64,000 nt of DNA. It comes from Hyalangium versicolor (lineage in GTDB: Bacteria; Myxococcota; Myxococcia; Myxococcales; Myxococcaceae). Positions within the stretch are counted from its first letter, which is position 1. The number at the start of each line of letters is the position of its first letter. This document shows positions 1 through 64,000 of this stretch, in pieces. Where the stretch lies: contig NZ_JAHXBF010000003.1 of NCBI RefSeq assembly GCF_020103695.1, positions 558,001-622,000 of the forward strand, given 5' to 3'. A program made the position numbers and the translations under genes. The notes below the pieces were generated by a model. That model had not been told where the DNA came from, ran no database searches, and was given only the letters and a program-made list of their open reading frames with translations.

Positions 1-7747
<7,747 letters not shown>

Positions 7748-7812
7748 GGGCGGGTGGCTTTCGCCGCGCGTCGGAGTGACGGGGAGCTGAGAACGGAGAG
7801 CGGTGGGGCGGC

Positions 7813-9213
7813 TCAGGTGCCGCTGGCCAGCGAGGGCATGGCGATCGGCGGCGCCGCGTGGATGGTGGCCTGGAGCCCGTACTTCGGTGCCAGCGTGACG
7901 CTCGCCTCGGCCTCGACGGGGAAGCCTGGGACGGTCCTCACCTCATAGCTGCGGGCCGTCATGGCGATGAGCAGCGTGGCCTGCATCAGCATCATGTTGT
8001 TGCCGATGCACTGGCGCTGGCCGCCGCCGAACGGGAAGTAGGAGTACCTCGGCCGCTTCACCGCGCGCTCGGGCAGGAAGCGCTCCGGCTCGAACCGATC
8101 CGGGTTCTCCCAGTACGTGGGATCCCGTTGCAGGTGGTAGACGACCGTCATCATGAAGGTCCCCGGGGGGACGTCCCACTCGCCCAGCGTGTCCGCCTCG
8201 CGGGCCTGCCGCCCCAGCACCCATGCGGGCGGGTACAGGCGCATCGCCTCCTCGAAGCACATGCGCGCGTAGCGCAGCTTCGGCAGGTCCTCCAGTGTGG
8301 GCGTCCGGTCTCCAATGGCCTCGGAGACTTCCTGGCGCAGCCGCTGACGCACCTCCGGGTGCTTGTCGAGCAGGTGCCACGTCCAGGTGAGCGAGCTCAT
8401 GGACGTCTCCGCTCCGGCGAAGAAGATGTTGGCGGCTTCGTCGCGCAGCTCCTTGTCCGTCATGGCCTGCCCGGACGGGGCGCGCGCGGCGATGAGCATG
8501 TCCAGCATGTTCTGCGGCTCGGCGGGAGCCGCCTGGCGCCGCTCGCGGATCAGGGCGTAGAGGCGCTCGTCCAGCCCCTCGAGGATCTCGCGCATCTGGT
8601 TCGCGCTCGGAGGCGGCCGCCGGAACAACCGGCGCAGCAGCCGCACCGCCAGCGGGCTGCGATGGTGGATGATCTGGTTGTGCTTGAGGATGCCCTCCAG
8701 CACTCCAGGCTGTTCGATGAAGTCCTGGGTGAAGGCGGCTCGCCCGGTGATGGAGAGCATCACCCGCAGCATCTCCTGGGGAATCTCCACCGGCTTCCCC
8801 TCGCGGGCGTACTCCTCCCACCGCCCCAGCATCCGCTGGATGCTGTCCACCATCAGGGGGAACAGGTTGTTGAGCCGGTCCTGATGGAAGGCGGGCTGAA
8901 CCATGCGCCGCTGCCTCAGCCAGAACTCCCCATCGCTGGCGAGCAGACCGTTGCCCAGGATGGGGATGATGCCCGACGGCTTCGAGTAGTTGGCCCCGTT
9001 GTCCACCAGGAAGTGCTTGATGTAGTCCGGGTGGCTCACCAGCATCACCACCTGCCCCGGCACCTGGAAGCAGACGAGGTCCCCGTGCTCCTGACGGTAC
9101 CGGCCGAAGAAGCCCAGCGGGTCGCGATCAGATTCGAGGAAGTCCTTCAGCGCGCGAAGAGAGAACAAGCTCCGGCGGGGGCCCGGAGGCAGCTTGTAGG
9201 TGGGAGGTGTCAT
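7813..9213 (-). CDS. Cytochrome P450
   Basis: Haem-thiolate monooxygenase of 466 residues, a full-length bacterial P450. The I-helix oxygen-binding motif AGAETS, the ExxR motif (EEAMR) and the haem loop FPFGGGQRQCIG with ligand Cys402 are all present. It has no N-terminal membrane anchor, so it is probably soluble. It sits between mbtH and the NRPS on the same strand and most likely oxidises the peptide or a carrier-bound amino acid, for instance by beta-hydroxylation or aromatic hydroxylation. The sequence alone does not fix the substrate. It could also act on the acyl chain, since long-chain-hydroxylase-like P450s share this general architecture. Confidence 0.93.
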   Translation of the reverse strand: MTPPTYKLPPGPRRSLFSLRALKDFLESDRDPLGFFGRYRQEHGDLVCFQVPGQVVMLVSHPDYIKHFLVDNGANYSKPSGIIPILGNGLLASDGEFWLRQRRMVQPAFHQDRLNNLFPLMVDSIQRMLGRWEEYAREGKPVEIPQEMLRVMLSITGRAAFTQDFIEQPGVLEGILKHNQIIHHRSPLAVRLLRRLFRRPPPSANQMREILEGLDERLYALIRERRQAAPAEPQNMLDMLIAARAPSGQAMTDKELRDEAANIFFAGAETSMSSLTWTWHLLDKHPEVRQRLRQEVSEAIGDRTPTLEDLPKLRYARMCFEEAMRLYPPAWVLGRQAREADTLGEWDVPPGTFMMTVVYHLQRDPTYWENPDRFEPERFLPERAVKRPRYSYFPFGGGQRQCIGNNMMLMQATLLIAMTARSYEVRTVPGFPVEAEASVTLAPKYGLQATIHAAPPIAMPSLASGT

Positions 9214-9266
9214 CCATACGGTCCAGTCGGCGAGCGGTGGGCCTGCGGTCCATCAAGCCCGCGAGA

Positions 9267-9479
9267 TCAGGACTTCTGGTTCTGCATCGCCTTGCGGAGG
9301 CTGAGCGGGCGCATGTCCGTCCAGACCTCCCGGATATAGGCGAGGCACTCTTCCTTGGTGCCAGTCTTGCCCGCATCCTTCCAGCCCAGCGCGTTCTCAC
9401 GGTCGGCGGGCCAGATCGAGTACTGCTCCTCGTGGTTCATGACGACTTTGTAGATCGTGGTGTCTTGATTGGTGTCCAT
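9267..9479 (-). CDS. MbtH-like NRPS accessory protein
   Basis: Small protein of 70 residues that binds adenylation domains and is needed for their folding or activity. The family signature is clear: N-x-E-x-Q-x-S-x-W-P near residues 14-23, a conserved GW, CL-x-x-I and WTDMRP near the C terminus. The usual Pro before the GW is replaced (NALGW). It lies 53 bases upstream of the P450 on the same strand and probably serves the A domains of the adjacent NRPS. Confidence 0.95.
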
Positions 9480-9561
9480 CAGTCGCTTGGGGGGAAGGGG
9501 GGAAGGGGAGCGAACGCTAGCAGCAAATTCTCCGCGTCGGGAGGGTGTCGCCGGAGGCTGC

Positions 9562-10506
9562 TTACACCGTGATCACGAGCTTGCCTCGGGCGTGCCCGGT
9601 CTCGCTCAGCCGGTGCGCTTCCGAGGTGTGGGGCAGGGGGAACACCTGGCTGACCACGGGGCGCAGCTTGCCGGCCTCTATCCAATCCGTCAGTTGCTCG
9701 AGATCCTTCCCCGACGGTTGGACGTGACCGGTCCGGAACGAGTGCCCCGAGGCCTTCGCCAGCCAGCTCTCCGCCAGGGTGCGGAGGCCCCGAAGCGTGG
9801 TGGTCAGGTACGTTCCTCCCCGGCGCAGGTGCCGTGCGCAAGCCCGATAGGAATGGGCCTGGGTCGTGTTGAGGATGAGATCGTAGCGCGTGCTGCTCTC
9901 CGTCAGGCCCGCCGTGGTGTAGTCGATCACCTGGACCGCGCCGAGCTCCCGGACCAGTTCGGCGTTGCGGCCGCTGCACACGCCGGTCACCTCGGCGCCG
10001 AGGATGCGGGCAATCTGCACCGCATAGGTTCCCACTCCCCCAGAGGCTCCGATCACGAGCACCTTCTGGCCCGGCCCGGTTTGCCCCAGATCCCGTAGCA
10101 CCTGGAGCGCCGTGCTCGCCGAGAGCGGTACCGCGGCCGCCTCGGTGTACGAGAGGTTCTTCGGCTTGGGGCGTAGGAGCTGAGCGGGGATGACGGCGTA
10201 CTCGCTGCAGGCTCCATGGTTCAGCCAGAAGCCATACACCGCGTCCCCTGGCGCCCACTGCGTCACGGCCGCGCCTACCCGCGCTACCTCTCCCGCGAGA
10301 TCCATGCCGATGAGCGCGGGAAACCGCACCTCGCCGCCTCTGCGCTCACCGCTCCGGAACTGGCAGTCTCCAGGGCTGACCGCCGAGGCCCGGACACGTA
10401 CCAGCACCTGCTGTTCGTCAAAGGCTGGAATGGGCACCTGGGCCGGGTGCAGCACCTCCGGCGGTCCAAAGCGGTCCAGCACTGCCGCAGTCATCATCTC
10501 TGACAT
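9562..10506 (-). CDS. NADP-dependent medium-chain oxidoreductase (quinone oxidoreductase type)
   Basis: MDR-superfamily enzyme of 314 residues. It has the N-terminal GroES-like fold ([10 protein letters not shown] near residue 90) and a Rossmann motif [16 protein letters not shown] near residue 150. The structural and catalytic zinc cysteines of alcohol dehydrogenases are absent, which places it with the quinone oxidoreductase/enoyl reductase-like branch. It starts 10 bases after the stop of the aminotransferase, so the two are probably co-transcribed. It may reduce an intermediate or act on the acyl chain, but no specific step can be assigned. Confidence 0.88.
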
Positions 10507-10516
10507 GCCCGTCCCC

Positions 10517-11839
10517 TCAGCTCGCCTTGAGTGTCCGCGAGGGTTGCTGCTCCACCGCTGCCTTGATCAGCCGGGCCAGGCGGGAGATCCCCTCTTCGAT
10601 CCGCGCGGGCGTGAGGTAGCTGCACGAGAGCCGGATCTCGTGCTCGCCGCCTGTGCCCAGGTAGAAGTACCGCATGGGCGTCCAGAGGACCTGGTAGCTC
10701 CGCGCGGACTGCTCGAGCAGGGCGTCATCGGCCTCGATAGGCAGCTTCATCACGAGGAAGAAGCCGCCATCGGGGACGTTCCACGTCACACCTTGGGCCC
10801 ACGCTTCGTTCCTCGGGAAGTGGCGCTCCAGGGCCTGGAGGGCGGCGTCCATGTTCTCCTTGTAGAAGCGAATGGCTTCCCGGTTGGCCTCGAGGAGCCC
10901 CCCTCCATGCATCACCAACATGCCGCCGATGATGGCCTGGCTGATCGACGGCGTGTTCACGGACAGCAGGCTCTTGATCTTCGAGAACTCCTCGGCCAGC
11001 AGGTGCCGCTTCCCCGTCGCGTTGACGACCTGCTGATCCACCACGGCGTAGCCTACGCGCAGGCCTGGGAAGGCGGACTTCGAGAACGAGCCCAGGTAGA
11101 TGACCTGCTGCCGGTCATCCATCGACTTGAGGGTGGGCTTGCGCGGACCCTCGCGGAAGAAGAAGCCGTAGGGGTTGTCTTCGATGATGAGCAGCTCCGC
11201 GCGTGCGGCGATCTCCAGCAGACGGCGGCGTGCTGGCAGGGGCAGACTCCGCCCGGAGGGATTGGAGAAGTCCGTGACAAGGTAGAGCGCCCGGGCCCGC
11301 TTGCCCTCCGCCTGGAGCGCACGCAGCCGTGCCTCGAGCGCCTCCAGATCCAGGCCATCCTCGCGCTCGGGCACAGGGACGATCTCGATCCCCAGGAGCC
11401 TGGCCGCGCCGGTGATGCCGATGTAGCAAGGCATGCCCACCAGCAGTACCTCGTCGGGTTTCGAGAACAGCGCGCGCAGGGAGATGAACATCCCCTCCTG
11501 GCAGCCCACGGTGACGACGATGGACTCCGGGGTGGTCCGGATGCCCTCATCCTTCTCCAGCATTCGCGCGATGAGCTCGTGGATCTGGCCATTGGTCCGG
11601 CCGTACTGGAAGAGCTGGGTTCGGATCTGCGGCTCGGTGAGCCCTCGCTCCTGGCTCAGGTAGCGCACGTACTCGTCGAGGTACGACGAGAGCTGCCGGG
11701 CATCGTAGAACTGCTCGTTAGGCCTGCCGGGCGCGAACGAGATGGCCTCCGGGAAGCGGAGCGCCACCTCGTTGAGGAAGTTCATGACGTCCAGGATCGG
11801 ATCCGTCAATGACGGGTGCAGGGACTCTTGGAGCAGCAT
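10517..11839 (-). CDS. hpgT: PLP-dependent aminotransferase, likely 4-hydroxyphenylglycine aminotransferase (HpgT)
   Basis: Fold-type I aminotransferase of 440 residues. The PLP lysine is in the SFSKSAFPGLRVGY segment, with a DFSNPSG motif upstream. The N terminus (SFAPGRPNEQFYDA) and overall length fit the HpgT group, which aminates 4-hydroxyphenylglyoxylate to L-Hpg using tyrosine as amino donor. The assignment gains weight from the hydroxymandelate synthase and oxidase genes starting about 170 bases away in the opposite direction. It is the first gene of the minus-strand operon that leads to the NRPS. A general aromatic or branched-chain aminotransferase is the alternative. No convincing ribosome-binding site precedes the ATG. 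Confidence 0.85.
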   Translation of the reverse strand: MLLQESLHPSLTDPILDVMNFLNEVALRFPEAISFAPGRPNEQFYDARQLSSYLDEYVRYLSQERGLTEPQIRTQLFQYGRTNGQIHELIARMLEKDEGIRTTPESIVVTVGCQEGMFISLRALFSKPDEVLLVGMPCYIGITGAARLLGIEIVPVPEREDGLDLEALEARLRALQAEGKRARALYLVTDFSNPSGRSLPLPARRRLLEIAARAELLIIEDNPYGFFFREGPRKPTLKSMDDRQQVIYLGSFSKSAFPGLRVGYAVVDQQVVNATGKRHLLAEEFSKIKSLLSVNTPSISQAIIGGMLVMHGGGLLEANREAIRFYKENMDAALQALERHFPRNEAWAQGVTWNVPDGGFFLVMKLPIEADDALLEQSARSYQVLWTPMRYFYLGTGGEHEIRLSCSYLTPARIEEGISRLARLIKAAVEQQPSRTLKAS

Positions 11840-12011
11840 GTCGAGGGGGGACCATACGCGGGATCAGAACGTGGAGGCCATCTGCCCCGTGTAGGATGGA
11901 GGGCTGCGGCGGCGAAATCATGTGAGAAGCCGTCTTGCCGGGCATGGTGGCTTTGCTCGAACATGAGCGCCTCGTACCCGTCGGAGCAGCGTCGGAGAGG
12001 GAGTACCCGAA
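11840..12011. promoter_or_regulatory. Divergent promoter region between the hpgT and hmaS operons
   Basis: 172-base intergenic segment that must carry the promoters for both the minus-strand hpgT-to-NRPS operon and the plus-strand hmaS-hmo-lipoprotein operon. It is visibly less GC-rich than the flanking genes (for example GGCGAAATCATGTGAG). I could not assign convincing -35/-10 pairs or an operator. The position is inferred from gene layout only. Confidence 0.5.
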
Positions 12012-13085
12012 GTGAACGTCACTGGAATCGATCACCTTGAGCTTTTCGTCGCGGATCTCCATCGAGCAGCACACTGGCTCTGTGATGGTTTCGGCTTCCA
12101 GGTCGTGGGTGACGCGGGTTCGCAGGCCCTTGGAGAACACCGGCACAGCCAGGTGCTGCAGCAGGGAAGCATTCGGCTCGTTGTCACGGCCGCGGATCAC
12201 CCGACGGACGAGGTATCTGGCTATGTGGAGCTGCACGAGGATGGCATTCGAGACATTGCCTTCCGAGTGCCCGATGCGACGGAGGCATTCCGGGAGGCGG
12301 TCCGTCTCGGAGCCAGGCCTCTTCAGGAGCCTGTGCGCAGCGAGGACGCGCAGGGGCGGTTGATCCGCGCCATTGTCTCCTCGCCTGTCGGTGATGTGGT
12401 GCACTCGCTCATCCAGCGTGAGGCGCCGGAGTCTCAGTTCTGGCCTGGGCGCTTCCAGATGCGGGAGGGAGTGCACCTCCCTTCGGCCCCGATGATGGTC
12501 GATGTGGATCATCTGGCCCTGTGCGTGGCGCCCGGCTCTCTCGTGCAGGGCGTGGAGTTCTACGAGCGCGTCTTCGGCTTCCGCCAATCGCATGAGGAGA
12601 ACGTGGAGACCGCATACAGCGGCATGAACTCGCGGGTCGTCCAGGACGCGGCGGGCAGGGCGTGCCTGGTGCTGATGGAGCCCATGGCCGGCAAGAGGCA
12701 GGGACAGATCGATCGCTTCCTTCTCGGCCACCGGGGGCCTGGGGTGCAGCACCTGGCCTTCCGCAGTGGTGACATCCTGGGCACGGTGAAGTACCTGCGC
12801 GATCATCAGGTCTCGCTCCTCGAGAGCCCTCCTGGCTACTACGAGCGCCTCCCCCAGCGCGTGAGGCTCGAGGATGTGGGCGAGGACTGGCAGCAGCTGC
12901 GCGATGGCTGCGTGCTGGTGGATCATGAAGGGAGCGGTTACCTGCTCCAGGTCTTCACTCGCTCGGCCCACCCGCGGCGGACCCTGTTCTTCGAGGTCAC
13001 CCAGCGCAAGTCAGCGCGTGGCTTCGGCGCCGCCAACATCCGGGCGCTCTACGAAGCGGTCGAGCAGGAACTCGGACACGGTTGA
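12012..13085 (+). CDS. hmaS: 4-hydroxymandelate synthase (HPPD family)
   Basis: Non-haem iron dioxygenase of 357 residues that converts 4-hydroxyphenylpyruvate to 4-hydroxymandelate, the first committed step to Hpg. Both vicinal-oxygen-chelate domains are present. The likely iron ligands are His in VDVDHLALCV (about residue 164), His in GPGVQHLAF (about 243) and Glu328 in LFFEVTQR. Fifteen residues after that Glu, where 4-hydroxyphenylpyruvate dioxygenases carry Phe (F337 in Pseudomonas numbering), this protein has Ile343 (GFGAANI). That Phe-to-Ile swap is the known hallmark of mandelate synthases. It starts with GTG and overlaps hmo by 4 bases. Confidence 0.93.
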   Translation: MNVTGIDHLELFVADLHRAAHWLCDGFGFQVVGDAGSQALGEHRHSQVLQQGSIRLVVTAADHPTDEVSGYVELHEDGIRDIAFRVPDATEAFREAVRLGARPLQEPVRSEDAQGRLIRAIVSSPVGDVVHSLIQREAPESQFWPGRFQMREGVHLPSAPMMVDVDHLALCVAPGSLVQGVEFYERVFGFRQSHEENVETAYSGMNSRVVQDAAGRACLVLMEPMAGKRQGQIDRFLLGHRGPGVQHLAFRSGDILGTVKYLRDHQVSLLESPPGYYERLPQRVRLEDVGEDWQQLRDGCVLVDHEGSGYLLQVFTRSAHPRRTLFFEVTQRKSARGFGAANIRALYEAVEQELGHG

Positions 13086-14293
13086 GCCAGGACGTGCCTC
13101 GGGTTGCCAACATCGAGGATCTGCGCCGGCTGGCGCGGCGCCGGTTGCCTCGCTTCCTCTTCGACTTCGTGGAGGGCGGCGCGGATGATGAGGTCACCGT
13201 GCGTGCCAACCGGGAGGCCTTTGCCCGCTACATGTTCCGGGCTCGCGCGCTGGTGGATGTCGGCACAAGGGATGTGTCGACGACGTTGCTGGGACAGCGG
13301 CTGGCGCTTCCGGTGATTCTGGGGCCGGTGGGCCTCGCGGGATTGCTCGCTCCCCGGGGAGAGCTCCTTGTCGCGCAGGCGGCGGCACGCAAGGGCACCA
13401 TTTCCACATTGAGCACCATGTCGGTCTGCACCATCGAGGAGGTCGCCGCGGCGGCGCCGGCACCGCAGTGGTTCCAGCTCTACATCTGGAAGGATCGAGG
13501 GATTACCGGCTCGCTGGTGGAGCGGGCCCGCGCCGCGGGTTACAGCGCTCTCTGCCTGACGGTGGATGTGCCAGACATGGGCAATCGCGAGCGTGATGTT
13601 CGCAATGGCTTCGTGGTGCCGCCCCGTCTCACGGTGGCCAACGCGCTGGATCTCCTGATGCATTTGGGCTGGGCGCTGAGGATGACCCGCTCGCCCCGCG
13701 CCACCTTCGGCAACTTCGAGGACAGCAAGGCGCTGACGCGCCGGGATGCGGTCTCCGTGGCCGCCTATACGTCTCGGCAGTTCGATCCCTCCGTCACCTG
13801 GTCGGATCTGGAGTGGCTGCGAGGGCTCTGGCCCGGTCCGTTGGTGCTCAAGGGCATCACCCGCGCTGAGGACGCGCGGCGCGCGGTGGAGCATGGCGTC
13901 CAGGCCATCGTCGTCTCCAACCATGGTGGGCGGCAGTTGGATGGCTTACCTGCCGCCCTCGATGTGTTGCCCGAGATCGTCGACGCCGTGGGCGGGAAGG
14001 CGGAGATCATCCTGGATGGAGGAGTGCGTCGCGGCTCGGACGTGGTGAAGGCGATCGCGCTGGGGGCTCGCGCCTGCATGATCGGCCGGCCGTTCCTGTA
14101 TGGACTGGCTGCGGCGGGTGAGGCTGGCGTGGAGCTCGTGCTGGAGCTCTTTCGCAAGGAGATCGATCGCACGCTGACGTTGCTGGGCTGCCCTCGGTTG
14201 GAGCTGCTGGAGCCCTCGTATCTGCGCGGCCCTGGCAGCCAGTCATTCGTCCAGGTGCTCTCATTAGAGGGGAAGCAAGACAAACCATGGTGA
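13082..14293 (+). CDS. hmo: 4-hydroxymandelate oxidase, FMN-dependent
   Basis: FMN-dependent alpha-hydroxy-acid oxidase of 403 residues, predicted to oxidise 4-hydroxymandelate to 4-hydroxyphenylglyoxylate. The family active-site block VSNHGGRQLDG lies near residue 280, and the phosphate-binding segment ILDGGVRRGSDVVKAIALGA follows. The TTG start overlaps the hmaS stop (TTGA), so translation is probably coupled; a GTG at 13094 is an alternative start. A lactate or mandelate dehydrogenase would look similar, so the substrate comes from the hmaS and hpgT neighbours. Confidence 0.92.
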   Translation: MSQDVPRVANIEDLRRLARRRLPRFLFDFVEGGADDEVTVRANREAFARYMFRARALVDVGTRDVSTTLLGQRLALPVILGPVGLAGLLAPRGELLVAQAAARKGTISTLSTMSVCTIEEVAAAAPAPQWFQLYIWKDRGITGSLVERARAAGYSALCLTVDVPDMGNRERDVRNGFVVPPRLTVANALDLLMHLGWALRMTRSPRATFGNFEDSKALTRRDAVSVAAYTSRQFDPSVTWSDLEWLRGLWPGPLVLKGITRAEDARRAVEHGVQAIVVSNHGGRQLDGLPAALDVLPEIVDAVGGKAEIILDGGVRRGSDVVKAIALGARACMIGRPFLYGLAAAGEAGVELVLELFRKEIDRTLTLLGCPRLELLEPSYLRGPGSQSFVQVLSLEGKQDKPW

Positions 14294-15897
14294 ATCCGAT
14301 GCGATGTGCGCTTGCAGTCCTGATGATGACGACCCTGGGGTTGGGCTGTCACGACGACAAGAAGGAGCCGGATCCAGAGAGGCCCACCGAGTGGGACGGC
14401 AACTACGTCCCGCTGGAGGAGAAGGGTGACCACATCGACACCGGCCCCTTTGCCTCCTGCTCGGTTGTCACCGTGGATGACGCGGGCAATCCCGTGCCCT
14501 GCGGGAGCCTGGAGTCCTTCAACCTGTCCTCTTGCGACCGGAGCACCCTCTCGCGGCTGTCTCCAGACGGCGTCTACTCCGTGCTCGATCGCTCGAGCAG
14601 CAGTCCGTTCTCCGGCTTCTCCCCTGGTGGCTTCCGGGTCTCCACGCAGGGTGGCCCGGAGGCCGTCAACGGCCTGCCACTCCTCCAGAAGCATGTGGAT
14701 GGGCAGACGTTCTACGTCTCTAGCCAGTTGAGCTTCCCGGATGGCACCAGCCAGCTCTTCGCCTTTGCGGGCTGCCAGGCCGAGAACGAGCAGCGCTTCA
14801 CCGGGTGCTCTCAGACGTGCATCAACGGTGGGGAAGAGCGCTTCGCCGGCACCTTCCAAGGTGTGCGCACGCAACGGATCGGCGAGCCCGAGCTCTCCGG
14901 CATCGAGTTCGTTTCGGAGAGCCGGGTGGACGTGGGCACTCCCGTGGACGTCTACGTCACCAAGAACCACGCCTATGTGGTGGCCCTCAACTACGGCCGG
15001 GGCTTCGACGAGGGCGGCCTCGCCGTCTTCGATGTGAGCGACAAGGCCCACCCCGTACTGAAGAAGGTGGTGAAGCTGGAGGGCGATGCCTATTGGAACT
15101 CGGTCTGGGCCAAGGACGACGCCCTCTATGTGGGCAGTGGCAATCACGGGGTGCTCGTCTTCGACATCACCGACCCCGCCAATCCGCAGATGGTGCGCGG
15201 CGTGCCGGGCGATACCTTCGACATCCACACCCTCTTCGTCGACGGCAACCGGCTGTACGCCCAATCCTCCAGCGGCGGACAGGCGCTCATCTTCGACGTG
15301 AGCAACGCTTTGAGCCCCGTGCTGCTCGCCCGCTACGGCGTGCCCGCGGACCCGAATGGCCGGGGGTATCCGCACGACTCGTTCGCGTACCAGAACCGCC
15401 TGTACATCAGCCAGATGGGCCAGGGGTACTACGTGCTGGACGTCACGGATGGGAGCGATCCCAAGCCGCTGGGCTCGTACACGTATGACGCGAGCATCTA
15501 CAACCCCAGCCACACCAGCCAGGTGGGCACCTTCGCCGGCCGCACGATCGCCTTCGAGGGCGGAGAGAACGTGAACGCGCACCTGCGTGTGCTGGATGTC
15601 ACCGACCCGGCCCACGTCGTGAAGATCGGCGAGTACAAGATGCGGCCGCAGAGCTCGATCCACAACATGGTGCTGAGGGACAAGCGTCTCTACGTGGTCT
15701 GGTATGCCGAGGGGCTGCGAGTGTTGGATGTGTCCAACCCCACCCAGCCGAAGGAGATTGCGTACGCCAATACCTTCCGGGATTCGGACCTCTTCGATGG
15801 CCTCTTTGTAGGAGCCATCGGCATCCGAGTCCCCGGAGACGGCTACGTCTACGTGGTGGACATGACGCGCGGCCTGCTCATCTACCGCGAGCCGTAG
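14287..15897 (+). CDS. LVIVD-repeat beta-propeller lipoprotein
   Basis: Protein of 536 residues with a short signal sequence ending in a cysteine (LGLGC, Cys21; an imperfect lipobox). The body carries repeated units of the type GLAVFDVSDKAHPVLKK, GVLVFDITDPANPQMVRG and LRVLDVSNPTQPKE, as in LVIVD-repeat proteins thought to fold as surface beta-propellers. An N-terminal region of about 170 residues with several cysteines precedes them. It overlaps the end of hmo by 7 bases, with a GAGGGGAAG Shine-Dalgarno sequence, so it is read as the third gene of the Hpg operon. Its role in the pathway is unknown; surface binding or product handling are guesses. Confidence 0.85.
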   Translation: MVNPMRCALAVLMMTTLGLGCHDDKKEPDPERPTEWDGNYVPLEEKGDHIDTGPFASCSVVTVDDAGNPVPCGSLESFNLSSCDRSTLSRLSPDGVYSVLDRSSSSPFSGFSPGGFRVSTQGGPEAVNGLPLLQKHVDGQTFYVSSQLSFPDGTSQLFAFAGCQAENEQRFTGCSQTCINGGEERFAGTFQGVRTQRIGEPELSGIEFVSESRVDVGTPVDVYVTKNHAYVVALNYGRGFDEGGLAVFDVSDKAHPVLKKVVKLEGDAYWNSVWAKDDALYVGSGNHGVLVFDITDPANPQMVRGVPGDTFDIHTLFVDGNRLYAQSSSGGQALIFDVSNALSPVLLARYGVPADPNGRGYPHDSFAYQNRLYISQMGQGYYVLDVTDGSDPKPLGSYTYDASIYNPSHTSQVGTFAGRTIAFEGGENVNAHLRVLDVTDPAHVVKIGEYKMRPQSSIHNMVLRDKRLYVVWYAEGLRVLDVSNPTQPKEIAYANTFRDSDLFDGLFVGAIGIRVPGDGYVYVVDMTRGLLIYREP

Positions 15898-15921
15898 TCC
15901 GGCACGCCCGTCCAATAGCGC

Positions 15922-17262
15922 TCAGCCCCGGTGCCGCTCGGCCACGCGGTACAGTTGCGTCAGGGAGTAGTCCAGCAGTGACTGGCGCGAGCGCATGTAC
16001 TGGTGAGCCCGGACGAAGGGAAGCCAGACGCGGTTACCGACGCGCACCTGAGCCTCCTCCAACTTCTTGCGTGGTATCCATTGCCCTCCCAGGCGCCGTA
16101 CCAGCACTTCGCCCAGGTACCCGCCTACGGCCGGCACCGCCCGCGCGTCGATGTTGTGTCGCTCGAAGGTCTCCGGAAAATTGTCGTACCAGAAGCGGTA
16201 GTCCACGTCCGTGAGTGACTCGGGGGTTTGCTCGAAGACGGAAGGAACATTGGAGTGCAGGAGCGCCACGAGGTACTCCGCGAGCAGCGAGTAGTGCTCG
16301 CGAGCAGCTTTGGGATCCGACACGTCTGGAGGCAGCGCGGCGTCCGCAGGCAACCACTCCTCCGGTTCGGGTGGTTTCCAGGCGTTGAACTCCGCGATCC
16401 TCTGCTGGCGCTGGCTGAACGCGGCGCGATCCACTACGCGTGCCAGGAGGGGAGCGATGTCCGGGTAGAAGTGAGGCTCCACGGGTGCGAGCCTCGCACT
16501 TCGCTCCCGCAGGGTGCGCAGGACCGCCTCGAAGTCGAGATCCGGCCGGAGGTGGACGAAGGCCCGAGCCTGAGCCTGGCGCGCCTCATCTCGGGCGAAG
16601 TCTGCGGCAGTGGGCCAGGTCACCACGAGGATGGAACCGGTGGGGAGTTCCTCCACCCGGTGGGCCGGCGTGGACAGCATGCGCTCGCGGCCGACGAGTT
16701 CCACCAGTTGCGGGCCGAAAACGTTGAGCCAGCTCAACTCGTAGATCCTGTCGAACCCGTCCCGGTACATGGTCTCGTCATCGCGGCCGTAGTTGGGAGA
16801 GTCCGCCAACTGATCCTCCGCCAGGCTGTTGGCCTTGGCGTGAGTGACTGGGTAGTGGGAGGCCCATGCGGCGACCATGTCCACAAAGTTGCGGCAGCGC
16901 TCCTCCTCCGCGAAGAAGGAGAGGGGTTGCAAAGCGAGCCAGATGTACAGGTCGGTCTCTTCGGGCGGGAACCAGAGCCTGAGCGTCATGTCCAATGCGG
17001 GCCACTTCGTGCGATAGAGCCCGATGGACGCCCTCTTCTCGTTGCGCTCCTCCTCCAGGGACTTCCAGAGGGCGGCGCGAGAGTATTTTCGGTGCCGCTT
17101 GCCTTTGACGACGTCCGGCATCCAGTCGCCCGCACACGCCTCAAGCACTTGGAGGAAGGGCTCCAACTCGCGCTCAAGTGGAGTCTTCGGGTTGAAGGTC
17201 GCATCGAAGGAGAGCCGGAGGCGGTCCTCCGGATTCAAGTCGTGGAACTCCAGCGCCTTCAT
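15922..17262 (-). CDS. Immunity-like protein, coupled partner of the upstream lipoprotein
   Basis: Soluble-looking protein of 446 residues with no signal peptide or membrane segment. The ATG overlaps the stop of the upstream lipoprotein gene (ATGA), a layout typical of toxin-immunity pairs. The N-terminal two-thirds (to about residue 300) are rich in aromatic and acidic residues and vaguely recall type VI-type immunity families (Imm52/DUF3396-like). The C-terminal part holds a VGGYLGEVLVRRLGGQW block that looks like a separate domain. I do not recognise it with certainty. The same frame is open further upstream, to 18291, but that stretch lies antiphase inside the lipoprotein gene and is not credible coding sequence. 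Confidence 0.75.
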   Translation of the reverse strand: MKALEFHDLNPEDRLRLSFDATFNPKTPLERELEPFLQVLEACAGDWMPDVVKGKRHRKYSRAALWKSLEEERNEKRASIGLYRTKWPALDMTLRLWFPPEETDLYIWLALQPLSFFAEEERCRNFVDMVAAWASHYPVTHAKANSLAEDQLADSPNYGRDDETMYRDGFDRIYELSWLNVFGPQLVELVGRERMLSTPAHRVEELPTGSILVVTWPTAADFARDEARQAQARAFVHLRPDLDFEAVLRTLRERSARLAPVEPHFYPDIAPLLARVVDRAAFSQRQQRIAEFNAWKPPEPEEWLPADAALPPDVSDPKAAREHYSLLAEYLVALLHSNVPSVFEQTPESLTDVDYRFWYDNFPETFERHNIDARAVPAVGGYLGEVLVRRLGGQWIPRKKLEEAQVRVGNRVWLPFVRAHQYMRSRQSLLDYSLTQLYRVAERHRG

Positions 17263-19577
17263 TTCACCAGCACCTCCACTCCCTTGACCTCCCTCTGAAC
17301 TTCGGGCACCGCTTTCTTCAACAGCGCTGGGTCTGTCGGCTTGAGTTCGCCGCCCTCGTAGATGAGGCGGACTCTGCGGACCTGCACCTCGGAGCCAAGG
17401 TATTTGAGAGAAGGACGGCGGATGTTCAGCGTTTCGCCATAATACCCCAGGGCTTCCCGCGCATCCTCCGTCATCTGCGCCGTCAAGGCGCCTTCCTTCA
17501 GCAGCGAGAGATCGCGGCTCTTGAAGCTGAAGGTCTCCACGCGCGGCGGCTGGCCCGCAGGGGGTTGCCTCTCGATGACGAGCACGTCCGCGAAGCGCAC
17601 GCCGGGTTGGCCCTCCTTCGCCACCCCCACACAGGTCTCGATGCGCGGATCGACGAAATCCCGGAGCCACAGCCGCTGCGCCTGCGGCAGCGCTGCGTCC
17701 GCGCGCAGCAGGGCCACCATGATCCTCTCGAACGCCAACCCTCGGGCGAACAGCCCACGCAGTTGCTCGTACTCCTCCCATCGCAGGGGCCCCTTGGCCT
17801 TCTCTCCCGCCTTCAGCTCGGAGAGGCGGCCCTCCCTGTATGCCACGTACTCGTGCCAGAGCGCGGAGCCCTCGGGCACTCCGGGCGGTGGCGCCTCCAG
17901 CCCAGGGCGGTTCTGCTCCAACCACGCCACGTTCGCGGGAAGCCGCGCGCCGGGCGCCTCCAGGAGTTCCGCCCGCGCCAGCCTGGCGTGGACCACCTCC
18001 GCGGTGTGGCCCACGGATTCGTTCACCAGCGAGGCCAGGCTGCCCAGAGTGTTTCCGGCTCCGGGCATCTTCGGGGAGGGGCCCGGAGCCTCCTCCGCCA
18101 TCGAGGCGGCCCTGTCGAGGTTCTTGCCTGCGCCGGCCATGGTCTGGGCGGGGCCTCGGGGCTCGGGCCTGGTTTGGGAGAACACAGCCTGTGCCTTCAC
18201 CGGGTCGCCGCGGGCCTCGACGAGGACCATGGCGAACGGCTCTCCATGGGTGGCTACCAGGACGCCCACCTCGCGACTGCCTCGAAGCCACCGCACCAAC
18301 TGCGCAAAGTCGCTCTCGCTCAACCGCGCCCGCAGCCGTTCCACCACCTCCCTCAGCATCTGCACGCGCAGCTCGGGCACTGGCAGCCGCTCGCCTTCGG
18401 CTCCCACGCCTGCGACTCCCTTGGCCCCGGAGAAGAAACGCAACCCCTTGCCGCCGGCGTACAAGCCCACCAGCAGAGCCGCGGGCGCCAGCTCCCGCGT
18501 GGCCTGCTCGTACTGGCCCTGCGTCAGCGTGTGCACCCCATGTCCCGTCCCAGCCGCCAGGTAGTAAAAGCCCAGTGGCACGCCGAAGGTCATGTGGTCG
18601 AGGGTGCCCAGCGTCACATGGCCCGGAGAGAAGTGCTCCCTCACGAGGGCCCGCTCTGTCTCGTCGAAGGCTTCCTGGTAGGGCGGTGGCAAGTGGGCTC
18701 GCGTGGCGTACACAGCCCCGCCTTGGAGCCCATCTCTCAAGGGGATGGTGGAGCGCACGTCGTTGGCGGCGCGGCCCAAGCCCCGCAGCACGTCACTGAG
18801 TTGTTCGTCCCGGTCCGGGTAGTCCGAGAGCTTGAGGCCCCGACGCTCCAACTTCTCGCGGACGGCCTCCATCCGCCCCAGCGTCTGTTCCAGTTGCTTG
18901 TCCCGCGCCAGCCGCAGCAACAGATCGCGCACCTCATCATCGAATGTGGTGTCGACGAGAAAGAGGGTGAGCACCTGGTCGTAGGCCCCGTACTTCTCCG
19001 TGGCAGTGACGAGGAACGAGAAGCGCTTGCGCTGGAGCACCTCCGCAGCCGGGGTCTCCAAGGGCCCGAGCGCGCCGAGCCTCACGGCGGACCAGTCCTC
19101 CAACGCCTCTACCAGCCGGGGCATGTCCACCCGGCGTTGCAGCTCGAGGAACTCTGAGGGCGAGGTGCACTTGAGGAAGGGAGCGAGCAGCTCTTCATCC
19201 AACCAGGAGGAGTAGTCTGGCCAGCCTTCCGGCACGGCCTGGCCCCCGCATGTGGGCGGGCCTTGGGTGGGGGGCTCCGAGCCGGCCGCTTGGCTCAGAG
19301 CCATCTCCTCCGGGCTGACCAGGGCCACGTCCGTGCCCACCACGGGCGCGCCGTGGCGGCGCCGGAGCCGCACTCGTGGTCTCTTTTCCGGGGTGGCGGC
19401 AGGGTGGAGTTCCTCAACCGAGTGAGTCCCCGTCGCTGGATCCTCTCGCAACACCGCGACAGGGCCGTGGGCGTCACCCGGGCCAGGCCGCGGGGGCCAC
19501 GTAGCGCAGGCCGTGACGAAGAGGGCGACGGCCATCCACATCACTGCCCACCTGGGCCTCAGCGCTTCAACGCACAT
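17259..19577 (-). CDS. Large lipoprotein with possible C-terminal nuclease toxin domain
   Basis: About 772 residues from the ATG at 19577, chosen because GGTGGAG lies just upstream and a signal peptide follows directly; an in-frame start at 19628 would add 17 residues. The signal peptide ends in lipobox VTAC, so it is an outer-membrane or surface lipoprotein. The middle contains a glycine-rich hydrophobic stretch (LLVGLYAGGKGL), two similar segments (AGAGKNLDRAASM and PGAGNTLGSLASL) and charged helices. The C-terminal 200 residues (FADVLVIE, then ETFSFKSRD) look like a restriction-endonuclease-like core. With the coupled immunity-like gene this suggests a contact-dependent or polymorphic toxin, but no family is certain. 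Confidence 0.7.
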   Translation of the reverse strand: MCVEALRPRWAVMWMAVALFVTACATWPPRPGPGDAHGPVAVLREDPATGTHSVEELHPAATPEKRPRVRLRRRHGAPVVGTDVALVSPEEMALSQAAGSEPPTQGPPTCGGQAVPEGWPDYSSWLDEELLAPFLKCTSPSEFLELQRRVDMPRLVEALEDWSAVRLGALGPLETPAAEVLQRKRFSFLVTATEKYGAYDQVLTLFLVDTTFDDEVRDLLLRLARDKQLEQTLGRMEAVREKLERRGLKLSDYPDRDEQLSDVLRGLGRAANDVRSTIPLRDGLQGGAVYATRAHLPPPYQEAFDETERALVREHFSPGHVTLGTLDHMTFGVPLGFYYLAAGTGHGVHTLTQGQYEQATRELAPAALLVGLYAGGKGLRFFSGAKGVAGVGAEGERLPVPELRVQMLREVVERLRARLSESDFAQLVRWLRGSREVGVLVATHGEPFAMVLVEARGDPVKAQAVFSQTRPEPRGPAQTMAGAGKNLDRAASMAEEAPGPSPKMPGAGNTLGSLASLVNESVGHTAEVVHARLARAELLEAPGARLPANVAWLEQNRPGLEAPPPGVPEGSALWHEYVAYREGRLSELKAGEKAKGPLRWEEYEQLRGLFARGLAFERIMVALLRADAALPQAQRLWLRDFVDPRIETCVGVAKEGQPGVRFADVLVIERQPPAGQPPRVETFSFKSRDLSLLKEGALTAQMTEDAREALGYYGETLNIRRPSLKYLGSEVQVRRVRLIYEGGELKPTDPALLKKAVPEVQREVKGVEVLVK

Positions 19578-19823
19578 GCTCCACCCCCAAGCCCAAGGAA
19601 GCGAAGATGACAGGGAGCAGCGTCCCATCTGCCCTCGGATAGAGCCGCGTGCCGCCCTGGGCCAGCGCGAACAGGACGCGGGAGAGACGCCAGCACATCT
19701 CTACCGAGTAGAGAGGTAGCACGTCCCAGGCCGGTCCAGGCCCCGTGCCAGGGAGAAGGGGCGGCGCTCTGCAAGGTTTCAGGTACAGTGCCGCCACAGC
19801 ACTCATGAGGCGAGGAGGGTCAC

Positions 19824-20610
19824 ATGCCCACGGAGTACCACCGATCGATCAAGCGGGCCATGCTCCGCTTCATTCCCTGCCCGAAATTGGATGGTCTCGC
19901 CAGCAGGCCCGACTTCTCCGGTTGGGGACTCTCTCGAAATGCAGTGCGGCTGTTGCTCCGAGATCCCAATGCATTCCTGCTTGGCGGAGTCTTCGATCGG
20001 CTCGTTACAGTGAACCGGGCCTGGGAGTGTCCTGCTCTTCTCGCTGATCGGCTCGGACATCTCGACGTTCGCCGCATCGCCAAGATGAGCGAACGGCAGC
20101 TAGCACGTGTCCTGGGTCGTCAGAGCGACGCTCGCGCCCTCCACAGATTTCCCTCTATGATGGCCCGCTGCGTCATCTCCGCATGTAAGCGTCTTGTGAA
20201 TCAGTATGACGGGAGTGCTGCAAATATTTGGAAGCGAAACCCCGGAGCAAATGAGGTACTGCGCCGCCTCGATGAGTTCGAGGGCATTAGTCAAAAAATC
20301 GCGCACATGGTTGAGCGGATGGGAAGACATTGATGTCGCGGTCGACCGACACGTAGCTCGCGTGTTTCTTCGCACTGGATTGGTTCAGGGGACATCGAGG
20401 GGTACCGTTCATTCGGTGGCTGCGCTTCGACAGGAGGTCATCATGAAAGCGCGCGAACTCGTCCCGAGATTTCCGGGCGCACTTGACGAACCCGCGTTCG
20501 TAGTCGGCATGAGATGGTGCACGGCCGCGAAGGCAAGATGCAACGAGGAAGAAGCGTGTCCCCTCGCATCAGTCTGTGCCAAGCAGCGGAAGAGATGGAA
20601 GGTCGTGTAG
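19824..20610 (+). pseudogene. Endonuclease III-like DNA glycosylase (HhH-GPD), frameshifted
   Basis: Two overlapping frames together make a base-excision DNA glycosylase. The first (19824 to about 20333) carries the N-terminal helices and the helix-hairpin-helix FEGISQKIAHM. It then runs into a stop. The next frame (+1), entered near 20310-20330, continues with the catalytic-Asp block DVAVDRHVARVFLRTGL and a four-cysteine Fe-S loop (C-x6-C-x5-C-x5-C). Family members have a longer linker between the hairpin and the Asp block, so a short deletion of a length not divisible by three is the simplest explanation. The start has a good GAGGAGGG site. Base composition is lower in GC than neighbouring genes. 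A sequencing error or programmed frameshift is possible but less likely. Confidence 0.72.
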
Positions 20611-20676
20611 TTGATTGGGCTGATGAGGTGTTCGTGGATACAAATCGGGTGCACTATCCCTGAGGAAGATAGCGGC

Positions 20677-21234
20677 ATGGCTCTGCGAGATGGCCTTGGA
20701 GGCTATGGTCGGCCCACTGGCTTCCTTCCCGAGCACGGGCTTAATGTTCATGATCTCGGCGAACTGATCCGGCGAGCAGGCTGGGAGGCAGGCCTGATCG
20801 TGGAGACGGAATGGAAAGTCCCTGGTTCGAAGCTTCGCCGTATCGACTGGGTCTGGCTAACACCAGAGGAGCCGACAAACCCGGTGGTTGTATTTGAGAT
20901 TGAGGGGCCTGCTGTGCCACTCAAAAGCATCGCCAATGATGAAGCGCGATTGGCCTCCGCCGGTGCTGTTGTCGAGATCATAGCACTCTACAGTGTGGAC
21001 CATAACCGCACCATCCGTGATCCATCCGTCGCGGATCCTGTGCGTCGCGTTGAGGGCCTGCTCCGCCGGAAGAGTGTTCGCGTCTACTCAGACGTAGAAT
21101 TGATGAGGTTAGGCGATCCCAAAGGGATCGAATCGCTGATAGGCGAGGCATTGGCACTTTTGCGGACGCGTGCCAGGACCGCCTCGTCGCTCAGCGCGCC
21201 ATCAGCCCACGCGCCACGGCGGCCACGTACTTGA
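20677..21234 (+). CDS. Hypothetical protein, possible PD-(D/E)XK-like fold
   Basis: About 185 residues from the ATG at 20677, which has GAGGAAG upstream; an in-frame TTG at 20611 directly after the glycosylase stop would add 22. The core reads ETEWKV, then RRIDWVWL, then PVVVFEIEG, followed by helices and a second strand region. That spacing of acidic residues resembles the restriction-endonuclease fold, although the usual final Lys is replaced by Glu (E-x-E). No name can be given. It follows the glycosylase remnant on the same strand in the same lower-GC patch, so the two may have arrived together. The C-terminal 20 residues (RTRARTASSLSAPSAHAPRRPRT) look like read-through into foreign flanking DNA. 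Confidence 0.6.
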   Translation: MALRDGLGGYGRPTGFLPEHGLNVHDLGELIRRAGWEAGLIVETEWKVPGSKLRRIDWVWLTPEEPTNPVVVFEIEGPAVPLKSIANDEARLASAGAVVEIIALYSVDHNRTIRDPSVADPVRRVEGLLRRKSVRVYSDVELMRLGDPKGIESLIGEALALLRTRARTASSLSAPSAHAPRRPRT

Positions 21235-21385
21235 GTTGCACGGTGAAGCTGAAGCGGTGCCGCCCCATCTCGTCTGGCCCCAGGTGCACGGGCCCAGGGC
21301 CCTGGGGCTTGATCTGCGCATACTCAGGCACTCGCTCTGGGTCCCACCCCCGGTTTCTGGGGGTGGGGCCGCTCCGAAGGCTTGG
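21191..21385 (-). pseudogene. C-terminal remnant of an unknown minus-strand gene
   Basis: A 64-codon frame open from a TAG to a TGA, with no start codon near its left end. It reads WDPERVPEYAQIKPQ and ends VQLKYVAAVARGLMAR. The composition and GC3 look like genuine coding DNA of this genome rather than the lower-GC patch. It overlaps the 3' end of the preceding plus-strand gene. It is most simply the tail of a host gene cut by insertion of the island. The family is not recognised. Confidence 0.3.
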
Positions 21386-21836
21386 CTACCACGATGATGG
21401 CGAGCGTCGGCTAACGGAGTCGATGCCCGACTACGAACGTGCAGAACTCGTCTGGGGGATGGAACAGTGCCGGAGGGCGCGCACCGCTCCTCTGAGCTGG
21501 CGGACCGCTCTAGCTTGCACGGAGCGCGCGGACTCTGTCGGCGCGGTAGGTCAGTTTCCTCGATAGTTCATGGCGATGCATCGTGCTTTGGCGGTCTCGG
21601 TGGTGACGCAGCAGACCAGCGCCACGAGGCTGCTCGGCACCGAGGTGGCGAGCCTGCAGCGCGAGGTGGAGCACCGGAGCTGGGTCATGCAAGGGCTCCC
21701 TTGCGAACGCGCGGACCTCCGGGCACTGACAGTGGCTTTTACGCCTGTCTGCGGCTGTGACACAACTTCGCGTCTCCCCCGAGTTATACTGTTGTCCGGC
21801 AGTAGGGCTGCAGTTTTCGGTGCCTGAACAGAATGG
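21386..21836. other. Non-coding debris in the island, with a -10-like box
   Basis: About 450 bases with no credible gene on either strand; short open frames show no family motif. A TATACT hexamer at 21785-21790 lies 47 bases before the next start codon and may be the -10 of the GGDEF gene, but no matching -35 was found at normal spacing. Confidence 0.35.
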
Positions 21837-22742
21837 ATGACGAACTTGCCTGACTACACGAACGACGCCCGCTTCAAGGAACTGCAGTTCCTCGCTGGGT
21901 TCGAGCACAAGAACACGCGCTGGCAGAAGGTGCGCTACCCCAAGGATGGTGGGACTTTCGAAGACGCCAAGCGAAAGCAGATGGTCCTATCGCTCATCTT
22001 TCGAGAAATGCTGAACGGGCCGGATATCCTAGCAGAGGGGACCACGGGAGTCACAGGGGCCGTCTTGGCCAGTGAACTGGACCGGCAGTTTCGCGGCGAC
22101 CGGGCGGACCTCATCAACGCACTTGTGAGTGGTCGGGAGGTAGAATTGGAGTTGGGGCACCTGGGCCGCTTGCGCCTCTTCGAACTGCAAGACCAGTTGA
22201 AAGCAACCCGTATCCGTGAGGCATTCGGCATCCTTTTCGACGGACGTCACGCTGAGCGGGACGTGGCGGTGGCCATCCTCAACAGCCGGCCCGAGTCACC
22301 CCTCTCACTCGCCTATCTCGACATGAATGGCCTCAAGGCTTTCAATGAGGACGGTGACCACTCTACTGGTGATGCCGCCATCAAGGCGTTCTTCCACGTC
22401 GTGGAGAAGGCGGTCTCGGGCGTCGGCGATGCTTACCGCAAGGGCGGTGACGAGGTGATGGTGATCATGCCGGGAACGCCGCTTGTGGAGGCTCGACGAT
22501 GCATGTCTGGAGCACTGATGTCGCTGTCCAAGGAGGAGATCAGTGTGAATGGTGTGCGCCGGAAGCTGTCATCGGCCTGTGGTCTCTTGGCCGTGGTTGA
22601 CCCGCACGCAGTTGCCGAGGCTGAGATTCAGGGTGCGGACCGCTTGCAGAAGGAAGCCAAGGCGGCCTCCAAGAACCCTGAGAGAAGCAGATGTAGCGCC
22701 TTGAAGGTACAGGGCGAACCAGTGGAACGATTTGGTTTATAG
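21837..22742 (+). CDS. Stand-alone GGDEF-family nucleotide cyclase
   Basis: Protein of 301 residues without a transmembrane, PAS or receiver domain. The C-terminal half is a GGDEF fold: AYLDMNGLKAFNEDGDHSTGD supplies the first metal Asp and the substrate-contact Asn and Asp, and RKGGDEVMVIMP is the signature loop, with Val instead of Phe at its last position. The N-terminal 140 residues are helical and charged, with no recognised domain. A diguanylate cyclase is the default reading, but the altered last residue and the lack of a sensor leave room for another cyclic nucleotide. It sits in the island beside the recombinase remnant. A strong terminator follows at 22771. Confidence 0.8.
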   Translation: MTNLPDYTNDARFKELQFLAGFEHKNTRWQKVRYPKDGGTFEDAKRKQMVLSLIFREMLNGPDILAEGTTGVTGAVLASELDRQFRGDRADLINALVSGREVELELGHLGRLRLFELQDQLKATRIREAFGILFDGRHAERDVAVAILNSRPESPLSLAYLDMNGLKAFNEDGDHSTGDAAIKAFFHVVEKAVSGVGDAYRKGGDEVMVIMPGTPLVEARRCMSGALMSLSKEEISVNGVRRKLSSACGLLAVVDPHAVAEAEIQGADRLQKEAKAASKNPERSRCSALKVQGEPVERFGL

Positions 22743-22770
22743 ATTCCGACCTACCCCGTGCTGAACTATG

Positions 22771-22808
22771 GCCCAGTCACCTCCGAAGTGGCTGGGCTTC
22801 TTTCCTTT
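22771..22808 (+). terminator. Rho-independent terminator of the GGDEF gene
   Basis: Inverted repeat GCCCAGTCAC / GTGGCTGGGC (10 bp with one G-U pair, 7-base loop) followed by the pyrimidine tract TTCTTTCCTTT, 28 bases after the GGDEF stop codon. Confidence 0.8.
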
Positions 22809-22821
22809 GGGGTTCGGTCCA

Positions 22822-23382
22822 CGAGCCCGAGAGCTCGAGAAGGGCACGAAGACGGACAACCCGCGTGAGGTGCCTGTGCACCCTGTGTTGGCAAGAGTGC
22901 TGGACAGGTGGCGCCAGGAGGGCTGGGCGCGGATGCGAGGACACCTACCCACCCACGAGGATTTGATCGTCCCCTCCAGAGAGGGAGAGTACCTGCGAGC
23001 CGATGACGTGCTTCCACGGCTCCACCACGATCTGAGGCAGCTCGGGCTCCGCCCGCGCCGCACCCATGATGCGCGCCGGACCTTCATCTCCCTGGCGCAG
23101 GCGGATGGAGCTCAACCGCACATCCTGAAGTGGGTGACGCACGGCCGCCCGAGGGACATTGTCAGCGCGTATACCACCCTGCCGTGGGAAGCCCTCTGCG
23201 GCGAGGTGGCGAAGCTCCGCGTGCAAGTCAGCGATAAGGAGGAACCCACCGTGCAGAGCGCGGGTTGTAACTACGCCGGTACTACGTTTGAGGCCGAAAA
23301 GGAAAAAGCCCCCAAGTCTCGCGGACTTGGGGGCCCTCTCGCAGTGTCCCCGACGGGATTCGAACCCGTGTTACCGGCTTGA
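22822..23382 (+). pseudogene. Tyrosine recombinase (phage integrase) C-terminal remnant
   Basis: Only the catalytic half of a tyrosine recombinase survives. It starts abruptly after the GGDEF terminator with KTDNPREVPVHPVL, continues with the HxxR block (RTHDARRTF) and reaches the presumed nucleophile Tyr in VSAYTTLPW. The first catalytic Arg and the whole N-terminal DNA-binding domain are missing, and no start with a ribosome-binding site exists. The frame then runs into the antisense of tRNA-Glu (SPTGFEPVL). An integrase end lying against a tRNA 3' end is the usual arrangement for elements inserted there. Confidence 0.75.
23300..23334 (-). terminator. Rho-independent terminator of the tRNA-Glu transcript
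   Basis: On the minus strand, 11 bases after the tRNA-Glu 3' end, a perfect 11-bp stem GCCCCCAAGTC / GACTTGGGGGC with a 5-base loop is followed by TTTTTCC. Confidence 0.9.
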
Positions 23383-23417
23383 AAGGCCAGCGTCCTGGGC
23401 CTCTAGACGACGGGGAC
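23345..23417 (-). tRNA. tRNA-Glu (anticodon UUC)
   Basis: 73-base cloverleaf. The acceptor arm is GTCCCCG/CGGGGAC, the anticodon loop CTTTCAA (anticodon TTC) and the T-loop GGTTCGAATCC, with discriminator A; CCA is not encoded. It is the second gene of a tRNA-Lys/tRNA-Glu pair on this strand and is the probable attachment site of the adjacent decayed element. Confidence 0.96.
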
Positions 23418-23422
23418 GGCTA

Positions 23423-23495
<73 letters not shown>

Positions 23496-23682
23496 GCACT
23501 ATTCTTTTTTCGCACCGGCTCGCGGCCAACGACCGCTGGGCTCTCTACCAGCACTCTCAGACGACTTCCACTGGCGCGCACTTCCCGGACTACCTGACAG
23601 TCCCGTCACGACCGCCGGTGAACGTCTGCCTACCCCTCCGGAGCCCCTCCCGGCGGCTTCCCGGGACGGTATACAAGGAAGC

Positions 23683-24225
23683 ATGCGTCAAGACGTACCC
23701 CCCCAGCATGACGAGCAGGACGATGAGGAGGCCGAGCCGGGTGGAGGAGGCGCCCACCGCCGCTACCTCACCCGCGCCGGTGCCGAGCGGATGCACCGCG
23801 AACTGCTCCGCCTCCTCAACGAGGAGCGCCCCAAGGTCACCGCCGAGGTCTCCGCCGCAGCCGCCCAGGGAGACCGCTCCGAGAACGCCGAGTACATCTA
23901 CGGCAAGAAGCGCCTGCGCGAGATCGACCGCCGCATCCGCTTCCTCCAGAAGCGCCTGGACACCGCCACCATCGTCACCCCCTCCGAGCAGGCCGACCAG
24001 AGCCGGGTCTACTTCGGCGCCACCGTCACCCTCGAGGACGAGGACGGCGCGAAGACCACCTATCAGATCGTCGGCTCGGACGAGATCGACACCCAGGGCG
24101 GGCGCATCAGCGTGGAGTCCCCCATCGGCAAGGCCCTGCTTCGCAAGGCCATCGGAGACACGGTCGAGGTCATGCGGCCTCGCGGCGAGATCGAGCTCAC
24201 CATCGTCTCCATCAAGTACGTATAG
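23683..24225 (+). CDS. greB: Transcription elongation factor GreB
   Basis: Protein of 180 residues of the GreA/GreB family, which stimulates RNA polymerase to cleave backtracked transcripts. After an acidic, glycine-rich N-terminal extension of about 25 residues comes the coiled-coil domain (YLTRAGAERMHREL, with AAQGDRSENAEYIYGKKRLREIDRRI at the tip). A C-terminal FKBP-like domain follows (VYFGATVTLEDEDG, ISVESPIGKALL). The YGKKR tip and the C-terminal VEVMRPRGEIELTIVSIKY fit GreB better than GreA. The next gene starts 11 bases later. Confidence 0.95.
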   Translation: MRQDVPPQHDEQDDEEAEPGGGGAHRRYLTRAGAERMHRELLRLLNEERPKVTAEVSAAAAQGDRSENAEYIYGKKRLREIDRRIRFLQKRLDTATIVTPSEQADQSRVYFGATVTLEDEDGAKTTYQIVGSDEIDTQGGRISVESPIGKALLRKAIGDTVEVMRPRGEIELTIVSIKYV

Positions 24226-24236
24226 GAGAGCCCCCC

Positions 24237-25178
24237 ATGCCACGGAAGCCGCCGTCGGAATTGCGCTTCCGTCGCATCTACAGCCGCTTGAGCGATGCGG
24301 AGCTGTCCGCGGCCGAACAGGACGAAGCCCTGAGCCTCGAGGAACTGGGGCTGGAATCTCGCAGTGAGCGCCAGGCGCTCGCCTTCGGCGTCTACAGCCG
24401 CCGAGGCCTCGAGAACGTCATGCGCGAGTACGGCCTGCTCCAGCGCTTGGAGGAGCGGCGCGTGGGGCCGCTCGAGGTCCGGCTGAGCTTCGAGGACGCG
24501 TTCCGGCCACGCATCATCCTTTGGAGCCATCGCTACCAGGCGGCCACCGTGGACATCTGCCTGCGCAAGGCCTCGGGCACCGACGCGGGAGTGCCTCCGC
24601 CGTTGGACGCCCGCGCGCTGCTCTTCATCGACTCGTTGGTCCTCCAGCACCCGGGCCGTGCCTTCGACTGGAGGCGCCCGCCCATGCCGGGCCAGGTCCA
24701 CCCGGGGTTGGCGCTCTCGGAGGACATCCTCGAGCTGACGCTGCTCATGGCCCGCCGCGTCGGGGCCGAGGGCATGGCCCTCACGCCTTCCTCCTTCGCC
24801 GCCGCCTGGGTCTATGCCCGCAGCTTCCGCTTCGTGGACGGCATGGCCCAGGGGCGCTTCGTGTCGCTGCGCAGGGCCGGGCGCGAGTGGCCCCGCTGGC
24901 TGCTGGCGTGGGCCGTGGAGCTGGGCTGCGTGCGCGGCCCGGACGGTGAGCCGGTGCACTTCACCCCCTCGCCCATGCTCGCGTCTTTCAGCCGACGCTT
25001 CGAGCGTCTCTTCGAGGACAAGGCGTGGCGCGGCGCTGTCCAGGAGCACTCCCGGCTGCCGCTGAAGCTCGACTTCGAGGCGCTCCAGGACCGCTTCCCC
25101 TGGGAGCGCATGCCGCAGGGCCCCCCGCCGGATCCGGTCGCGGAGGTGCTCGCCTATGATCCGCTCGTGCCCGTCTGA
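24237..25178 (+). CDS. Conserved hypothetical protein
   Basis: 313 residues, no signal peptide or membrane segment, rich in Arg and Leu, with a charged N terminus (LSDAELSAAEQDEALSLEELGLESRSERQALAFGVYS). No family motif is recognised. The gene starts 11 bases after greB and shares its codon bias, so it is a real gene and probably in one operon with greB. It ends about 300 bases before phoH. Function unknown. Confidence 0.8.
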   Translation: MPRKPPSELRFRRIYSRLSDAELSAAEQDEALSLEELGLESRSERQALAFGVYSRRGLENVMREYGLLQRLEERRVGPLEVRLSFEDAFRPRIILWSHRYQAATVDICLRKASGTDAGVPPPLDARALLFIDSLVLQHPGRAFDWRRPPMPGQVHPGLALSEDILELTLLMARRVGAEGMALTPSSFAAAWVYARSFRFVDGMAQGRFVSLRRAGREWPRWLLAWAVELGCVRGPDGEPVHFTPSPMLASFSRRFERLFEDKAWRGAVQEHSRLPLKLDFEALQDRFPWERMPQGPPPDPVAEVLAYDPLVPV

Positions 25179-25482
25179 GCGTCAGGTCCCAGGTGACCCT
25201 CCCGTCCCCGGCGTCCCCGCAGGCCTACCCTGAGGGGAGGCAGGGACTTCCCCCTGCTGTCCAAGGGTTGTCCACTGGACACCCTCGTCCCCAGGGCGGT
25301 TCGTTCCCTCCGGAGGTGGGTGGGGCGACCGGGCGGGTAGGGGGGTGGCACCTCGAAAGAGGTGTACCTCAGTAGCAAAGCCGCTGTTTCCCTGGGAGGC
25401 GGTGTCTATATTCGCTTCTGGAAGGTCTCCAACCAGCAGCGTCCACGCGGTGGCACCCGTATTCGAGGTCGCAACCTCCACG
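25179..25482. promoter_or_regulatory. phoH upstream region with a palindrome and a GNRA hairpin
   Basis: 304 bases without a gene. It contains the perfect palindrome TGTCCA-C-TGGACA at 25269-25281, a candidate operator. At 25349-25364 it has a 6-bp hairpin closed by a GAAA tetraloop (CACCTC-GAAA-GAGGTG), followed 11 bases later by GCAAAGCC. These last two elements recall half of a c-di-GMP-I riboswitch, but the other half is not found. No clear -35/-10 pair was identified. Confidence 0.4.
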
Positions 25483-26802
25483 ATGCCGAAGAACTTCATC
25501 CTCGACACCAACGTCCTCCTCCACGATCCGCGCAGCATCTACGGCTTCAAGGACAACAACGTCATCATCCCGATCTACGTGATCGAGGAGATCGATCAGT
25601 TCAAGCGCGATCTCTCGGAACTGGGTCGCAACGCACGCCTCGTCACCCGCTATCTGGACTCGTTCCGATCGGAGGGCTCGCTCCGGGAGGGCGTCCCCAT
25701 GCCGCACGGAGGGTTCCTCCGGGTGGGCTTCGCCGACAACAAGCCGCCGCCGGAGCTGGCGGACGGCGACCTGATGGACAACCGGATCCTCGGGGTGGCC
25801 CTCGATCTGATGAAGAAGGAGCCCGACACCGAGGCCGTCTTCATCACCAAGGACACCAACCTGCGCATCCGAGCGGATGCGATGGGTCTCATCGCCGAGG
25901 ACTACGACACCGAGCGTGTCGAGATCACCGAGCTGTACACCGGCTTCACCGAATTGCTCGTCCCGCGCGAGGCGGTGGACCAGATGTACAAGCCCGGCGC
26001 CGAGGTGGAGGTGGCGGGGCTGGACAAGCTCTTCCCCAACCAGTGCATCCTCCTCAAGGACGAGACCAACCCCTCGCACACCGCCATGGGGCGCTTCAAC
26101 GCCACCAAGGGCCGGGTCGTCCCCCTGCTGCGCATCATCAAGGAGGGCATCTGGGGCGTGCGGCCTCGCAACATGGAGCAGGCCTTCGTCCTCGATCTGC
26201 TGCTCAACGATGACATCAAGCTCATCACCATCGTGGGCAAGGCGGGCACCGGCAAGACGCTCATGGCCATCGCCGCGGGGCTCCACAAGGTGACGGAGGA
26301 GAGCCTGTACCACAAGCTGCTGGTGAGCCGGCCCATCTTCCCCCTGGGCCGGGACATCGGGTATCTGCCGGGCAGCGTGGAGGAGAAGCTCAACCCCTGG
26401 ATGCAGCCCATCTTCGACAACGTGGAGTTCCTGATGAACCTCAGCCGCGCCGACAAGAAGGCCGGCCGCGGCTACCACGAACTGGTTGACCTGGGGCTCA
26501 TCGAGATCGAGCCGCTCACGTACATCCGCGGCCGCAGCATCCCCAACCAGTTCATCATCGTGGACGAGGCGCAGAACCTCACCCCCCATGAGGTGAAGAC
26601 CATCATCACCCGCGTGGGCGACAACACGAAGATCGTCCTCACGGGAGATCCCTTCCAGATCGACAACCCCTACGTGGACGCGACCAACAACGGCCTCGTG
26701 CATGTGGTCAACCGCTTCAAGAACGAGAAGATCGCCGGACACATCTCCATGGCCAAGGGTGAGCGCAGCGCCCTGGCCGAGCTCGCGGCGAACTTGCTCT
26801 GA
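25483..26802 (+). CDS. phoH: PhoH-like ATPase with N-terminal PIN domain
   Basis: 439 residues from the ATG at 25483; the frame is open further upstream but that part has no family similarity. The PIN ribonuclease domain starts with FILDTNVLLHDP and carries further acidic residues (DLMDNRILG, ITKDTNLRIRAD) through about residue 130. The PhoH ATPase domain has Walker A GKAGTGKT near residue 254 and Walker B FIIVDEAQN. This PIN-PhoH fusion is widespread and is thought to act as an RNA helicase/nuclease in RNA turnover. A small DUF493 gene follows 30 bases downstream. Confidence 0.95.
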   Translation: MPKNFILDTNVLLHDPRSIYGFKDNNVIIPIYVIEEIDQFKRDLSELGRNARLVTRYLDSFRSEGSLREGVPMPHGGFLRVGFADNKPPPELADGDLMDNRILGVALDLMKKEPDTEAVFITKDTNLRIRADAMGLIAEDYDTERVEITELYTGFTELLVPREAVDQMYKPGAEVEVAGLDKLFPNQCILLKDETNPSHTAMGRFNATKGRVVPLLRIIKEGIWGVRPRNMEQAFVLDLLLNDDIKLITIVGKAGTGKTLMAIAAGLHKVTEESLYHKLLVSRPIFPLGRDIGYLPGSVEEKLNPWMQPIFDNVEFLMNLSRADKKAGRGYHELVDLGLIEIEPLTYIRGRSIPNQFIIVDEAQNLTPHEVKTIITRVGDNTKIVLTGDPFQIDNPYVDATNNGLVHVVNRFKNEKIAGHISMAKGERSALAELAANLL

Positions 26803-26831
26803 GTGCTGCGCCAGAGACGACGAGACGTGCC

Positions 26832-27137
26832 ATGAAGAAGGAAGCCCCCTCCGACACTCCCGGGGAAGGAGAGGAGAAGAAGCCCCTCATCGAGTACCCC
26901 TCCATCTACACCTTCAAGGTGATGGGCATGCAGGAGCATGGCTTCGCCGAGTATGTGCGCCAGCTCTTCAAGCGGCTCATGGGGACGGAGATCTCCCCGG
27001 ACTCCATCCATGAGCAGCCCAGCAGCAAGGGCAAGTACGTCTCCGTGAGCATCTCGGTGTACCTGCTCTCCGAGGAGCACCGCCGGTCCATCTACGCCCA
27101 GCTTCACCAGGAGAAGCGGGTCATCTACTACCTGTGA
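26832..27137 (+). CDS. DUF493 (YbeD-like) family protein
   Basis: 101 residues. After a charged N terminus comes the YbeD-type alpha/beta fold (IEYPSIYTFKVMGMQEHGFAEYVRQL, then KGKYVSVSISVYLLSEEHRRSIYAQL). The family resembles small ligand-binding regulatory domains, but no activity is established. It starts 30 bases after phoH and probably shares its transcript. Confidence 0.85.
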   Translation: MKKEAPSDTPGEGEEKKPLIEYPSIYTFKVMGMQEHGFAEYVRQLFKRLMGTEISPDSIHEQPSSKGKYVSVSISVYLLSEEHRRSIYAQLHQEKRVIYYL

Positions 27138-27225
27138 GTGAACGGCTGCCCCAGCCCCCTCGGGACAAAAGAGTTCGCACCCCCAACTGGAAGTCCCTCC
27201 ATGGTGGGGTATAAGACGAGGTTGC

Positions 27226-27984
27226 ATGAGTCCGGCCGGGCCCTTCCCGCTCTATTACCCTGGTGACGCTCGGCGTGCCTTCGGCTCCGATGAGGCCACG
27301 CGCCGCTTCGCCCGGGTGGCGCAGCTCGAGCCTGGTTCTCGCATCCTCGTGCTCGGCTGTGGCCCGGTCACCGCTCCGGTGCTGCTCGCACGCGATCTCG
27401 GCTGCTCAGTCGTCGCGGCGGACACCGAGGACTCGTTGCTCACCCTGGTCCGTGAACGGGTGAGGGCGCTGGGCCTGGGCGATCGCGTGGAGACGCGCCG
27501 CGTCGACCTGGAGCGGCTCGGGTTCCCCGATGGCGAGTTCGACGCCATCCTCATCCAGGGCCGGGTGTTCTTTCCCCTCGGTGCCACCCTGACGGTGCTC
27601 CGGCGGCTGCTGGCCAGGCGAGGGCGCATCGGCCTGACCTTCCCGGCCCGTGTGGGCCGCTACTCGGCCAAGTCGGCGGTCGAGTTCTGGGAGAAGCGGC
27701 TCGGGATGACCCCTCTGCTCCCTCGCGAACTGCTCCTGGAACTGGAGGCCCATGGCTATGAGCCTGAGTCCGTGGAGACGCTCACGGATCTGGAGCTCGA
27801 TGCCCTGTACCGGGATGTCGAATCCCGCCTGGAGTCTGCACCGGCCGCGGAGGCCGAGGTGATGCGGCAGGAGATCGCCGTGCACCGCGAGCAGAACGGC
27901 AAGGCCGGCGTGAGCTACGCCTTCCTCATCGGCCGCCGCAAGGAGCCGGGAGAGAAGCCGCCGGCGTCGCGAGATCGCGGCTGA
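27226..27984 (+). CDS. SAM-dependent class I methyltransferase
   Basis: 252 residues. Motif I ILVLGCGPVTAPVLLA (about residue 40) and the acidic loop VVAADTE bind SAM. The motif II region FPDGEFDAILIQGRVFFPLG follows. It resembles generic UbiE/type-11 methyltransferases. The substrate cannot be read from the sequence. It is a lone plus-strand gene about 90 bases after the DUF493 gene and convergent with the lipid kinase gene. Confidence 0.85.
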   Translation: MSPAGPFPLYYPGDARRAFGSDEATRRFARVAQLEPGSRILVLGCGPVTAPVLLARDLGCSVVAADTEDSLLTLVRERVRALGLGDRVETRRVDLERLGFPDGEFDAILIQGRVFFPLGATLTVLRRLLARRGRIGLTFPARVGRYSAKSAVEFWEKRLGMTPLLPRELLLELEAHGYEPESVETLTDLELDALYRDVESRLESAPAAEAEVMRQEIAVHREQNGKAGVSYAFLIGRRKEPGEKPPASRDRG

Positions 27985-28158
27985 AGCCTCACCGAGCAGG
28001 GGAGAGAGACCCCGTCGCTCAGGCTCGGCACCAGGCTCCGCAGCGAGCGTGAAGGCCGCTTCGCGCCTCTCGATTCTGACCCCAGAAACGACGAGAGGCC
28101 GGGGGACGAGCCACCGGCCTCACGGATGCTCGCGCGGGTGCGCAGCGCGGGTTGCGGC

Positions 28159-29250
28159 TCAGTTCACCGAGCCGTGGAAGTCCAGCAGGTCCACGGTCTC
28201 GGGAGCCACGGAGAGCTTCACCTCGTCCCGGTAGCCCGCCGCATCGCCACCAATCTGCAGCGGCATCGGCTGGGCGAAGCGGATCGTCACGTCCTTCGCG
28301 TGGAAGTCGTGGATTCCCGCAGGGAACCAGCTGCCGGTCCACAGCTTGGGCAGGTTGGCGAGCACGTTCGCCGCGTTCACCTGACCCAGCCGCACGTGCA
28401 TCATCCCGCGGCGCTGGTGGGCGAAGGGGAACATCCGCAGGCCGTAGCCGTAGAAGGGCATCGTCGCCGCGCCCGCCATCATCAGCTTGCCGCGGAACAT
28501 CGCCTCGCCCGGAGCGATCGGCTCGCCCACCGCGCTGCCATCCGGACCCAGACGGTACGCCTCGTGCGCGCCGTTGATGACCTCGCACTCCACCCACGTG
28601 GAGTTCATCAGGTAGTGCGGCACCGTCTTGAAGGCCACCGCGGAGAAGTACCCGCCGCTGCCCGTCAGCACCTTCTTGAAGAGACCCTTGCCCAGGTTCT
28701 CCTTCACCCAGATGTAGTCGTTGAGCAGCTTGCCATCCACGCCCAGGCCCGCGAACGGAGTGCGCTGGCCGTCCACCATCACCATGTTCATGCGGCGCAG
28801 GCCCGCCACGTCACCCGAGAGAGCGCGCACCACGTCTTGAAGAATGCCGTCGCCGCTGGGGCTCGAGGCGTTCACGAAGTTCGCCAGCCCGTTGCCCGTG
28901 CCCAGCTTCAGCACGCCAAAGCGGGGCATCGGCTTGCCCGAGAAGCGGCCCCGGGACTCGGTCTGGCGGAGGAACTCGTTCACGAAGCCCATGAACGTGC
29001 CGTCACCGCCACCGGTGAACACCATCGGGTAGCCGCGCTCCAGCACCGTCTGCGTAATCCGCCGCGCATCCAGCGGCGAGCGCGACAGGAACAGGTCCTC
29101 CTCGGGGACCACATGCGAGAGGGACTTCACCACCCGCGCGTCCACCTTGCGCGCATTGGCGTTCAGCAGCACGGCGACCTTGGGCTCCGGAGCGACGGTC
29201 GTCGCGGGAACCTGAAGGAGATCCGGGGAACGCAGGGGCTGAACCAGCAT
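28159..29250 (-). CDS. Diacylglycerol/lipid kinase family protein
   Basis: 363 residues. The diacylglycerol-kinase catalytic domain is clear: VAVLLNANARK near residue 25, then VFTGGGDGTFMGFVNEFL with the GGDGT nucleotide loop, then FGVLKLGTGNGLANFV. It likely phosphorylates diacylglycerol, a sphingoid base or another lipid at the inner membrane face. It is about 60 residues longer than YegS-type enzymes. Its 5' end faces dnaK, sharing a 380-base intergenic region. Confidence 0.9.
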   Translation of the reverse strand: MLVQPLRSPDLLQVPATTVAPEPKVAVLLNANARKVDARVVKSLSHVVPEEDLFLSRSPLDARRITQTVLERGYPMVFTGGGDGTFMGFVNEFLRQTESRGRFSGKPMPRFGVLKLGTGNGLANFVNASSPSGDGILQDVVRALSGDVAGLRRMNMVMVDGQRTPFAGLGVDGKLLNDYIWVKENLGKGLFKKVLTGSGGYFSAVAFKTVPHYLMNSTWVECEVINGAHEAYRLGPDGSAVGEPIAPGEAMFRGKLMMAGAATMPFYGYGLRMFPFAHQRRGMMHVRLGQVNAANVLANLPKLWTGSWFPAGIHDFHAKDVTIRFAQPMPLQIGGDAAGYRDEVKLSVAPETVDLLDFHGSVN

Positions 29251-29632
29251 GGGGGGCAGACTCCTGGAATAAAGGAACTGTCATTGCGCGATGCAGCGCC
29301 GCCGCCCACGACTGCACATTCCTAGCCAACAGCCGACGCGAGGCGTCAACCGAAGGCTGAGAAAGTGATTTCAAGGGGTTAACGTTAGGTGTACCCGGGG
29401 TCGGAGCGAGTGATCGCTACCCAACGGTGACGGCAGTGTAGAGCGCGTTACGCACCTTTGACGGCTCGGTGGCGAACGCGTGACGCGCCCGGTCGTCCTC
29501 CAGGCTGCCCGCAGGCCCCTTCGAGCGCCTGCTCGGCTCCACCGCTCGTAGGTTTGACACCCCCACATCGGTGGTTACGTTGGGCATACCTGAGGATTTG
29601 CAGGAAAAACTCAGTAGTTTCCGGAGGATACC
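29251..29632. promoter_or_regulatory. Divergent lipid kinase/dnaK intergenic region
   Basis: 382 bases without a gene. Toward dnaK there is TTGACA (29555-29560), a 16-base spacer and a weak TACGTT (29577-29582), then GGAGG 4 bases before the GTG start. No CIRCE element and no clear heat-shock promoter pair was found, so regulation by HrcA is not supported here. Confidence 0.4.
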
Positions 29633-31543
29633 GTGGGCAAGATCATTGGAATCGACCTGGGCACCACCAACAGCGTGGTGGCGATCATGGAGGGTCGCGA
29701 GCCCAAGGTCATCGTCAACGAGGAAGGTAGCCGGATCACCCCTTCGGTCGTCGCGTTCACCAAGGACGGGGAGCGGCTGGTGGGCCAGGTTGCCAAGCGC
29801 CAGTCCATCACCAACCCCGAGCGCACCGTCTACTCCATCAAGCGTTTCATGGGGCGGCGCTTCGAGGAGACGGGTGACGAGGCCAAGCTGGTTCCCTACA
29901 AGGTGGTACGCGGGCCGCACGGCGACGCGCGCGTGGAGATCGACGGCAAGCAGTACAGCCCGCCGGAGATCTCGGCGCAGGTGCTGCTCAAGCTGAAGCG
30001 CGCCGCGGAGAACTACCTGGGCGAGAAGGTGACGGAGGCCGTCATCACCGTCCCGGCGTACTTCAACGACGCCCAGCGCCAGGCCACCAAGGATGCCGGT
30101 GAGATCGCCGGCCTCACCGTGCGCCGCATCGTGAACGAGCCGACCGCCGCCGCGCTCGCGTACGGCCTGGACAAGAAGAAGGACGAGAAGATCGCCGTCT
30201 ATGACTTCGGCGGCGGCACGTTCGATATCTCCATCCTCGAGGTGGGTGAGAACGTGGTGGACGTGCTCGCCACCAACGGTGACACGCACCTGGGCGGCGA
30301 CAACATCGACCAGCGGATCATGGACTGGCTGATCACCGAGTTCAAGAAGGACAGCGGGCTCGACATCAGCAAGGACAAGATGGTGCTCCAGCGCCTGAAG
30401 GAGGCGGCGGAGAAGGCCAAGATCGAGCTGTCCAGCGCGATGGAGACGGAGATCAACCTCCCGTTCCTCACCGCGGACGCGTCCGGCCCCAAGCACCTCA
30501 ATGTCAAGCTGACGCGCGCCAAGTTCGAGGCGATGATCGACGATCTCATCGAGCGCTCGCTGGAGCCGTGCCGCAAGTGCCTGAAGGACTCGGGCGTGGA
30601 CTTGAAGGACCTCAACGAGGTGGTCCTCGTGGGCGGCAGCACCCGTATCCCGAGGGTGAAGGAGGCGGTGCAGCGGCTGTTCGGCAAGAAGCCGAACGAG
30701 AGCGTGAACCCGGACGAGGTGGTGGCCGTCGGCGCGGCGGTGCAGGCCGGCGTGCTCTCGGGCGAGGTAAAGGACATCCTGCTGCTGGACGTCACCCCGC
30801 TGTCGCTCGGCGTGGAGACCCTGGGCGGCGTGATGACCAAGCTCATCGAGCGCAACACGACGATCCCCACCCGCAAGTCGGAGACGTTCTCCACGGCCGC
30901 GGACAGCCAGACGCAGGTGGAGATCCACGTGCTGCAGGGTGAGCGCGACATGGCCACCGACAACCGCAGCCTGGGCCGCTTCCACCTGACGGGCCTGCCT
31001 CCGGCGCCGCGCGGCGTGCCTCAGATCGAGGTGACGTTCGACATCGACGCCAACGGCATCCTGAACGTGAGCGCCAAGGACAAGGCCACGGGCAAGGAGC
31101 AGAAGGTCCAGATCACCCACTCCTCCGGTCTGGCGAAGGAAGAGGTGGAGAAGATGGTCAACCAGGCGCGGGAGAACGAGGCCGCCGACAAGTCTCGCCG
31201 CGAGCTGGTGGAAGTGAAGAACCAGGCCGAGAGCCAGGCGTACGCCGCCGAGAAGATGATCAAGGAGAACAAGGACAAGCTGTCCGCGGACTCCGTGAAG
31301 TCGCTCGAGGAGGCGGTGGCCAACCTCAACAAGGTCCGCGAGGGCCAGGACAAGGACGCCATCAAGTCCGCGCTCGATGCCCTGCAGCAGGTCAGCTACA
31401 AGATCGCGGAGGAGATGTACAAGGCCACCGGTCAGGCCGGCGGCGCGCCTCCGCCTCCGGGCGCCGGTGGTCCCTCCGCCGCGCCGGGCAGCCAGGCCAC
31501 GCCGAAGGATGACGTGGTGGATGCGGAGTTCCGCCAGTCCTGA
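29633..31543 (+). CDS. dnaK: Molecular chaperone DnaK (Hsp70)
   Basis: 636 residues, standard Hsp70 length. The ATPase domain starts [18 protein letters not shown], includes [21 protein letters not shown] and the phosphate-2 loop [15 protein letters not shown]. The substrate-binding domain ([14 protein letters not shown]) and helical lid follow, and the C-terminal tail is Gly/Pro-rich and ends DDVVDAEF. Start is GTG with GGAGG upstream. No grpE or dnaJ is adjacent, so this copy is outside the usual operon; myxobacteria often carry several Hsp70s. Confidence 0.98.
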
Positions 31544-31572
31544 GTGACATAGGCTGAAGCTGAGTGAATGAG

Positions 31573-31617
31573 AAGGGCCGGTGCCTCCTGAAGTGGGGAC
31601 CGGCCCTTCGTCTTTTT
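31573..31617 (+). terminator. Rho-independent terminator of dnaK
   Basis: Perfect 10-bp stem AAGGGCCGGT / ACCGGCCCTT with a 16-base loop and TCTTTTT tail, 29 bases after the dnaK stop. Confidence 0.9.
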
Positions 31618-31758
31618 GCACATGGGCTCGTGCCCGATGCCCTGTCGTGCGGCGTCCAGGCGAGCTTCCTCAAAGGGCGCACCTCATGTGCGCCCGGACG
31701 CGGTGACGCGGTGCACTTCAAATAGGCGAGGAGGCAGGGCTAACATGCTTGCCCTCCC

Positions 31759-34326
31759 GTGACCCACCCAACGTCCCTTCCCCAAGCCGCGCAGGCCTTC
31801 CGCCGTTTCTTCGGCGAGCTGCGCGAGACGTACCTCGAGCGAGAGACGCTCTTCACCCAGATCGAGCTGGCGCTGCTGTGCCGCGAGCATGTGCTCGTGG
31901 TCGGCCCTCCGGGGACGGCCAAGAGCGCCATCGCCAGCGCGGTGCTCGGACGCATCGTGGACGAGAAGACCGGGGGACCCTCGCTCTTCGCCAAGCAGAT
32001 CGCCGAGTCCACCGTGCAGACCGACCTCATCGGTCCGGTGGACTTCAAGGTGCTCACCGAGACGGGCCGCACCGAGTACATCACCGATGACGGCATGCTG
32101 GGCGCCGTCCACGCGTTCCTCGACGAGGTGTTCGATGGGCGCGACATGCTGCTGCGCTCCATCCTCAACGTGCTGCACGAGCGCGAGCTCAAGCACGGCC
32201 GCCGGGTGACGAGCGGGCGCATCGAGTGCGCCATCATGACGAGCAACCGGTACCTCTCCGAGGTGCTCGCCCGCTCGCCGGAGCTGCTGTTGGCCTTCGC
32301 CGACCGGCTCAGCTTCATCGCCTTCGTGCCCAAGTCCTTCGCTCGCCGCGCCAGCCGCGCCGCCATGCTCCACCGCTTCATGCACGGGGCCCGGCCGGAT
32401 CTGCGCGTGTCGCTGACCCTGCAGCAGCTCGATCTGCTCCAGGAGGCCGTGGAGAAGGTGAAGGTCTCCAGCCAGGTGCTCGAGGGCGTGGAGTTGCTGG
32501 CGGACGGCCTGGAGCGTTCGTTGTCCGCACAGGTGGCCAAGCTGCCCGACTACGTGCCCACCAAGTACTTCTCGCAGCGCTCGGTGGTGAAGGCGCTCTG
32601 GGCGCTCAAGGCCGCCGTGGTGCGCGATCAGATCTACCAGCATCCGGATCGGCAGCTCGAGGCGACCATCGAGGATCTGGAGGCGCTGCGCTGGTTCTTC
32701 CTGCTCGGAGGCCCTTCCTCCGCCGACGCCGAGGCGCTCCTCAAGGTGGCTGTGGATCCCCGAGAGCGGGCGCAGCTGGAGATCGTCCGGCTGGAGCAGC
32801 GGACCTTCGATGAGACGCTCGCCAAGGTGCGCAACGAGCTGGTCTCCGGCGTGGAGCGCGAGGCCACCGCGCTGGCGGCGGGGGAGGATCTCTCGGCCGC
32901 CGAGGCGCTGGCGCGCAGCTTCCAGCCGGGGCTCGCGTCCATCACCGCCCAGCGCCTGCTGGTGAAGCTCGTTCCGGGGCCTCGGCACCAGGACAACCGC
33001 TCGCCCTTGCTCGGAGCGGCCCGCGGGCTCGTCACCGCGGTGGAGCAGCGGCTGGCCCGTGGGATGACTTCGCAGCAGGGCGATCCGGCTGCCGCTGGCG
33101 GTGTCAACGCGCCCGAAGGCCGAGGTGGGCTCCAGCTCCTGACCTCCTTCAAGGATGCGTTGGAGCTGTGCCGTTCCGTCCCCGAGCTGCGGAGCCAGTT
33201 CAACCCGCTGTGCGAATCTTCCGCGCGGCTGCTGGAGCAGATGCTGGAGATGATCGCCCTGTCCGCCGAGGGCGTGGAGTTCGAGGACGGGCTCAAAATC
33301 GAAGGTCTGGTCGCGCTGGCCGACAACCTGGAGGAGGAGATCTCCCAGGTGTCCGCGCTGTCCGGGCTGCTGGCCGAGGGCGCGCCCGCGGCGATGGAGC
33401 GGCTCCGGGTGGCGGACATGGCCGTGCGCCGGCGGGTCGTCAGCTCGTTGCGGCGGCGCGCGGCGGCCGCCTTCCAGGCTCCGAGGCCCGCCGGCAAGCG
33501 GGATCCGTTCGAGACGCTCTCCACGGACTCGCGGCGCCTCACCCAGCTCGAGAAATCGCTGCAGGTACTGGATCCGTCGCAGCCGGGCCTGAAGCAGGAG
33601 CTGCTCCAGCCGCTCGGGTTGGCCTACGCGAAGCAGGTTCTGTCCACCACGCCGTTCGAGCGCATCGAGCAGTACGCCCGCGCCGCGCAGATGGTGGCGG
33701 AGAATCTCCGGCAGGAGGGCTTGTCTCCCGATGCCGTCATCGCCGCATGCCGGGACATCATCGAACAGCGGCTCGTCGAGCACGCCCGCATGCTGTCTCG
33801 GGAGGTGGCGAGCCCTCCGCCCGCGCCCAACGCCGTGGTCAACGGAGACGCCTACACGTTCTACCGCAACAGTTTCTCCGTCCGGGCCCCGGATGGGGAG
33901 CTGGCCGCGCTGCTCGGGCTGGACAACCAGCTCTCCTTCGCGCAGCCCCAGACGGCGGCCTCGTTCCTGTCGGATGGTGTCCGCCAGGCGGTGGCGCAGG
34001 CCGAACTCGTCTTCGCCCACACGCGCATCAAGTACCTGCGCAGTTGGTTGACCCAGTTGCTCACCGTGCTGCTGCCTGAGCTCGAGGCGCCCAAGGGAAA
34101 GGCGGAGGCGGAGCGCACCTTCGAGCGGCTGGTGCGCAGCCGGTTCCCACTGCTCGCGCTCAAGGAGGGCGAGCTGGTGCGGCTGCGAGGTGTGCTGGGC
34201 ACGCTGGGAGCCATGCAGGGCGAGTTGGGCGAGTCCGCGAAGAAGCTCTCGCTCCAGTTGCGCGGCATCGATGAGGACTTCGGACGCTTCAGCAAGCGCG
34301 TCCTGGAGATGCGGACGACGCTGTGA
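31759..34326 (+). CDS. MoxR-family AAA+ ATPase (RavA-like), long form
   Basis: 855 residues, starting with GTG. The N-terminal 300 residues are a MoxR AAA+ module: Walker A VVGPPGTAKSAIA near residue 50, Walker B AFLDEVFDG, sensor segment IMTSNR, and a lid. The C-terminal 550 residues are helical and charged, with several heptad-like stretches, and match no domain I can name; typical MoxR proteins are about 330 residues and RavA about 500. A VWA protein follows 58 bases downstream, the pairing seen for RavA-ViaA and MoxR-VWA systems, in which the ATPase remodels partner complexes with the VWA protein as adaptor. Confidence 0.92.
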   Translation: MTHPTSLPQAAQAFRRFFGELRETYLERETLFTQIELALLCREHVLVVGPPGTAKSAIASAVLGRIVDEKTGGPSLFAKQIAESTVQTDLIGPVDFKVLTETGRTEYITDDGMLGAVHAFLDEVFDGRDMLLRSILNVLHERELKHGRRVTSGRIECAIMTSNRYLSEVLARSPELLLAFADRLSFIAFVPKSFARRASRAAMLHRFMHGARPDLRVSLTLQQLDLLQEAVEKVKVSSQVLEGVELLADGLERSLSAQVAKLPDYVPTKYFSQRSVVKALWALKAAVVRDQIYQHPDRQLEATIEDLEALRWFFLLGGPSSADAEALLKVAVDPRERAQLEIVRLEQRTFDETLAKVRNELVSGVEREATALAAGEDLSAAEALARSFQPGLASITAQRLLVKLVPGPRHQDNRSPLLGAARGLVTAVEQRLARGMTSQQGDPAAAGGVNAPEGRGGLQLLTSFKDALELCRSVPELRSQFNPLCESSARLLEQMLEMIALSAEGVEFEDGLKIEGLVALADNLEEEISQVSALSGLLAEGAPAAMERLRVADMAVRRRVVSSLRRRAAAAFQAPRPAGKRDPFETLSTDSRRLTQLEKSLQVLDPSQPGLKQELLQPLGLAYAKQVLSTTPFERIEQYARAAQMVAENLRQEGLSPDAVIAACRDIIEQRLVEHARMLSREVASPPPAPNAVVNGDAYTFYRNSFSVRAPDGELAALLGLDNQLSFAQPQTAASFLSDGVRQAVAQAELVFAHTRIKYLRSWLTQLLTVLLPELEAPKGKAEAERTFERLVRSRFPLLALKEGELVRLRGVLGTLGAMQGELGESAKKLSLQLRGIDEDFGRFSKRVLEMRTTL

Positions 34327-34384
34327 GTGCTCTGGCCTTTCAGTGCGCTGTGCCGCGTGAGGCGGCTCTCGGGAGGCGCTGAGC

Positions 34385-36682
34385 ATGCTGGCGCCTCGAC
34401 TCACGGAACTGCGCCAGCGGCTGGATGCGCTCCAGCCGAGTGCCGCCCGTCCCGCGGGCATGGTGGGCTGGGCGCTCGGGCTGATGGCGCCCGGGGACGT
34501 GGATCTCACGTTCCCCACGATCGCCTCGCTGGATCGCGAGCTGGATCGGGTGGGCGTCCACACTCTGGCGGATGCGCACCTGCTGCGCTCGCTCGGCGTG
34601 AAGAAGGGCAGGGCGGGTCAGCTTGCGGAGGCTCTGGAAGCCCGCGCCACCGAGGCGTTGGAGGAGTTCGAAGCGCGCCTGAGGCAGGTGGAGCGCGCGC
34701 GCCGGGCCGGGGAGATGCCTTCCGGAGCGCGGACGACGCTGGAGCGCGCCTTCGTACAGCTCGCGCGCATGGTCAAGGTGGCGGATGTGTTCTCCGCCGC
34801 GCCGGGAGCCCAGCCGCCACCCTTCGAGATCCTCCCGCGCAGCACCCATACCTGGCAGGGGCGAGCCCCCTCCAGTGCTCGCATGGCCATCGCCGAGTTC
34901 CTCGCGGAGCGGGCGCGCGAGAACGTGGATGACGTGCTGCAGAAGCGGCGCGATCTGGATCTGGCTCACGAGATGCTGTTGCGGCTGGGCTCGGACCACG
35001 ACCGCGATCGAGGCGTGGTGCTCCGCCGGGAGGTGGTGGAGGCCCGCGAGCGCACCCGGACCAGCCCGACCGTCCGCTCCCTTCAGGAGCTGGTGAAGCA
35101 CGTCCGCCACACCGCCCGGCGTTCGCCCGGAGAGGCCTACCGGTCTCTGAAGGGGCTCTACGAGCGAGCGCTGGAGGCCGGGGATACGCAACTCGCCGCG
35201 ACCGTCCGCTCGGCCCTGGACCCGATGCTGCCCACGGATGGACGCACGCGGACCCTGGTGGAGCAGGCCGAGCATCAGGAACTCTCCCGCTGGTTTGGCG
35301 AGAAGCCGGGCCAGGAGGCCGGGGAGGTAGAGGAAGGGCTGCGCGAGGAGGAGCCGAAGAAGTCACGCGCGGACGATCTCCTCGCGGATCTGGCCTTCTC
35401 GCTCAATCCCGAGCAACTCGCGGCCTTCGAGCTGGCGGCCGGTTGCGCTCGCTACTTCGACGTGGAGGACTCGCTCTCCGAAGAGATCGTCCAGGTGAAC
35501 ACCCAGGCGTTGCGGCCCGTGCCGAGGCGTGTGCCGTACCCCACGCAGATGATGAACTTCGAGACGACGGGCAGCCTGCACGAGGTGCACAACTTCGTCG
35601 TCACTGATCCGCGGCTGCTCGTCTACGATCTGGCCGCCAACCGGCAGGCGGTGCGCGCCTACCTCGAGGAGGAGCCGCCACCCAAACCCAAGAAGATGAA
35701 GCGCACCGCCGTGCGCGTGTACGTGCTGGATGCCTCGGGCTCCATGCACGGCGCGCGGGCACGGTTCCGCGACGCCATCCTCATCGCCGAGCTGAACAAC
35801 CTGCGCGCCAAGGCCCGCCAGGGGCTGCCGTTCGATCCGCTGTACTTCTCCTTCTTCAACGACTCGCCCACGGAATTGTCCCGCGTGGACACCGCCACCG
35901 AGGCCACGCGCCAGATCGAGAAGCTCTTCCGCTACTCGCCCGCCGAGGGCCAGACAGACATCTCCCTGGCGCTCATGGCGGCGTTCGACTCCATCCGCGC
36001 GGCGCAGGGCCGGGATCCCTATCTGGCGCGAGCCACCGTGGTGCTCATCACCGATGGCGAGGACCGGGTGGACATGGATCTCATCCGCCGCACGCGCGCT
36101 CCGGTGGACTCGCTCACGATCGCGCTGAGCTTCATCTCGCTGGGCGAGGAGAACTCGGACCTCAAGTCCCTGGTGGCGGAGCAGCGCTCGCAGGGAGGCC
36201 GAGCCTTCTACCACCACCTCTCCGACGAGGAGATCCAATGGGCGCGCACCGAGTTCGATGCGCCCTGGCGCACGCTGCTCCCCCATGACGTGCCCGACAG
36301 CCCAGACAACCTGGAGGCGCTCTGGCCGCACCTGGAAGCCCTGGAGGCCATGGCCTCCAAGCGCCAGGCCGTCACCGCGACTGTGGCGGTGGAGGCCTCC
36401 TTCGATGCGCTCTTCCCGGAGGCGCCCGCGCAGGTGCCCGCGCGTGAGGCGGTGGGCAGGGACGTGTTGGCGCGGGTGGGGGACATCCTGGATGCCATTG
36501 CCGAGGCCGCCTCGTTGGCTCCCGCGGATCGCCGTGCCACCGAGAGCGTGGTGTTGCTCCAGCACCTGCTGGGTATCTACCAGCTGACTCCAGCCCGGTA
36601 CCTGGCGGCACTGGCGGCGGGAGGAAAGTCGCTCCAGGAACCACTCGGGAGGGTTCGCCTCCTCTGCCGTCCTTTCGGGTAG
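34385..36682 (+). CDS. VWA-domain protein, partner of the MoxR ATPase
   Basis: 765 residues. The N-terminal 400 are helical and charged. The VWA domain begins near residue 440 with an intact MIDAS, VYVLDASGSMHG, followed by FFNDSP and VVLITDGEDR. The layout (long helical part, VWA towards the C terminus) parallels ViaA, although this protein is longer. GGGAGG precedes the ATG. It probably works with the preceding ATPase as an adaptor that binds substrates through a metal-dependent site. No membrane segment is seen. Confidence 0.9.
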   Translation: MLAPRLTELRQRLDALQPSAARPAGMVGWALGLMAPGDVDLTFPTIASLDRELDRVGVHTLADAHLLRSLGVKKGRAGQLAEALEARATEALEEFEARLRQVERARRAGEMPSGARTTLERAFVQLARMVKVADVFSAAPGAQPPPFEILPRSTHTWQGRAPSSARMAIAEFLAERARENVDDVLQKRRDLDLAHEMLLRLGSDHDRDRGVVLRREVVEARERTRTSPTVRSLQELVKHVRHTARRSPGEAYRSLKGLYERALEAGDTQLAATVRSALDPMLPTDGRTRTLVEQAEHQELSRWFGEKPGQEAGEVEEGLREEEPKKSRADDLLADLAFSLNPEQLAAFELAAGCARYFDVEDSLSEEIVQVNTQALRPVPRRVPYPTQMMNFETTGSLHEVHNFVVTDPRLLVYDLAANRQAVRAYLEEEPPPKPKKMKRTAVRVYVLDASGSMHGARARFRDAILIAELNNLRAKARQGLPFDPLYFSFFNDSPTELSRVDTATEATRQIEKLFRYSPAEGQTDISLALMAAFDSIRAAQGRDPYLARATVVLITDGEDRVDMDLIRRTRAPVDSLTIALSFISLGEENSDLKSLVAEQRSQGGRAFYHHLSDEEIQWARTEFDAPWRTLLPHDVPDSPDNLEALWPHLEALEAMASKRQAVTATVAVEASFDALFPEAPAQVPAREAVGRDVLARVGDILDAIAEAASLAPADRRATESVVLLQHLLGIYQLTPARYLAALAAGGKSLQEPLGRVRLLCRPFG

Positions 36683-36696
36683 GCTAGGGGGCGGCC

Positions 36697-37260
36697 ATGC
36701 CCTTCCTGTTCTGGCGCAAGAAGAAGGAGAACACGAAGCCCCTGGACCCGCTGGCGGCCTTCGATCAGCTGATCGAGGACCTGGAGCGGCAGGGCGCCGA
36801 GGTGCGCAAGTCCGCGGCCACCCTGTTGGCTCTCAAGGGAGAGCTGTCGCGCTCGGTGGATCGCTACACGCGCCGCATCGGAGACATCTCCGAGCGCCTG
36901 GAGGTGGCCAGCTCCCGGGGCGACGCGAAGGCCATGCAGGTGCTCCAGCGGGACAAGGAGCAGGCGCAGGCCTTGCTCAAGTCCACCCGCGACTCCCTGG
37001 ACCGCGTGGAGCCGGACGCCCGGTTGTTGCTGGAGGCGGCCAATGACGTGGGCTCGCGCGTCCAGGAACTGCGCACCGAGCGTCAGAGCGCCTCGGCGCG
37101 ATTGGTGGCTGGCTCGCTCGTCAGCAGCACCATGCGAGAGCAGGTGGAGCGCATCGAGAAGGTGCTCGCGGTGGACGCGGCCCGCGATGAGATCGAGCGG
37201 GCCCATCAGCTCGCGGAGATCTACCGCGAGGAGCGCGGGGCAGGGGAGAAGGCGGAGTAA
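36697..37260 (+). CDS. Coiled-coil protein, possibly PspA/ESCRT-III-like
   Basis: 187 residues, almost entirely charged helix with heptads from about residue 20 to the end. The basic, hydrophobic N terminus (MPFLFWRKKKENTK) could be a membrane-touching amphipathic helix, as in PspA/Vipp1, but length and sequence are not decisive. It begins 15 bases after the VWA gene, so it is probably the third member of that operon. It ends at the base preceding the last base of the opposing diadenylate cyclase gene. Confidence 0.7.
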   Translation: MPFLFWRKKKENTKPLDPLAAFDQLIEDLERQGAEVRKSAATLLALKGELSRSVDRYTRRIGDISERLEVASSRGDAKAMQVLQRDKEQAQALLKSTRDSLDRVEPDARLLLEAANDVGSRVQELRTERQSASARLVAGSLVSSTMREQVERIEKVLAVDAARDEIERAHQLAEIYREERGAGEKAE

Positions 37261-38142
37261 CTATGTCCGGCGCGCCGTCTGGTGCAGCTCCAGGACGATG
37301 TTGCCGCCCTTGAAGAGCCGCACCGCGCCCGAAGTCTGGCTCACCACCAGCGAGATGCAGTGCGTGGTGGAGGTGATGCCCGCCGCCGCCGCGTGCCGAG
37401 CCCCGAGGCCCAGGGGGATCTTCAGGTTCTCATCCCCCGCGGACAGGTAGCGGCCCGCCGCCAGCACCACGCCGTCCTCGCGGATGACGAACGCTCCATC
37501 CAGCACCGAGAAGTTCTTGATCGCCTCGCGGATCTTCGGATCCAGCACGTTGCGCTCGGCCTCGGACAGGCCCTGGAACGGATTGATGGTGAGCTGCCGG
37601 CTCTTCTCCAGCACGCTCGTGTGGTCGCCGATCGTGATGATCGTCCCGATGGGGTGTCCTTCGAAACCCTCCTGGCCGATCTGCAGCGCCAATTGGATGA
37701 GCGCGTCCACCACCTGCGAGTTGAACTCCTCACCCAGCTTCACGCCCTCGATGGCTACCCGGTCGTCCAGCGAGCCACCGATGCGCATCTGCATCAGCGT
37801 GTCCGGCGCCCGGCCGACCTTGCCCGTCATGCACAGCACCAGGTCGCCCTCCTTGAACGCTCCCTGGGAGAGCGCGGACACGAGGGCCACCTTCACACGC
37901 TCTGTGCGCGAATAGTCGTATGCGGGAATCACCAGCGCGCGCAGCTTCCGCGCCGTATATTCCTGGGCGATTTTGTCCGCTGTGACGGCGTAGATAAGCT
38001 TCTTGCGAGCGGGCCGCCCTCTCAGGTCCTCTGGGGCGATGGGTACATCGCAGATGTAGAGGAAGTGATCGACGTCATTTCTGGCCGCCAGGGAGAGAGC
38101 CGAGCGCAGGAATTCCCGGTCGAACTTCGAACTCTCGCTCAC
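37261..38142 (-). CDS. Diadenylate cyclase (DisA-N/DAC domain protein)
   Basis: 293 residues from a GTG at 38142 preceded by GGAGGAGGAG; a longer in-frame version would lack a ribosome-binding site. The C-terminal 150 residues are a DAC domain, with VLDGAFVIREDGVVLAAGRYL and LGARHAAAAGITSTTHCISLVVS supplying the DGA and RHxxA motifs that bind ATP and metal. It should make c-di-AMP. The N-terminal half is a different alpha/beta domain, and the DisA linker and helix-hairpin-helix DNA-binding domain are absent. There are no membrane helices, unlike CdaA. It is divergent from the dksA-like gene. Confidence 0.88.
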   Translation of the reverse strand: MSESSKFDREFLRSALSLAARNDVDHFLYICDVPIAPEDLRGRPARKKLIYAVTADKIAQEYTARKLRALVIPAYDYSRTERVKVALVSALSQGAFKEGDLVLCMTGKVGRAPDTLMQMRIGGSLDDRVAIEGVKLGEEFNSQVVDALIQLALQIGQEGFEGHPIGTIITIGDHTSVLEKSRQLTINPFQGLSEAERNVLDPKIREAIKNFSVLDGAFVIREDGVVLAAGRYLSAGDENLKIPLGLGARHAAAAGITSTTHCISLVVSQTSGAVRLFKGGNIVLELHQTARRT

Positions 38143-38183
38143 GCAGTATCTCCTCCTCCCGCCCCTGGGGACGCATGGGCACC

Positions 38184-38228
38184 TTGACACTACGGCCCAT
38201 GTGAATAAAGCTTTCGGGCCTTTTTTTT
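38184..38228 (+). promoter_or_regulatory. Candidate promoter and hairpin upstream of the dksA-like gene
   Basis: TTGACA at 38184-38189 lies 16 bases before TAAAGC (38206-38211), a weak sigma-70 pair pointing to the dksA-like gene. The same stretch contains GGCCC (38194-38198) and GGGCC (38216-38220) followed by eight T residues, which together look like an intrinsic terminator. Either a promoter, an attenuator, or both by coincidence. Confidence 0.35.
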
Positions 38229-38268
38229 AGGGGGACGGGGTTTCTTCTCGCCCATCGGAGCGAAGGCT

Positions 38269-38631
38269 GTGAATCAGAAAGATCTCAAGCGGTACAAGAA
38301 GATGCTCGAGGACAGCAAGACCGCGTTGCTCGAGAGCGCCAAGAAGACCCTGGTCGAGGAGTCCAGCTTCGACACCGACGATCTGCCGGACGAGATCGGC
38401 CAGGCTTCTTCCGAGTACGCCCAGTCGATGGTGTTCCGTCTGCGTGACCGCGAAAAGTTCCTGCTCCAGAAGATCGAGAAGGCGCTGCAGCGCATCGAGG
38501 ACGGCACCTTCGGCATCTGCGAGCGCTGCGAGGAGGACATCTCTCCCAAGCGCCTGGAGGCCCGCCCCGTCACCACGCTCTGCATCCGCTGCAAGGAAGA
38601 GCAGGAGAAGAAGGAACGCTCCTACGGGTGA
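38269..38631 (+). CDS. DksA/TraR-family zinc-finger protein
   Basis: 120 residues from a GTG start. A helical N-terminal part with an acidic patch (FDTDDLPDEIGQAS) precedes the C4 zinc finger CERCEEDISPKRLEARPVTTLCIRC. The coiled-coil acidic tip of canonical DksA is not exact (DD appears before the DEIG stretch), so it may be a DksA paralogue that binds the RNA polymerase secondary channel. With rel 4 kb downstream it fits ppGpp-linked transcription control. Family membership is sure; the precise role is not. Confidence 0.93.
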   Translation: MNQKDLKRYKKMLEDSKTALLESAKKTLVEESSFDTDDLPDEIGQASSEYAQSMVFRLRDREKFLLQKIEKALQRIEDGTFGICERCEEDISPKRLEARPVTTLCIRCKEEQEKKERSYG

Positions 38632-38692
38632 GCGCCGAGGCCTCCGGGCCGCGTGACGCTGTGCGCCGCGCGGCCCGTCCGGGCCTCCGCCT

Positions 38693-39448
38693 TCACACCA
38701 TTGCCTGGATCTCCACCCGGAGCAATTGGCGGCCGATGAGGAAGTGGTCGCCGTTGTCGACGAAGGTGGGGCCCGCCAGGCGGATGAACGTGCCGTTGGA
38801 CGAACCGACGTCCCGGACCATGAGCTGATCCTTGCGGACCGTGAGGACAGCGTGGCGCCCGGAGACGAATCCATCGGTCGGGAAGGTGATGTCTCCATTC
38901 TCCCGACCCAGCAGGTTGTCCCCCTCCTTGAGCGGGAAGGCCGCGCCGCGCATGCCTCCCTCGAGGTACTGCACCAGCCGCAGCCGGTAGCCCGGATCGG
39001 GAGAGCCCCAGATCTGCGAGCCCCCGGGCCCCGTGGAGGCTCCCGGAATGGGCTCGAGCACCAGGCGCTGGCGGCCCAGCCGCAGCTCGCCTCCCGTGCT
39101 CAGCTCCCGCTCCTGGCGCAGGCGCACGAACACGCCGTTGGCGCCTCCCACGTCCTCCACCGCCAGCCGGACGCCGGAGAAGAAGAAGCGAGCCTGCTCG
39201 GGCATCACGAAGGGGTCGTCTGGCAGCTTGAGGTCCCCCTGCTGGCCGCAGGTGAGCGTGTCGCGCGTCATCCGCACCACGGATTCCGGGCCGCCATCCG
39301 CGCGCACCACCCGGAGGGAGACCTGGGGGCGCGGAGCGAGCTGGGACACCGCCATCACCAGCGTGCCCGAGCGCATGGGCGCGCCGCAGGACTGGCAGAT
39401 GGTGGCGTCGTCGGGGTTCTCTGCGTCGCAACGGGGGCAGAAGGTCAT
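38693..39448 (-). CDS. Zinc-ribbon protein with two FHA domains
   Basis: 251 residues. An N-terminal zinc ribbon (FCPRC, then CQSC) is followed by two FHA domains; the second has a canonical core (LLGRENGDITFPTDGFVSGRHAVL, then DVGSSNGTFIRL). FHA domains bind phosphothreonine. The gene is divergent from the Ser/Thr kinase with 128 bases between starts, which makes kinase-dependent phosphopeptide binding likely. The first FHA is degenerate (FVMPEQARFFF in place of the SRxHA motif). Soluble, no membrane segment. Confidence 0.9.
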   Translation of the reverse strand: MTFCPRCDAENPDDATICQSCGAPMRSGTLVMAVSQLAPRPQVSLRVVRADGGPESVVRMTRDTLTCGQQGDLKLPDDPFVMPEQARFFFSGVRLAVEDVGGANGVFVRLRQERELSTGGELRLGRQRLVLEPIPGASTGPGGSQIWGSPDPGYRLRLVQYLEGGMRGAAFPLKEGDNLLGRENGDITFPTDGFVSGRHAVLTVRKDQLMVRDVGSSNGTFIRLAGPTFVDNGDHFLIGRQLLRVEIQAMV

Positions 39449-39576
39449 GGCAAGGCTCCTTCGTCATATCAGGGCCCGGGGAAGGTTGCTCGCTCTGCGA
39501 GCACGGCTTGATGCAGACCCGAGCAACGTGCTGAAGTCCCGGCTCCACACTCAACGACCCTGAGACGGAACACGCC

Positions 39577-41295
<1,719 letters not shown>

Positions 41296-41310
41296 GGCGC
41301 GTGGAGCGCT

Positions 41311-42573
41311 TCAGCCCAGCAGATCCACCTGGAACACGTGGTTGCCGATGCGGACGCGGTCTCCCGAGCGCAGCGGGCGCTCGGTGCTGGGGGGGATGCG
41401 CACATATGTCCCCAGGCCGCCCGACAGATCCCTCAGCATGGCGCCGGTGGCCGTCGGGCTCAGCTCGCAGTGACGGCCGGCAAGCCCCTCGTCCTGCGGG
41501 AAGCTGAAGTCGCAGTGCGCCTGGCCGATGGTGAGCAGTGCGGTGGCCGCCACCACGGCACGGCCCGCTCGGCCGCCCACGAGGATCTCCTCCACGGCGT
41601 AGATGGCCTGCCCCAGGGGCACGGGAGCGCCGTAGATGACGGGCTGGCTCGCCTGTGCAATGGGGATCTCGATGCGGCCGCTGAAGCGGAACAACCGCGC
41701 GCCGGCGCTGAAGAGCGTCTTCGGGGCGATGGCCTCCGTGCCGGGGATCGTGACGAAGACGCCGGAGGCACTGCTCTCGTCCCGGACGAAGAGCGCGCCT
41801 TCCTTCACGAGGAACGTCGCGTGCAGGGCGGAGACGAACGCGTCATCCTGCAGGAGGATGGCGCCGCGGCTCCGGCCCACCACACATCCGGTGACCGGCA
41901 GCTTGTAGCGCTGCCCTCGGGTCGACCCGGCGACGACGGTGAGCCCGAACCGCGAAGCGGCCGGAGGCGCACGCCCCGGACCGGGAGCAGCACCAGGAGC
42001 GACTCCCGGTGGAACTGCCGCAGGCGGAGCGGCAGGCGCGGCCACGGGCATGGGAGCTGCTCGAGGCATGGGCGCATCCGGCACGGGGGGCGGCAAACGC
42101 TCGGCTGGAACAGGAGGCGCCTGGCGAGGGCTCGGCCCACTTCTGGGCGGAGGGGCGTCCGCGAGCTGGGGGCGCATGCCCGAAGGAGGGTGAGGGGCCG
42201 GGCGTGCCATCCCCACAGGAGGGCCGGAGGGTACCGGCGGCCCGGGGCGGGCGGGAGCTTCGACTGGGAGCCCCCCGTTCGTCGTGGGGAGAGGCGTCCG
42301 GGCGGATGGTTTGAGCCCCGGGGGAACCACCTCGCCGGGGCGAACTGCGGGAGGGCCGCTCTCGGGACCTCGAGGGGCGGGGGCGGCTCGAGGCGCTGCG
42401 CCCGGGGGGATGGCTGGCCGCTGCCCGGTCGCCGGCCGGGCAGGCGCCGCCCGGGCACCCGGAGCCTCTGCCACGGAGGCCCCACACTGCGCACACGCCG
42501 CGGAACGGGGCGGATTGTAGCCGTCACAGTTCGGACAGACTACGGCGAGTGCGGACAGCAGGAGCTGTGACAT
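41311..42573 (-). CDS. Zinc-ribbon, proline-rich FHA-domain protein
   Basis: About 420 residues from the ATG at 42573; an in-frame start at 42636 would add 21. It begins with a zinc ribbon (VVCPNC, then CAQCG). Then comes a Pro/Ala-rich linker of about 140 residues. Two FHA domains end the protein: the first has VVGRSRGAILLQDDAFVSALHATF and DESSASGVF, the second has DEGLAGRHCEL and DLSGGLGTYVRI. It converges on the kinase gene, 15 bases after that gene's stop on the opposite strand. A scaffold that reads kinase-made phosphothreonine marks is the best inference. Confidence 0.88.
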   Translation of the reverse strand: MSQLLLSALAVVCPNCDGYNPPRSAACAQCGASVAEAPGARAAPARPATGQRPAIPPGAAPRAAPAPRGPESGPPAVRPGEVVPPGLKPSARTPLPTTNGGLPVEAPARPGPPVPSGPPVGMARPAPHPPSGMRPQLADAPPPRSGPSPRQAPPVPAERLPPPVPDAPMPRAAPMPVAAPAAPPAAVPPGVAPGAAPGPGRAPPAASRFGLTVVAGSTRGQRYKLPVTGCVVGRSRGAILLQDDAFVSALHATFLVKEGALFVRDESSASGVFVTIPGTEAIAPKTLFSAGARLFRFSGRIEIPIAQASQPVIYGAPVPLGQAIYAVEEILVGGRAGRAVVAATALLTIGQAHCDFSFPQDEGLAGRHCELSPTATGAMLRDLSGGLGTYVRIPPSTERPLRSGDRVRIGNHVFQVDLLG

Positions 42574-42638
42574 GGGCGGGGGCGACTTTAGGGGTGCGTA
42601 AACAGGGGGTGCAAGATCAACAGAGAGAACCTGCAACG

Positions 42639-42667
42639 TTGCCCCCCCTGCATACGAAAGTTACGAT
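42639..42667 (+). promoter_or_regulatory. Candidate sigma-70 promoter of rel, near-leaderless
   Basis: TTGCCC (42639-42644), 17-base spacer, TACGAT (42662-42667). Transcription would start about 42674, only some 9 bases before the ATG at 42683. No Shine-Dalgarno sequence precedes that ATG, which agrees with a near-leaderless message. Confidence 0.45.
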
Positions 42668-42682
42668 TAGCCCTGTATCTAA

Positions 42683-44893
42683 ATGATTCGCCTCAACGAC
42701 ATCCTCCAGCGGGTTGCCTCCTATCACCCGGACCCCGACCTGGACATCATCAAGAAGGCGTACGTCTACTCGGCCAAGGTGCACCAGGGCCAGCTCCGCA
42801 AATCCGGGGAGCCCTATCTGGTTCACCCGCTCGAGGTCGCCGGCATCCTGGCCGAGCTCAAGCTCGACGAGGCTTCGATCGTCACGGGTCTTCTCCATGA
42901 CACCATCGAGGACACGCTGGCCACCGCAGAGGAGCTCACCGAGCTGTTCGGCCCCGAAGTGGCCCAGCTCGTGGACGGCGTCACCAAGCTTTCCAAGTTC
43001 TCGGCCTCGGCCACCCTCTCCCAGGAGGAAAAGCAGGCGGAGAACTTCCGGAAGATGATCATCGCGATGGCGCAGGACATCCGCGTCATCCTCGTGAAGC
43101 TGGCCGACCGCACGCACAACATGCGGACCTTGGATCATATGTCCGAGGAGAAGCAGGCCCGCATCGCGCAGGAGACGCTGGACATCTACGCCCCCCTGGC
43201 CAACCGCCTGGGCATCAGCTGGATCAAGATCGAGCTGGAAGATCTGTCCTTCCGCTATGTGAAGCCCCAGGAGTTCTTCAACCTCCAGGAGAAGCTGAAC
43301 AAGCGCAAGAAGGAGCGCGAGAAGTACATCGACGACACCGCCGCCATTGTCCGCACCAAGCTGGAGGAGCGCGGGCTGAAGGGCGACGTCTCCGGCCGCT
43401 TCAAGCACGTCTACAGCATCTACAAGAAGATCAAGCAGCAGGGCATCGACTTCGATCAGATCCACGACATCATCGCGTTCCGGATCCTCATGCCCACGTT
43501 GCCCTCGTGCTACGAGGCGCTGGGCCTGGTGCACCAACTGTGGAAGCCGGTGCCGGGACGCTTCAAGGACTTCATCGCGATCCCGAAGCCCAACATGTAC
43601 CAGTCGCTGCACACCACGGTGATCGGCCCGTTGAGCGAGCGCGTGGAGGTGCAGATCCGCACCCCGGAGATGCACAAGATCGCCGAGGAAGGCATCGCGG
43701 CGCACTGGGCCTACAAAGAGGGCAAGGTCCTCATCTCCAAGGATGACGAGAAGTTCGCCTGGCTGCGCCAGCTCATGGAGTGGCAGCAGGATCTGAAGGA
43801 TCCCAAGGAGTTCCTGGAGACGGTCAAGGTCGACCTCTTCACCGATGAAGTCTTCGTCTTCACGCCCAAGGGAGACGTGAAGAGTCTGCCTCGCGGGGCC
43901 ACACCGGTGGATTTCGCCTACGCGATCCACTCGGACGTGGGCGGGCGGTGCGTGGGCGCCAAGGTGAACGGGAAGATCGTCCCGTTGCGCTACAAGCTGA
44001 AGAACGGCGACATGGTGGAGGTGCTCACCAGTCCTCAGGCACATCCCTCCAAGGACTGGCTCACCTTCGTCAAGACGAGCCGCGCCCAGCAGCGCATCCG
44101 CAACTTCATCAAGCAGCAGCAGCGCGACAAGAGCCTGCAGCTGGGGCGCGAGCTCGCCGAGCGCGAGCTCAAGCGCTACCAGATCAACCTCAACAAGCTG
44201 ATGAAGAACGGCGACATGAAGAAGGCCGCCGAGGAGCTGGGCTACCGCATCGAGGATGATCTGCTCGTGGCCATCGGCTACGGCAAGGTGACGCCGCAAC
44301 AGCTGGCCCAACGCGTGGTGCCGCAAGAGAAGCTGACGGCCGAGGAGCGGCCTCCTCCGCCCATGCCCAGCTCCAATGGGGACGGCAACGGCTCGTCCAT
44401 GCTGCCGGGCCTGTCCAAGGTCACGGACCTGGCCAAGCGGTTGGTGGGGCGCACCAGCAAGAGCGGCGTGCAGATTGGCGGAGTCGACGACGTGCTCGTC
44501 CGCTTCGGGCGCTGTTGTAATCCCGTGCCGGGAGACCCCATCGTGGGTTTCATCACCCGTGGGCGCGGCGTCACCGTGCACACGGACAAGTGCGAGAAGT
44601 CGCTCGCCACCGATCCGGAACGCCGCGTCGATGTCTCCTGGGACGTCCGTGGCGACTTCAAGCGCCCCGTCACCCTCCGAGTCCTTACCGCGGATCGCCC
44701 CGGCCTGCTGGCCGACATCTCCAACGCCTTCTCGAAGAAGGGCGTCAACATCTCCCAGGCCAACTGCCGGGCCACCGGGGATGACCGCGCGGTGAACACC
44801 TTCGAAGTGACGATCTCGGACCTCAAGCAGCTCACGGACTTGATGCGCGCCATTGAACGGCTCAACGGCGTGCACTCTGTCGAGCGCATCTGA
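42683..44893 (+). CDS. rel: Bifunctional (p)ppGpp synthetase/hydrolase (Rel)
   Basis: 736 residues. The HD hydrolase domain has HDTIED near residue 73. The synthetase domain has the RFKD motif near residue 292 (the RxKD charge typical of bifunctional enzymes, not the ExDD of RelA) and YQSLHTTV. TGS (VFTPKGDVKSLPRGATPVDFAY) and C-terminal ACT domains follow. Both activities should be intact, so this enzyme can make and destroy (p)ppGpp during the stringent response and, in myxobacteria, development. A ridA gene follows 82 bases downstream. Confidence 0.97.
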   Translation: MIRLNDILQRVASYHPDPDLDIIKKAYVYSAKVHQGQLRKSGEPYLVHPLEVAGILAELKLDEASIVTGLLHDTIEDTLATAEELTELFGPEVAQLVDGVTKLSKFSASATLSQEEKQAENFRKMIIAMAQDIRVILVKLADRTHNMRTLDHMSEEKQARIAQETLDIYAPLANRLGISWIKIELEDLSFRYVKPQEFFNLQEKLNKRKKEREKYIDDTAAIVRTKLEERGLKGDVSGRFKHVYSIYKKIKQQGIDFDQIHDIIAFRILMPTLPSCYEALGLVHQLWKPVPGRFKDFIAIPKPNMYQSLHTTVIGPLSERVEVQIRTPEMHKIAEEGIAAHWAYKEGKVLISKDDEKFAWLRQLMEWQQDLKDPKEFLETVKVDLFTDEVFVFTPKGDVKSLPRGATPVDFAYAIHSDVGGRCVGAKVNGKIVPLRYKLKNGDMVEVLTSPQAHPSKDWLTFVKTSRAQQRIRNFIKQQQRDKSLQLGRELAERELKRYQINLNKLMKNGDMKKAAEELGYRIEDDLLVAIGYGKVTPQQLAQRVVPQEKLTAEERPPPPMPSSNGDGNGSSMLPGLSKVTDLAKRLVGRTSKSGVQIGGVDDVLVRFGRCCNPVPGDPIVGFITRGRGVTVHTDKCEKSLATDPERRVDVSWDVRGDFKRPVTLRVLTADRPGLLADISNAFSKKGVNISQANCRATGDDRAVNTFEVTISDLKQLTDLMRAIERLNGVHSVERI

Positions 44894-44975
44894 GCCCCGC
44901 GCCCGCGCGGGGTTTCGTGCTAGAGCCACCTCGGACCGCGGCCGGCGGACGGCCGCTTCACCCCGAGGTGTCCCC

Positions 44976-45362
44976 ATGGCGCGCAAAGTCATTCACTCCG
45001 ACAACGCCCCCCAGGCGATTGGCCCGTACTCGCAGGCCATCCAGGTAGAGGCGGGGAAGATGACCTTCCTGTCCGGGCAGATCCCCCTGAACCCCAAGAC
45101 CATGGAGATGGTGCAGGGAGACGTGGTCGCCCAGGCTGAGCAGGTGATGCAGAACCTGAAGGAAGTGCTCGCCGCCTCCGGGCTCGACTTCTCCCATGTG
45201 GTGCGCTGCACCATCTTCCTCACGGACCTGGGCGACTTCGGCAAGGTGAACGAGGTGTATGGCCGCCACTTCCCGTCGGCCCCGCCGGCCCGCGCCACCG
45301 TGCAGGTGGCCGCGCTGCCTCGCGGCGCCAAGGTGGAGATCGACGCCATCGCCGTCTCCTGA
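44976..45362 (+). CDS. ridA: RidA-family enamine/imine deaminase
   Basis: 128 residues, standard length. It has SDNAPQAIGPYSQAI at the N terminus and the family C-terminal block PPARATVQVAALPRGAKVEIDAIA; the Arg in PARATV binds the substrate carboxylate. It clears reactive 2-aminoacrylate-type imines made by PLP enzymes. GAGGTG precedes the ATG; upstream in-frame sequence overlapping rel is not credible. Confidence 0.96.
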   Translation: MARKVIHSDNAPQAIGPYSQAIQVEAGKMTFLSGQIPLNPKTMEMVQGDVVAQAEQVMQNLKEVLAASGLDFSHVVRCTIFLTDLGDFGKVNEVYGRHFPSAPPARATVQVAALPRGAKVEIDAIAVS

Positions 45363-45447
45363 GCCCGGTCTTCCGAGCCCGCAAAGGCAGAGGCCGCCGG
45401 ACCACGCGGGTCCGACGGCCTCGGAGACTTCAGGGAAGCGGTGAGGA

Positions 45448-47427
45448 CTACTTGGTGTCCTTGGCCACCGCGCCGCCCTGGGCCTTCTTCAGCTCCTCAT
45501 CGATGACCTTCTTGAAGTTCTCGAAGGGCTGAGCACCCACGAAGGTGCGGCCGTTGATGAAGAAGGTGGGGGTGCCGTTGGCGCCCACGCGCATGCCCTC
45601 GGCGGAGTCCGCGTCGATCTGCGCCTTGAACTTGTCGGTGTCCAGGGCCTGCTTGAACTTGCCCACGTCCAGACCGATCTCCTGGGCGTACTTCTCCAGG
45701 GAGGCGCGGTCCAGGGCGCGCTGGTTGGAGAACAGCTTGTCGTGCATCTCCCAGAACTTGCCCTGCTCCTGGGCGGCCATGGCGGCGGTGGCGGCCAGGC
45801 GCGCGTTGGCGTGGAAGGGCAGCGGCTGGTGCTTGAAGGCGATGCGGACCTTGCCCTTGTACTCCTGCTCCACCTGCTGGACGGTGGGGATCACCCGGCC
45901 GCAGAAGGGGCACTCGAAGTCGGACCACGCGACGATGGTGACCGGAGCGTTGTCCGGGCCCTTCACCGGCGCCTTGCCGATCTCGATCTTCTGCACGGGC
46001 GGCTCGGCCGGGGCGGCGGGCTCGGAGGGCGGCGGGGCGTTGGCGGCCGCCTCCATGATCTTCGCGTAGAGGTTCTCCGGCTTCACGCCCGAGGCCAGCA
46101 GCTTGTCCGCCTTGCCGAGCTCCTCATCGATGACCTGCTTGAAGTTCTCGAAGGGCTGGGCGCCCACGAGCTGGCGGCCGTTGATGAAGAAGTTCGGGGT
46201 GCCGGTGGCGCCCACGGCGGTGCCGGCGGCGGAGTCCGCCTCGATGCGAGCGCGGAACTTGCCGCTGTCCAGGGCCTGCTTGAACTTGCCCATGTCCAGC
46301 TTCAGCTCCTGGGCGTAGCGCTCGAAGTCCGCGCGCTCCAGGGCCTTCTGGTTGGCGAAGAGCTTTCCGTGCATCTCCCAGAACTTGCCCTGCTCGTGAG
46401 CGGCCATGGCGGCCTCGGCGGCCGGCTTGGCGTGCGAGTGGAAGGGCAGCGGCTGGTTGCGCCACACGATGCGCACGTCCTTGCCGTACGTCTCGCGGAC
46501 CTTGGCCAGCGTGGGCTCCACGCGGCTGCAGAAGGGGCACTCGAAGTCAGACCACTCGACGATGGTGACCTTGGCCGTCTTCTCGCCCTGGACGGGGGCG
46601 TCCACGGGGACTTCCACCTTGCGCGGGCCCGAGGGCTGCTGCGGGGCAGCCGGCTGCGGCGGAGCGGCGCGCGCCTGGCCCTTCTCGATGATGGCGGCGT
46701 AGACCTGGCCCGGCTTGGTGCCGTTCTTCACCAGCGTCTCGGCCTTGCTCAGCTCCTCGTCGATGATGGCCTTGAAGTTCTCGATGGGCTGCGCGCCGGA
46801 CAGGAAGCGGCCATTGATGAAGAAGGCCGGGGTGCCGTTGGCGCCCAGCTGGCTGGCCAGCGCTTGGTCGCGGTCGATGATCTGCTGGAACTTGGGGTTG
46901 GTCTGGGACTGCTTGAACTTGGGCAGATCCAGCCCGATCTCCTGGGCGTGCTTCTCGAAGTCCGTGTCCTCGAGGGCGCGGTTGTTGGCGAAGAGCAGGT
47001 CATGCATCTCCCAGTACTTGCCCTGCTCGCCAGCGGCGAGGGCGGCCATGGCTGCGGGCTTGGCACGGGGATGGAAGGGCAGGGGGTTCTGCTTCATCAC
47101 CACGCGGACCTTGTTGCCGTAGTCCTCGCGCAGCTTCTGCACGGTGGTGTGGGCGCGGGAGCAGAACGGGCACTGATAGTCGGAGAACTCGACGATCGTC
47201 ACGAGGGCTTCGTCGTTGCCCAGACGGGGCGAGTCCTCGAGGGGAACCTTGAACACGGTCGGATCGGCCTGGCGCGATGGCTTGGCGGCCTGGGTGGGCG
47301 CCGAAGGCGCATTGGCAGCTTGAACGCTGCCGGTGTCACTGCTCTTACCAGGGCCGGTGGCCGCTCTGCCACCAAAGAACCCGAGCACAAGGCCCACGAC
47401 GAGGGCCACGATCACATTGGCTTTCAT
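45448..47427 (-). CDS. Membrane-anchored protein with three tandem DsbA-type thioredoxin domains
   Basis: 659 residues. The N terminus ([16 protein letters not shown]) is a signal anchor, so the protein faces the periplasm. Three DsbA-like domains of about 200 residues follow, each with its own CPFC active site (Cys86, Cys297, Cys506) in a near-identical context ([27 protein letters not shown]), and each with the GTPxFFINGR block that contains the cis-Pro. Short Pro/Ala-rich linkers separate them. Most related proteins have one such domain. The repeats are similar enough to suggest internal duplication. It should act as an oxidant or isomerase for periplasmic disulphides. Confidence 0.95.
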
Positions 47428-47639
47428 TTTTCCGTTCTGCTCCTTGCGTCTCAGGTCCGTACTGTGCGTGGCGGCCCCGGGCGGGGAAAGGAAGGCGGGC
47501 TAGATAACAGAGGGAAATCCGGCCACGCAAGCCGAGCCGCCATCCCTTCGGCGGCTTCCCCACCTCTCCTAGAGGCCCGGAAACACGACACTTTTCCGGG
47601 AAATTCCCCCCTCACACGTGGGGGGCGGCGCATGCCAGA

Positions 47640-47903
47640 GTGACGATCATGGAAGCGGCCGTTTGCGTAGACACCTCGGGAGCCGCCTGTCCCATGCCGA
47701 TCATCGAGATCGCCAAGGCGATGCGGCGGCTGCCAGCGGGAGCGGTGGTGGAGTTGATCTCCACCGATAGAGGCCTGGAGGCCGACCTGCCCGCCTGGTG
47801 CGAGGCGACCGGGAACACGCTGCTGCGCATGGAACGCCGAGGCCCCAGCTACGTGGGGTGGGTGCGCAAGGCAGGCGGGATACCGGGAGTCCACGGCCCG
47901 TAG
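47640..47903 (+). CDS. TusA/SirA-family sulfur-carrier protein
   Basis: About 87 residues from a GTG, or 84 from the ATG at 47649; neither has a strong ribosome-binding site. The CPMPIIEIAKAM motif near residue 17 carries the family's acceptor cysteine (CPxP), followed by the small alpha/beta fold. It may relay sulfur for tRNA thiolation or cofactor assembly, or regulate redox. It is a lone gene between the DsbA-like gene and the ABC operon. Confidence 0.88.
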   Translation: MTIMEAAVCVDTSGAACPMPIIEIAKAMRRLPAGAVVELISTDRGLEADLPAWCEATGNTLLRMERRGPSYVGWVRKAGGIPGVHGP

Positions 47904-47925
47904 TGACACGGACCGCGCGGGAGTT

Positions 47926-48837
47926 TCAAAGAATCTGCAGCACACGTTCTTCGAGCCGTTGGCCCCGGTGGACGCCGAGGATGAGGACGCCCGTCTGGAG
48001 CAGGTGGCCGACCGTGCGGCTGATGACCTCCTCGGGCTTGTGGGCCTCGCCATCGAAGCGGACCAGGAGCACGCCGGGGGACTCCATCTTCGCGGAGGTG
48101 ACGCCCGGGAGCTGGGTGAGTTCGGGTGGGAGAACCTCTCCGCGGGCGATCTGCACCCGGAACTCGGCGCCCTGGCCGGTCAGCTCGGACATGGTGCCGA
48201 GCTTGGCGACGGTGCCTCGATCGAGGATGGCGGCCGCGTCGCACAGCTCCTCCAACTCCTGGAGGTTGTGGCTGGAGACGACCACCGTCTGCTTGCCCTT
48301 CATGTCCCGGATGATCTGGCGCACCTGGCCGGCGACGCGGGGATCGAGGCCGGCGGTGGGTTCGTCCAGGAGCACCAGCGGCGGTTGCCCCATGAGGGCC
48401 TGGGCCATGGCGGTGCGCTTGGCCATGCCGTGAGAGAGGGCCTCGGTGGCGGTGGACCAGGCGTCGGCCAGTCCGACGCGTTCGAGGGATTCGCGGGCTT
48501 CGCGCTCGGGCTGGGGGAGGCCGGACAGCCGCGCCCAGTAGGTGAGGAGCGCGCCGATCTGCCAGCCCGCTGGGAGGATGGCGTCCTGGGGGAGCGCGCC
48601 CAGCTTGCCCTTGAGGGCTCCGGGAGTCGCCGGGTTGACGCCCATCACCCGGAGGCTGCCCTCGGAGGGGTGGAGGAAGCCGCACATCATGGAGAAGGCG
48701 GTCGTCTTCCCGGCGCCGTTGGGGCCGATGAGGCCGTACACCTGGCCATGGGGGATGGAGAGGGTGACGGCGTTGACGGCCACCTTGAGGCCGAAGCGCT
48801 TGGTGACCTGGGTCAGCTCGATGGCGGAGTCGCTCAC
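47926..48837 (-). CDS. ABC transporter ATP-binding protein
   Basis: 303 residues from a GTG that overlaps the permease stop (GTGA), so the two are coupled. Walker A GPNGAGKTTAF near residue 41, signature LSHGMAKRTAMA and Walker B LVLLDEPTAGLDP are intact. A C-terminal extension of about 80 residues resembles those of CcmA/DrrA-like exporters. It powers the permease encoded just upstream. Confidence 0.95.
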   Translation of the reverse strand: MSDSAIELTQVTKRFGLKVAVNAVTLSIPHGQVYGLIGPNGAGKTTAFSMMCGFLHPSEGSLRVMGVNPATPGALKGKLGALPQDAILPAGWQIGALLTYWARLSGLPQPEREARESLERVGLADAWSTATEALSHGMAKRTAMAQALMGQPPLVLLDEPTAGLDPRVAGQVRQIIRDMKGKQTVVVSSHNLQELEELCDAAAILDRGTVAKLGTMSELTGQGAEFRVQIARGEVLPPELTQLPGVTSAKMESPGVLLVRFDGEAHKPEEVISRTVGHLLQTGVLILGVHRGQRLEERVLQIL

Positions 48838-49619
48838 AGGTCCCTCGCGCGCAGGACGGCGTAGGCGCCGCCGAGGAAGACGGCGGTGAAGCAGGCGTAG
48901 GCCAGGGCGCTGAGGCCGAACTCGCTGGGCACGGGGCTCAGCAGGTTCCCTGAGTAGTACGAGGGGGCCAGGTAGCGGATGTAGACGAGGAACGACTTGT
49001 TCTCGGAGTACCAGCCGATGAGCTCCATCAGCAGGAAGGACATGATCAGGACGAAGTTGAAGACGAGGCTCACTCCCGAGGTGCGGAACAGGCTCGAGCA
49101 GAACGTGGTGATGGCCACGTAGGCCAGGGCGAAGACCAGGGTGGCCAACCACACCTTGAGCAGGCTCAGCAGCATGGCGGTGAAGGCGAAGTTCGGGTGG
49201 GCGAAGCGGGCGTAGATGAAGAGGCCCACGTCGATGACGAAGACGAGCCCCACCAGCAGCGAGGACTGGACGAGGAACTTGCCCAGCAGCACCGAGGACA
49301 CCCGGGCGCGCACGGTGAGGTAGCGGATGGAGCGCGAGCCCACCTCTCCGCTGATCTGATCGAAGCCCATCAGGGCCACGTAGACGGGGAGGAACCAGAG
49401 GGTGATCTTGAAGATGTAGGCCACGTCGGTGGGCATCTGCTCCAGGGCTTCCATGCCCTGGATGCTGGCGCGGACCTGATTGGCCACGACGGTGGCCACG
49501 AGCAGGACCACCAGGGAGAACATGCCGTAGAGGCCGAGCAGCACCAGGGTGCGGGCGCTGCGCACGGCCCGAAGGGTCTCGGCACTCCAGACCACCGCGA
49601 TTTCTTTGAATCCGTCCAA
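48834..49619 (-). CDS. ABC-2 type permease
   Basis: 261 residues with about six transmembrane helices (clear segments near residues 28-46, 73-91, 115-132, 150-170, 180-200, 235-255). A cytoplasmic loop has FDQISGEVGSRSIRYL, a hallmark of ABC-2 family permeases that interact with the ATPase. Substrate unknown; export of a drug, lipid or peptide is typical. Confidence 0.9.
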   Translation of the reverse strand: MDGFKEIAVVWSAETLRAVRSARTLVLLGLYGMFSLVVLLVATVVANQVRASIQGMEALEQMPTDVAYIFKITLWFLPVYVALMGFDQISGEVGSRSIRYLTVRARVSSVLLGKFLVQSSLLVGLVFVIDVGLFIYARFAHPNFAFTAMLLSLLKVWLATLVFALAYVAITTFCSSLFRTSGVSLVFNFVLIMSFLLMELIGWYSENKSFLVYIRYLAPSYYSGNLLSPVPSEFGLSALAYACFTAVFLGGAYAVLRARDL

Positions 49620-49732
49620 GGTGGGGGCACCCTAGCCAAAATCTTCAGTGGCCGTGCCAGTTTCCGCTCTTCCGAGAGCAGCCGAGGAAGCGGACGTGGA
49701 CAGACTCGTCCAGAGATCTAGGATCGGATTCA

Positions 49733-51448
49733 ATGCTGGACTCCCGTCACGTACTTGCCGCGCTGATCCTGCCTGTGGCCCTGTTGCTGGGGGCCATGGG
49801 GACTGCCACGGGTGCCACCGAGGAGCCTGGCCCTGTCGCTGCGCTTGTTCCGGATGCGGGCGTGCCCGATGCCGGGGTGGGGGCGGCGAACGTGGGGACT
49901 GAGGTGCTGGGCCTGGTGCCTCCCACGCCGGTGCCTTCGCGCAAGGATGCTCCGCCCATCACGAAGATGCGCTCGCTGAGCCGCAAGGAGGATCTGCTGT
50001 CGCGGGCGAAGCTCCGGCGGGACGGGCGGCTCGTGGTGCCGGGGCCCGAGGGCGAGGCGACGCTCACGATCGATCCGGTGCTTCAGGAGCAGCTCGTCCG
50101 CATCATGAAGGACTACCAGACTCCGTATGGTGCGGCGGTGGTGCTGGAGCCCTCTACGGGCCGGGTGCTGGCGCTCGCGGAGCACTCGGAGGCCCAGCCG
50201 GACATGCGCGGGCTGACGACGCGCGCGGTGTTCCCGGCGGCCAGCATCTTCAAGATCGTGACGGGCAGTGCGCTGCTGGAGGCGGGAGTGTCTCCAACCG
50301 AGGAGGCCTGCTTCCACGGTGGGAAGCGGCGGCTCGACGAGCGGCTCCTGGAGGACAGCGAGCGGGATGGGGCGTGCTATTCGCTGGCCTCGGCCATGGG
50401 GAAGAGCGCCAACGTCATCTTCGCGAAGATGACCAAGAAGTACCTGGCGGCGGACACGCTGCGGCGGATGGCGGCGCGGTTGCGCTTCAACCGGCCCATT
50501 TCGTTCCCCATCCCCACGGAGGTCTCGTTGGCTTCGATTCCGGATGATGAGTTCGGGCTGGCCAATGCCGGCGCGGGTTTTGGGGACGTGTTCCTGTCGC
50601 CGCTGCATGGGGCGGCGCTGGCGGCGGCCTCTGCGACGGGTGTGTGGCGGGATCCGGTTCTCTTCGAGCCTGGGCCTGGCGTGCAGCCTCCCGAGGGCGA
50701 GCAGGTGCTGACTCCCGAGGTCCAGAGGGCCCTGGCGGACATGTTGGAGGAGACGGTGACCCATGGCACCGCGCGGCGCATCTTCCGCGAGCGGGCCTTC
50801 CGGGTTCCGGGTGCGGTGGGGAAGACGGGCACGCTGGCGGACAAGAATCCGTTCCGGGACTACTCGTGGTTCGTGGGGTTCGCACCCAAGGATCATCCGC
50901 GCGTGGCGGTGGCGGCCATCGTGGCCAATGATCCGCTCTGGCGCATTCGAGGCACGTGGCTGGGGCGCGAGGCGATGCGTCTGGCATTGGAGCGATTGCC
51001 CGCGCCGCCGCCGCAGAACGTGGCGGTGAAGACGGCTCCTGCTCCCGTGGAGCCGGCTGGGGTGGAGAAGGTGTCTCCGGTGTCCGCTGAGCCCGGGGTG
51101 GCCGTGAAGGCAGAGCCGGCTTCTGCCGTGGAAGTGGCGGCGGGCAAGTCGGTTTCGGCGGCTGCGGAGGCTGGCGCGGCGCAGAAGGCTGCGGCGTTGT
51201 CCGTCGAACCAGCAGTAGCAGGGAAGGCGGCGCAGATGTCCGTGCAGCCTGCATCGGCAGGCAAGGCGACGCCGTCCTCCGTTCAACCTGCGGTGGCAGG
51301 GAAGACGACGCCATCCTCCGTTCAGCCCGCCGTGGCCACTCCTACCCCGTCCCAGCCCGAAGGCCAGGACGAGGACGACGAGTCCCAGGAAGAGGGAACT
51401 GTGGAGATGACAGCACCCGCCGGGAACGCCGCGCCTCCGTCTCCGTGA
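49733..51448 (+). CDS. Penicillin-binding transpeptidase-domain protein with repetitive tail
   Basis: 571 residues. The N-terminal signal peptide (LAALILPVALLLGAMG) sends it to the periplasm. The transpeptidase domain has the SxxK motif ASIFK near residue 170, the SxN motif in KSANVIF near 223 and KTGT near 363. No glycosyltransferase or dimerisation domain is present, so it is a PbpA/class-D-like lone transpeptidase. From about residue 430 the tail is Ala/Val/Pro-rich, ending in four 13-residue repeats. A cell-wall role is likely. Confidence 0.9.
   Translation: MLDSRHVLAALILPVALLLGAMGTATGATEEPGPVAALVPDAGVPDAGVGAANVGTEVLGLVPPTPVPSRKDAPPITKMRSLSRKEDLLSRAKLRRDGRLVVPGPEGEATLTIDPVLQEQLVRIMKDYQTPYGAAVVLEPSTGRVLALAEHSEAQPDMRGLTTRAVFPAASIFKIVTGSALLEAGVSPTEEACFHGGKRRLDERLLEDSERDGACYSLASAMGKSANVIFAKMTKKYLAADTLRRMAARLRFNRPISFPIPTEVSLASIPDDEFGLANAGAGFGDVFLSPLHGAALAAASATGVWRDPVLFEPGPGVQPPEGEQVLTPEVQRALADMLEETVTHGTARRIFRERAFRVPGAVGKTGTLADKNPFRDYSWFVGFAPKDHPRVAVAAIVANDPLWRIRGTWLGREAMRLALERLPAPPPQNVAVKTAPAPVEPAGVEKVSPVSAEPGVAVKAEPASAVEVAAGKSVSAAAEAGAAQKAAALSVEPAVAGKAAQMSVQPASAGKATPSSVQPAVAGKTTPSSVQPAVATPTPSQPEGQDEDDESQEEGTVEMTAPAGNAAPPSP
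51200..51352 (+). repeat. Four in-frame tandem repeats of about 39 bases
   Basis: Units read SVEPAVAGKAAQM, SVQPASAGKATPS, SVQPAVAGKTTPS and a shortened SVQPAVATPTPS in the transpeptidase tail. Drift between units is mainly at third positions and in the last four residues. Confidence 0.85.
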
Positions 51449-51464
51449 GGCACAGGCCTGTCCC

Positions 51465-52619
51465 TCAGCGCGGGTTGAGCTTCACGAAGCCGCTGTCCAC
51501 GAAGCTCTGGAAGTACTTCAGCGCGTCCAACTCGTGCAGCGGGGACACGCGGACGATCGCCGCCACGTCCCGCTTGCCGTCGATGCGCGACAGCAGATAG
51601 CGCTCCGGGGCGCTCAACTGCATCGTCTTCAACTGGGCCTGCGGCACCTGCAGTGCCGGGATCTGTGGCGGATCCATCAGCACCAGTCGCAGCACCTCCA
51701 GCAGGCCCATCTCCGCCTGCTTGAGCAGATCCGCCGTCTCCGCCGAGGGCGCCATCTCGTGCGCCCGGCGCGCCAGCACCTCTCCATCCCGGTAGTTCAG
51801 CCCGTCGATGAACATCCGCGCCGCCTGCAGCACCTCGTCCACCGACGACTCCGAGCCGATGATCTGCGGCCCCGCCTCCTCCACCTCTTCCGCCACAGGT
51901 GGAGGCGTCGTCTCCTCGCGCACCTTCACCGCGTCCCGCCGGTACAGCGCGTACAGCCGCTGGTACAGGTAGAAGTCCGAGGCATGCAGCGCCAGCGCCA
52001 TCTCGTCGATCGTCAGCCCGTCCTTGATCAGCTGAACCAGGCGCTCGTCCATGCTCCCAGGCTGCCGAGGCTCGGCCAGCTTCCGCTCGTCCACCGTCAA
52101 CCGCGCCTTCCCCGTTGGGAATGCCGCCCGGATCGCCTCCCACGCCGTTTCCCGGAACTCGCCCTCGCGGTGGATGTCCAGCAGATCCACCCGCACATCC
52201 AACCCCTCCAGCGCGTTGGCCAGCTCCACCCCTTCGAACTGGAACTCCCCGTCTGGCCACTGGAAGGCATCCAGCAGCATCTCCCGGAACTTCAGGCTCA
52301 GCATGCTGAGCACCGTCGACTCGGGGACGATCTCCTTGATCACCAGGATCTTCCCCAGCCGGAAGTCCGTCTCCCGCTGGGCCTCGAAGGCCCGGCTGAG
52401 CTGATCCTCGGTCAGGTGACCCATGTTGATCAGGAACTGTCCCAGGTACTCGCGGGGCTGGTTCGAGCTGGCGCTGATCACCGCGCCCTCGCTCAACGTC
52501 AGGTCTTTGTACACGCCCCCCCGTTGGACCAGGAGCTTGCCGGAGACCCGACGGTTTCCCAGGTAGTTGACGACGTCCTTGAGGGGCATCGTCGCGAAAT
52601 CTCCTGACAGGCCGTGCAT
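51465..52619 (-). CDS. DUF4388 domain protein (PatA-like)
   Basis: 384 residues. The N terminus (LSGDFATMPLKDVVNYLGNRRVSGKLLV) is the DUF4388 domain found in many myxobacterial signalling and motility proteins. It continues with GQFLINMGHLTEDQLSRAFEAQ and a helical C-terminal half with TPR-like character. Function is unknown. Its start is 21 bases from that of the divergently transcribed glutaredoxin-like gene. Confidence 0.85.
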   Translation of the reverse strand: MHGLSGDFATMPLKDVVNYLGNRRVSGKLLVQRGGVYKDLTLSEGAVISASSNQPREYLGQFLINMGHLTEDQLSRAFEAQRETDFRLGKILVIKEIVPESTVLSMLSLKFREMLLDAFQWPDGEFQFEGVELANALEGLDVRVDLLDIHREGEFRETAWEAIRAAFPTGKARLTVDERKLAEPRQPGSMDERLVQLIKDGLTIDEMALALHASDFYLYQRLYALYRRDAVKVREETTPPPVAEEVEEAGPQIIGSESSVDEVLQAARMFIDGLNYRDGEVLARRAHEMAPSAETADLLKQAEMGLLEVLRLVLMDPPQIPALQVPQAQLKTMQLSAPERYLLSRIDGKRDVAAIVRVSPLHELDALKYFQSFVDSGFVKLNPR

Positions 52620-52640
52620 CGCTGAGCATCCTGCATCGCC

Positions 52641-52919
52641 ATGAAGGTGGATATCTACTCGAAACCCTCCTGCTCGCTCTGTGACGAGGCGATTGACGTC
52701 GTGGAGCGCGTGCGTGCCCGCATCCCCTTCGAGCTACGGGTCATCAGCATTCTGGAGGATCCTGCGGGCATGATGGCGTGGCGCTACGACATCCCCGTGG
52801 TGCTGATTGACGGTCAACTGGCTTTCAAGCACCGGGTGGATGAGGGGGCTCTCGAGGCATGGCTGCGCAGGGCCCAGGATGGCACAGAGGTTGCTCATCT
52901 CCGCGCACGAGATGAGTAA
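52641..52919 (+). CDS. Glutaredoxin-like thiol-disulfide protein
   Basis: 92 residues. The N terminus carries a KPSCSLCDEA active site (CxxC near residue 12), then DIPVVLIDGQLAFKH with the cis-Pro of the thioredoxin fold. It belongs to the small DUF836/glutaredoxin-like group and probably reduces cytoplasmic disulphides. It shares the 21-base divergent gap with the DUF4388 gene. Confidence 0.88.
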   Translation: MKVDIYSKPSCSLCDEAIDVVERVRARIPFELRVISILEDPAGMMAWRYDIPVVLIDGQLAFKHRVDEGALEAWLRRAQDGTEVAHLRARDE

Positions 52920-53050
52920 CGCAGTGCCCTTCTCCAGGAACTTCAAGGGGATGGGTGGGGTAGGGCGGGGAGTGGGGCTGTAAATCTGGGTGACACGGCG
53001 AGGGGCGCGGTGGGTAAGAAAGTTCTGGGTGGGGGCAGGAGGTGGGAGCG

Positions 53051-54052
53051 GTGGCGCTAAAGCGCAGGCACGGTGGAAAGGCCGGATCCCAGCCGACCGT
53101 GCTCCTGGTGGAGCCACGGGCGGAAGATCTGGAGGCGACGCGGGCCCTGCTGGTGGAGGCGGGGTTCCGGGTGGTTCCGCTCACACGGTTCGATGCGGCC
53201 GCACCTCTGTTCGAGGTGATCCGCCCGGACGCCGTGGTGCTGGCGGCCCATGCTCCGGACTTCGCGGCGGTGGCCACGGTGCGCAGGCTCCGGCAGATCG
53301 GCCGGGGCACGGTGCCCATGCTCTACCTGGTGAATCCGCATGATCCCGAGGCCTGGCGCTTCTGCGTGGAGAAGGGCCAGTGCGTGGACCTGGTGCCGCG
53401 CACCGGGCCGGGCTCGGAGCTGGCGCTCAAGCTGCACGCGCAGCTCCGGCTGAGGGACTCGGTGCTGCGCGCCGCCGAGGGCGCGGACGCGGGCACCGCG
53501 CTGGTGCTGCATGATCCGCTCACGGGGCTCTACAACCGTCCGTTCCTGCTGGCGCAGATTGGCCTGGAGGCGCGGCGGGCGGAGCGCTACGGCGGTGTCT
53601 TCTCCGTGGCGGCGTGCTCGCCACAGAACCTGAGGGCCTTCCGAAAGCAGCATGGGCGCTCCATGGTGGAGCGGCTGTTGGTCTACACCGCGGTGGTGCT
53701 GGGGCAGACGGTTCGCGAGTCGGATGTGGTGGCGCGCGTGTCCGAGGAGGAGTTCGCCGTGCTGTTGCCGGGCACGACGGCCGAGGCGCTGCCGCTGGTG
53801 CTGTCACGGATCGCCGCTCGCTTCGAGCTGGCGCGTTTCCAGGTGGAGGGCAAGGCGCTGCGCGCGTCCCTGGTGCTGGGGGCGGTGAGCTTCCCGGACA
53901 TGGTGGGGGTGCCCACGCAGTTGCTGAATGGAGCGATTCAAGAGTTGCGCCGAGCGCGCGGGGCGGCGGCGGGGAGCCGGCAGGAGCCGGCTGTCGGGGA
54001 GAGGAATGAAGAGGGTGGCCAGGAAGCACTGGCAGTCACACTTTCTTCGTGA
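53051..54052 (+). CDS. Degenerate receiver-GGDEF protein
   Basis: About 333 residues from a GTG with GGAGGT 7 bases upstream. The N-terminal domain has a receiver fold (TVLLVEPRAEDLEATRALL, then PDAVVLAAH), but the phosphoacceptor position that should be Asp is Ala. The C-terminal GGDEF fold (HDPLTGLYNRPFLLAQI) has SEEEF in place of GGDEF. Neither phosphorylation nor c-di-GMP synthesis is likely, so it probably acts as a binding or scaffold protein. The stop is 20 bases before the sigma-54 regulator gene. Confidence 0.85.
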   Translation: MALKRRHGGKAGSQPTVLLVEPRAEDLEATRALLVEAGFRVVPLTRFDAAAPLFEVIRPDAVVLAAHAPDFAAVATVRRLRQIGRGTVPMLYLVNPHDPEAWRFCVEKGQCVDLVPRTGPGSELALKLHAQLRLRDSVLRAAEGADAGTALVLHDPLTGLYNRPFLLAQIGLEARRAERYGGVFSVAACSPQNLRAFRKQHGRSMVERLLVYTAVVLGQTVRESDVVARVSEEEFAVLLPGTTAEALPLVLSRIAARFELARFQVEGKALRASLVLGAVSFPDMVGVPTQLLNGAIQELRRARGAAAGSRQEPAVGERNEEGGQEALAVTLSS

Positions 54053-54072
54053 GGGCGAGGGGAGACGAGGGG

Positions 54073-55713
<1,641 letters not shown>

Positions 55714-55726
55714 TGGCCGGAAGAGA

Positions 55727-55748
55727 GACCGCTCCGTGAGGGGCGGTC
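55727..55748 (+). terminator. Possible terminator hairpin after the sigma-54 regulator
   Basis: 9-bp stem GACCGCTCC / GGGGCGGTC (one G-U pair) with a GTGA loop, 14 bases after the stop codon. No T-run follows, so termination is uncertain. Confidence 0.4.
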
Positions 55749-55770
55749 GGCTCAGGCACGGGGGTGGGGT

Positions 55771-55822
55771 CCTCGATTCCCGGATTTTCCCGCAGGCTCC
55801 GCCGGGGTGCCGGAAATCGAGG
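55771..55822. repeat. 13-base imperfect inverted repeat
   Basis: CCTCGATTCCCGG (55771-55783) and CCGGAAATCGAGG (55810-55822) match at 12 of 13 positions across 26 bases. It lies in the 264-base gap before the TPR gene. It may be a protein-binding site or a small mobile-type palindrome. Confidence 0.4.
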
Positions 55823-55977
55823 GAATTCCACATCCCATGCGGTGATGTGAGCACTTATTAGCGTGACTTCCTACTCGGGGAGATGCTCTCGGGAGAGCGT
55901 CTTTTCAGGCCGCTTGCCGCCTGTCAGGCTAGGGGTTCGGCCGTGATGCACGCGGCTCGTGGTTCGAGAGGGAAGGG

Positions 55978-56538
55978 ATGTCACACAAGCTGCTCGCTAC
56001 CCTCAACGAGGGTGTGAATCGCTCCATGGCCGGGGATCACCCGGCCGCCATCCGGGCCTTCGACAAGGTACTGGGTGAGGATCCCCGGCATACTCCGGCG
56101 CTCAGCGCCAAGGGCTTCTCGCTCATGAGGCTGGGGCGGCCCGCCGAGGCGCTGCAATGTTTCAAGCGGGCCATCGAGTTGGACGACTCGCTCGCGGACA
56201 ACTACCGCAACGCGGCGATGTGCCAGCTCGAGCTGGACGAGCCCGAGGACGCCTCGCTGCTGCTGGAGCGCGCCTTCCAGCTCAATCCCGAACCTCCGTA
56301 TCGCGAGGCGGCGGCCGTGGAGATCTTCAGCCTGGGCGAGTCGCTGCTGGCGAAGGGCCGACGGGTGGACAAGGCGCGCTATCGGCATGCGCGGCACGCG
56401 TTCGAGTTGGCGCTCGAGTACCATCCTGCCTACGTGGACGCGGCGAGGGCGCTGGCGGACGTCTGGTCCCACCTGGGGGATGCCGAGCGCAGCAGCCACT
56501 TCGCGCACCTGGCGGCCCGGCTGAGGCCGGTGGGCTGA
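55978..56538 (+). CDS. TPR-repeat protein
   Basis: 186 residues with three or four tetratricopeptide repeats (HPAAIRAFDKVLGEDPRHTPALSAKGFSLM, then GRPAEALQCFKRAIELDDSLADNYRNAAMC and two weaker units). No signal peptide. It is likely a protein-interaction module. It is followed 61 bases later by the DAHP synthase gene on the same strand. Confidence 0.85.
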   Translation: MSHKLLATLNEGVNRSMAGDHPAAIRAFDKVLGEDPRHTPALSAKGFSLMRLGRPAEALQCFKRAIELDDSLADNYRNAAMCQLELDEPEDASLLLERAFQLNPEPPYREAAAVEIFSLGESLLAKGRRVDKARYRHARHAFELALEYHPAYVDAARALADVWSHLGDAERSSHFAHLAARLRPVG

Positions 56539-56599
56539 GCGGTTCGGTTCGGGGTTGTTACCTCTGAGGTGCAGCGCACCTCTCGCTTCGGAGCTTCGA

Positions 56600-57724
56600 A
56601 TGATCGTGATGCTCGATCCGGATTCGCCGCCTTCCACGGTGAACGCGGTGCTGCAGGTGGCGGCCCAGTACAAGGGCATCACCCCGCGGACGCACGTCAT
56701 CGAGGGGGCCGAGTACACCGTCACCGAGATCTACCTGTTGGGCCAGACGGCACAGGTGCCGCTGGAGCCCTTCCAGCAGATCCCGGGCGTGCGGCAGGTG
56801 GTGCGGGTGTCCGACAAGTACCGGGTGATCGGGCGCCACGGTGGGAAGCGGGAGACGGTGGGGTTCGAGTACAACGGGGTAACGTTCGACGAGAAGAGCG
56901 TGAACCTGTTCGCGGGCTTGTGCGCGGTGGACACGCGCGAGAGCGTGGACGCGATGATGGGGGCGCTGGCGAAGTGTGGCATCCGCACGACGCGGATGGG
57001 GGCGTACAAGCCTCGCACCAGCCCGTACGAGTTCCAGGGTTTGGGGGCGGCGTGCCTGCCGTGGGTGTTCGAGCTCGCGGGCAAGCACGGGGTGAAGGTA
57101 GTGGCGATGGAGGTGACGAACCCGCGCCACATCGACGAGATCCGGGAGGCACTGGAGGCATCGGGCAACGCGACGGGCGTTATGTTGCAGGTGGGCACGC
57201 GCAACGCGCAGAACTTCGAGCTGTTGAAGCAGATTGGGCAGCAGCGGGTGTTCCCGGTGCTGTTCAAGCGCGGCATGGGCATCACGCTGGAGGAGTCGCT
57301 CAACGCCTGCGAGTACGTGGCGAGCGAGGGCAACCCGAAGATTGTGTTCTGCCTGCGCGGAGTGAAGACGCACCTGGGGGATCCGCACCGGAACATGGTG
57401 GACTTCGCGCACGTGTCGGTGGTGCGACGGCTTACGAGGCTGCCGGTGTGCGTGGATCCCTCGCACGCGATCGGGCGTTCGGAGGCGGGGCCGGACGGAC
57501 TGCCGGACATCTTCCACGCGATTGGCCAGGGTTTGATCGCGGGAGCGTCCATGGTGCTAGTCGACTTCCACCCGCACCCGGAGCAGGCACTGTGCGACGG
57601 GCCGCAGGCGCTACGGCTGGAGCAGCTCCCGGCGCTCCAGAACTACTCGCGCATCATCCGTGGCGCCTATGAAGAGGCCGTGCGCAACGGAGACGGGCTG
57701 CGCGCTCAATCCGCGACTCGATAG
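56600..57724 (+). CDS. aroF: 3-deoxy-7-phosphoheptulonate (DAHP) synthase
   Basis: 374 residues from the ATG at 56600, with GGAG upstream. It condenses phosphoenolpyruvate and erythrose 4-phosphate at the entry to the shikimate pathway. The N-terminal 80 residues form an ACT/ferredoxin-like regulatory domain as in the Thermotoga-type (type I-beta) enzymes. The barrel has GAYKPRTSPYEFQGLG and VCVDPSHAIGRSEAGP in place of the usual VDPSHGTG, and ends DFHPHPEQALCDGPQ. The changes around the final loop are notable but the key Lys, Arg and His are kept. Its 3' end overlaps the opposing prephenate dehydratase gene by 19 bases. Confidence 0.92.
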   Translation: MIVMLDPDSPPSTVNAVLQVAAQYKGITPRTHVIEGAEYTVTEIYLLGQTAQVPLEPFQQIPGVRQVVRVSDKYRVIGRHGGKRETVGFEYNGVTFDEKSVNLFAGLCAVDTRESVDAMMGALAKCGIRTTRMGAYKPRTSPYEFQGLGAACLPWVFELAGKHGVKVVAMEVTNPRHIDEIREALEASGNATGVMLQVGTRNAQNFELLKQIGQQRVFPVLFKRGMGITLEESLNACEYVASEGNPKIVFCLRGVKTHLGDPHRNMVDFAHVSVVRRLTRLPVCVDPSHAIGRSEAGPDGLPDIFHAIGQGLIAGASMVLVDFHPHPEQALCDGPQALRLEQLPALQNYSRIIRGAYEEAVRNGDGLRAQSATR

Positions 57725-58524
57725 CTGCCCAGCACCCGGACCGAGGCGCACACGTTCGTGGCCAGGTCGAGCGCCTCACTCATGCGAGGCTCGTCCAAAG
57801 AGCCTTCCACATCCAGACAGAAGACGTAATCCCAAGGCCTTCGCAGGGGGCGAGGTTCGAGGCGCGTCATGTTCACGCCTCGCTCGGCGAAGATGCCCAG
57901 CACCTGGTAGAGTGCCCCAGGCGTGTTCTCCACCGTGAAGACCACCGAGGTCTTGCTTCGAGTTCCCGTGAGAGGGGGCACGGCGCTCAGTGAGACGAAC
58001 CGGGTCAGGTTGTTCGGTGAGTCCGCCACGCCTTCAAGCAGCACCTTCAGTCCGTAAAGCTCTGCAGCGGTTCGGCTGGCAATCGCCCCGCTATTGGGAG
58101 GCTTCATCTCCGCCAGCTTCCGGGCACTGCCCGCTGTGTCGATATCCACGACAGGTGTCATCCCGTGCTGGCGCAGGAAGCGCGCGCACTGGGCCAATGC
58201 CTGGGGGTGCGAGAAGACGCGCTGGATGTCCTTCAGCGCCACGCCCTCCGGCGCCATCAGGCAGTGCCGGATGCGCAGCGACAACTCACCCGTGATCGGC
58301 AGGGAGAACTCCAGCAGCAGATCCACGTTGTCCAGGACAGACCCGGCCAGCGAATTCTCCACCGGCACCGCGCCCCCGTCCACCCGGCCTGCGGCCACCG
58401 CCTCGAAGACAGCGCGGAAGTTGGGGCAGGGCACGGCCTCGACGCTTGGGCCGAAGAGGGCGCGCGTGGCCTCCTCGCTGTAGGCGCCTCTTTCTCCCTG
58501 GAATGCAATGCGAGGACTACTCAT
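57706..58524 (-). CDS. pheA: Prephenate dehydratase, monofunctional
   Basis: 272 residues: a PDT catalytic domain (residues about 1-180) with the essential TRF motif (NLTRFVSL) and a C-terminal ACT domain (NTPGALYQVLGIFAERGVNM). It makes phenylpyruvate for phenylalanine. The Phe-binding ESRP motif of ACT reads EPRP here, so feedback inhibition may be altered. It overlaps the chorismate mutase-prephenate dehydratase gene by 8 bases on the same strand. Confidence 0.95.
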   Translation of the reverse strand: MSSPRIAFQGERGAYSEEATRALFGPSVEAVPCPNFRAVFEAVAAGRVDGGAVPVENSLAGSVLDNVDLLLEFSLPITGELSLRIRHCLMAPEGVALKDIQRVFSHPQALAQCARFLRQHGMTPVVDIDTAGSARKLAEMKPPNSGAIASRTAAELYGLKVLLEGVADSPNNLTRFVSLSAVPPLTGTRSKTSVVFTVENTPGALYQVLGIFAERGVNMTRLEPRPLRRPWDYVFCLDVEGSLDEPRMSEALDLATNVCASVRVLGSYRVAD

Positions 58525-59656
58525 TCCAGTTCTCCGCGCGCGGGTACGTCCCGAGCACCTTCATCGAGGAAGTCAGCGGCTGGAGATCCTGGAGCGCCGC
58601 CATGAGCTGCGCCGAGGCCGCGTGCGCCTCCACGTCCAGGTAGAACCGGTAGCACCACGGCTCCCCGGGAATGGGACGGGACTCCAGCTTGGACAGGTTC
58701 ACCCCACGCTGCGCCAGCGCCGTCAGCACCTGCCCGAGCGTCCCGGGCCGGTGCTCCAACACCACCGTGATCGTCGTCTTGCACGGCACATCCGGTGGCA
58801 CGGGCGTGGCCTCGCGGGCCAGCTCCACGAAGCGCGTGTAGTCTCCGGAAGCCGGCTGGATGTCTCGCGCCAGCACCTGCAGCCCGAAGCGCTGGGCCGC
58901 GGACTCGCTGGCGATCGCCGCTATCGTGGAATCGTTCAGCTCGCGCACCTTCCGTGCCGCGCCGCTGGTGTCGAACTCGGGGAGCGGACGGATCCACGGC
59001 ACCTTGCGCAGGAACATCTCGCACTGCGCCAGGGCCTGGGGATGCGACAGCACCGTGCGGATGTCCTCCAACTTCACGCCGGGCAGTCCCAGCAGCCGGT
59101 GATCCACCTGGCTGAGCATCTCCCCGATGATCGTCACGCCACCCGAGGCGAGCAGATCGTACGTCTCGCTCATGCTCCCGGCGGACGTGTTCTCGATGGG
59201 CAACAGCGCGAGATCCAGCTCTCCACGGCGCAGGGCATCCAGCACCTCGCGTCCGTTCTCGAAGCCTGTGAGGAGGACTCCCCCCGAGCGCCCGGCATAC
59301 CGGTCACGCGCGGCGATGTGGCTGTAGGAGCCCTCGATGCCCGGGTAGCCCACGCGCAGCGGCGTGGTGTCCAGCCGCTGGATGAGCCCCTGCTGACGCG
59401 CCACGGACATGTCCATGATGAGCCGGTAGATGCGCTCGATCTCATGGGGATCCAGCCTGTGGGCCGTGGCCGCTTCGCGCACCTTGCGCAGCACCATGTC
59501 CTCGCGTTTGGGATCGCGCAGGGGAGAGGCCGCTGCCAGCTTGGCGCGGGCAATGTCATCCGAGAGGTCCATCCGCCGACGAAGGGCGTCCAGGATCTCC
59601 GCGTCGATGCGCTCGATGCCGATTCGGAGAGTCTCGAGGTCCGGAAGATCCGCCAT
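58517..59656 (-). CDS. pheA: Bifunctional chorismate mutase/prephenate dehydratase (P-protein)
   Basis: 379 residues. An AroQ chorismate mutase domain (residues 1-90, ETLRIGIERIDAEILDALRRR) is fused to a PDT domain with DYTRFVELA and a C-terminal ACT domain with ESRP. It converts chorismate to prephenate and then to phenylpyruvate. Having a complete second prephenate dehydratase overlapping it downstream is unusual. An amino acid permease gene lies 33 bases upstream. Confidence 0.96.
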   Translation of the reverse strand: MADLPDLETLRIGIERIDAEILDALRRRMDLSDDIARAKLAAASPLRDPKREDMVLRKVREAATAHRLDPHEIERIYRLIMDMSVARQQGLIQRLDTTPLRVGYPGIEGSYSHIAARDRYAGRSGGVLLTGFENGREVLDALRRGELDLALLPIENTSAGSMSETYDLLASGGVTIIGEMLSQVDHRLLGLPGVKLEDIRTVLSHPQALAQCEMFLRKVPWIRPLPEFDTSGAARKVRELNDSTIAAIASESAAQRFGLQVLARDIQPASGDYTRFVELAREATPVPPDVPCKTTITVVLEHRPGTLGQVLTALAQRGVNLSKLESRPIPGEPWCYRFYLDVEAHAASAQLMAALQDLQPLTSSMKVLGTYPRAENWNE

Positions 59657-59689
59657 ATGGGGAGGTAATATGCCACTACTTTTGTAGAA

Positions 59690-61297
59690 TTAGCCGATGG
59701 GCTTTGTCTCCGTGAGCGCCTGGGCAGAGGGGCTCGCGGGGGTGGGGGTCTCGTCAACGGTGCGGATCGGGCCCTTGAACCACTGCCGGGCCGAGGCGTA
59801 CCACCAGACGGTGATCGCGAGCAGCACACCGCCCGCGAGGATCGGTGCGTAGTTCACGTCGTACCAGGTGAAGGTGGGGGTGAACGGCACCGCCGAGGGC
59901 AGGAACGGCAGGCAGAAGTAGACCGAGATGAAGGCGATCTCCGCCACCGCGACGGAGCACATCCACTTGTAGTGGCGGCCGAGCGTCCACGGACCCGGGC
60001 GGAAGTTGTCTCCGGCCTTCAGCCGCAGATAGATGGGGATGAGGAAGGCCAGGTACAGCCCGATCACGGCAATGGACACCACGGCGTAGAAGGCCACGGG
60101 GACGCCAGCAGGGCTCTTGTAGAGGGCCGGCAACGTGATCAGCACGGCGATGATCGAGGAGGCCACTACCGCGTTCACGGGCACATGAGTCCTGGGATGG
60201 ACCTTGCTCCACAGCGCGCTGCCGGGCACGGCACCGTCTCGGCTGAAGGCGAACATCATGCGGGAGGTGCTCGTCATGCAGGCGATCGCGCAGAAGATCT
60301 GGCCGACCGTGGAGATGAGCATGACGGCCTTGAACATCGCGGCGGGGAGGGCGGAGGCGAAGACGGCAGTGACCTGCCCAGCGCCGTAGCCATTGGCCGG
60401 ATCGTTGATGAACTTCGTGTCCTTGGCGACGAACAGGAACGCGAGGAGCAGGATCCAGCCGCCGATGGCCGAGTAGAAGATCGACTGCCAGATGCCCTTG
60501 GCCGCCGTGGTCGCGGCGCCGTGGGTCTCCTCGGAGAGGTGCGCCGAGGCGTCAAAGCCGGTGATGGTGTACTGGGTGAGGAGGAAGCCCAGCGGCAGCA
60601 CGTACCACCAGTACATGCCGTCGGAGAAACCCGAGTTGTTGATGCGCTCGGTGAAGACGAACGAGGGAGACTGATACTCCTTGGCGGTCAGCAGGAGGAT
60701 CAACACGACCGCCAGCGAGCCGAACACGTGCCAGTAGGCGGAGATGTTGTTGACCACCGCGAGCAGGTGGGAGCTGAAGATGTTGAGCAGCGCCGCCACG
60801 ATCATCAGCACGATGAAGAGCGCGAACGCCTGGAGCAGCGGGTCACCCCCAAGTGTGGAGGCCCACGCCGGGGTGAACAGGCCGATGGTGACGTTCATGA
60901 AGGTGGCACAGGCGTAGACCACCGAGGCCGTCACGGCGATGAGGCCGATCAGGTTGAGCCAGCCGGTGTAGAAGCCGGCCTGCGGACCGCCCAGCTTGGC
61001 CGCCCACCAGTAGATTCCGCCGGCGGTGGGGAACGCCGAGACCAATTCGGACATGCACAGTCCGATGACCATGATGAAGGCGGAGATGAGGGGCCAGCCC
61101 CACGAGATCGCGACCGGGCCGCCGTTGTTCCAGGCCTGGGCGAAGGTGGTGAAGCAGCCCGAGAGGATGGAGATGATCGAGAAGGAGATCGCGAAGTTGG
61201 AGAACCCGGACCAGGTGCGCTTGAGCTCTTGTTTGTAGCCGAGCTCAGCAAGCCTCTTTTCATCTTCGTTGAGCGGAGTGCTGTTGACGTCGGCCAC
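59690..61297 (-). CDS. APC-superfamily amino acid permease
   Basis: About 535 residues from a GTG at 61297 that has AGGAGGG five bases upstream; an in-frame GTG at 61339 would add 14 residues. Twelve or more hydrophobic helices are visible. The pattern TWSGFSNFAISFSIISILSGCFTTF, and GGPVAISWGWP after it, resembles the amino acid/GABA permease (ACT) group. Its place ahead of two prephenate dehydratase genes hints at aromatic amino acid uptake, but the substrate is not proven. Confidence 0.9.
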   Translation of the reverse strand: MADVNSTPLNEDEKRLAELGYKQELKRTWSGFSNFAISFSIISILSGCFTTFAQAWNNGGPVAISWGWPLISAFIMVIGLCMSELVSAFPTAGGIYWWAAKLGGPQAGFYTGWLNLIGLIAVTASVVYACATFMNVTIGLFTPAWASTLGGDPLLQAFALFIVLMIVAALLNIFSSHLLAVVNNISAYWHVFGSLAVVLILLLTAKEYQSPSFVFTERINNSGFSDGMYWWYVLPLGFLLTQYTITGFDASAHLSEETHGAATTAAKGIWQSIFYSAIGGWILLLAFLFVAKDTKFINDPANGYGAGQVTAVFASALPAAMFKAVMLISTVGQIFCAIACMTSTSRMMFAFSRDGAVPGSALWSKVHPRTHVPVNAVVASSIIAVLITLPALYKSPAGVPVAFYAVVSIAVIGLYLAFLIPIYLRLKAGDNFRPGPWTLGRHYKWMCSVAVAEIAFISVYFCLPFLPSAVPFTPTFTWYDVNYAPILAGGVLLAITVWWYASARQWFKGPIRTVDETPTPASPSAQALTETKPIG

Positions 61298-61385
61298 AGG
61301 AACCCTCCTCGCACGCGGGATGCCGCGCGTGACAGGCACGCGCGGGGTAGCGCTGCTTCCCGTTGGGTAGAGCTGCCCTTATAGC

Positions 61386-61814
61386 TCACCTGGGGAGAGC
61401 CGTCTTCCCCAGCTTGAGGATGAGCTTGAAGTGCGGGGCGGAGACGGGCACCACGCTGATGCGGCTTCGGGTGATGAGCTGGATGTCCTTCAGGGCAGCG
61501 GTCTTCTTGATGGTGGACAGCTCCACGGGCTCCTGGAGCGGAACCACGGGGCCAACCTCCACGGAGGCCCAGTCCTCGCCGGGGGCGGTAGGGTCCGGGG
61601 TAGCGGCGGAGAGCACCTTCGCTACGGCGACGACAGCCTTGCCCTCGTTCGAGTGGTAGTAGAGGCAGAGGTCGCCGGGCTTCATGGCTCGGAGGTTGTT
61701 GCGCGCCTCGTAGTTGCGGATGCCGGTCCAGCCGGTCTTCCGCTCCTTCTCGAGCTGGGAGTAGGGGTAGACGGTGGGCTCACTCTTGATCAGCCAGTAC
61801 TGGGTCTTCGCCAT
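61386..61814 (-). CDS. EVE-domain protein
   Basis: 142 residues, a full-length EVE domain: YWLIKSEPTVYPYSQLEK at the N terminus, GIRNYEARNNLRAMKPGDLCLYYHSN in the middle. EVE domains resemble PUA/YTH and are thought to bind modified bases in RNA or DNA. No fused nuclease or helicase. It lies between the permease and a zinc-ribbon membrane protein on the same strand. Confidence 0.93.
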   Translation of the reverse strand: MAKTQYWLIKSEPTVYPYSQLEKERKTGWTGIRNYEARNNLRAMKPGDLCLYYHSNEGKAVVAVAKVLSAATPDPTAPGEDWASVEVGPVVPLQEPVELSTIKKTAALKDIQLITRSRISVVPVSAPHFKLILKLGKTALPR

Positions 61815-61865
61815 GGCGGCGCACTCTACCCATACGGTAGGGAGACGCGAGCACTCCGTGGTGCT

Positions 61866-62597
61866 TCAGGCGCTGGTCCGGGTGGCGATCTCGCCTTCCA
61901 CCGGCGCGTCCTCGATGCCCAGACGGCGCTCCAGCGTCTGCTCCAGGTAGAGGACCTGATCCTTCGCCGTGAGTCCGCCGAGCAGCTTCACGCTCTTGCC
62001 TTCGCGATCGATCGCGATGAGATCGTACGTGAGGGTCTGGCTCCCCTTGTTCGAGCGGATCTGCTCCACGCCATAGAGTTGGGTGAACTGCCGCCCCGGT
62101 ACATCCCGGTTGCCAGGCCAGGGGAGGGGACCGTGGCGGATGGAGAGCCGGTTGCGGCTCACCTCGATACGTGTGCGGTTCAGCAGTCCCGTCAGCGTGT
62201 AGTAGGTGAGCCCGACACCCGCGGCGACATGCGCGATGGGGAAGATGAGCGCGATGAGCGGCGCGTTGTCCGACGACAGCGCGATCCCGTACCACGTGAA
62301 GAGGAATCCATCCCACGCGATGCAGAAGAAGATGAGGAAGGCGTGGATGACGCTGAACCACCGCCACGAGATGCGTGTGCTCACTCCATCATCTTCGACC
62401 TGGAACTTCTCCGGCAGTGAAGCCTTGGCTCGCACGAGCCGGGGCTTCTCCTGTGCGCTCTGCTCCGCGAGCCCCCGTCCCTTGCGTCCGGACAGATCGT
62501 AGACCGCGTTGCATGCGCTGCACTTGGCCAACGCCAGATCCAGCCGGACATCCTCCGGCCGCAAGGGGGCGTGGCAGACTTCACAGGAGAGCTGCAT
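61866..62597 (-). CDS. Zinc-ribbon membrane protein
   Basis: 243 residues. The N terminus has two CxxC pairs (SCEVCHAPL and AKCSACNAVYDL), a zinc ribbon. Two hydrophobic helices follow (near residues 82-103 and 113-133), then a soluble C-terminal domain of about 100 residues. No family name can be given. A 10-bp hairpin (62601-62629) lies four bases before its start codon. Confidence 0.8.
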   Translation of the reverse strand: MQLSCEVCHAPLRPEDVRLDLALAKCSACNAVYDLSGRKGRGLAEQSAQEKPRLVRAKASLPEKFQVEDDGVSTRISWRWFSVIHAFLIFFCIAWDGFLFTWYGIALSSDNAPLIALIFPIAHVAAGVGLTYYTLTGLLNRTRIEVSRNRLSIRHGPLPWPGNRDVPGRQFTQLYGVEQIRSNKGSQTLTYDLIAIDREGKSVKLLGGLTAKDQVLYLEQTLERRLGIEDAPVEGEIATRTSA

Positions 62598-62600
62598 GAT

Positions 62601-62629
62601 TCCGGTGACTCCATCTGAGAGTCACCGGA
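62601..62629 (-). promoter_or_regulatory. Hairpin overlapping the ribosome-binding site of the zinc-ribbon gene
   Basis: Perfect 10-bp inverted repeat TCCGGTGACT / AGTCACCGGA with a 9-base loop, four bases upstream of the ATG. In RNA it would cover the likely ribosome-binding region; no T-run suggests termination instead. Confidence 0.45.
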
Positions 62630-62666
62630 GTCTACTGGATGCGTTGGTTGGAATGACAGGAGGGGC

Positions 62667-64000
62667 TCAGGTCACGTGCGTCTTCAGGAAGACCCGGAGC
62701 GCCTCCGCCACGCTCCACGCCTGCGCGATGCACCCGCGCGGCCGGTACGGCTCCGTCGCGTCGAAGATCTCGCTGATCTGCCCCACGCCCGCGTGCTCCA
62801 GATGATGCTCCAGCCCCTGGAGCAGCGCACGCGCCGCCTTGATGTCCGGGTTCACCTTCAGCGACGCGTCGATGTAGTGCCCGATCAGCCAGCCCCACAC
62901 CGTCCCCTGGTGGTAGGCCGCGTCCCGCGCCCGGAGATCCCCGTCGTAGTTCGCCTTGTAGTCCGGGTGCCCCGGCGCCAGGCTCCTCAGCCCCACTGGC
63001 GTCAGCAGATCCCGCCGCACCACTTCCAGCACTGCCTCCCACCGCTCACGCCGCAGCACCGGGTGGCTCAGTGAGATCGCGAAGATCTGGTTGGGCCGGA
63101 TGGCCGGATCGTCCCTCCCGTTCTCTCCGTCCACTACGTCCAGCAGGCAGTGGGCCTGTGGGTTCCAGAAGCGCTTGTTGAAGCTGCCGTACACGCGCTC
63201 GGCCGCGCCCATGTACGGGTTCGGGTCCTTGCCCAGCCGCTCGGCCCACGTGGCCATCAGCCGCAGCGCGTTGAACCAGAGCGCGTTGATCTCCACCGCC
63301 TTGCCGCGCCGGGGCGTCACCACCCAGCCGTCCACCTTGGCGTCCATCCAGGTGAGCTGGTAGCCCTCCTCACCCTGCCGCAGGAGCCCGTCTGCTGGAT
63401 CCACGCCGATGTGGAAGCGCGTGCCTCGCATGTGGTGCTCCACGATGCTGGCCAGCGTGGGGAACATGTCCTTCAACATCTCCCCGTCCTTTGTCGTCTC
63501 CACGTAGCGATCCACCGCGTGGAAGAACCACAGCGTCGCATCCGCCGTGTGGTACACGCCCTCGTTCTCGCCGTCGGGGAAGTAGTTGGGGATGAGCCCG
63601 TCCTTCACGTAGTGGCGGAAGGTGCGCAGGATGGCCGCCGCCTCGCGGTAGCGCCCCGTGCACAGCGCCAGCCCCTCGAGCGAGATCATCGTGTCCCGGC
63701 CCCAATCCGTGAACCAGTGGTAGCCCGCGATCACGCTGCGCGCGTCCTGGCCGATCGAGCGCGCCCACGCATCATCCGAGGGGCGCATCGGGTCGATGAT
63801 GAACTGGTCCGCCGCCAGCACCATCCGCGCCGGCACGCCCACGTGCGCCTCCGCTGGGGCGCGGGCCAGCAGCTTCCTCTCGCGCTCCAGCTCCAGCGCG
63901 AACGTCTGGCGGGGATCCCGATCCAGCACCCACCAGTCCTCCGTCGTCACGCCCAGGGTCAGGAGTTCTCCCTGCCCCACGCTGCACTCGAAGTAGCCCG
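62667..64000 (-). CDS. Glycogen debranching enzyme, amylo-alpha-1,6-glucosidase (5' end outside window)
   Basis: About 444 codons of the C-terminal catalytic part; the frame stays open past the window edge. The (alpha/alpha)6-barrel signature GYHWFTDWGRDTMISLEGL and later YHQGTVWGWLIGHYIDA with catalytic acidic residues place it in the GH133-type debranching enzymes. It cleaves alpha-1,6 branch points during glycogen use. Confidence 0.93.
   Translation of the reverse strand, partial: GYFECSVGQGELLTLGVTTEDWWVLDRDPRQTFALELERERKLLARAPAEAHVGVPARMVLAADQFIIDPMRPSDDAWARSIGQDARSVIAGYHWFTDWGRDTMISLEGLALCTGRYREAAAILRTFRHYVKDGLIPNYFPDGENEGVYHTADATLWFFHAVDRYVETTKDGEMLKDMFPTLASIVEHHMRGTRFHIGVDPADGLLRQGEEGYQLTWMDAKVDGWVVTPRRGKAVEINALWFNALRLMATWAERLGKDPNPYMGAAERVYGSFNKRFWNPQAHCLLDVVDGENGRDDPAIRPNQIFAISLSHPVLRRERWEAVLEVVRRDLLTPVGLRSLAPGHPDYKANYDGDLRARDAAYHQGTVWGWLIGHYIDASLKVNPDIKAARALLQGLEHHLEHAGVGQISEIFDATEPYRPRGCIAQAWSVAEALRVFLKTHVT

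Follow-up and report, generated by a model that had tools for sequence, protein, structure and literature searches.

Three tandem DsbA-type domains on one chain in Hyalangium versicolor: a form common in Myxococcota and a possible linked-site disulfide isomerase/reductase

Results

The gene and its three domains

The window analysed here is a stretch of 64,000 nucleotides of the Hyalangium versicolor genome (assembly GCF_020103695.1, contig NZ_JAHXBF010000003.1, positions 558,001 to 622,000). In the ORF list of the window, an open reading frame of 659 codons with an ATG start encodes three tandem DsbA-type domains (Table 1). Pfam PF13462 (Thioredoxin_4) matched the protein in three stretches with an E value of 1.4e-91 (305.6 bits against a cut-off of 23.2), and PF01323 (DSBA) likewise matched three stretches (E 1.6e-74); the three-domain observation is far beyond chance. 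The only cysteines in the translation are residues 86, 89, 297, 300, 506 and 509, all within CPFC motifs in the contexts QCPFC, ECPFC and ECPFC. As expected of DsbA, each domain has both CxxC and cis-Pro, on a thioredoxin fold with a helical insertion. Pairwise identity is 57% between domains 1 and 2 (d1/d2), 56% for d1/d3 and 67% for d2/d3. The sequence-only reading had described three DsbA domains, each with CPFC and GTPxFFINGR, and this was borne out by the translation, Pfam and the AlphaFold model. Pfam matches to zinc fingers and similar families were rejected as chance matches around CPFC. An antisense ORF (45742-47643, +, 633 aa) that lies over most of the gene is likely a high-GC artefact.

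Table 1. Features of the tandem DsbA gene and its neighbours, in window coordinates.
Feature	Residues	Position	Strand	Basis or remark
CDS, three tandem DsbA/Thioredoxin_4 domains		45448..47427	-	ORF, translation, Pfam
N-terminal hydrophobic segment (signal anchor or signal peptide)	5-22	47362..47415	-	hydropathy, N-termini of relatives
DsbA domain 1	57-232	46732..47259	-	Pfam, motifs, model
CPFC active site 1	86-89	47161..47172	-	translation
cis-Pro block 1 (GTPxFFINGR)	198-207	46807..46836	-	translation
Linker 1	229-270	46618..46743	-	alignment, model
DsbA domain 2	271-445	46093..46617	-	Pfam, motifs, model
CPFC active site 2	297-300	46528..46539	-	translation
cis-Pro block 2 (GTPxFFINGR)	409-418	46174..46203	-	translation
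Linker 2	440-479	45991..46110	-	alignment, model
DsbA domain 3	480-650	45478..45990	-	Pfam, motifs, model
CPFC active site 3	506-509	45901..45912	-	translation
cis-Pro block 3 (GTPxFFINGR)	618-627	45547..45576	-	translation
RidA-type (Ribonuc_L-PSP) gene, convergent neighbour		44973..45362	+	recurs in Myxococcaceae loci
ABC transporter ATPase and ABC-2 permease, neighbours		47926..49619	-	recur in Myxococcaceae loci

The RidA-type and ABC neighbours have no evident functional tie to the DsbA gene, and neither a Dsb partner nor a metal-resistance gene was found among the five neighbours between 42683 and 51448. Of the 80 loci L069-L148, 11 have relatives of RelA and RidA and the other 69 have none; since many loci are short, absence is a partly uninformative result. 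All 11 are titled as members of Myxococcaceae except L074 (BNCN01000010.1, titled Comamonas sp.), which has the Myxococcaceae gene order and a RelA 87% identical; its title looks wrong. ABC genes were also found in L078, with a weak ATPase match in L099, and transpeptidase-like matches also occurred in L078, L112, L113, L139 and L146. A second title that looks wrong is that of L142 (Candidatus Hydrogenedens), where genome G198 has the same match in the same place as G059, a member of Myxococcota.

N-terminus, linkers and predicted structure

The most hydrophobic 19-mer of the protein spans residues 5-23 (Kyte-Doolittle 2.2), and the N-terminus MK[AP]N[VI]IVAL is shared with close orthologues. 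No lipobox cysteine is present, all six cysteines belonging to CPFC. By a threshold script, which is not a signal-peptide predictor, a hydrophobic segment was scored ahead of domain 1 in 64 of 70 three-domain relatives; of the six without it, three are truncated sequences (L075, L105 and L135), whereas L094, L111 and L141 are uncut. The hydrophobic N-terminus and its recurrence in close orthologues make the earlier description of the protein as anchored plausible, and it is probably membrane-tethered.

The hydrophobic segment is followed by a low-complexity stretch and then by domain, linker, domain, linker, domain. AlphaFold2 was run on a 37-sequence alignment (A1; the window protein, P0001, with 36 relatives). 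Three confident DsbA folds were predicted (mean pLDDT 88.6), with a pTM of 0.53; the placing of the domains relative to each other is therefore loose and not fixed by the model. Over residues 1-51 the pLDDT stays under 50, and the sole helix there is at 6-12. No trimerisation stalk, that is, no N-terminal helical oligomerisation region of about 50 residues, was predicted, in a single-chain model that cannot show oligomers. In the linkers, helices were predicted at 239-247 and 450-462. Linker 1 has a helix with a repeated G...V-Y-A pattern and then a Pro/Ala-rich stretch; linker 2 is similar, and in both the helix ends near (V/L)-Y-A. Tyr454 of linker 2 is invariant in alignment A1. Over 67 sequences, mean conservation was 0.70-0.73 in the domains and 0.46-0.58 in the linkers, with a minimum of 0.31 at residues 23-55.

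Structure comparison was made mainly with residues 475-654, some rows being for domain 1, and domain 2 was compared by sequence. The top fold neighbour by Z score was BdbD (23.8), which we take to be an oxidase; other near folds include 3gyk (23.3), alpha-DsbA2 of W. pipientis (22.6), ScsC of C. crescentus (22.0), of P. mirabilis (21.9) and of S. Typhimurium (4gxz, 21.8), TsdA (20.6-20.9) and S. Typhimurium BcfH (20.2).

Distribution of the tandem form

The DsbA/Thioredoxin_4 family is already well known. PF13462 was found in 39/39 genomes (the own genome and 38 relatives), and a match at E<=1e-30 in 186 of the 193 Myxococcota genomes drawn, many of which are metagenome-assembled. At least 111 of these 193 carry a gene whose match spans all three domains. 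For this count, one alignment of at least 570 of the 659 residues, on a DNA length of roughly 1.8 kb upwards, was taken as at least three domains, so that four-domain genes are included; among the matches listed, sorted by score, at least 112 genomes reached 570 query residues, and G180 was dropped since its match covers only 1221 bases. Among the remaining Myxococcota genomes, some assemblies are fragmented and some genes differ in domain number. In 148 loci, some of them overlapping, 165 ORFs with the domain model were counted: 81 with three domains, 24 with four, 24 with two, 35 with one and 1 with seven. The sequence-only reading had tied the form to large substrates secreted by predatory myxobacteria; this link is conjectural, as many uncultured Myxococcota also have the three-domain form.

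Outside Myxococcota one phylum was sampled for contrast, that of the Troglogloeales locus L148 (genome G197). Matches at E<=1e-25 were obtained in 47 of 100 genomes. Besides G197, the matches listed have the length of one domain and none share a frame, at a cut-off below which weaker second domains could fall. G197 has a tandem two-domain gene and is the sole tandem genome found there; it is not an independent observation, because the phylum was chosen by this gene. In a plasmid search 2089 records matched, one of them covering at least 80% of the query. Cases of 'three pieces' on about 470 plasmid bases were rejected as tandem genes: they are three query domains aligned to a single target domain. 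One match, on a Granulicella plasmid, is about 1.1 kb long and would fit two domains, and tandem forms are thus not exclusive to Myxococcota.

The three-domain form is common in Myxococcota and not rare. The sequence-only reading had called tandem triplication rare and had held that many bacteria with the same form would speak against it; the Myxococcota scan and the relatives with one, two, three, four and seven domains overturn that claim, within this phylum. A 2009 survey (PMC2757866) notes in a supporting-figure legend that a few enzymes like DsbA have as many as three domains. The available portion of that survey gives no distribution, history or function for the tandem form, and its main text does not contain 'Myxococc', 'Stigmatella' or 'delta'. 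Among the papers listed from the open PMC subset, none was a functional study of a bacterial protein with tandem DsbA domains. Added here are the distribution in the phylum, the range of domain numbers, a position-specific history and a testable mechanism.

Duplication history and variants in domain number

Trees were built with FastTree (398 domains) and IQ-TREE (56 domains). In both, d1, d2 and d3 of Myxococcaceae cluster by position and not by genome. IQ-TREE supports were 98/89 for the d1 group (100/98 with d1 of L081), 98/98 for the d2 group and 97/96 for the core d3 group. The d3 domains of L076, L080 and L092 adjoin the core d3 group and lie outside it, and L113, which is not from Myxococcaceae, does not match the position groups. 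None of the three labels of three-domain proteins forms a single group in IQ-TREE: 2, 2 and 3 changes were counted against shuffled means near 9.8, the additional ones being due to L113 and to the d3 domains of L076, L080 and L092. Since the copies group by position, the triplication probably predates Myxococcaceae; recent duplication or gene conversion within the family is ruled out on the same grounds. The search for single- and double-domain homologues, which had been proposed as a way to date the duplications, thus returned relatives with one, two, three, four and seven domains and pointed to old copies in Myxococcaceae.

Outside this family some copies group by genome: d2 with d3 of L113 in IQ-TREE, and those of L112/L113, L098 and L144 in FastTree. 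Separate duplications or conversions are therefore likely there. For the phylum as a whole, the deep branching order of the duplications has low supports in the FastTree tree.

The own genome has a two-domain paralogue (L003, contig C45) with one d1-type and one d3-type domain, the middle one missing, and the same holds for two-domain loci of Myxococcus/Pyxidicoccus (L129, L131, L136). As its domains group with d1 and d3, a two-domain form as an intermediate in Myxococcaceae is unsupported, and the paralogue looks like a derivative of the three-domain form. Support is weak (92/30) for the branch uniting the d1 rows of the four two-domain proteins, and the long-branched L006 has an odd place next to their d2 rows. 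In L081, with four domains, d2 and d3 are sisters (100/99), the middle domain having doubled locally. Fen MAGs L099, L106-L108, L110 and L116 have four domains each, which the trees do not clearly match to the Myxococcaceae three.

Larger arrangements were also observed. L103 (5266-10302, +; MAG O_MB67) has seven DsbA domains, all CPFC, in one open frame of 1679 aa. The order is 4+3, with d4/d7 94%, d3/d6 86% and d1/d5 72% identical (54-94% among copies overall), and at the C-terminus Pro/Ala repeats turn into Cys/Ser repeats, perhaps by a frameshift. In L122, L123 (Nannocystis) and L124, three adjacent genes at about 4.1-9.7 kb have 2, 3 and 2 DsbA-type domains; CPPC and CPFC are among their motifs, and for domain three of the middle gene a simple pattern gave CSDF, which is probably not its active site. 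At G098:C129:899-4903 two near full-length matches lie side by side, that is, two three-domain genes in tandem.

Conservation of the active sites

With identical frames counted once, CxxC (mostly as CPFC) was retained by 213 of the 216 domains in three-domain ORFs, by 94/96 in four-domain ORFs, by 40/46 in two-domain ORFs and by 7/7 in the seven-domain ORF. The three-domain exceptions are d1 of L105, where the frame starts after a TGA at the first Cys, and d2 and d3 of L115. The latter (L115:256-2316, +) reads CPFC, CPFS, CPFS, the second Cys being lost at two of three sites. These counts support constraint on all three sites and speak against a single working site, which the earlier reading had named as an outcome at odds with its idea; each domain is probably catalytically competent. 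Among 36 Myxococcaceae proteins, 54 aligned positions are fixed alike in all three domains and 10 are fixed differently (at least 90% in each). Two residues before CPFC, d1 has a fixed Tyr and d2 and d3 have Phe.

In L105, L127 and L132 an in-frame TGA stands precisely where CPFC has its first Cys (SDFQ-U-PFCSRVGP). When TGA is read through, L105 has 4 domains with U in d1 and d4, and L127 and L132 have 2 domains each with U in both. SelA is present in G193 (L105, L132) and G194 (L127), and two selenocysteines per chain are likely at these three loci.

Redox partners

Partner genes were looked for in the own genome and 38 relatives, 23 of these 39 being of the family and 16 of the order outside it. 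DsbB had no match in the own genome and was absent from 38/39, being present only in G008. VKOR was found in 28/39, including 23/23 of the family. It was not found in 11 of the 16 order genomes outside the family, including G023 and G028, which carry the three-domain gene. The single VKOR of the own genome (L149:640-1959, -, 439 aa) is fused to a DsbA domain whose motif is CPHC. The genome also encodes two DsbD_TM proteins (469 and 746 aa), each with a C-terminal thioredoxin-like CxxC when inspected by eye. DsbC_N (PF10411) was found in 0/39 genomes, and in 1/14 of a control set (E. coli); it is also absent among the 25 Pfam families listed for the window protein. Elsewhere in the own genome, L001:895-1995 (+) has a single DsbA domain behind a lipoprotein-like N-terminal part of about 190 aa, which may resemble a SurA/PpiC-type chaperone sequence.

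Discussion

Comparison with known systems

Homotrimeric ScsC (P. mirabilis, C. crescentus), alpha-DsbA2 and BcfH, as described in the available parts of their sources, resemble the window protein in having the DsbA fold and three catalytic domains per functional unit, and ScsC and alpha-DsbA2 also share its GTcP motif. Unlike them, the window protein has its three domains covalently joined with no predicted trimerisation stalk, has CPFC in place of CGYC, CPYC or CGHC and has no metal-resistance gene among its five neighbours. The best phmmer matches were to TsdA of Corynebacterium diphtheriae (PDB 7unn/7uno, 4pwo/4pwp), which has CPFC and Thr-cis-Pro but is a single-domain protein of a Gram-positive organism. 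The best NCBIfam model was NF041057, the Rcas_1661 thioredoxin-like (seleno)lipoprotein, with 318 bits, summed over three domains, against a cut-off of 190. Like that family, some tandem relatives have an in-frame TGA at the first Cys; unlike it, the window protein has no lipobox Cys, and its domains number three, against the single one covered by the 247-position model. It also differs from DsbC and DsbG in having no DsbC_N dimerisation domain.

Among eukaryotic proteins, ERp46/TXNDC5 likewise has several thioredoxin-fold domains on one chain, but protein disulfide isomerases (PDIs) of this type have classical Trx domains with CGHC and without the helical insertion of DsbA. UGGT is a eukaryotic misfolding sensor and not a CxxC enzyme. 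Its tandem thioredoxin-like domains on one chain (PDB 5mu1 and others) gave Foldseek alignments of 499-564 columns, but at 12-13% identity and an rmsd of 15-19 Å over those columns. PDI-type enzymes can have two to four domains, according to the available portion of PMC2757866.

A possible linked-site isomerase/reductase

The protein would be a periplasmic, membrane-tethered thiol-disulfide oxidoreductase with three complete DsbA-type domains on partly helical, partly Pro/Ala-rich linkers. With three sites per chain it would present them at a higher local concentration to a substrate that is misfolded or has several disulfides, as the single-chain counterpart of homotrimeric ScsC, alpha-DsbA2 and BcfH in a role played elsewhere by dimeric DsbC; electrons would likely be supplied by DsbD-type proteins. 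We infer the periplasmic location, the tethering, the cooperation of sites, the isomerase direction and the DsbD partnership from sequence, fold and gene content. That the linked sites act jointly as a disulfide isomerase/reductase is the reading we favour, at a little below an even chance. It is rated most likely because joined sites would raise the local concentration and because one stalkless chain carries three GTcP sites (residues 198, 409 and 618) in a lineage where DsbC_N had no match. The two DsbD_TM genes of the own genome and the retention of CxxC at nearly all sites also count in its favour; the lack of a predicted stalk and of a Dsb partner among the neighbours counts against it. 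The absence of DsbC_N is compatible with an isomerase of another family. Of the gains that the sequence-only reading had suggested, several sites acting on one substrate would fit the anatomy best.

In the available text of PMC6450060, strong isomerase activity requires at least two catalytic domains, GTcP is common at the cis-Pro to all five compared isomerases, and the homotrimeric isomerase alpha-DsbA2 loses isomerase activity without its trimerising N-terminal residues. Trimeric ScsC and the idea of proximity are both set out in the available part of PMC8900818, where BcfH is both oxidase and isomerase. GTcP and CPFC are no proof of isomerase function, since single-domain relatives such as TsdA and many others have them. 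Fold likeness is not decisive either, since the top match, BdbD, is presumably an oxidase and S. Typhimurium ScsC is neither. The latter protein, a monomer, is described as neither oxidase nor isomerase in the excerpt of PMC8900818.

The main rival, itself unlikely, is a triple-site dithiol oxidase that puts disulfides into secreted proteins and is re-oxidised by the VKOR-DsbA fusion, which could drive such activity and so counts against an isomerase. It gains from the near absence of DsbB (38/39 genomes) beside VKOR in 28/39 and in all 23 of the family, from the fusion of the own VKOR to a DsbA domain and from BdbD as top fold match. In the available text of PMC9974433, MdbA of Actinomyces oris is re-oxidised by VKOR, and TsdA (CPFC, Thr-cisPro) can replace MdbA, the main oxidase, in C. 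diphtheriae, but TsdA is likely not primarily an oxidizer, a point for the isomerase reading, and the His of CPHC, which CPFC does not have, is tied to high redox potential. VKOR, moreover, already has its own DsbA domain and was not found in 11/16 order genomes outside the family, G023 and G028 with their three-domain genes among them.

Improbable, though next in order, is plain dosage: three independent, non-cooperating units on a tethered chain would be kept for capacity, and their number would drift. The variable domain number of relatives, the loose placing of domains in the model and the 10 positions fixed differently against 54 fixed alike would suit such drift, but Myxococcaceae keep position-specific domains distinct and the linker helix pattern recurs.

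An intramolecular electron relay, in which one domain exchanges with a membrane partner and hands electrons to the others, seems very improbable. The sites do share one chain, and d1 has Tyr where d2 and d3 have Phe two residues before CPFC, yet no redox gradient is evident because all three have the same CPFC/GTP chemistry, and two-, four- and seven-domain relatives mostly have the same motif. Least probable of all is the handling of copper or another metal as in Scs proteins, suggested by the likeness of the domains to ScsC and the Cu(I) binding of C. crescentus ScsC (PMC8900818, available part) but countered by the lack of a metal-resistance gene among the five neighbours.

Beyond the window protein, we tentatively suggest, at well short of an even chance, that in Myxococcota chains of 2-7 DsbA domains, mostly membrane-tethered, may replace DsbC as an analogue of PDI, with domains gained and lost from lineage to lineage and, in some chains, selenocysteine at two sites. 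If the linked domains of the favoured isomerase/reductase cooperate, the protein would be a single-chain bacterial disulfide isomerase and would offer a direct test of whether proximity of DsbA sites suffices for isomerase activity. The natural versions with one, two, three, four and seven domains would allow activity to be measured against domain number. If true, this may hint at how lineages without a detectable DsbC deal with wrong disulfides.
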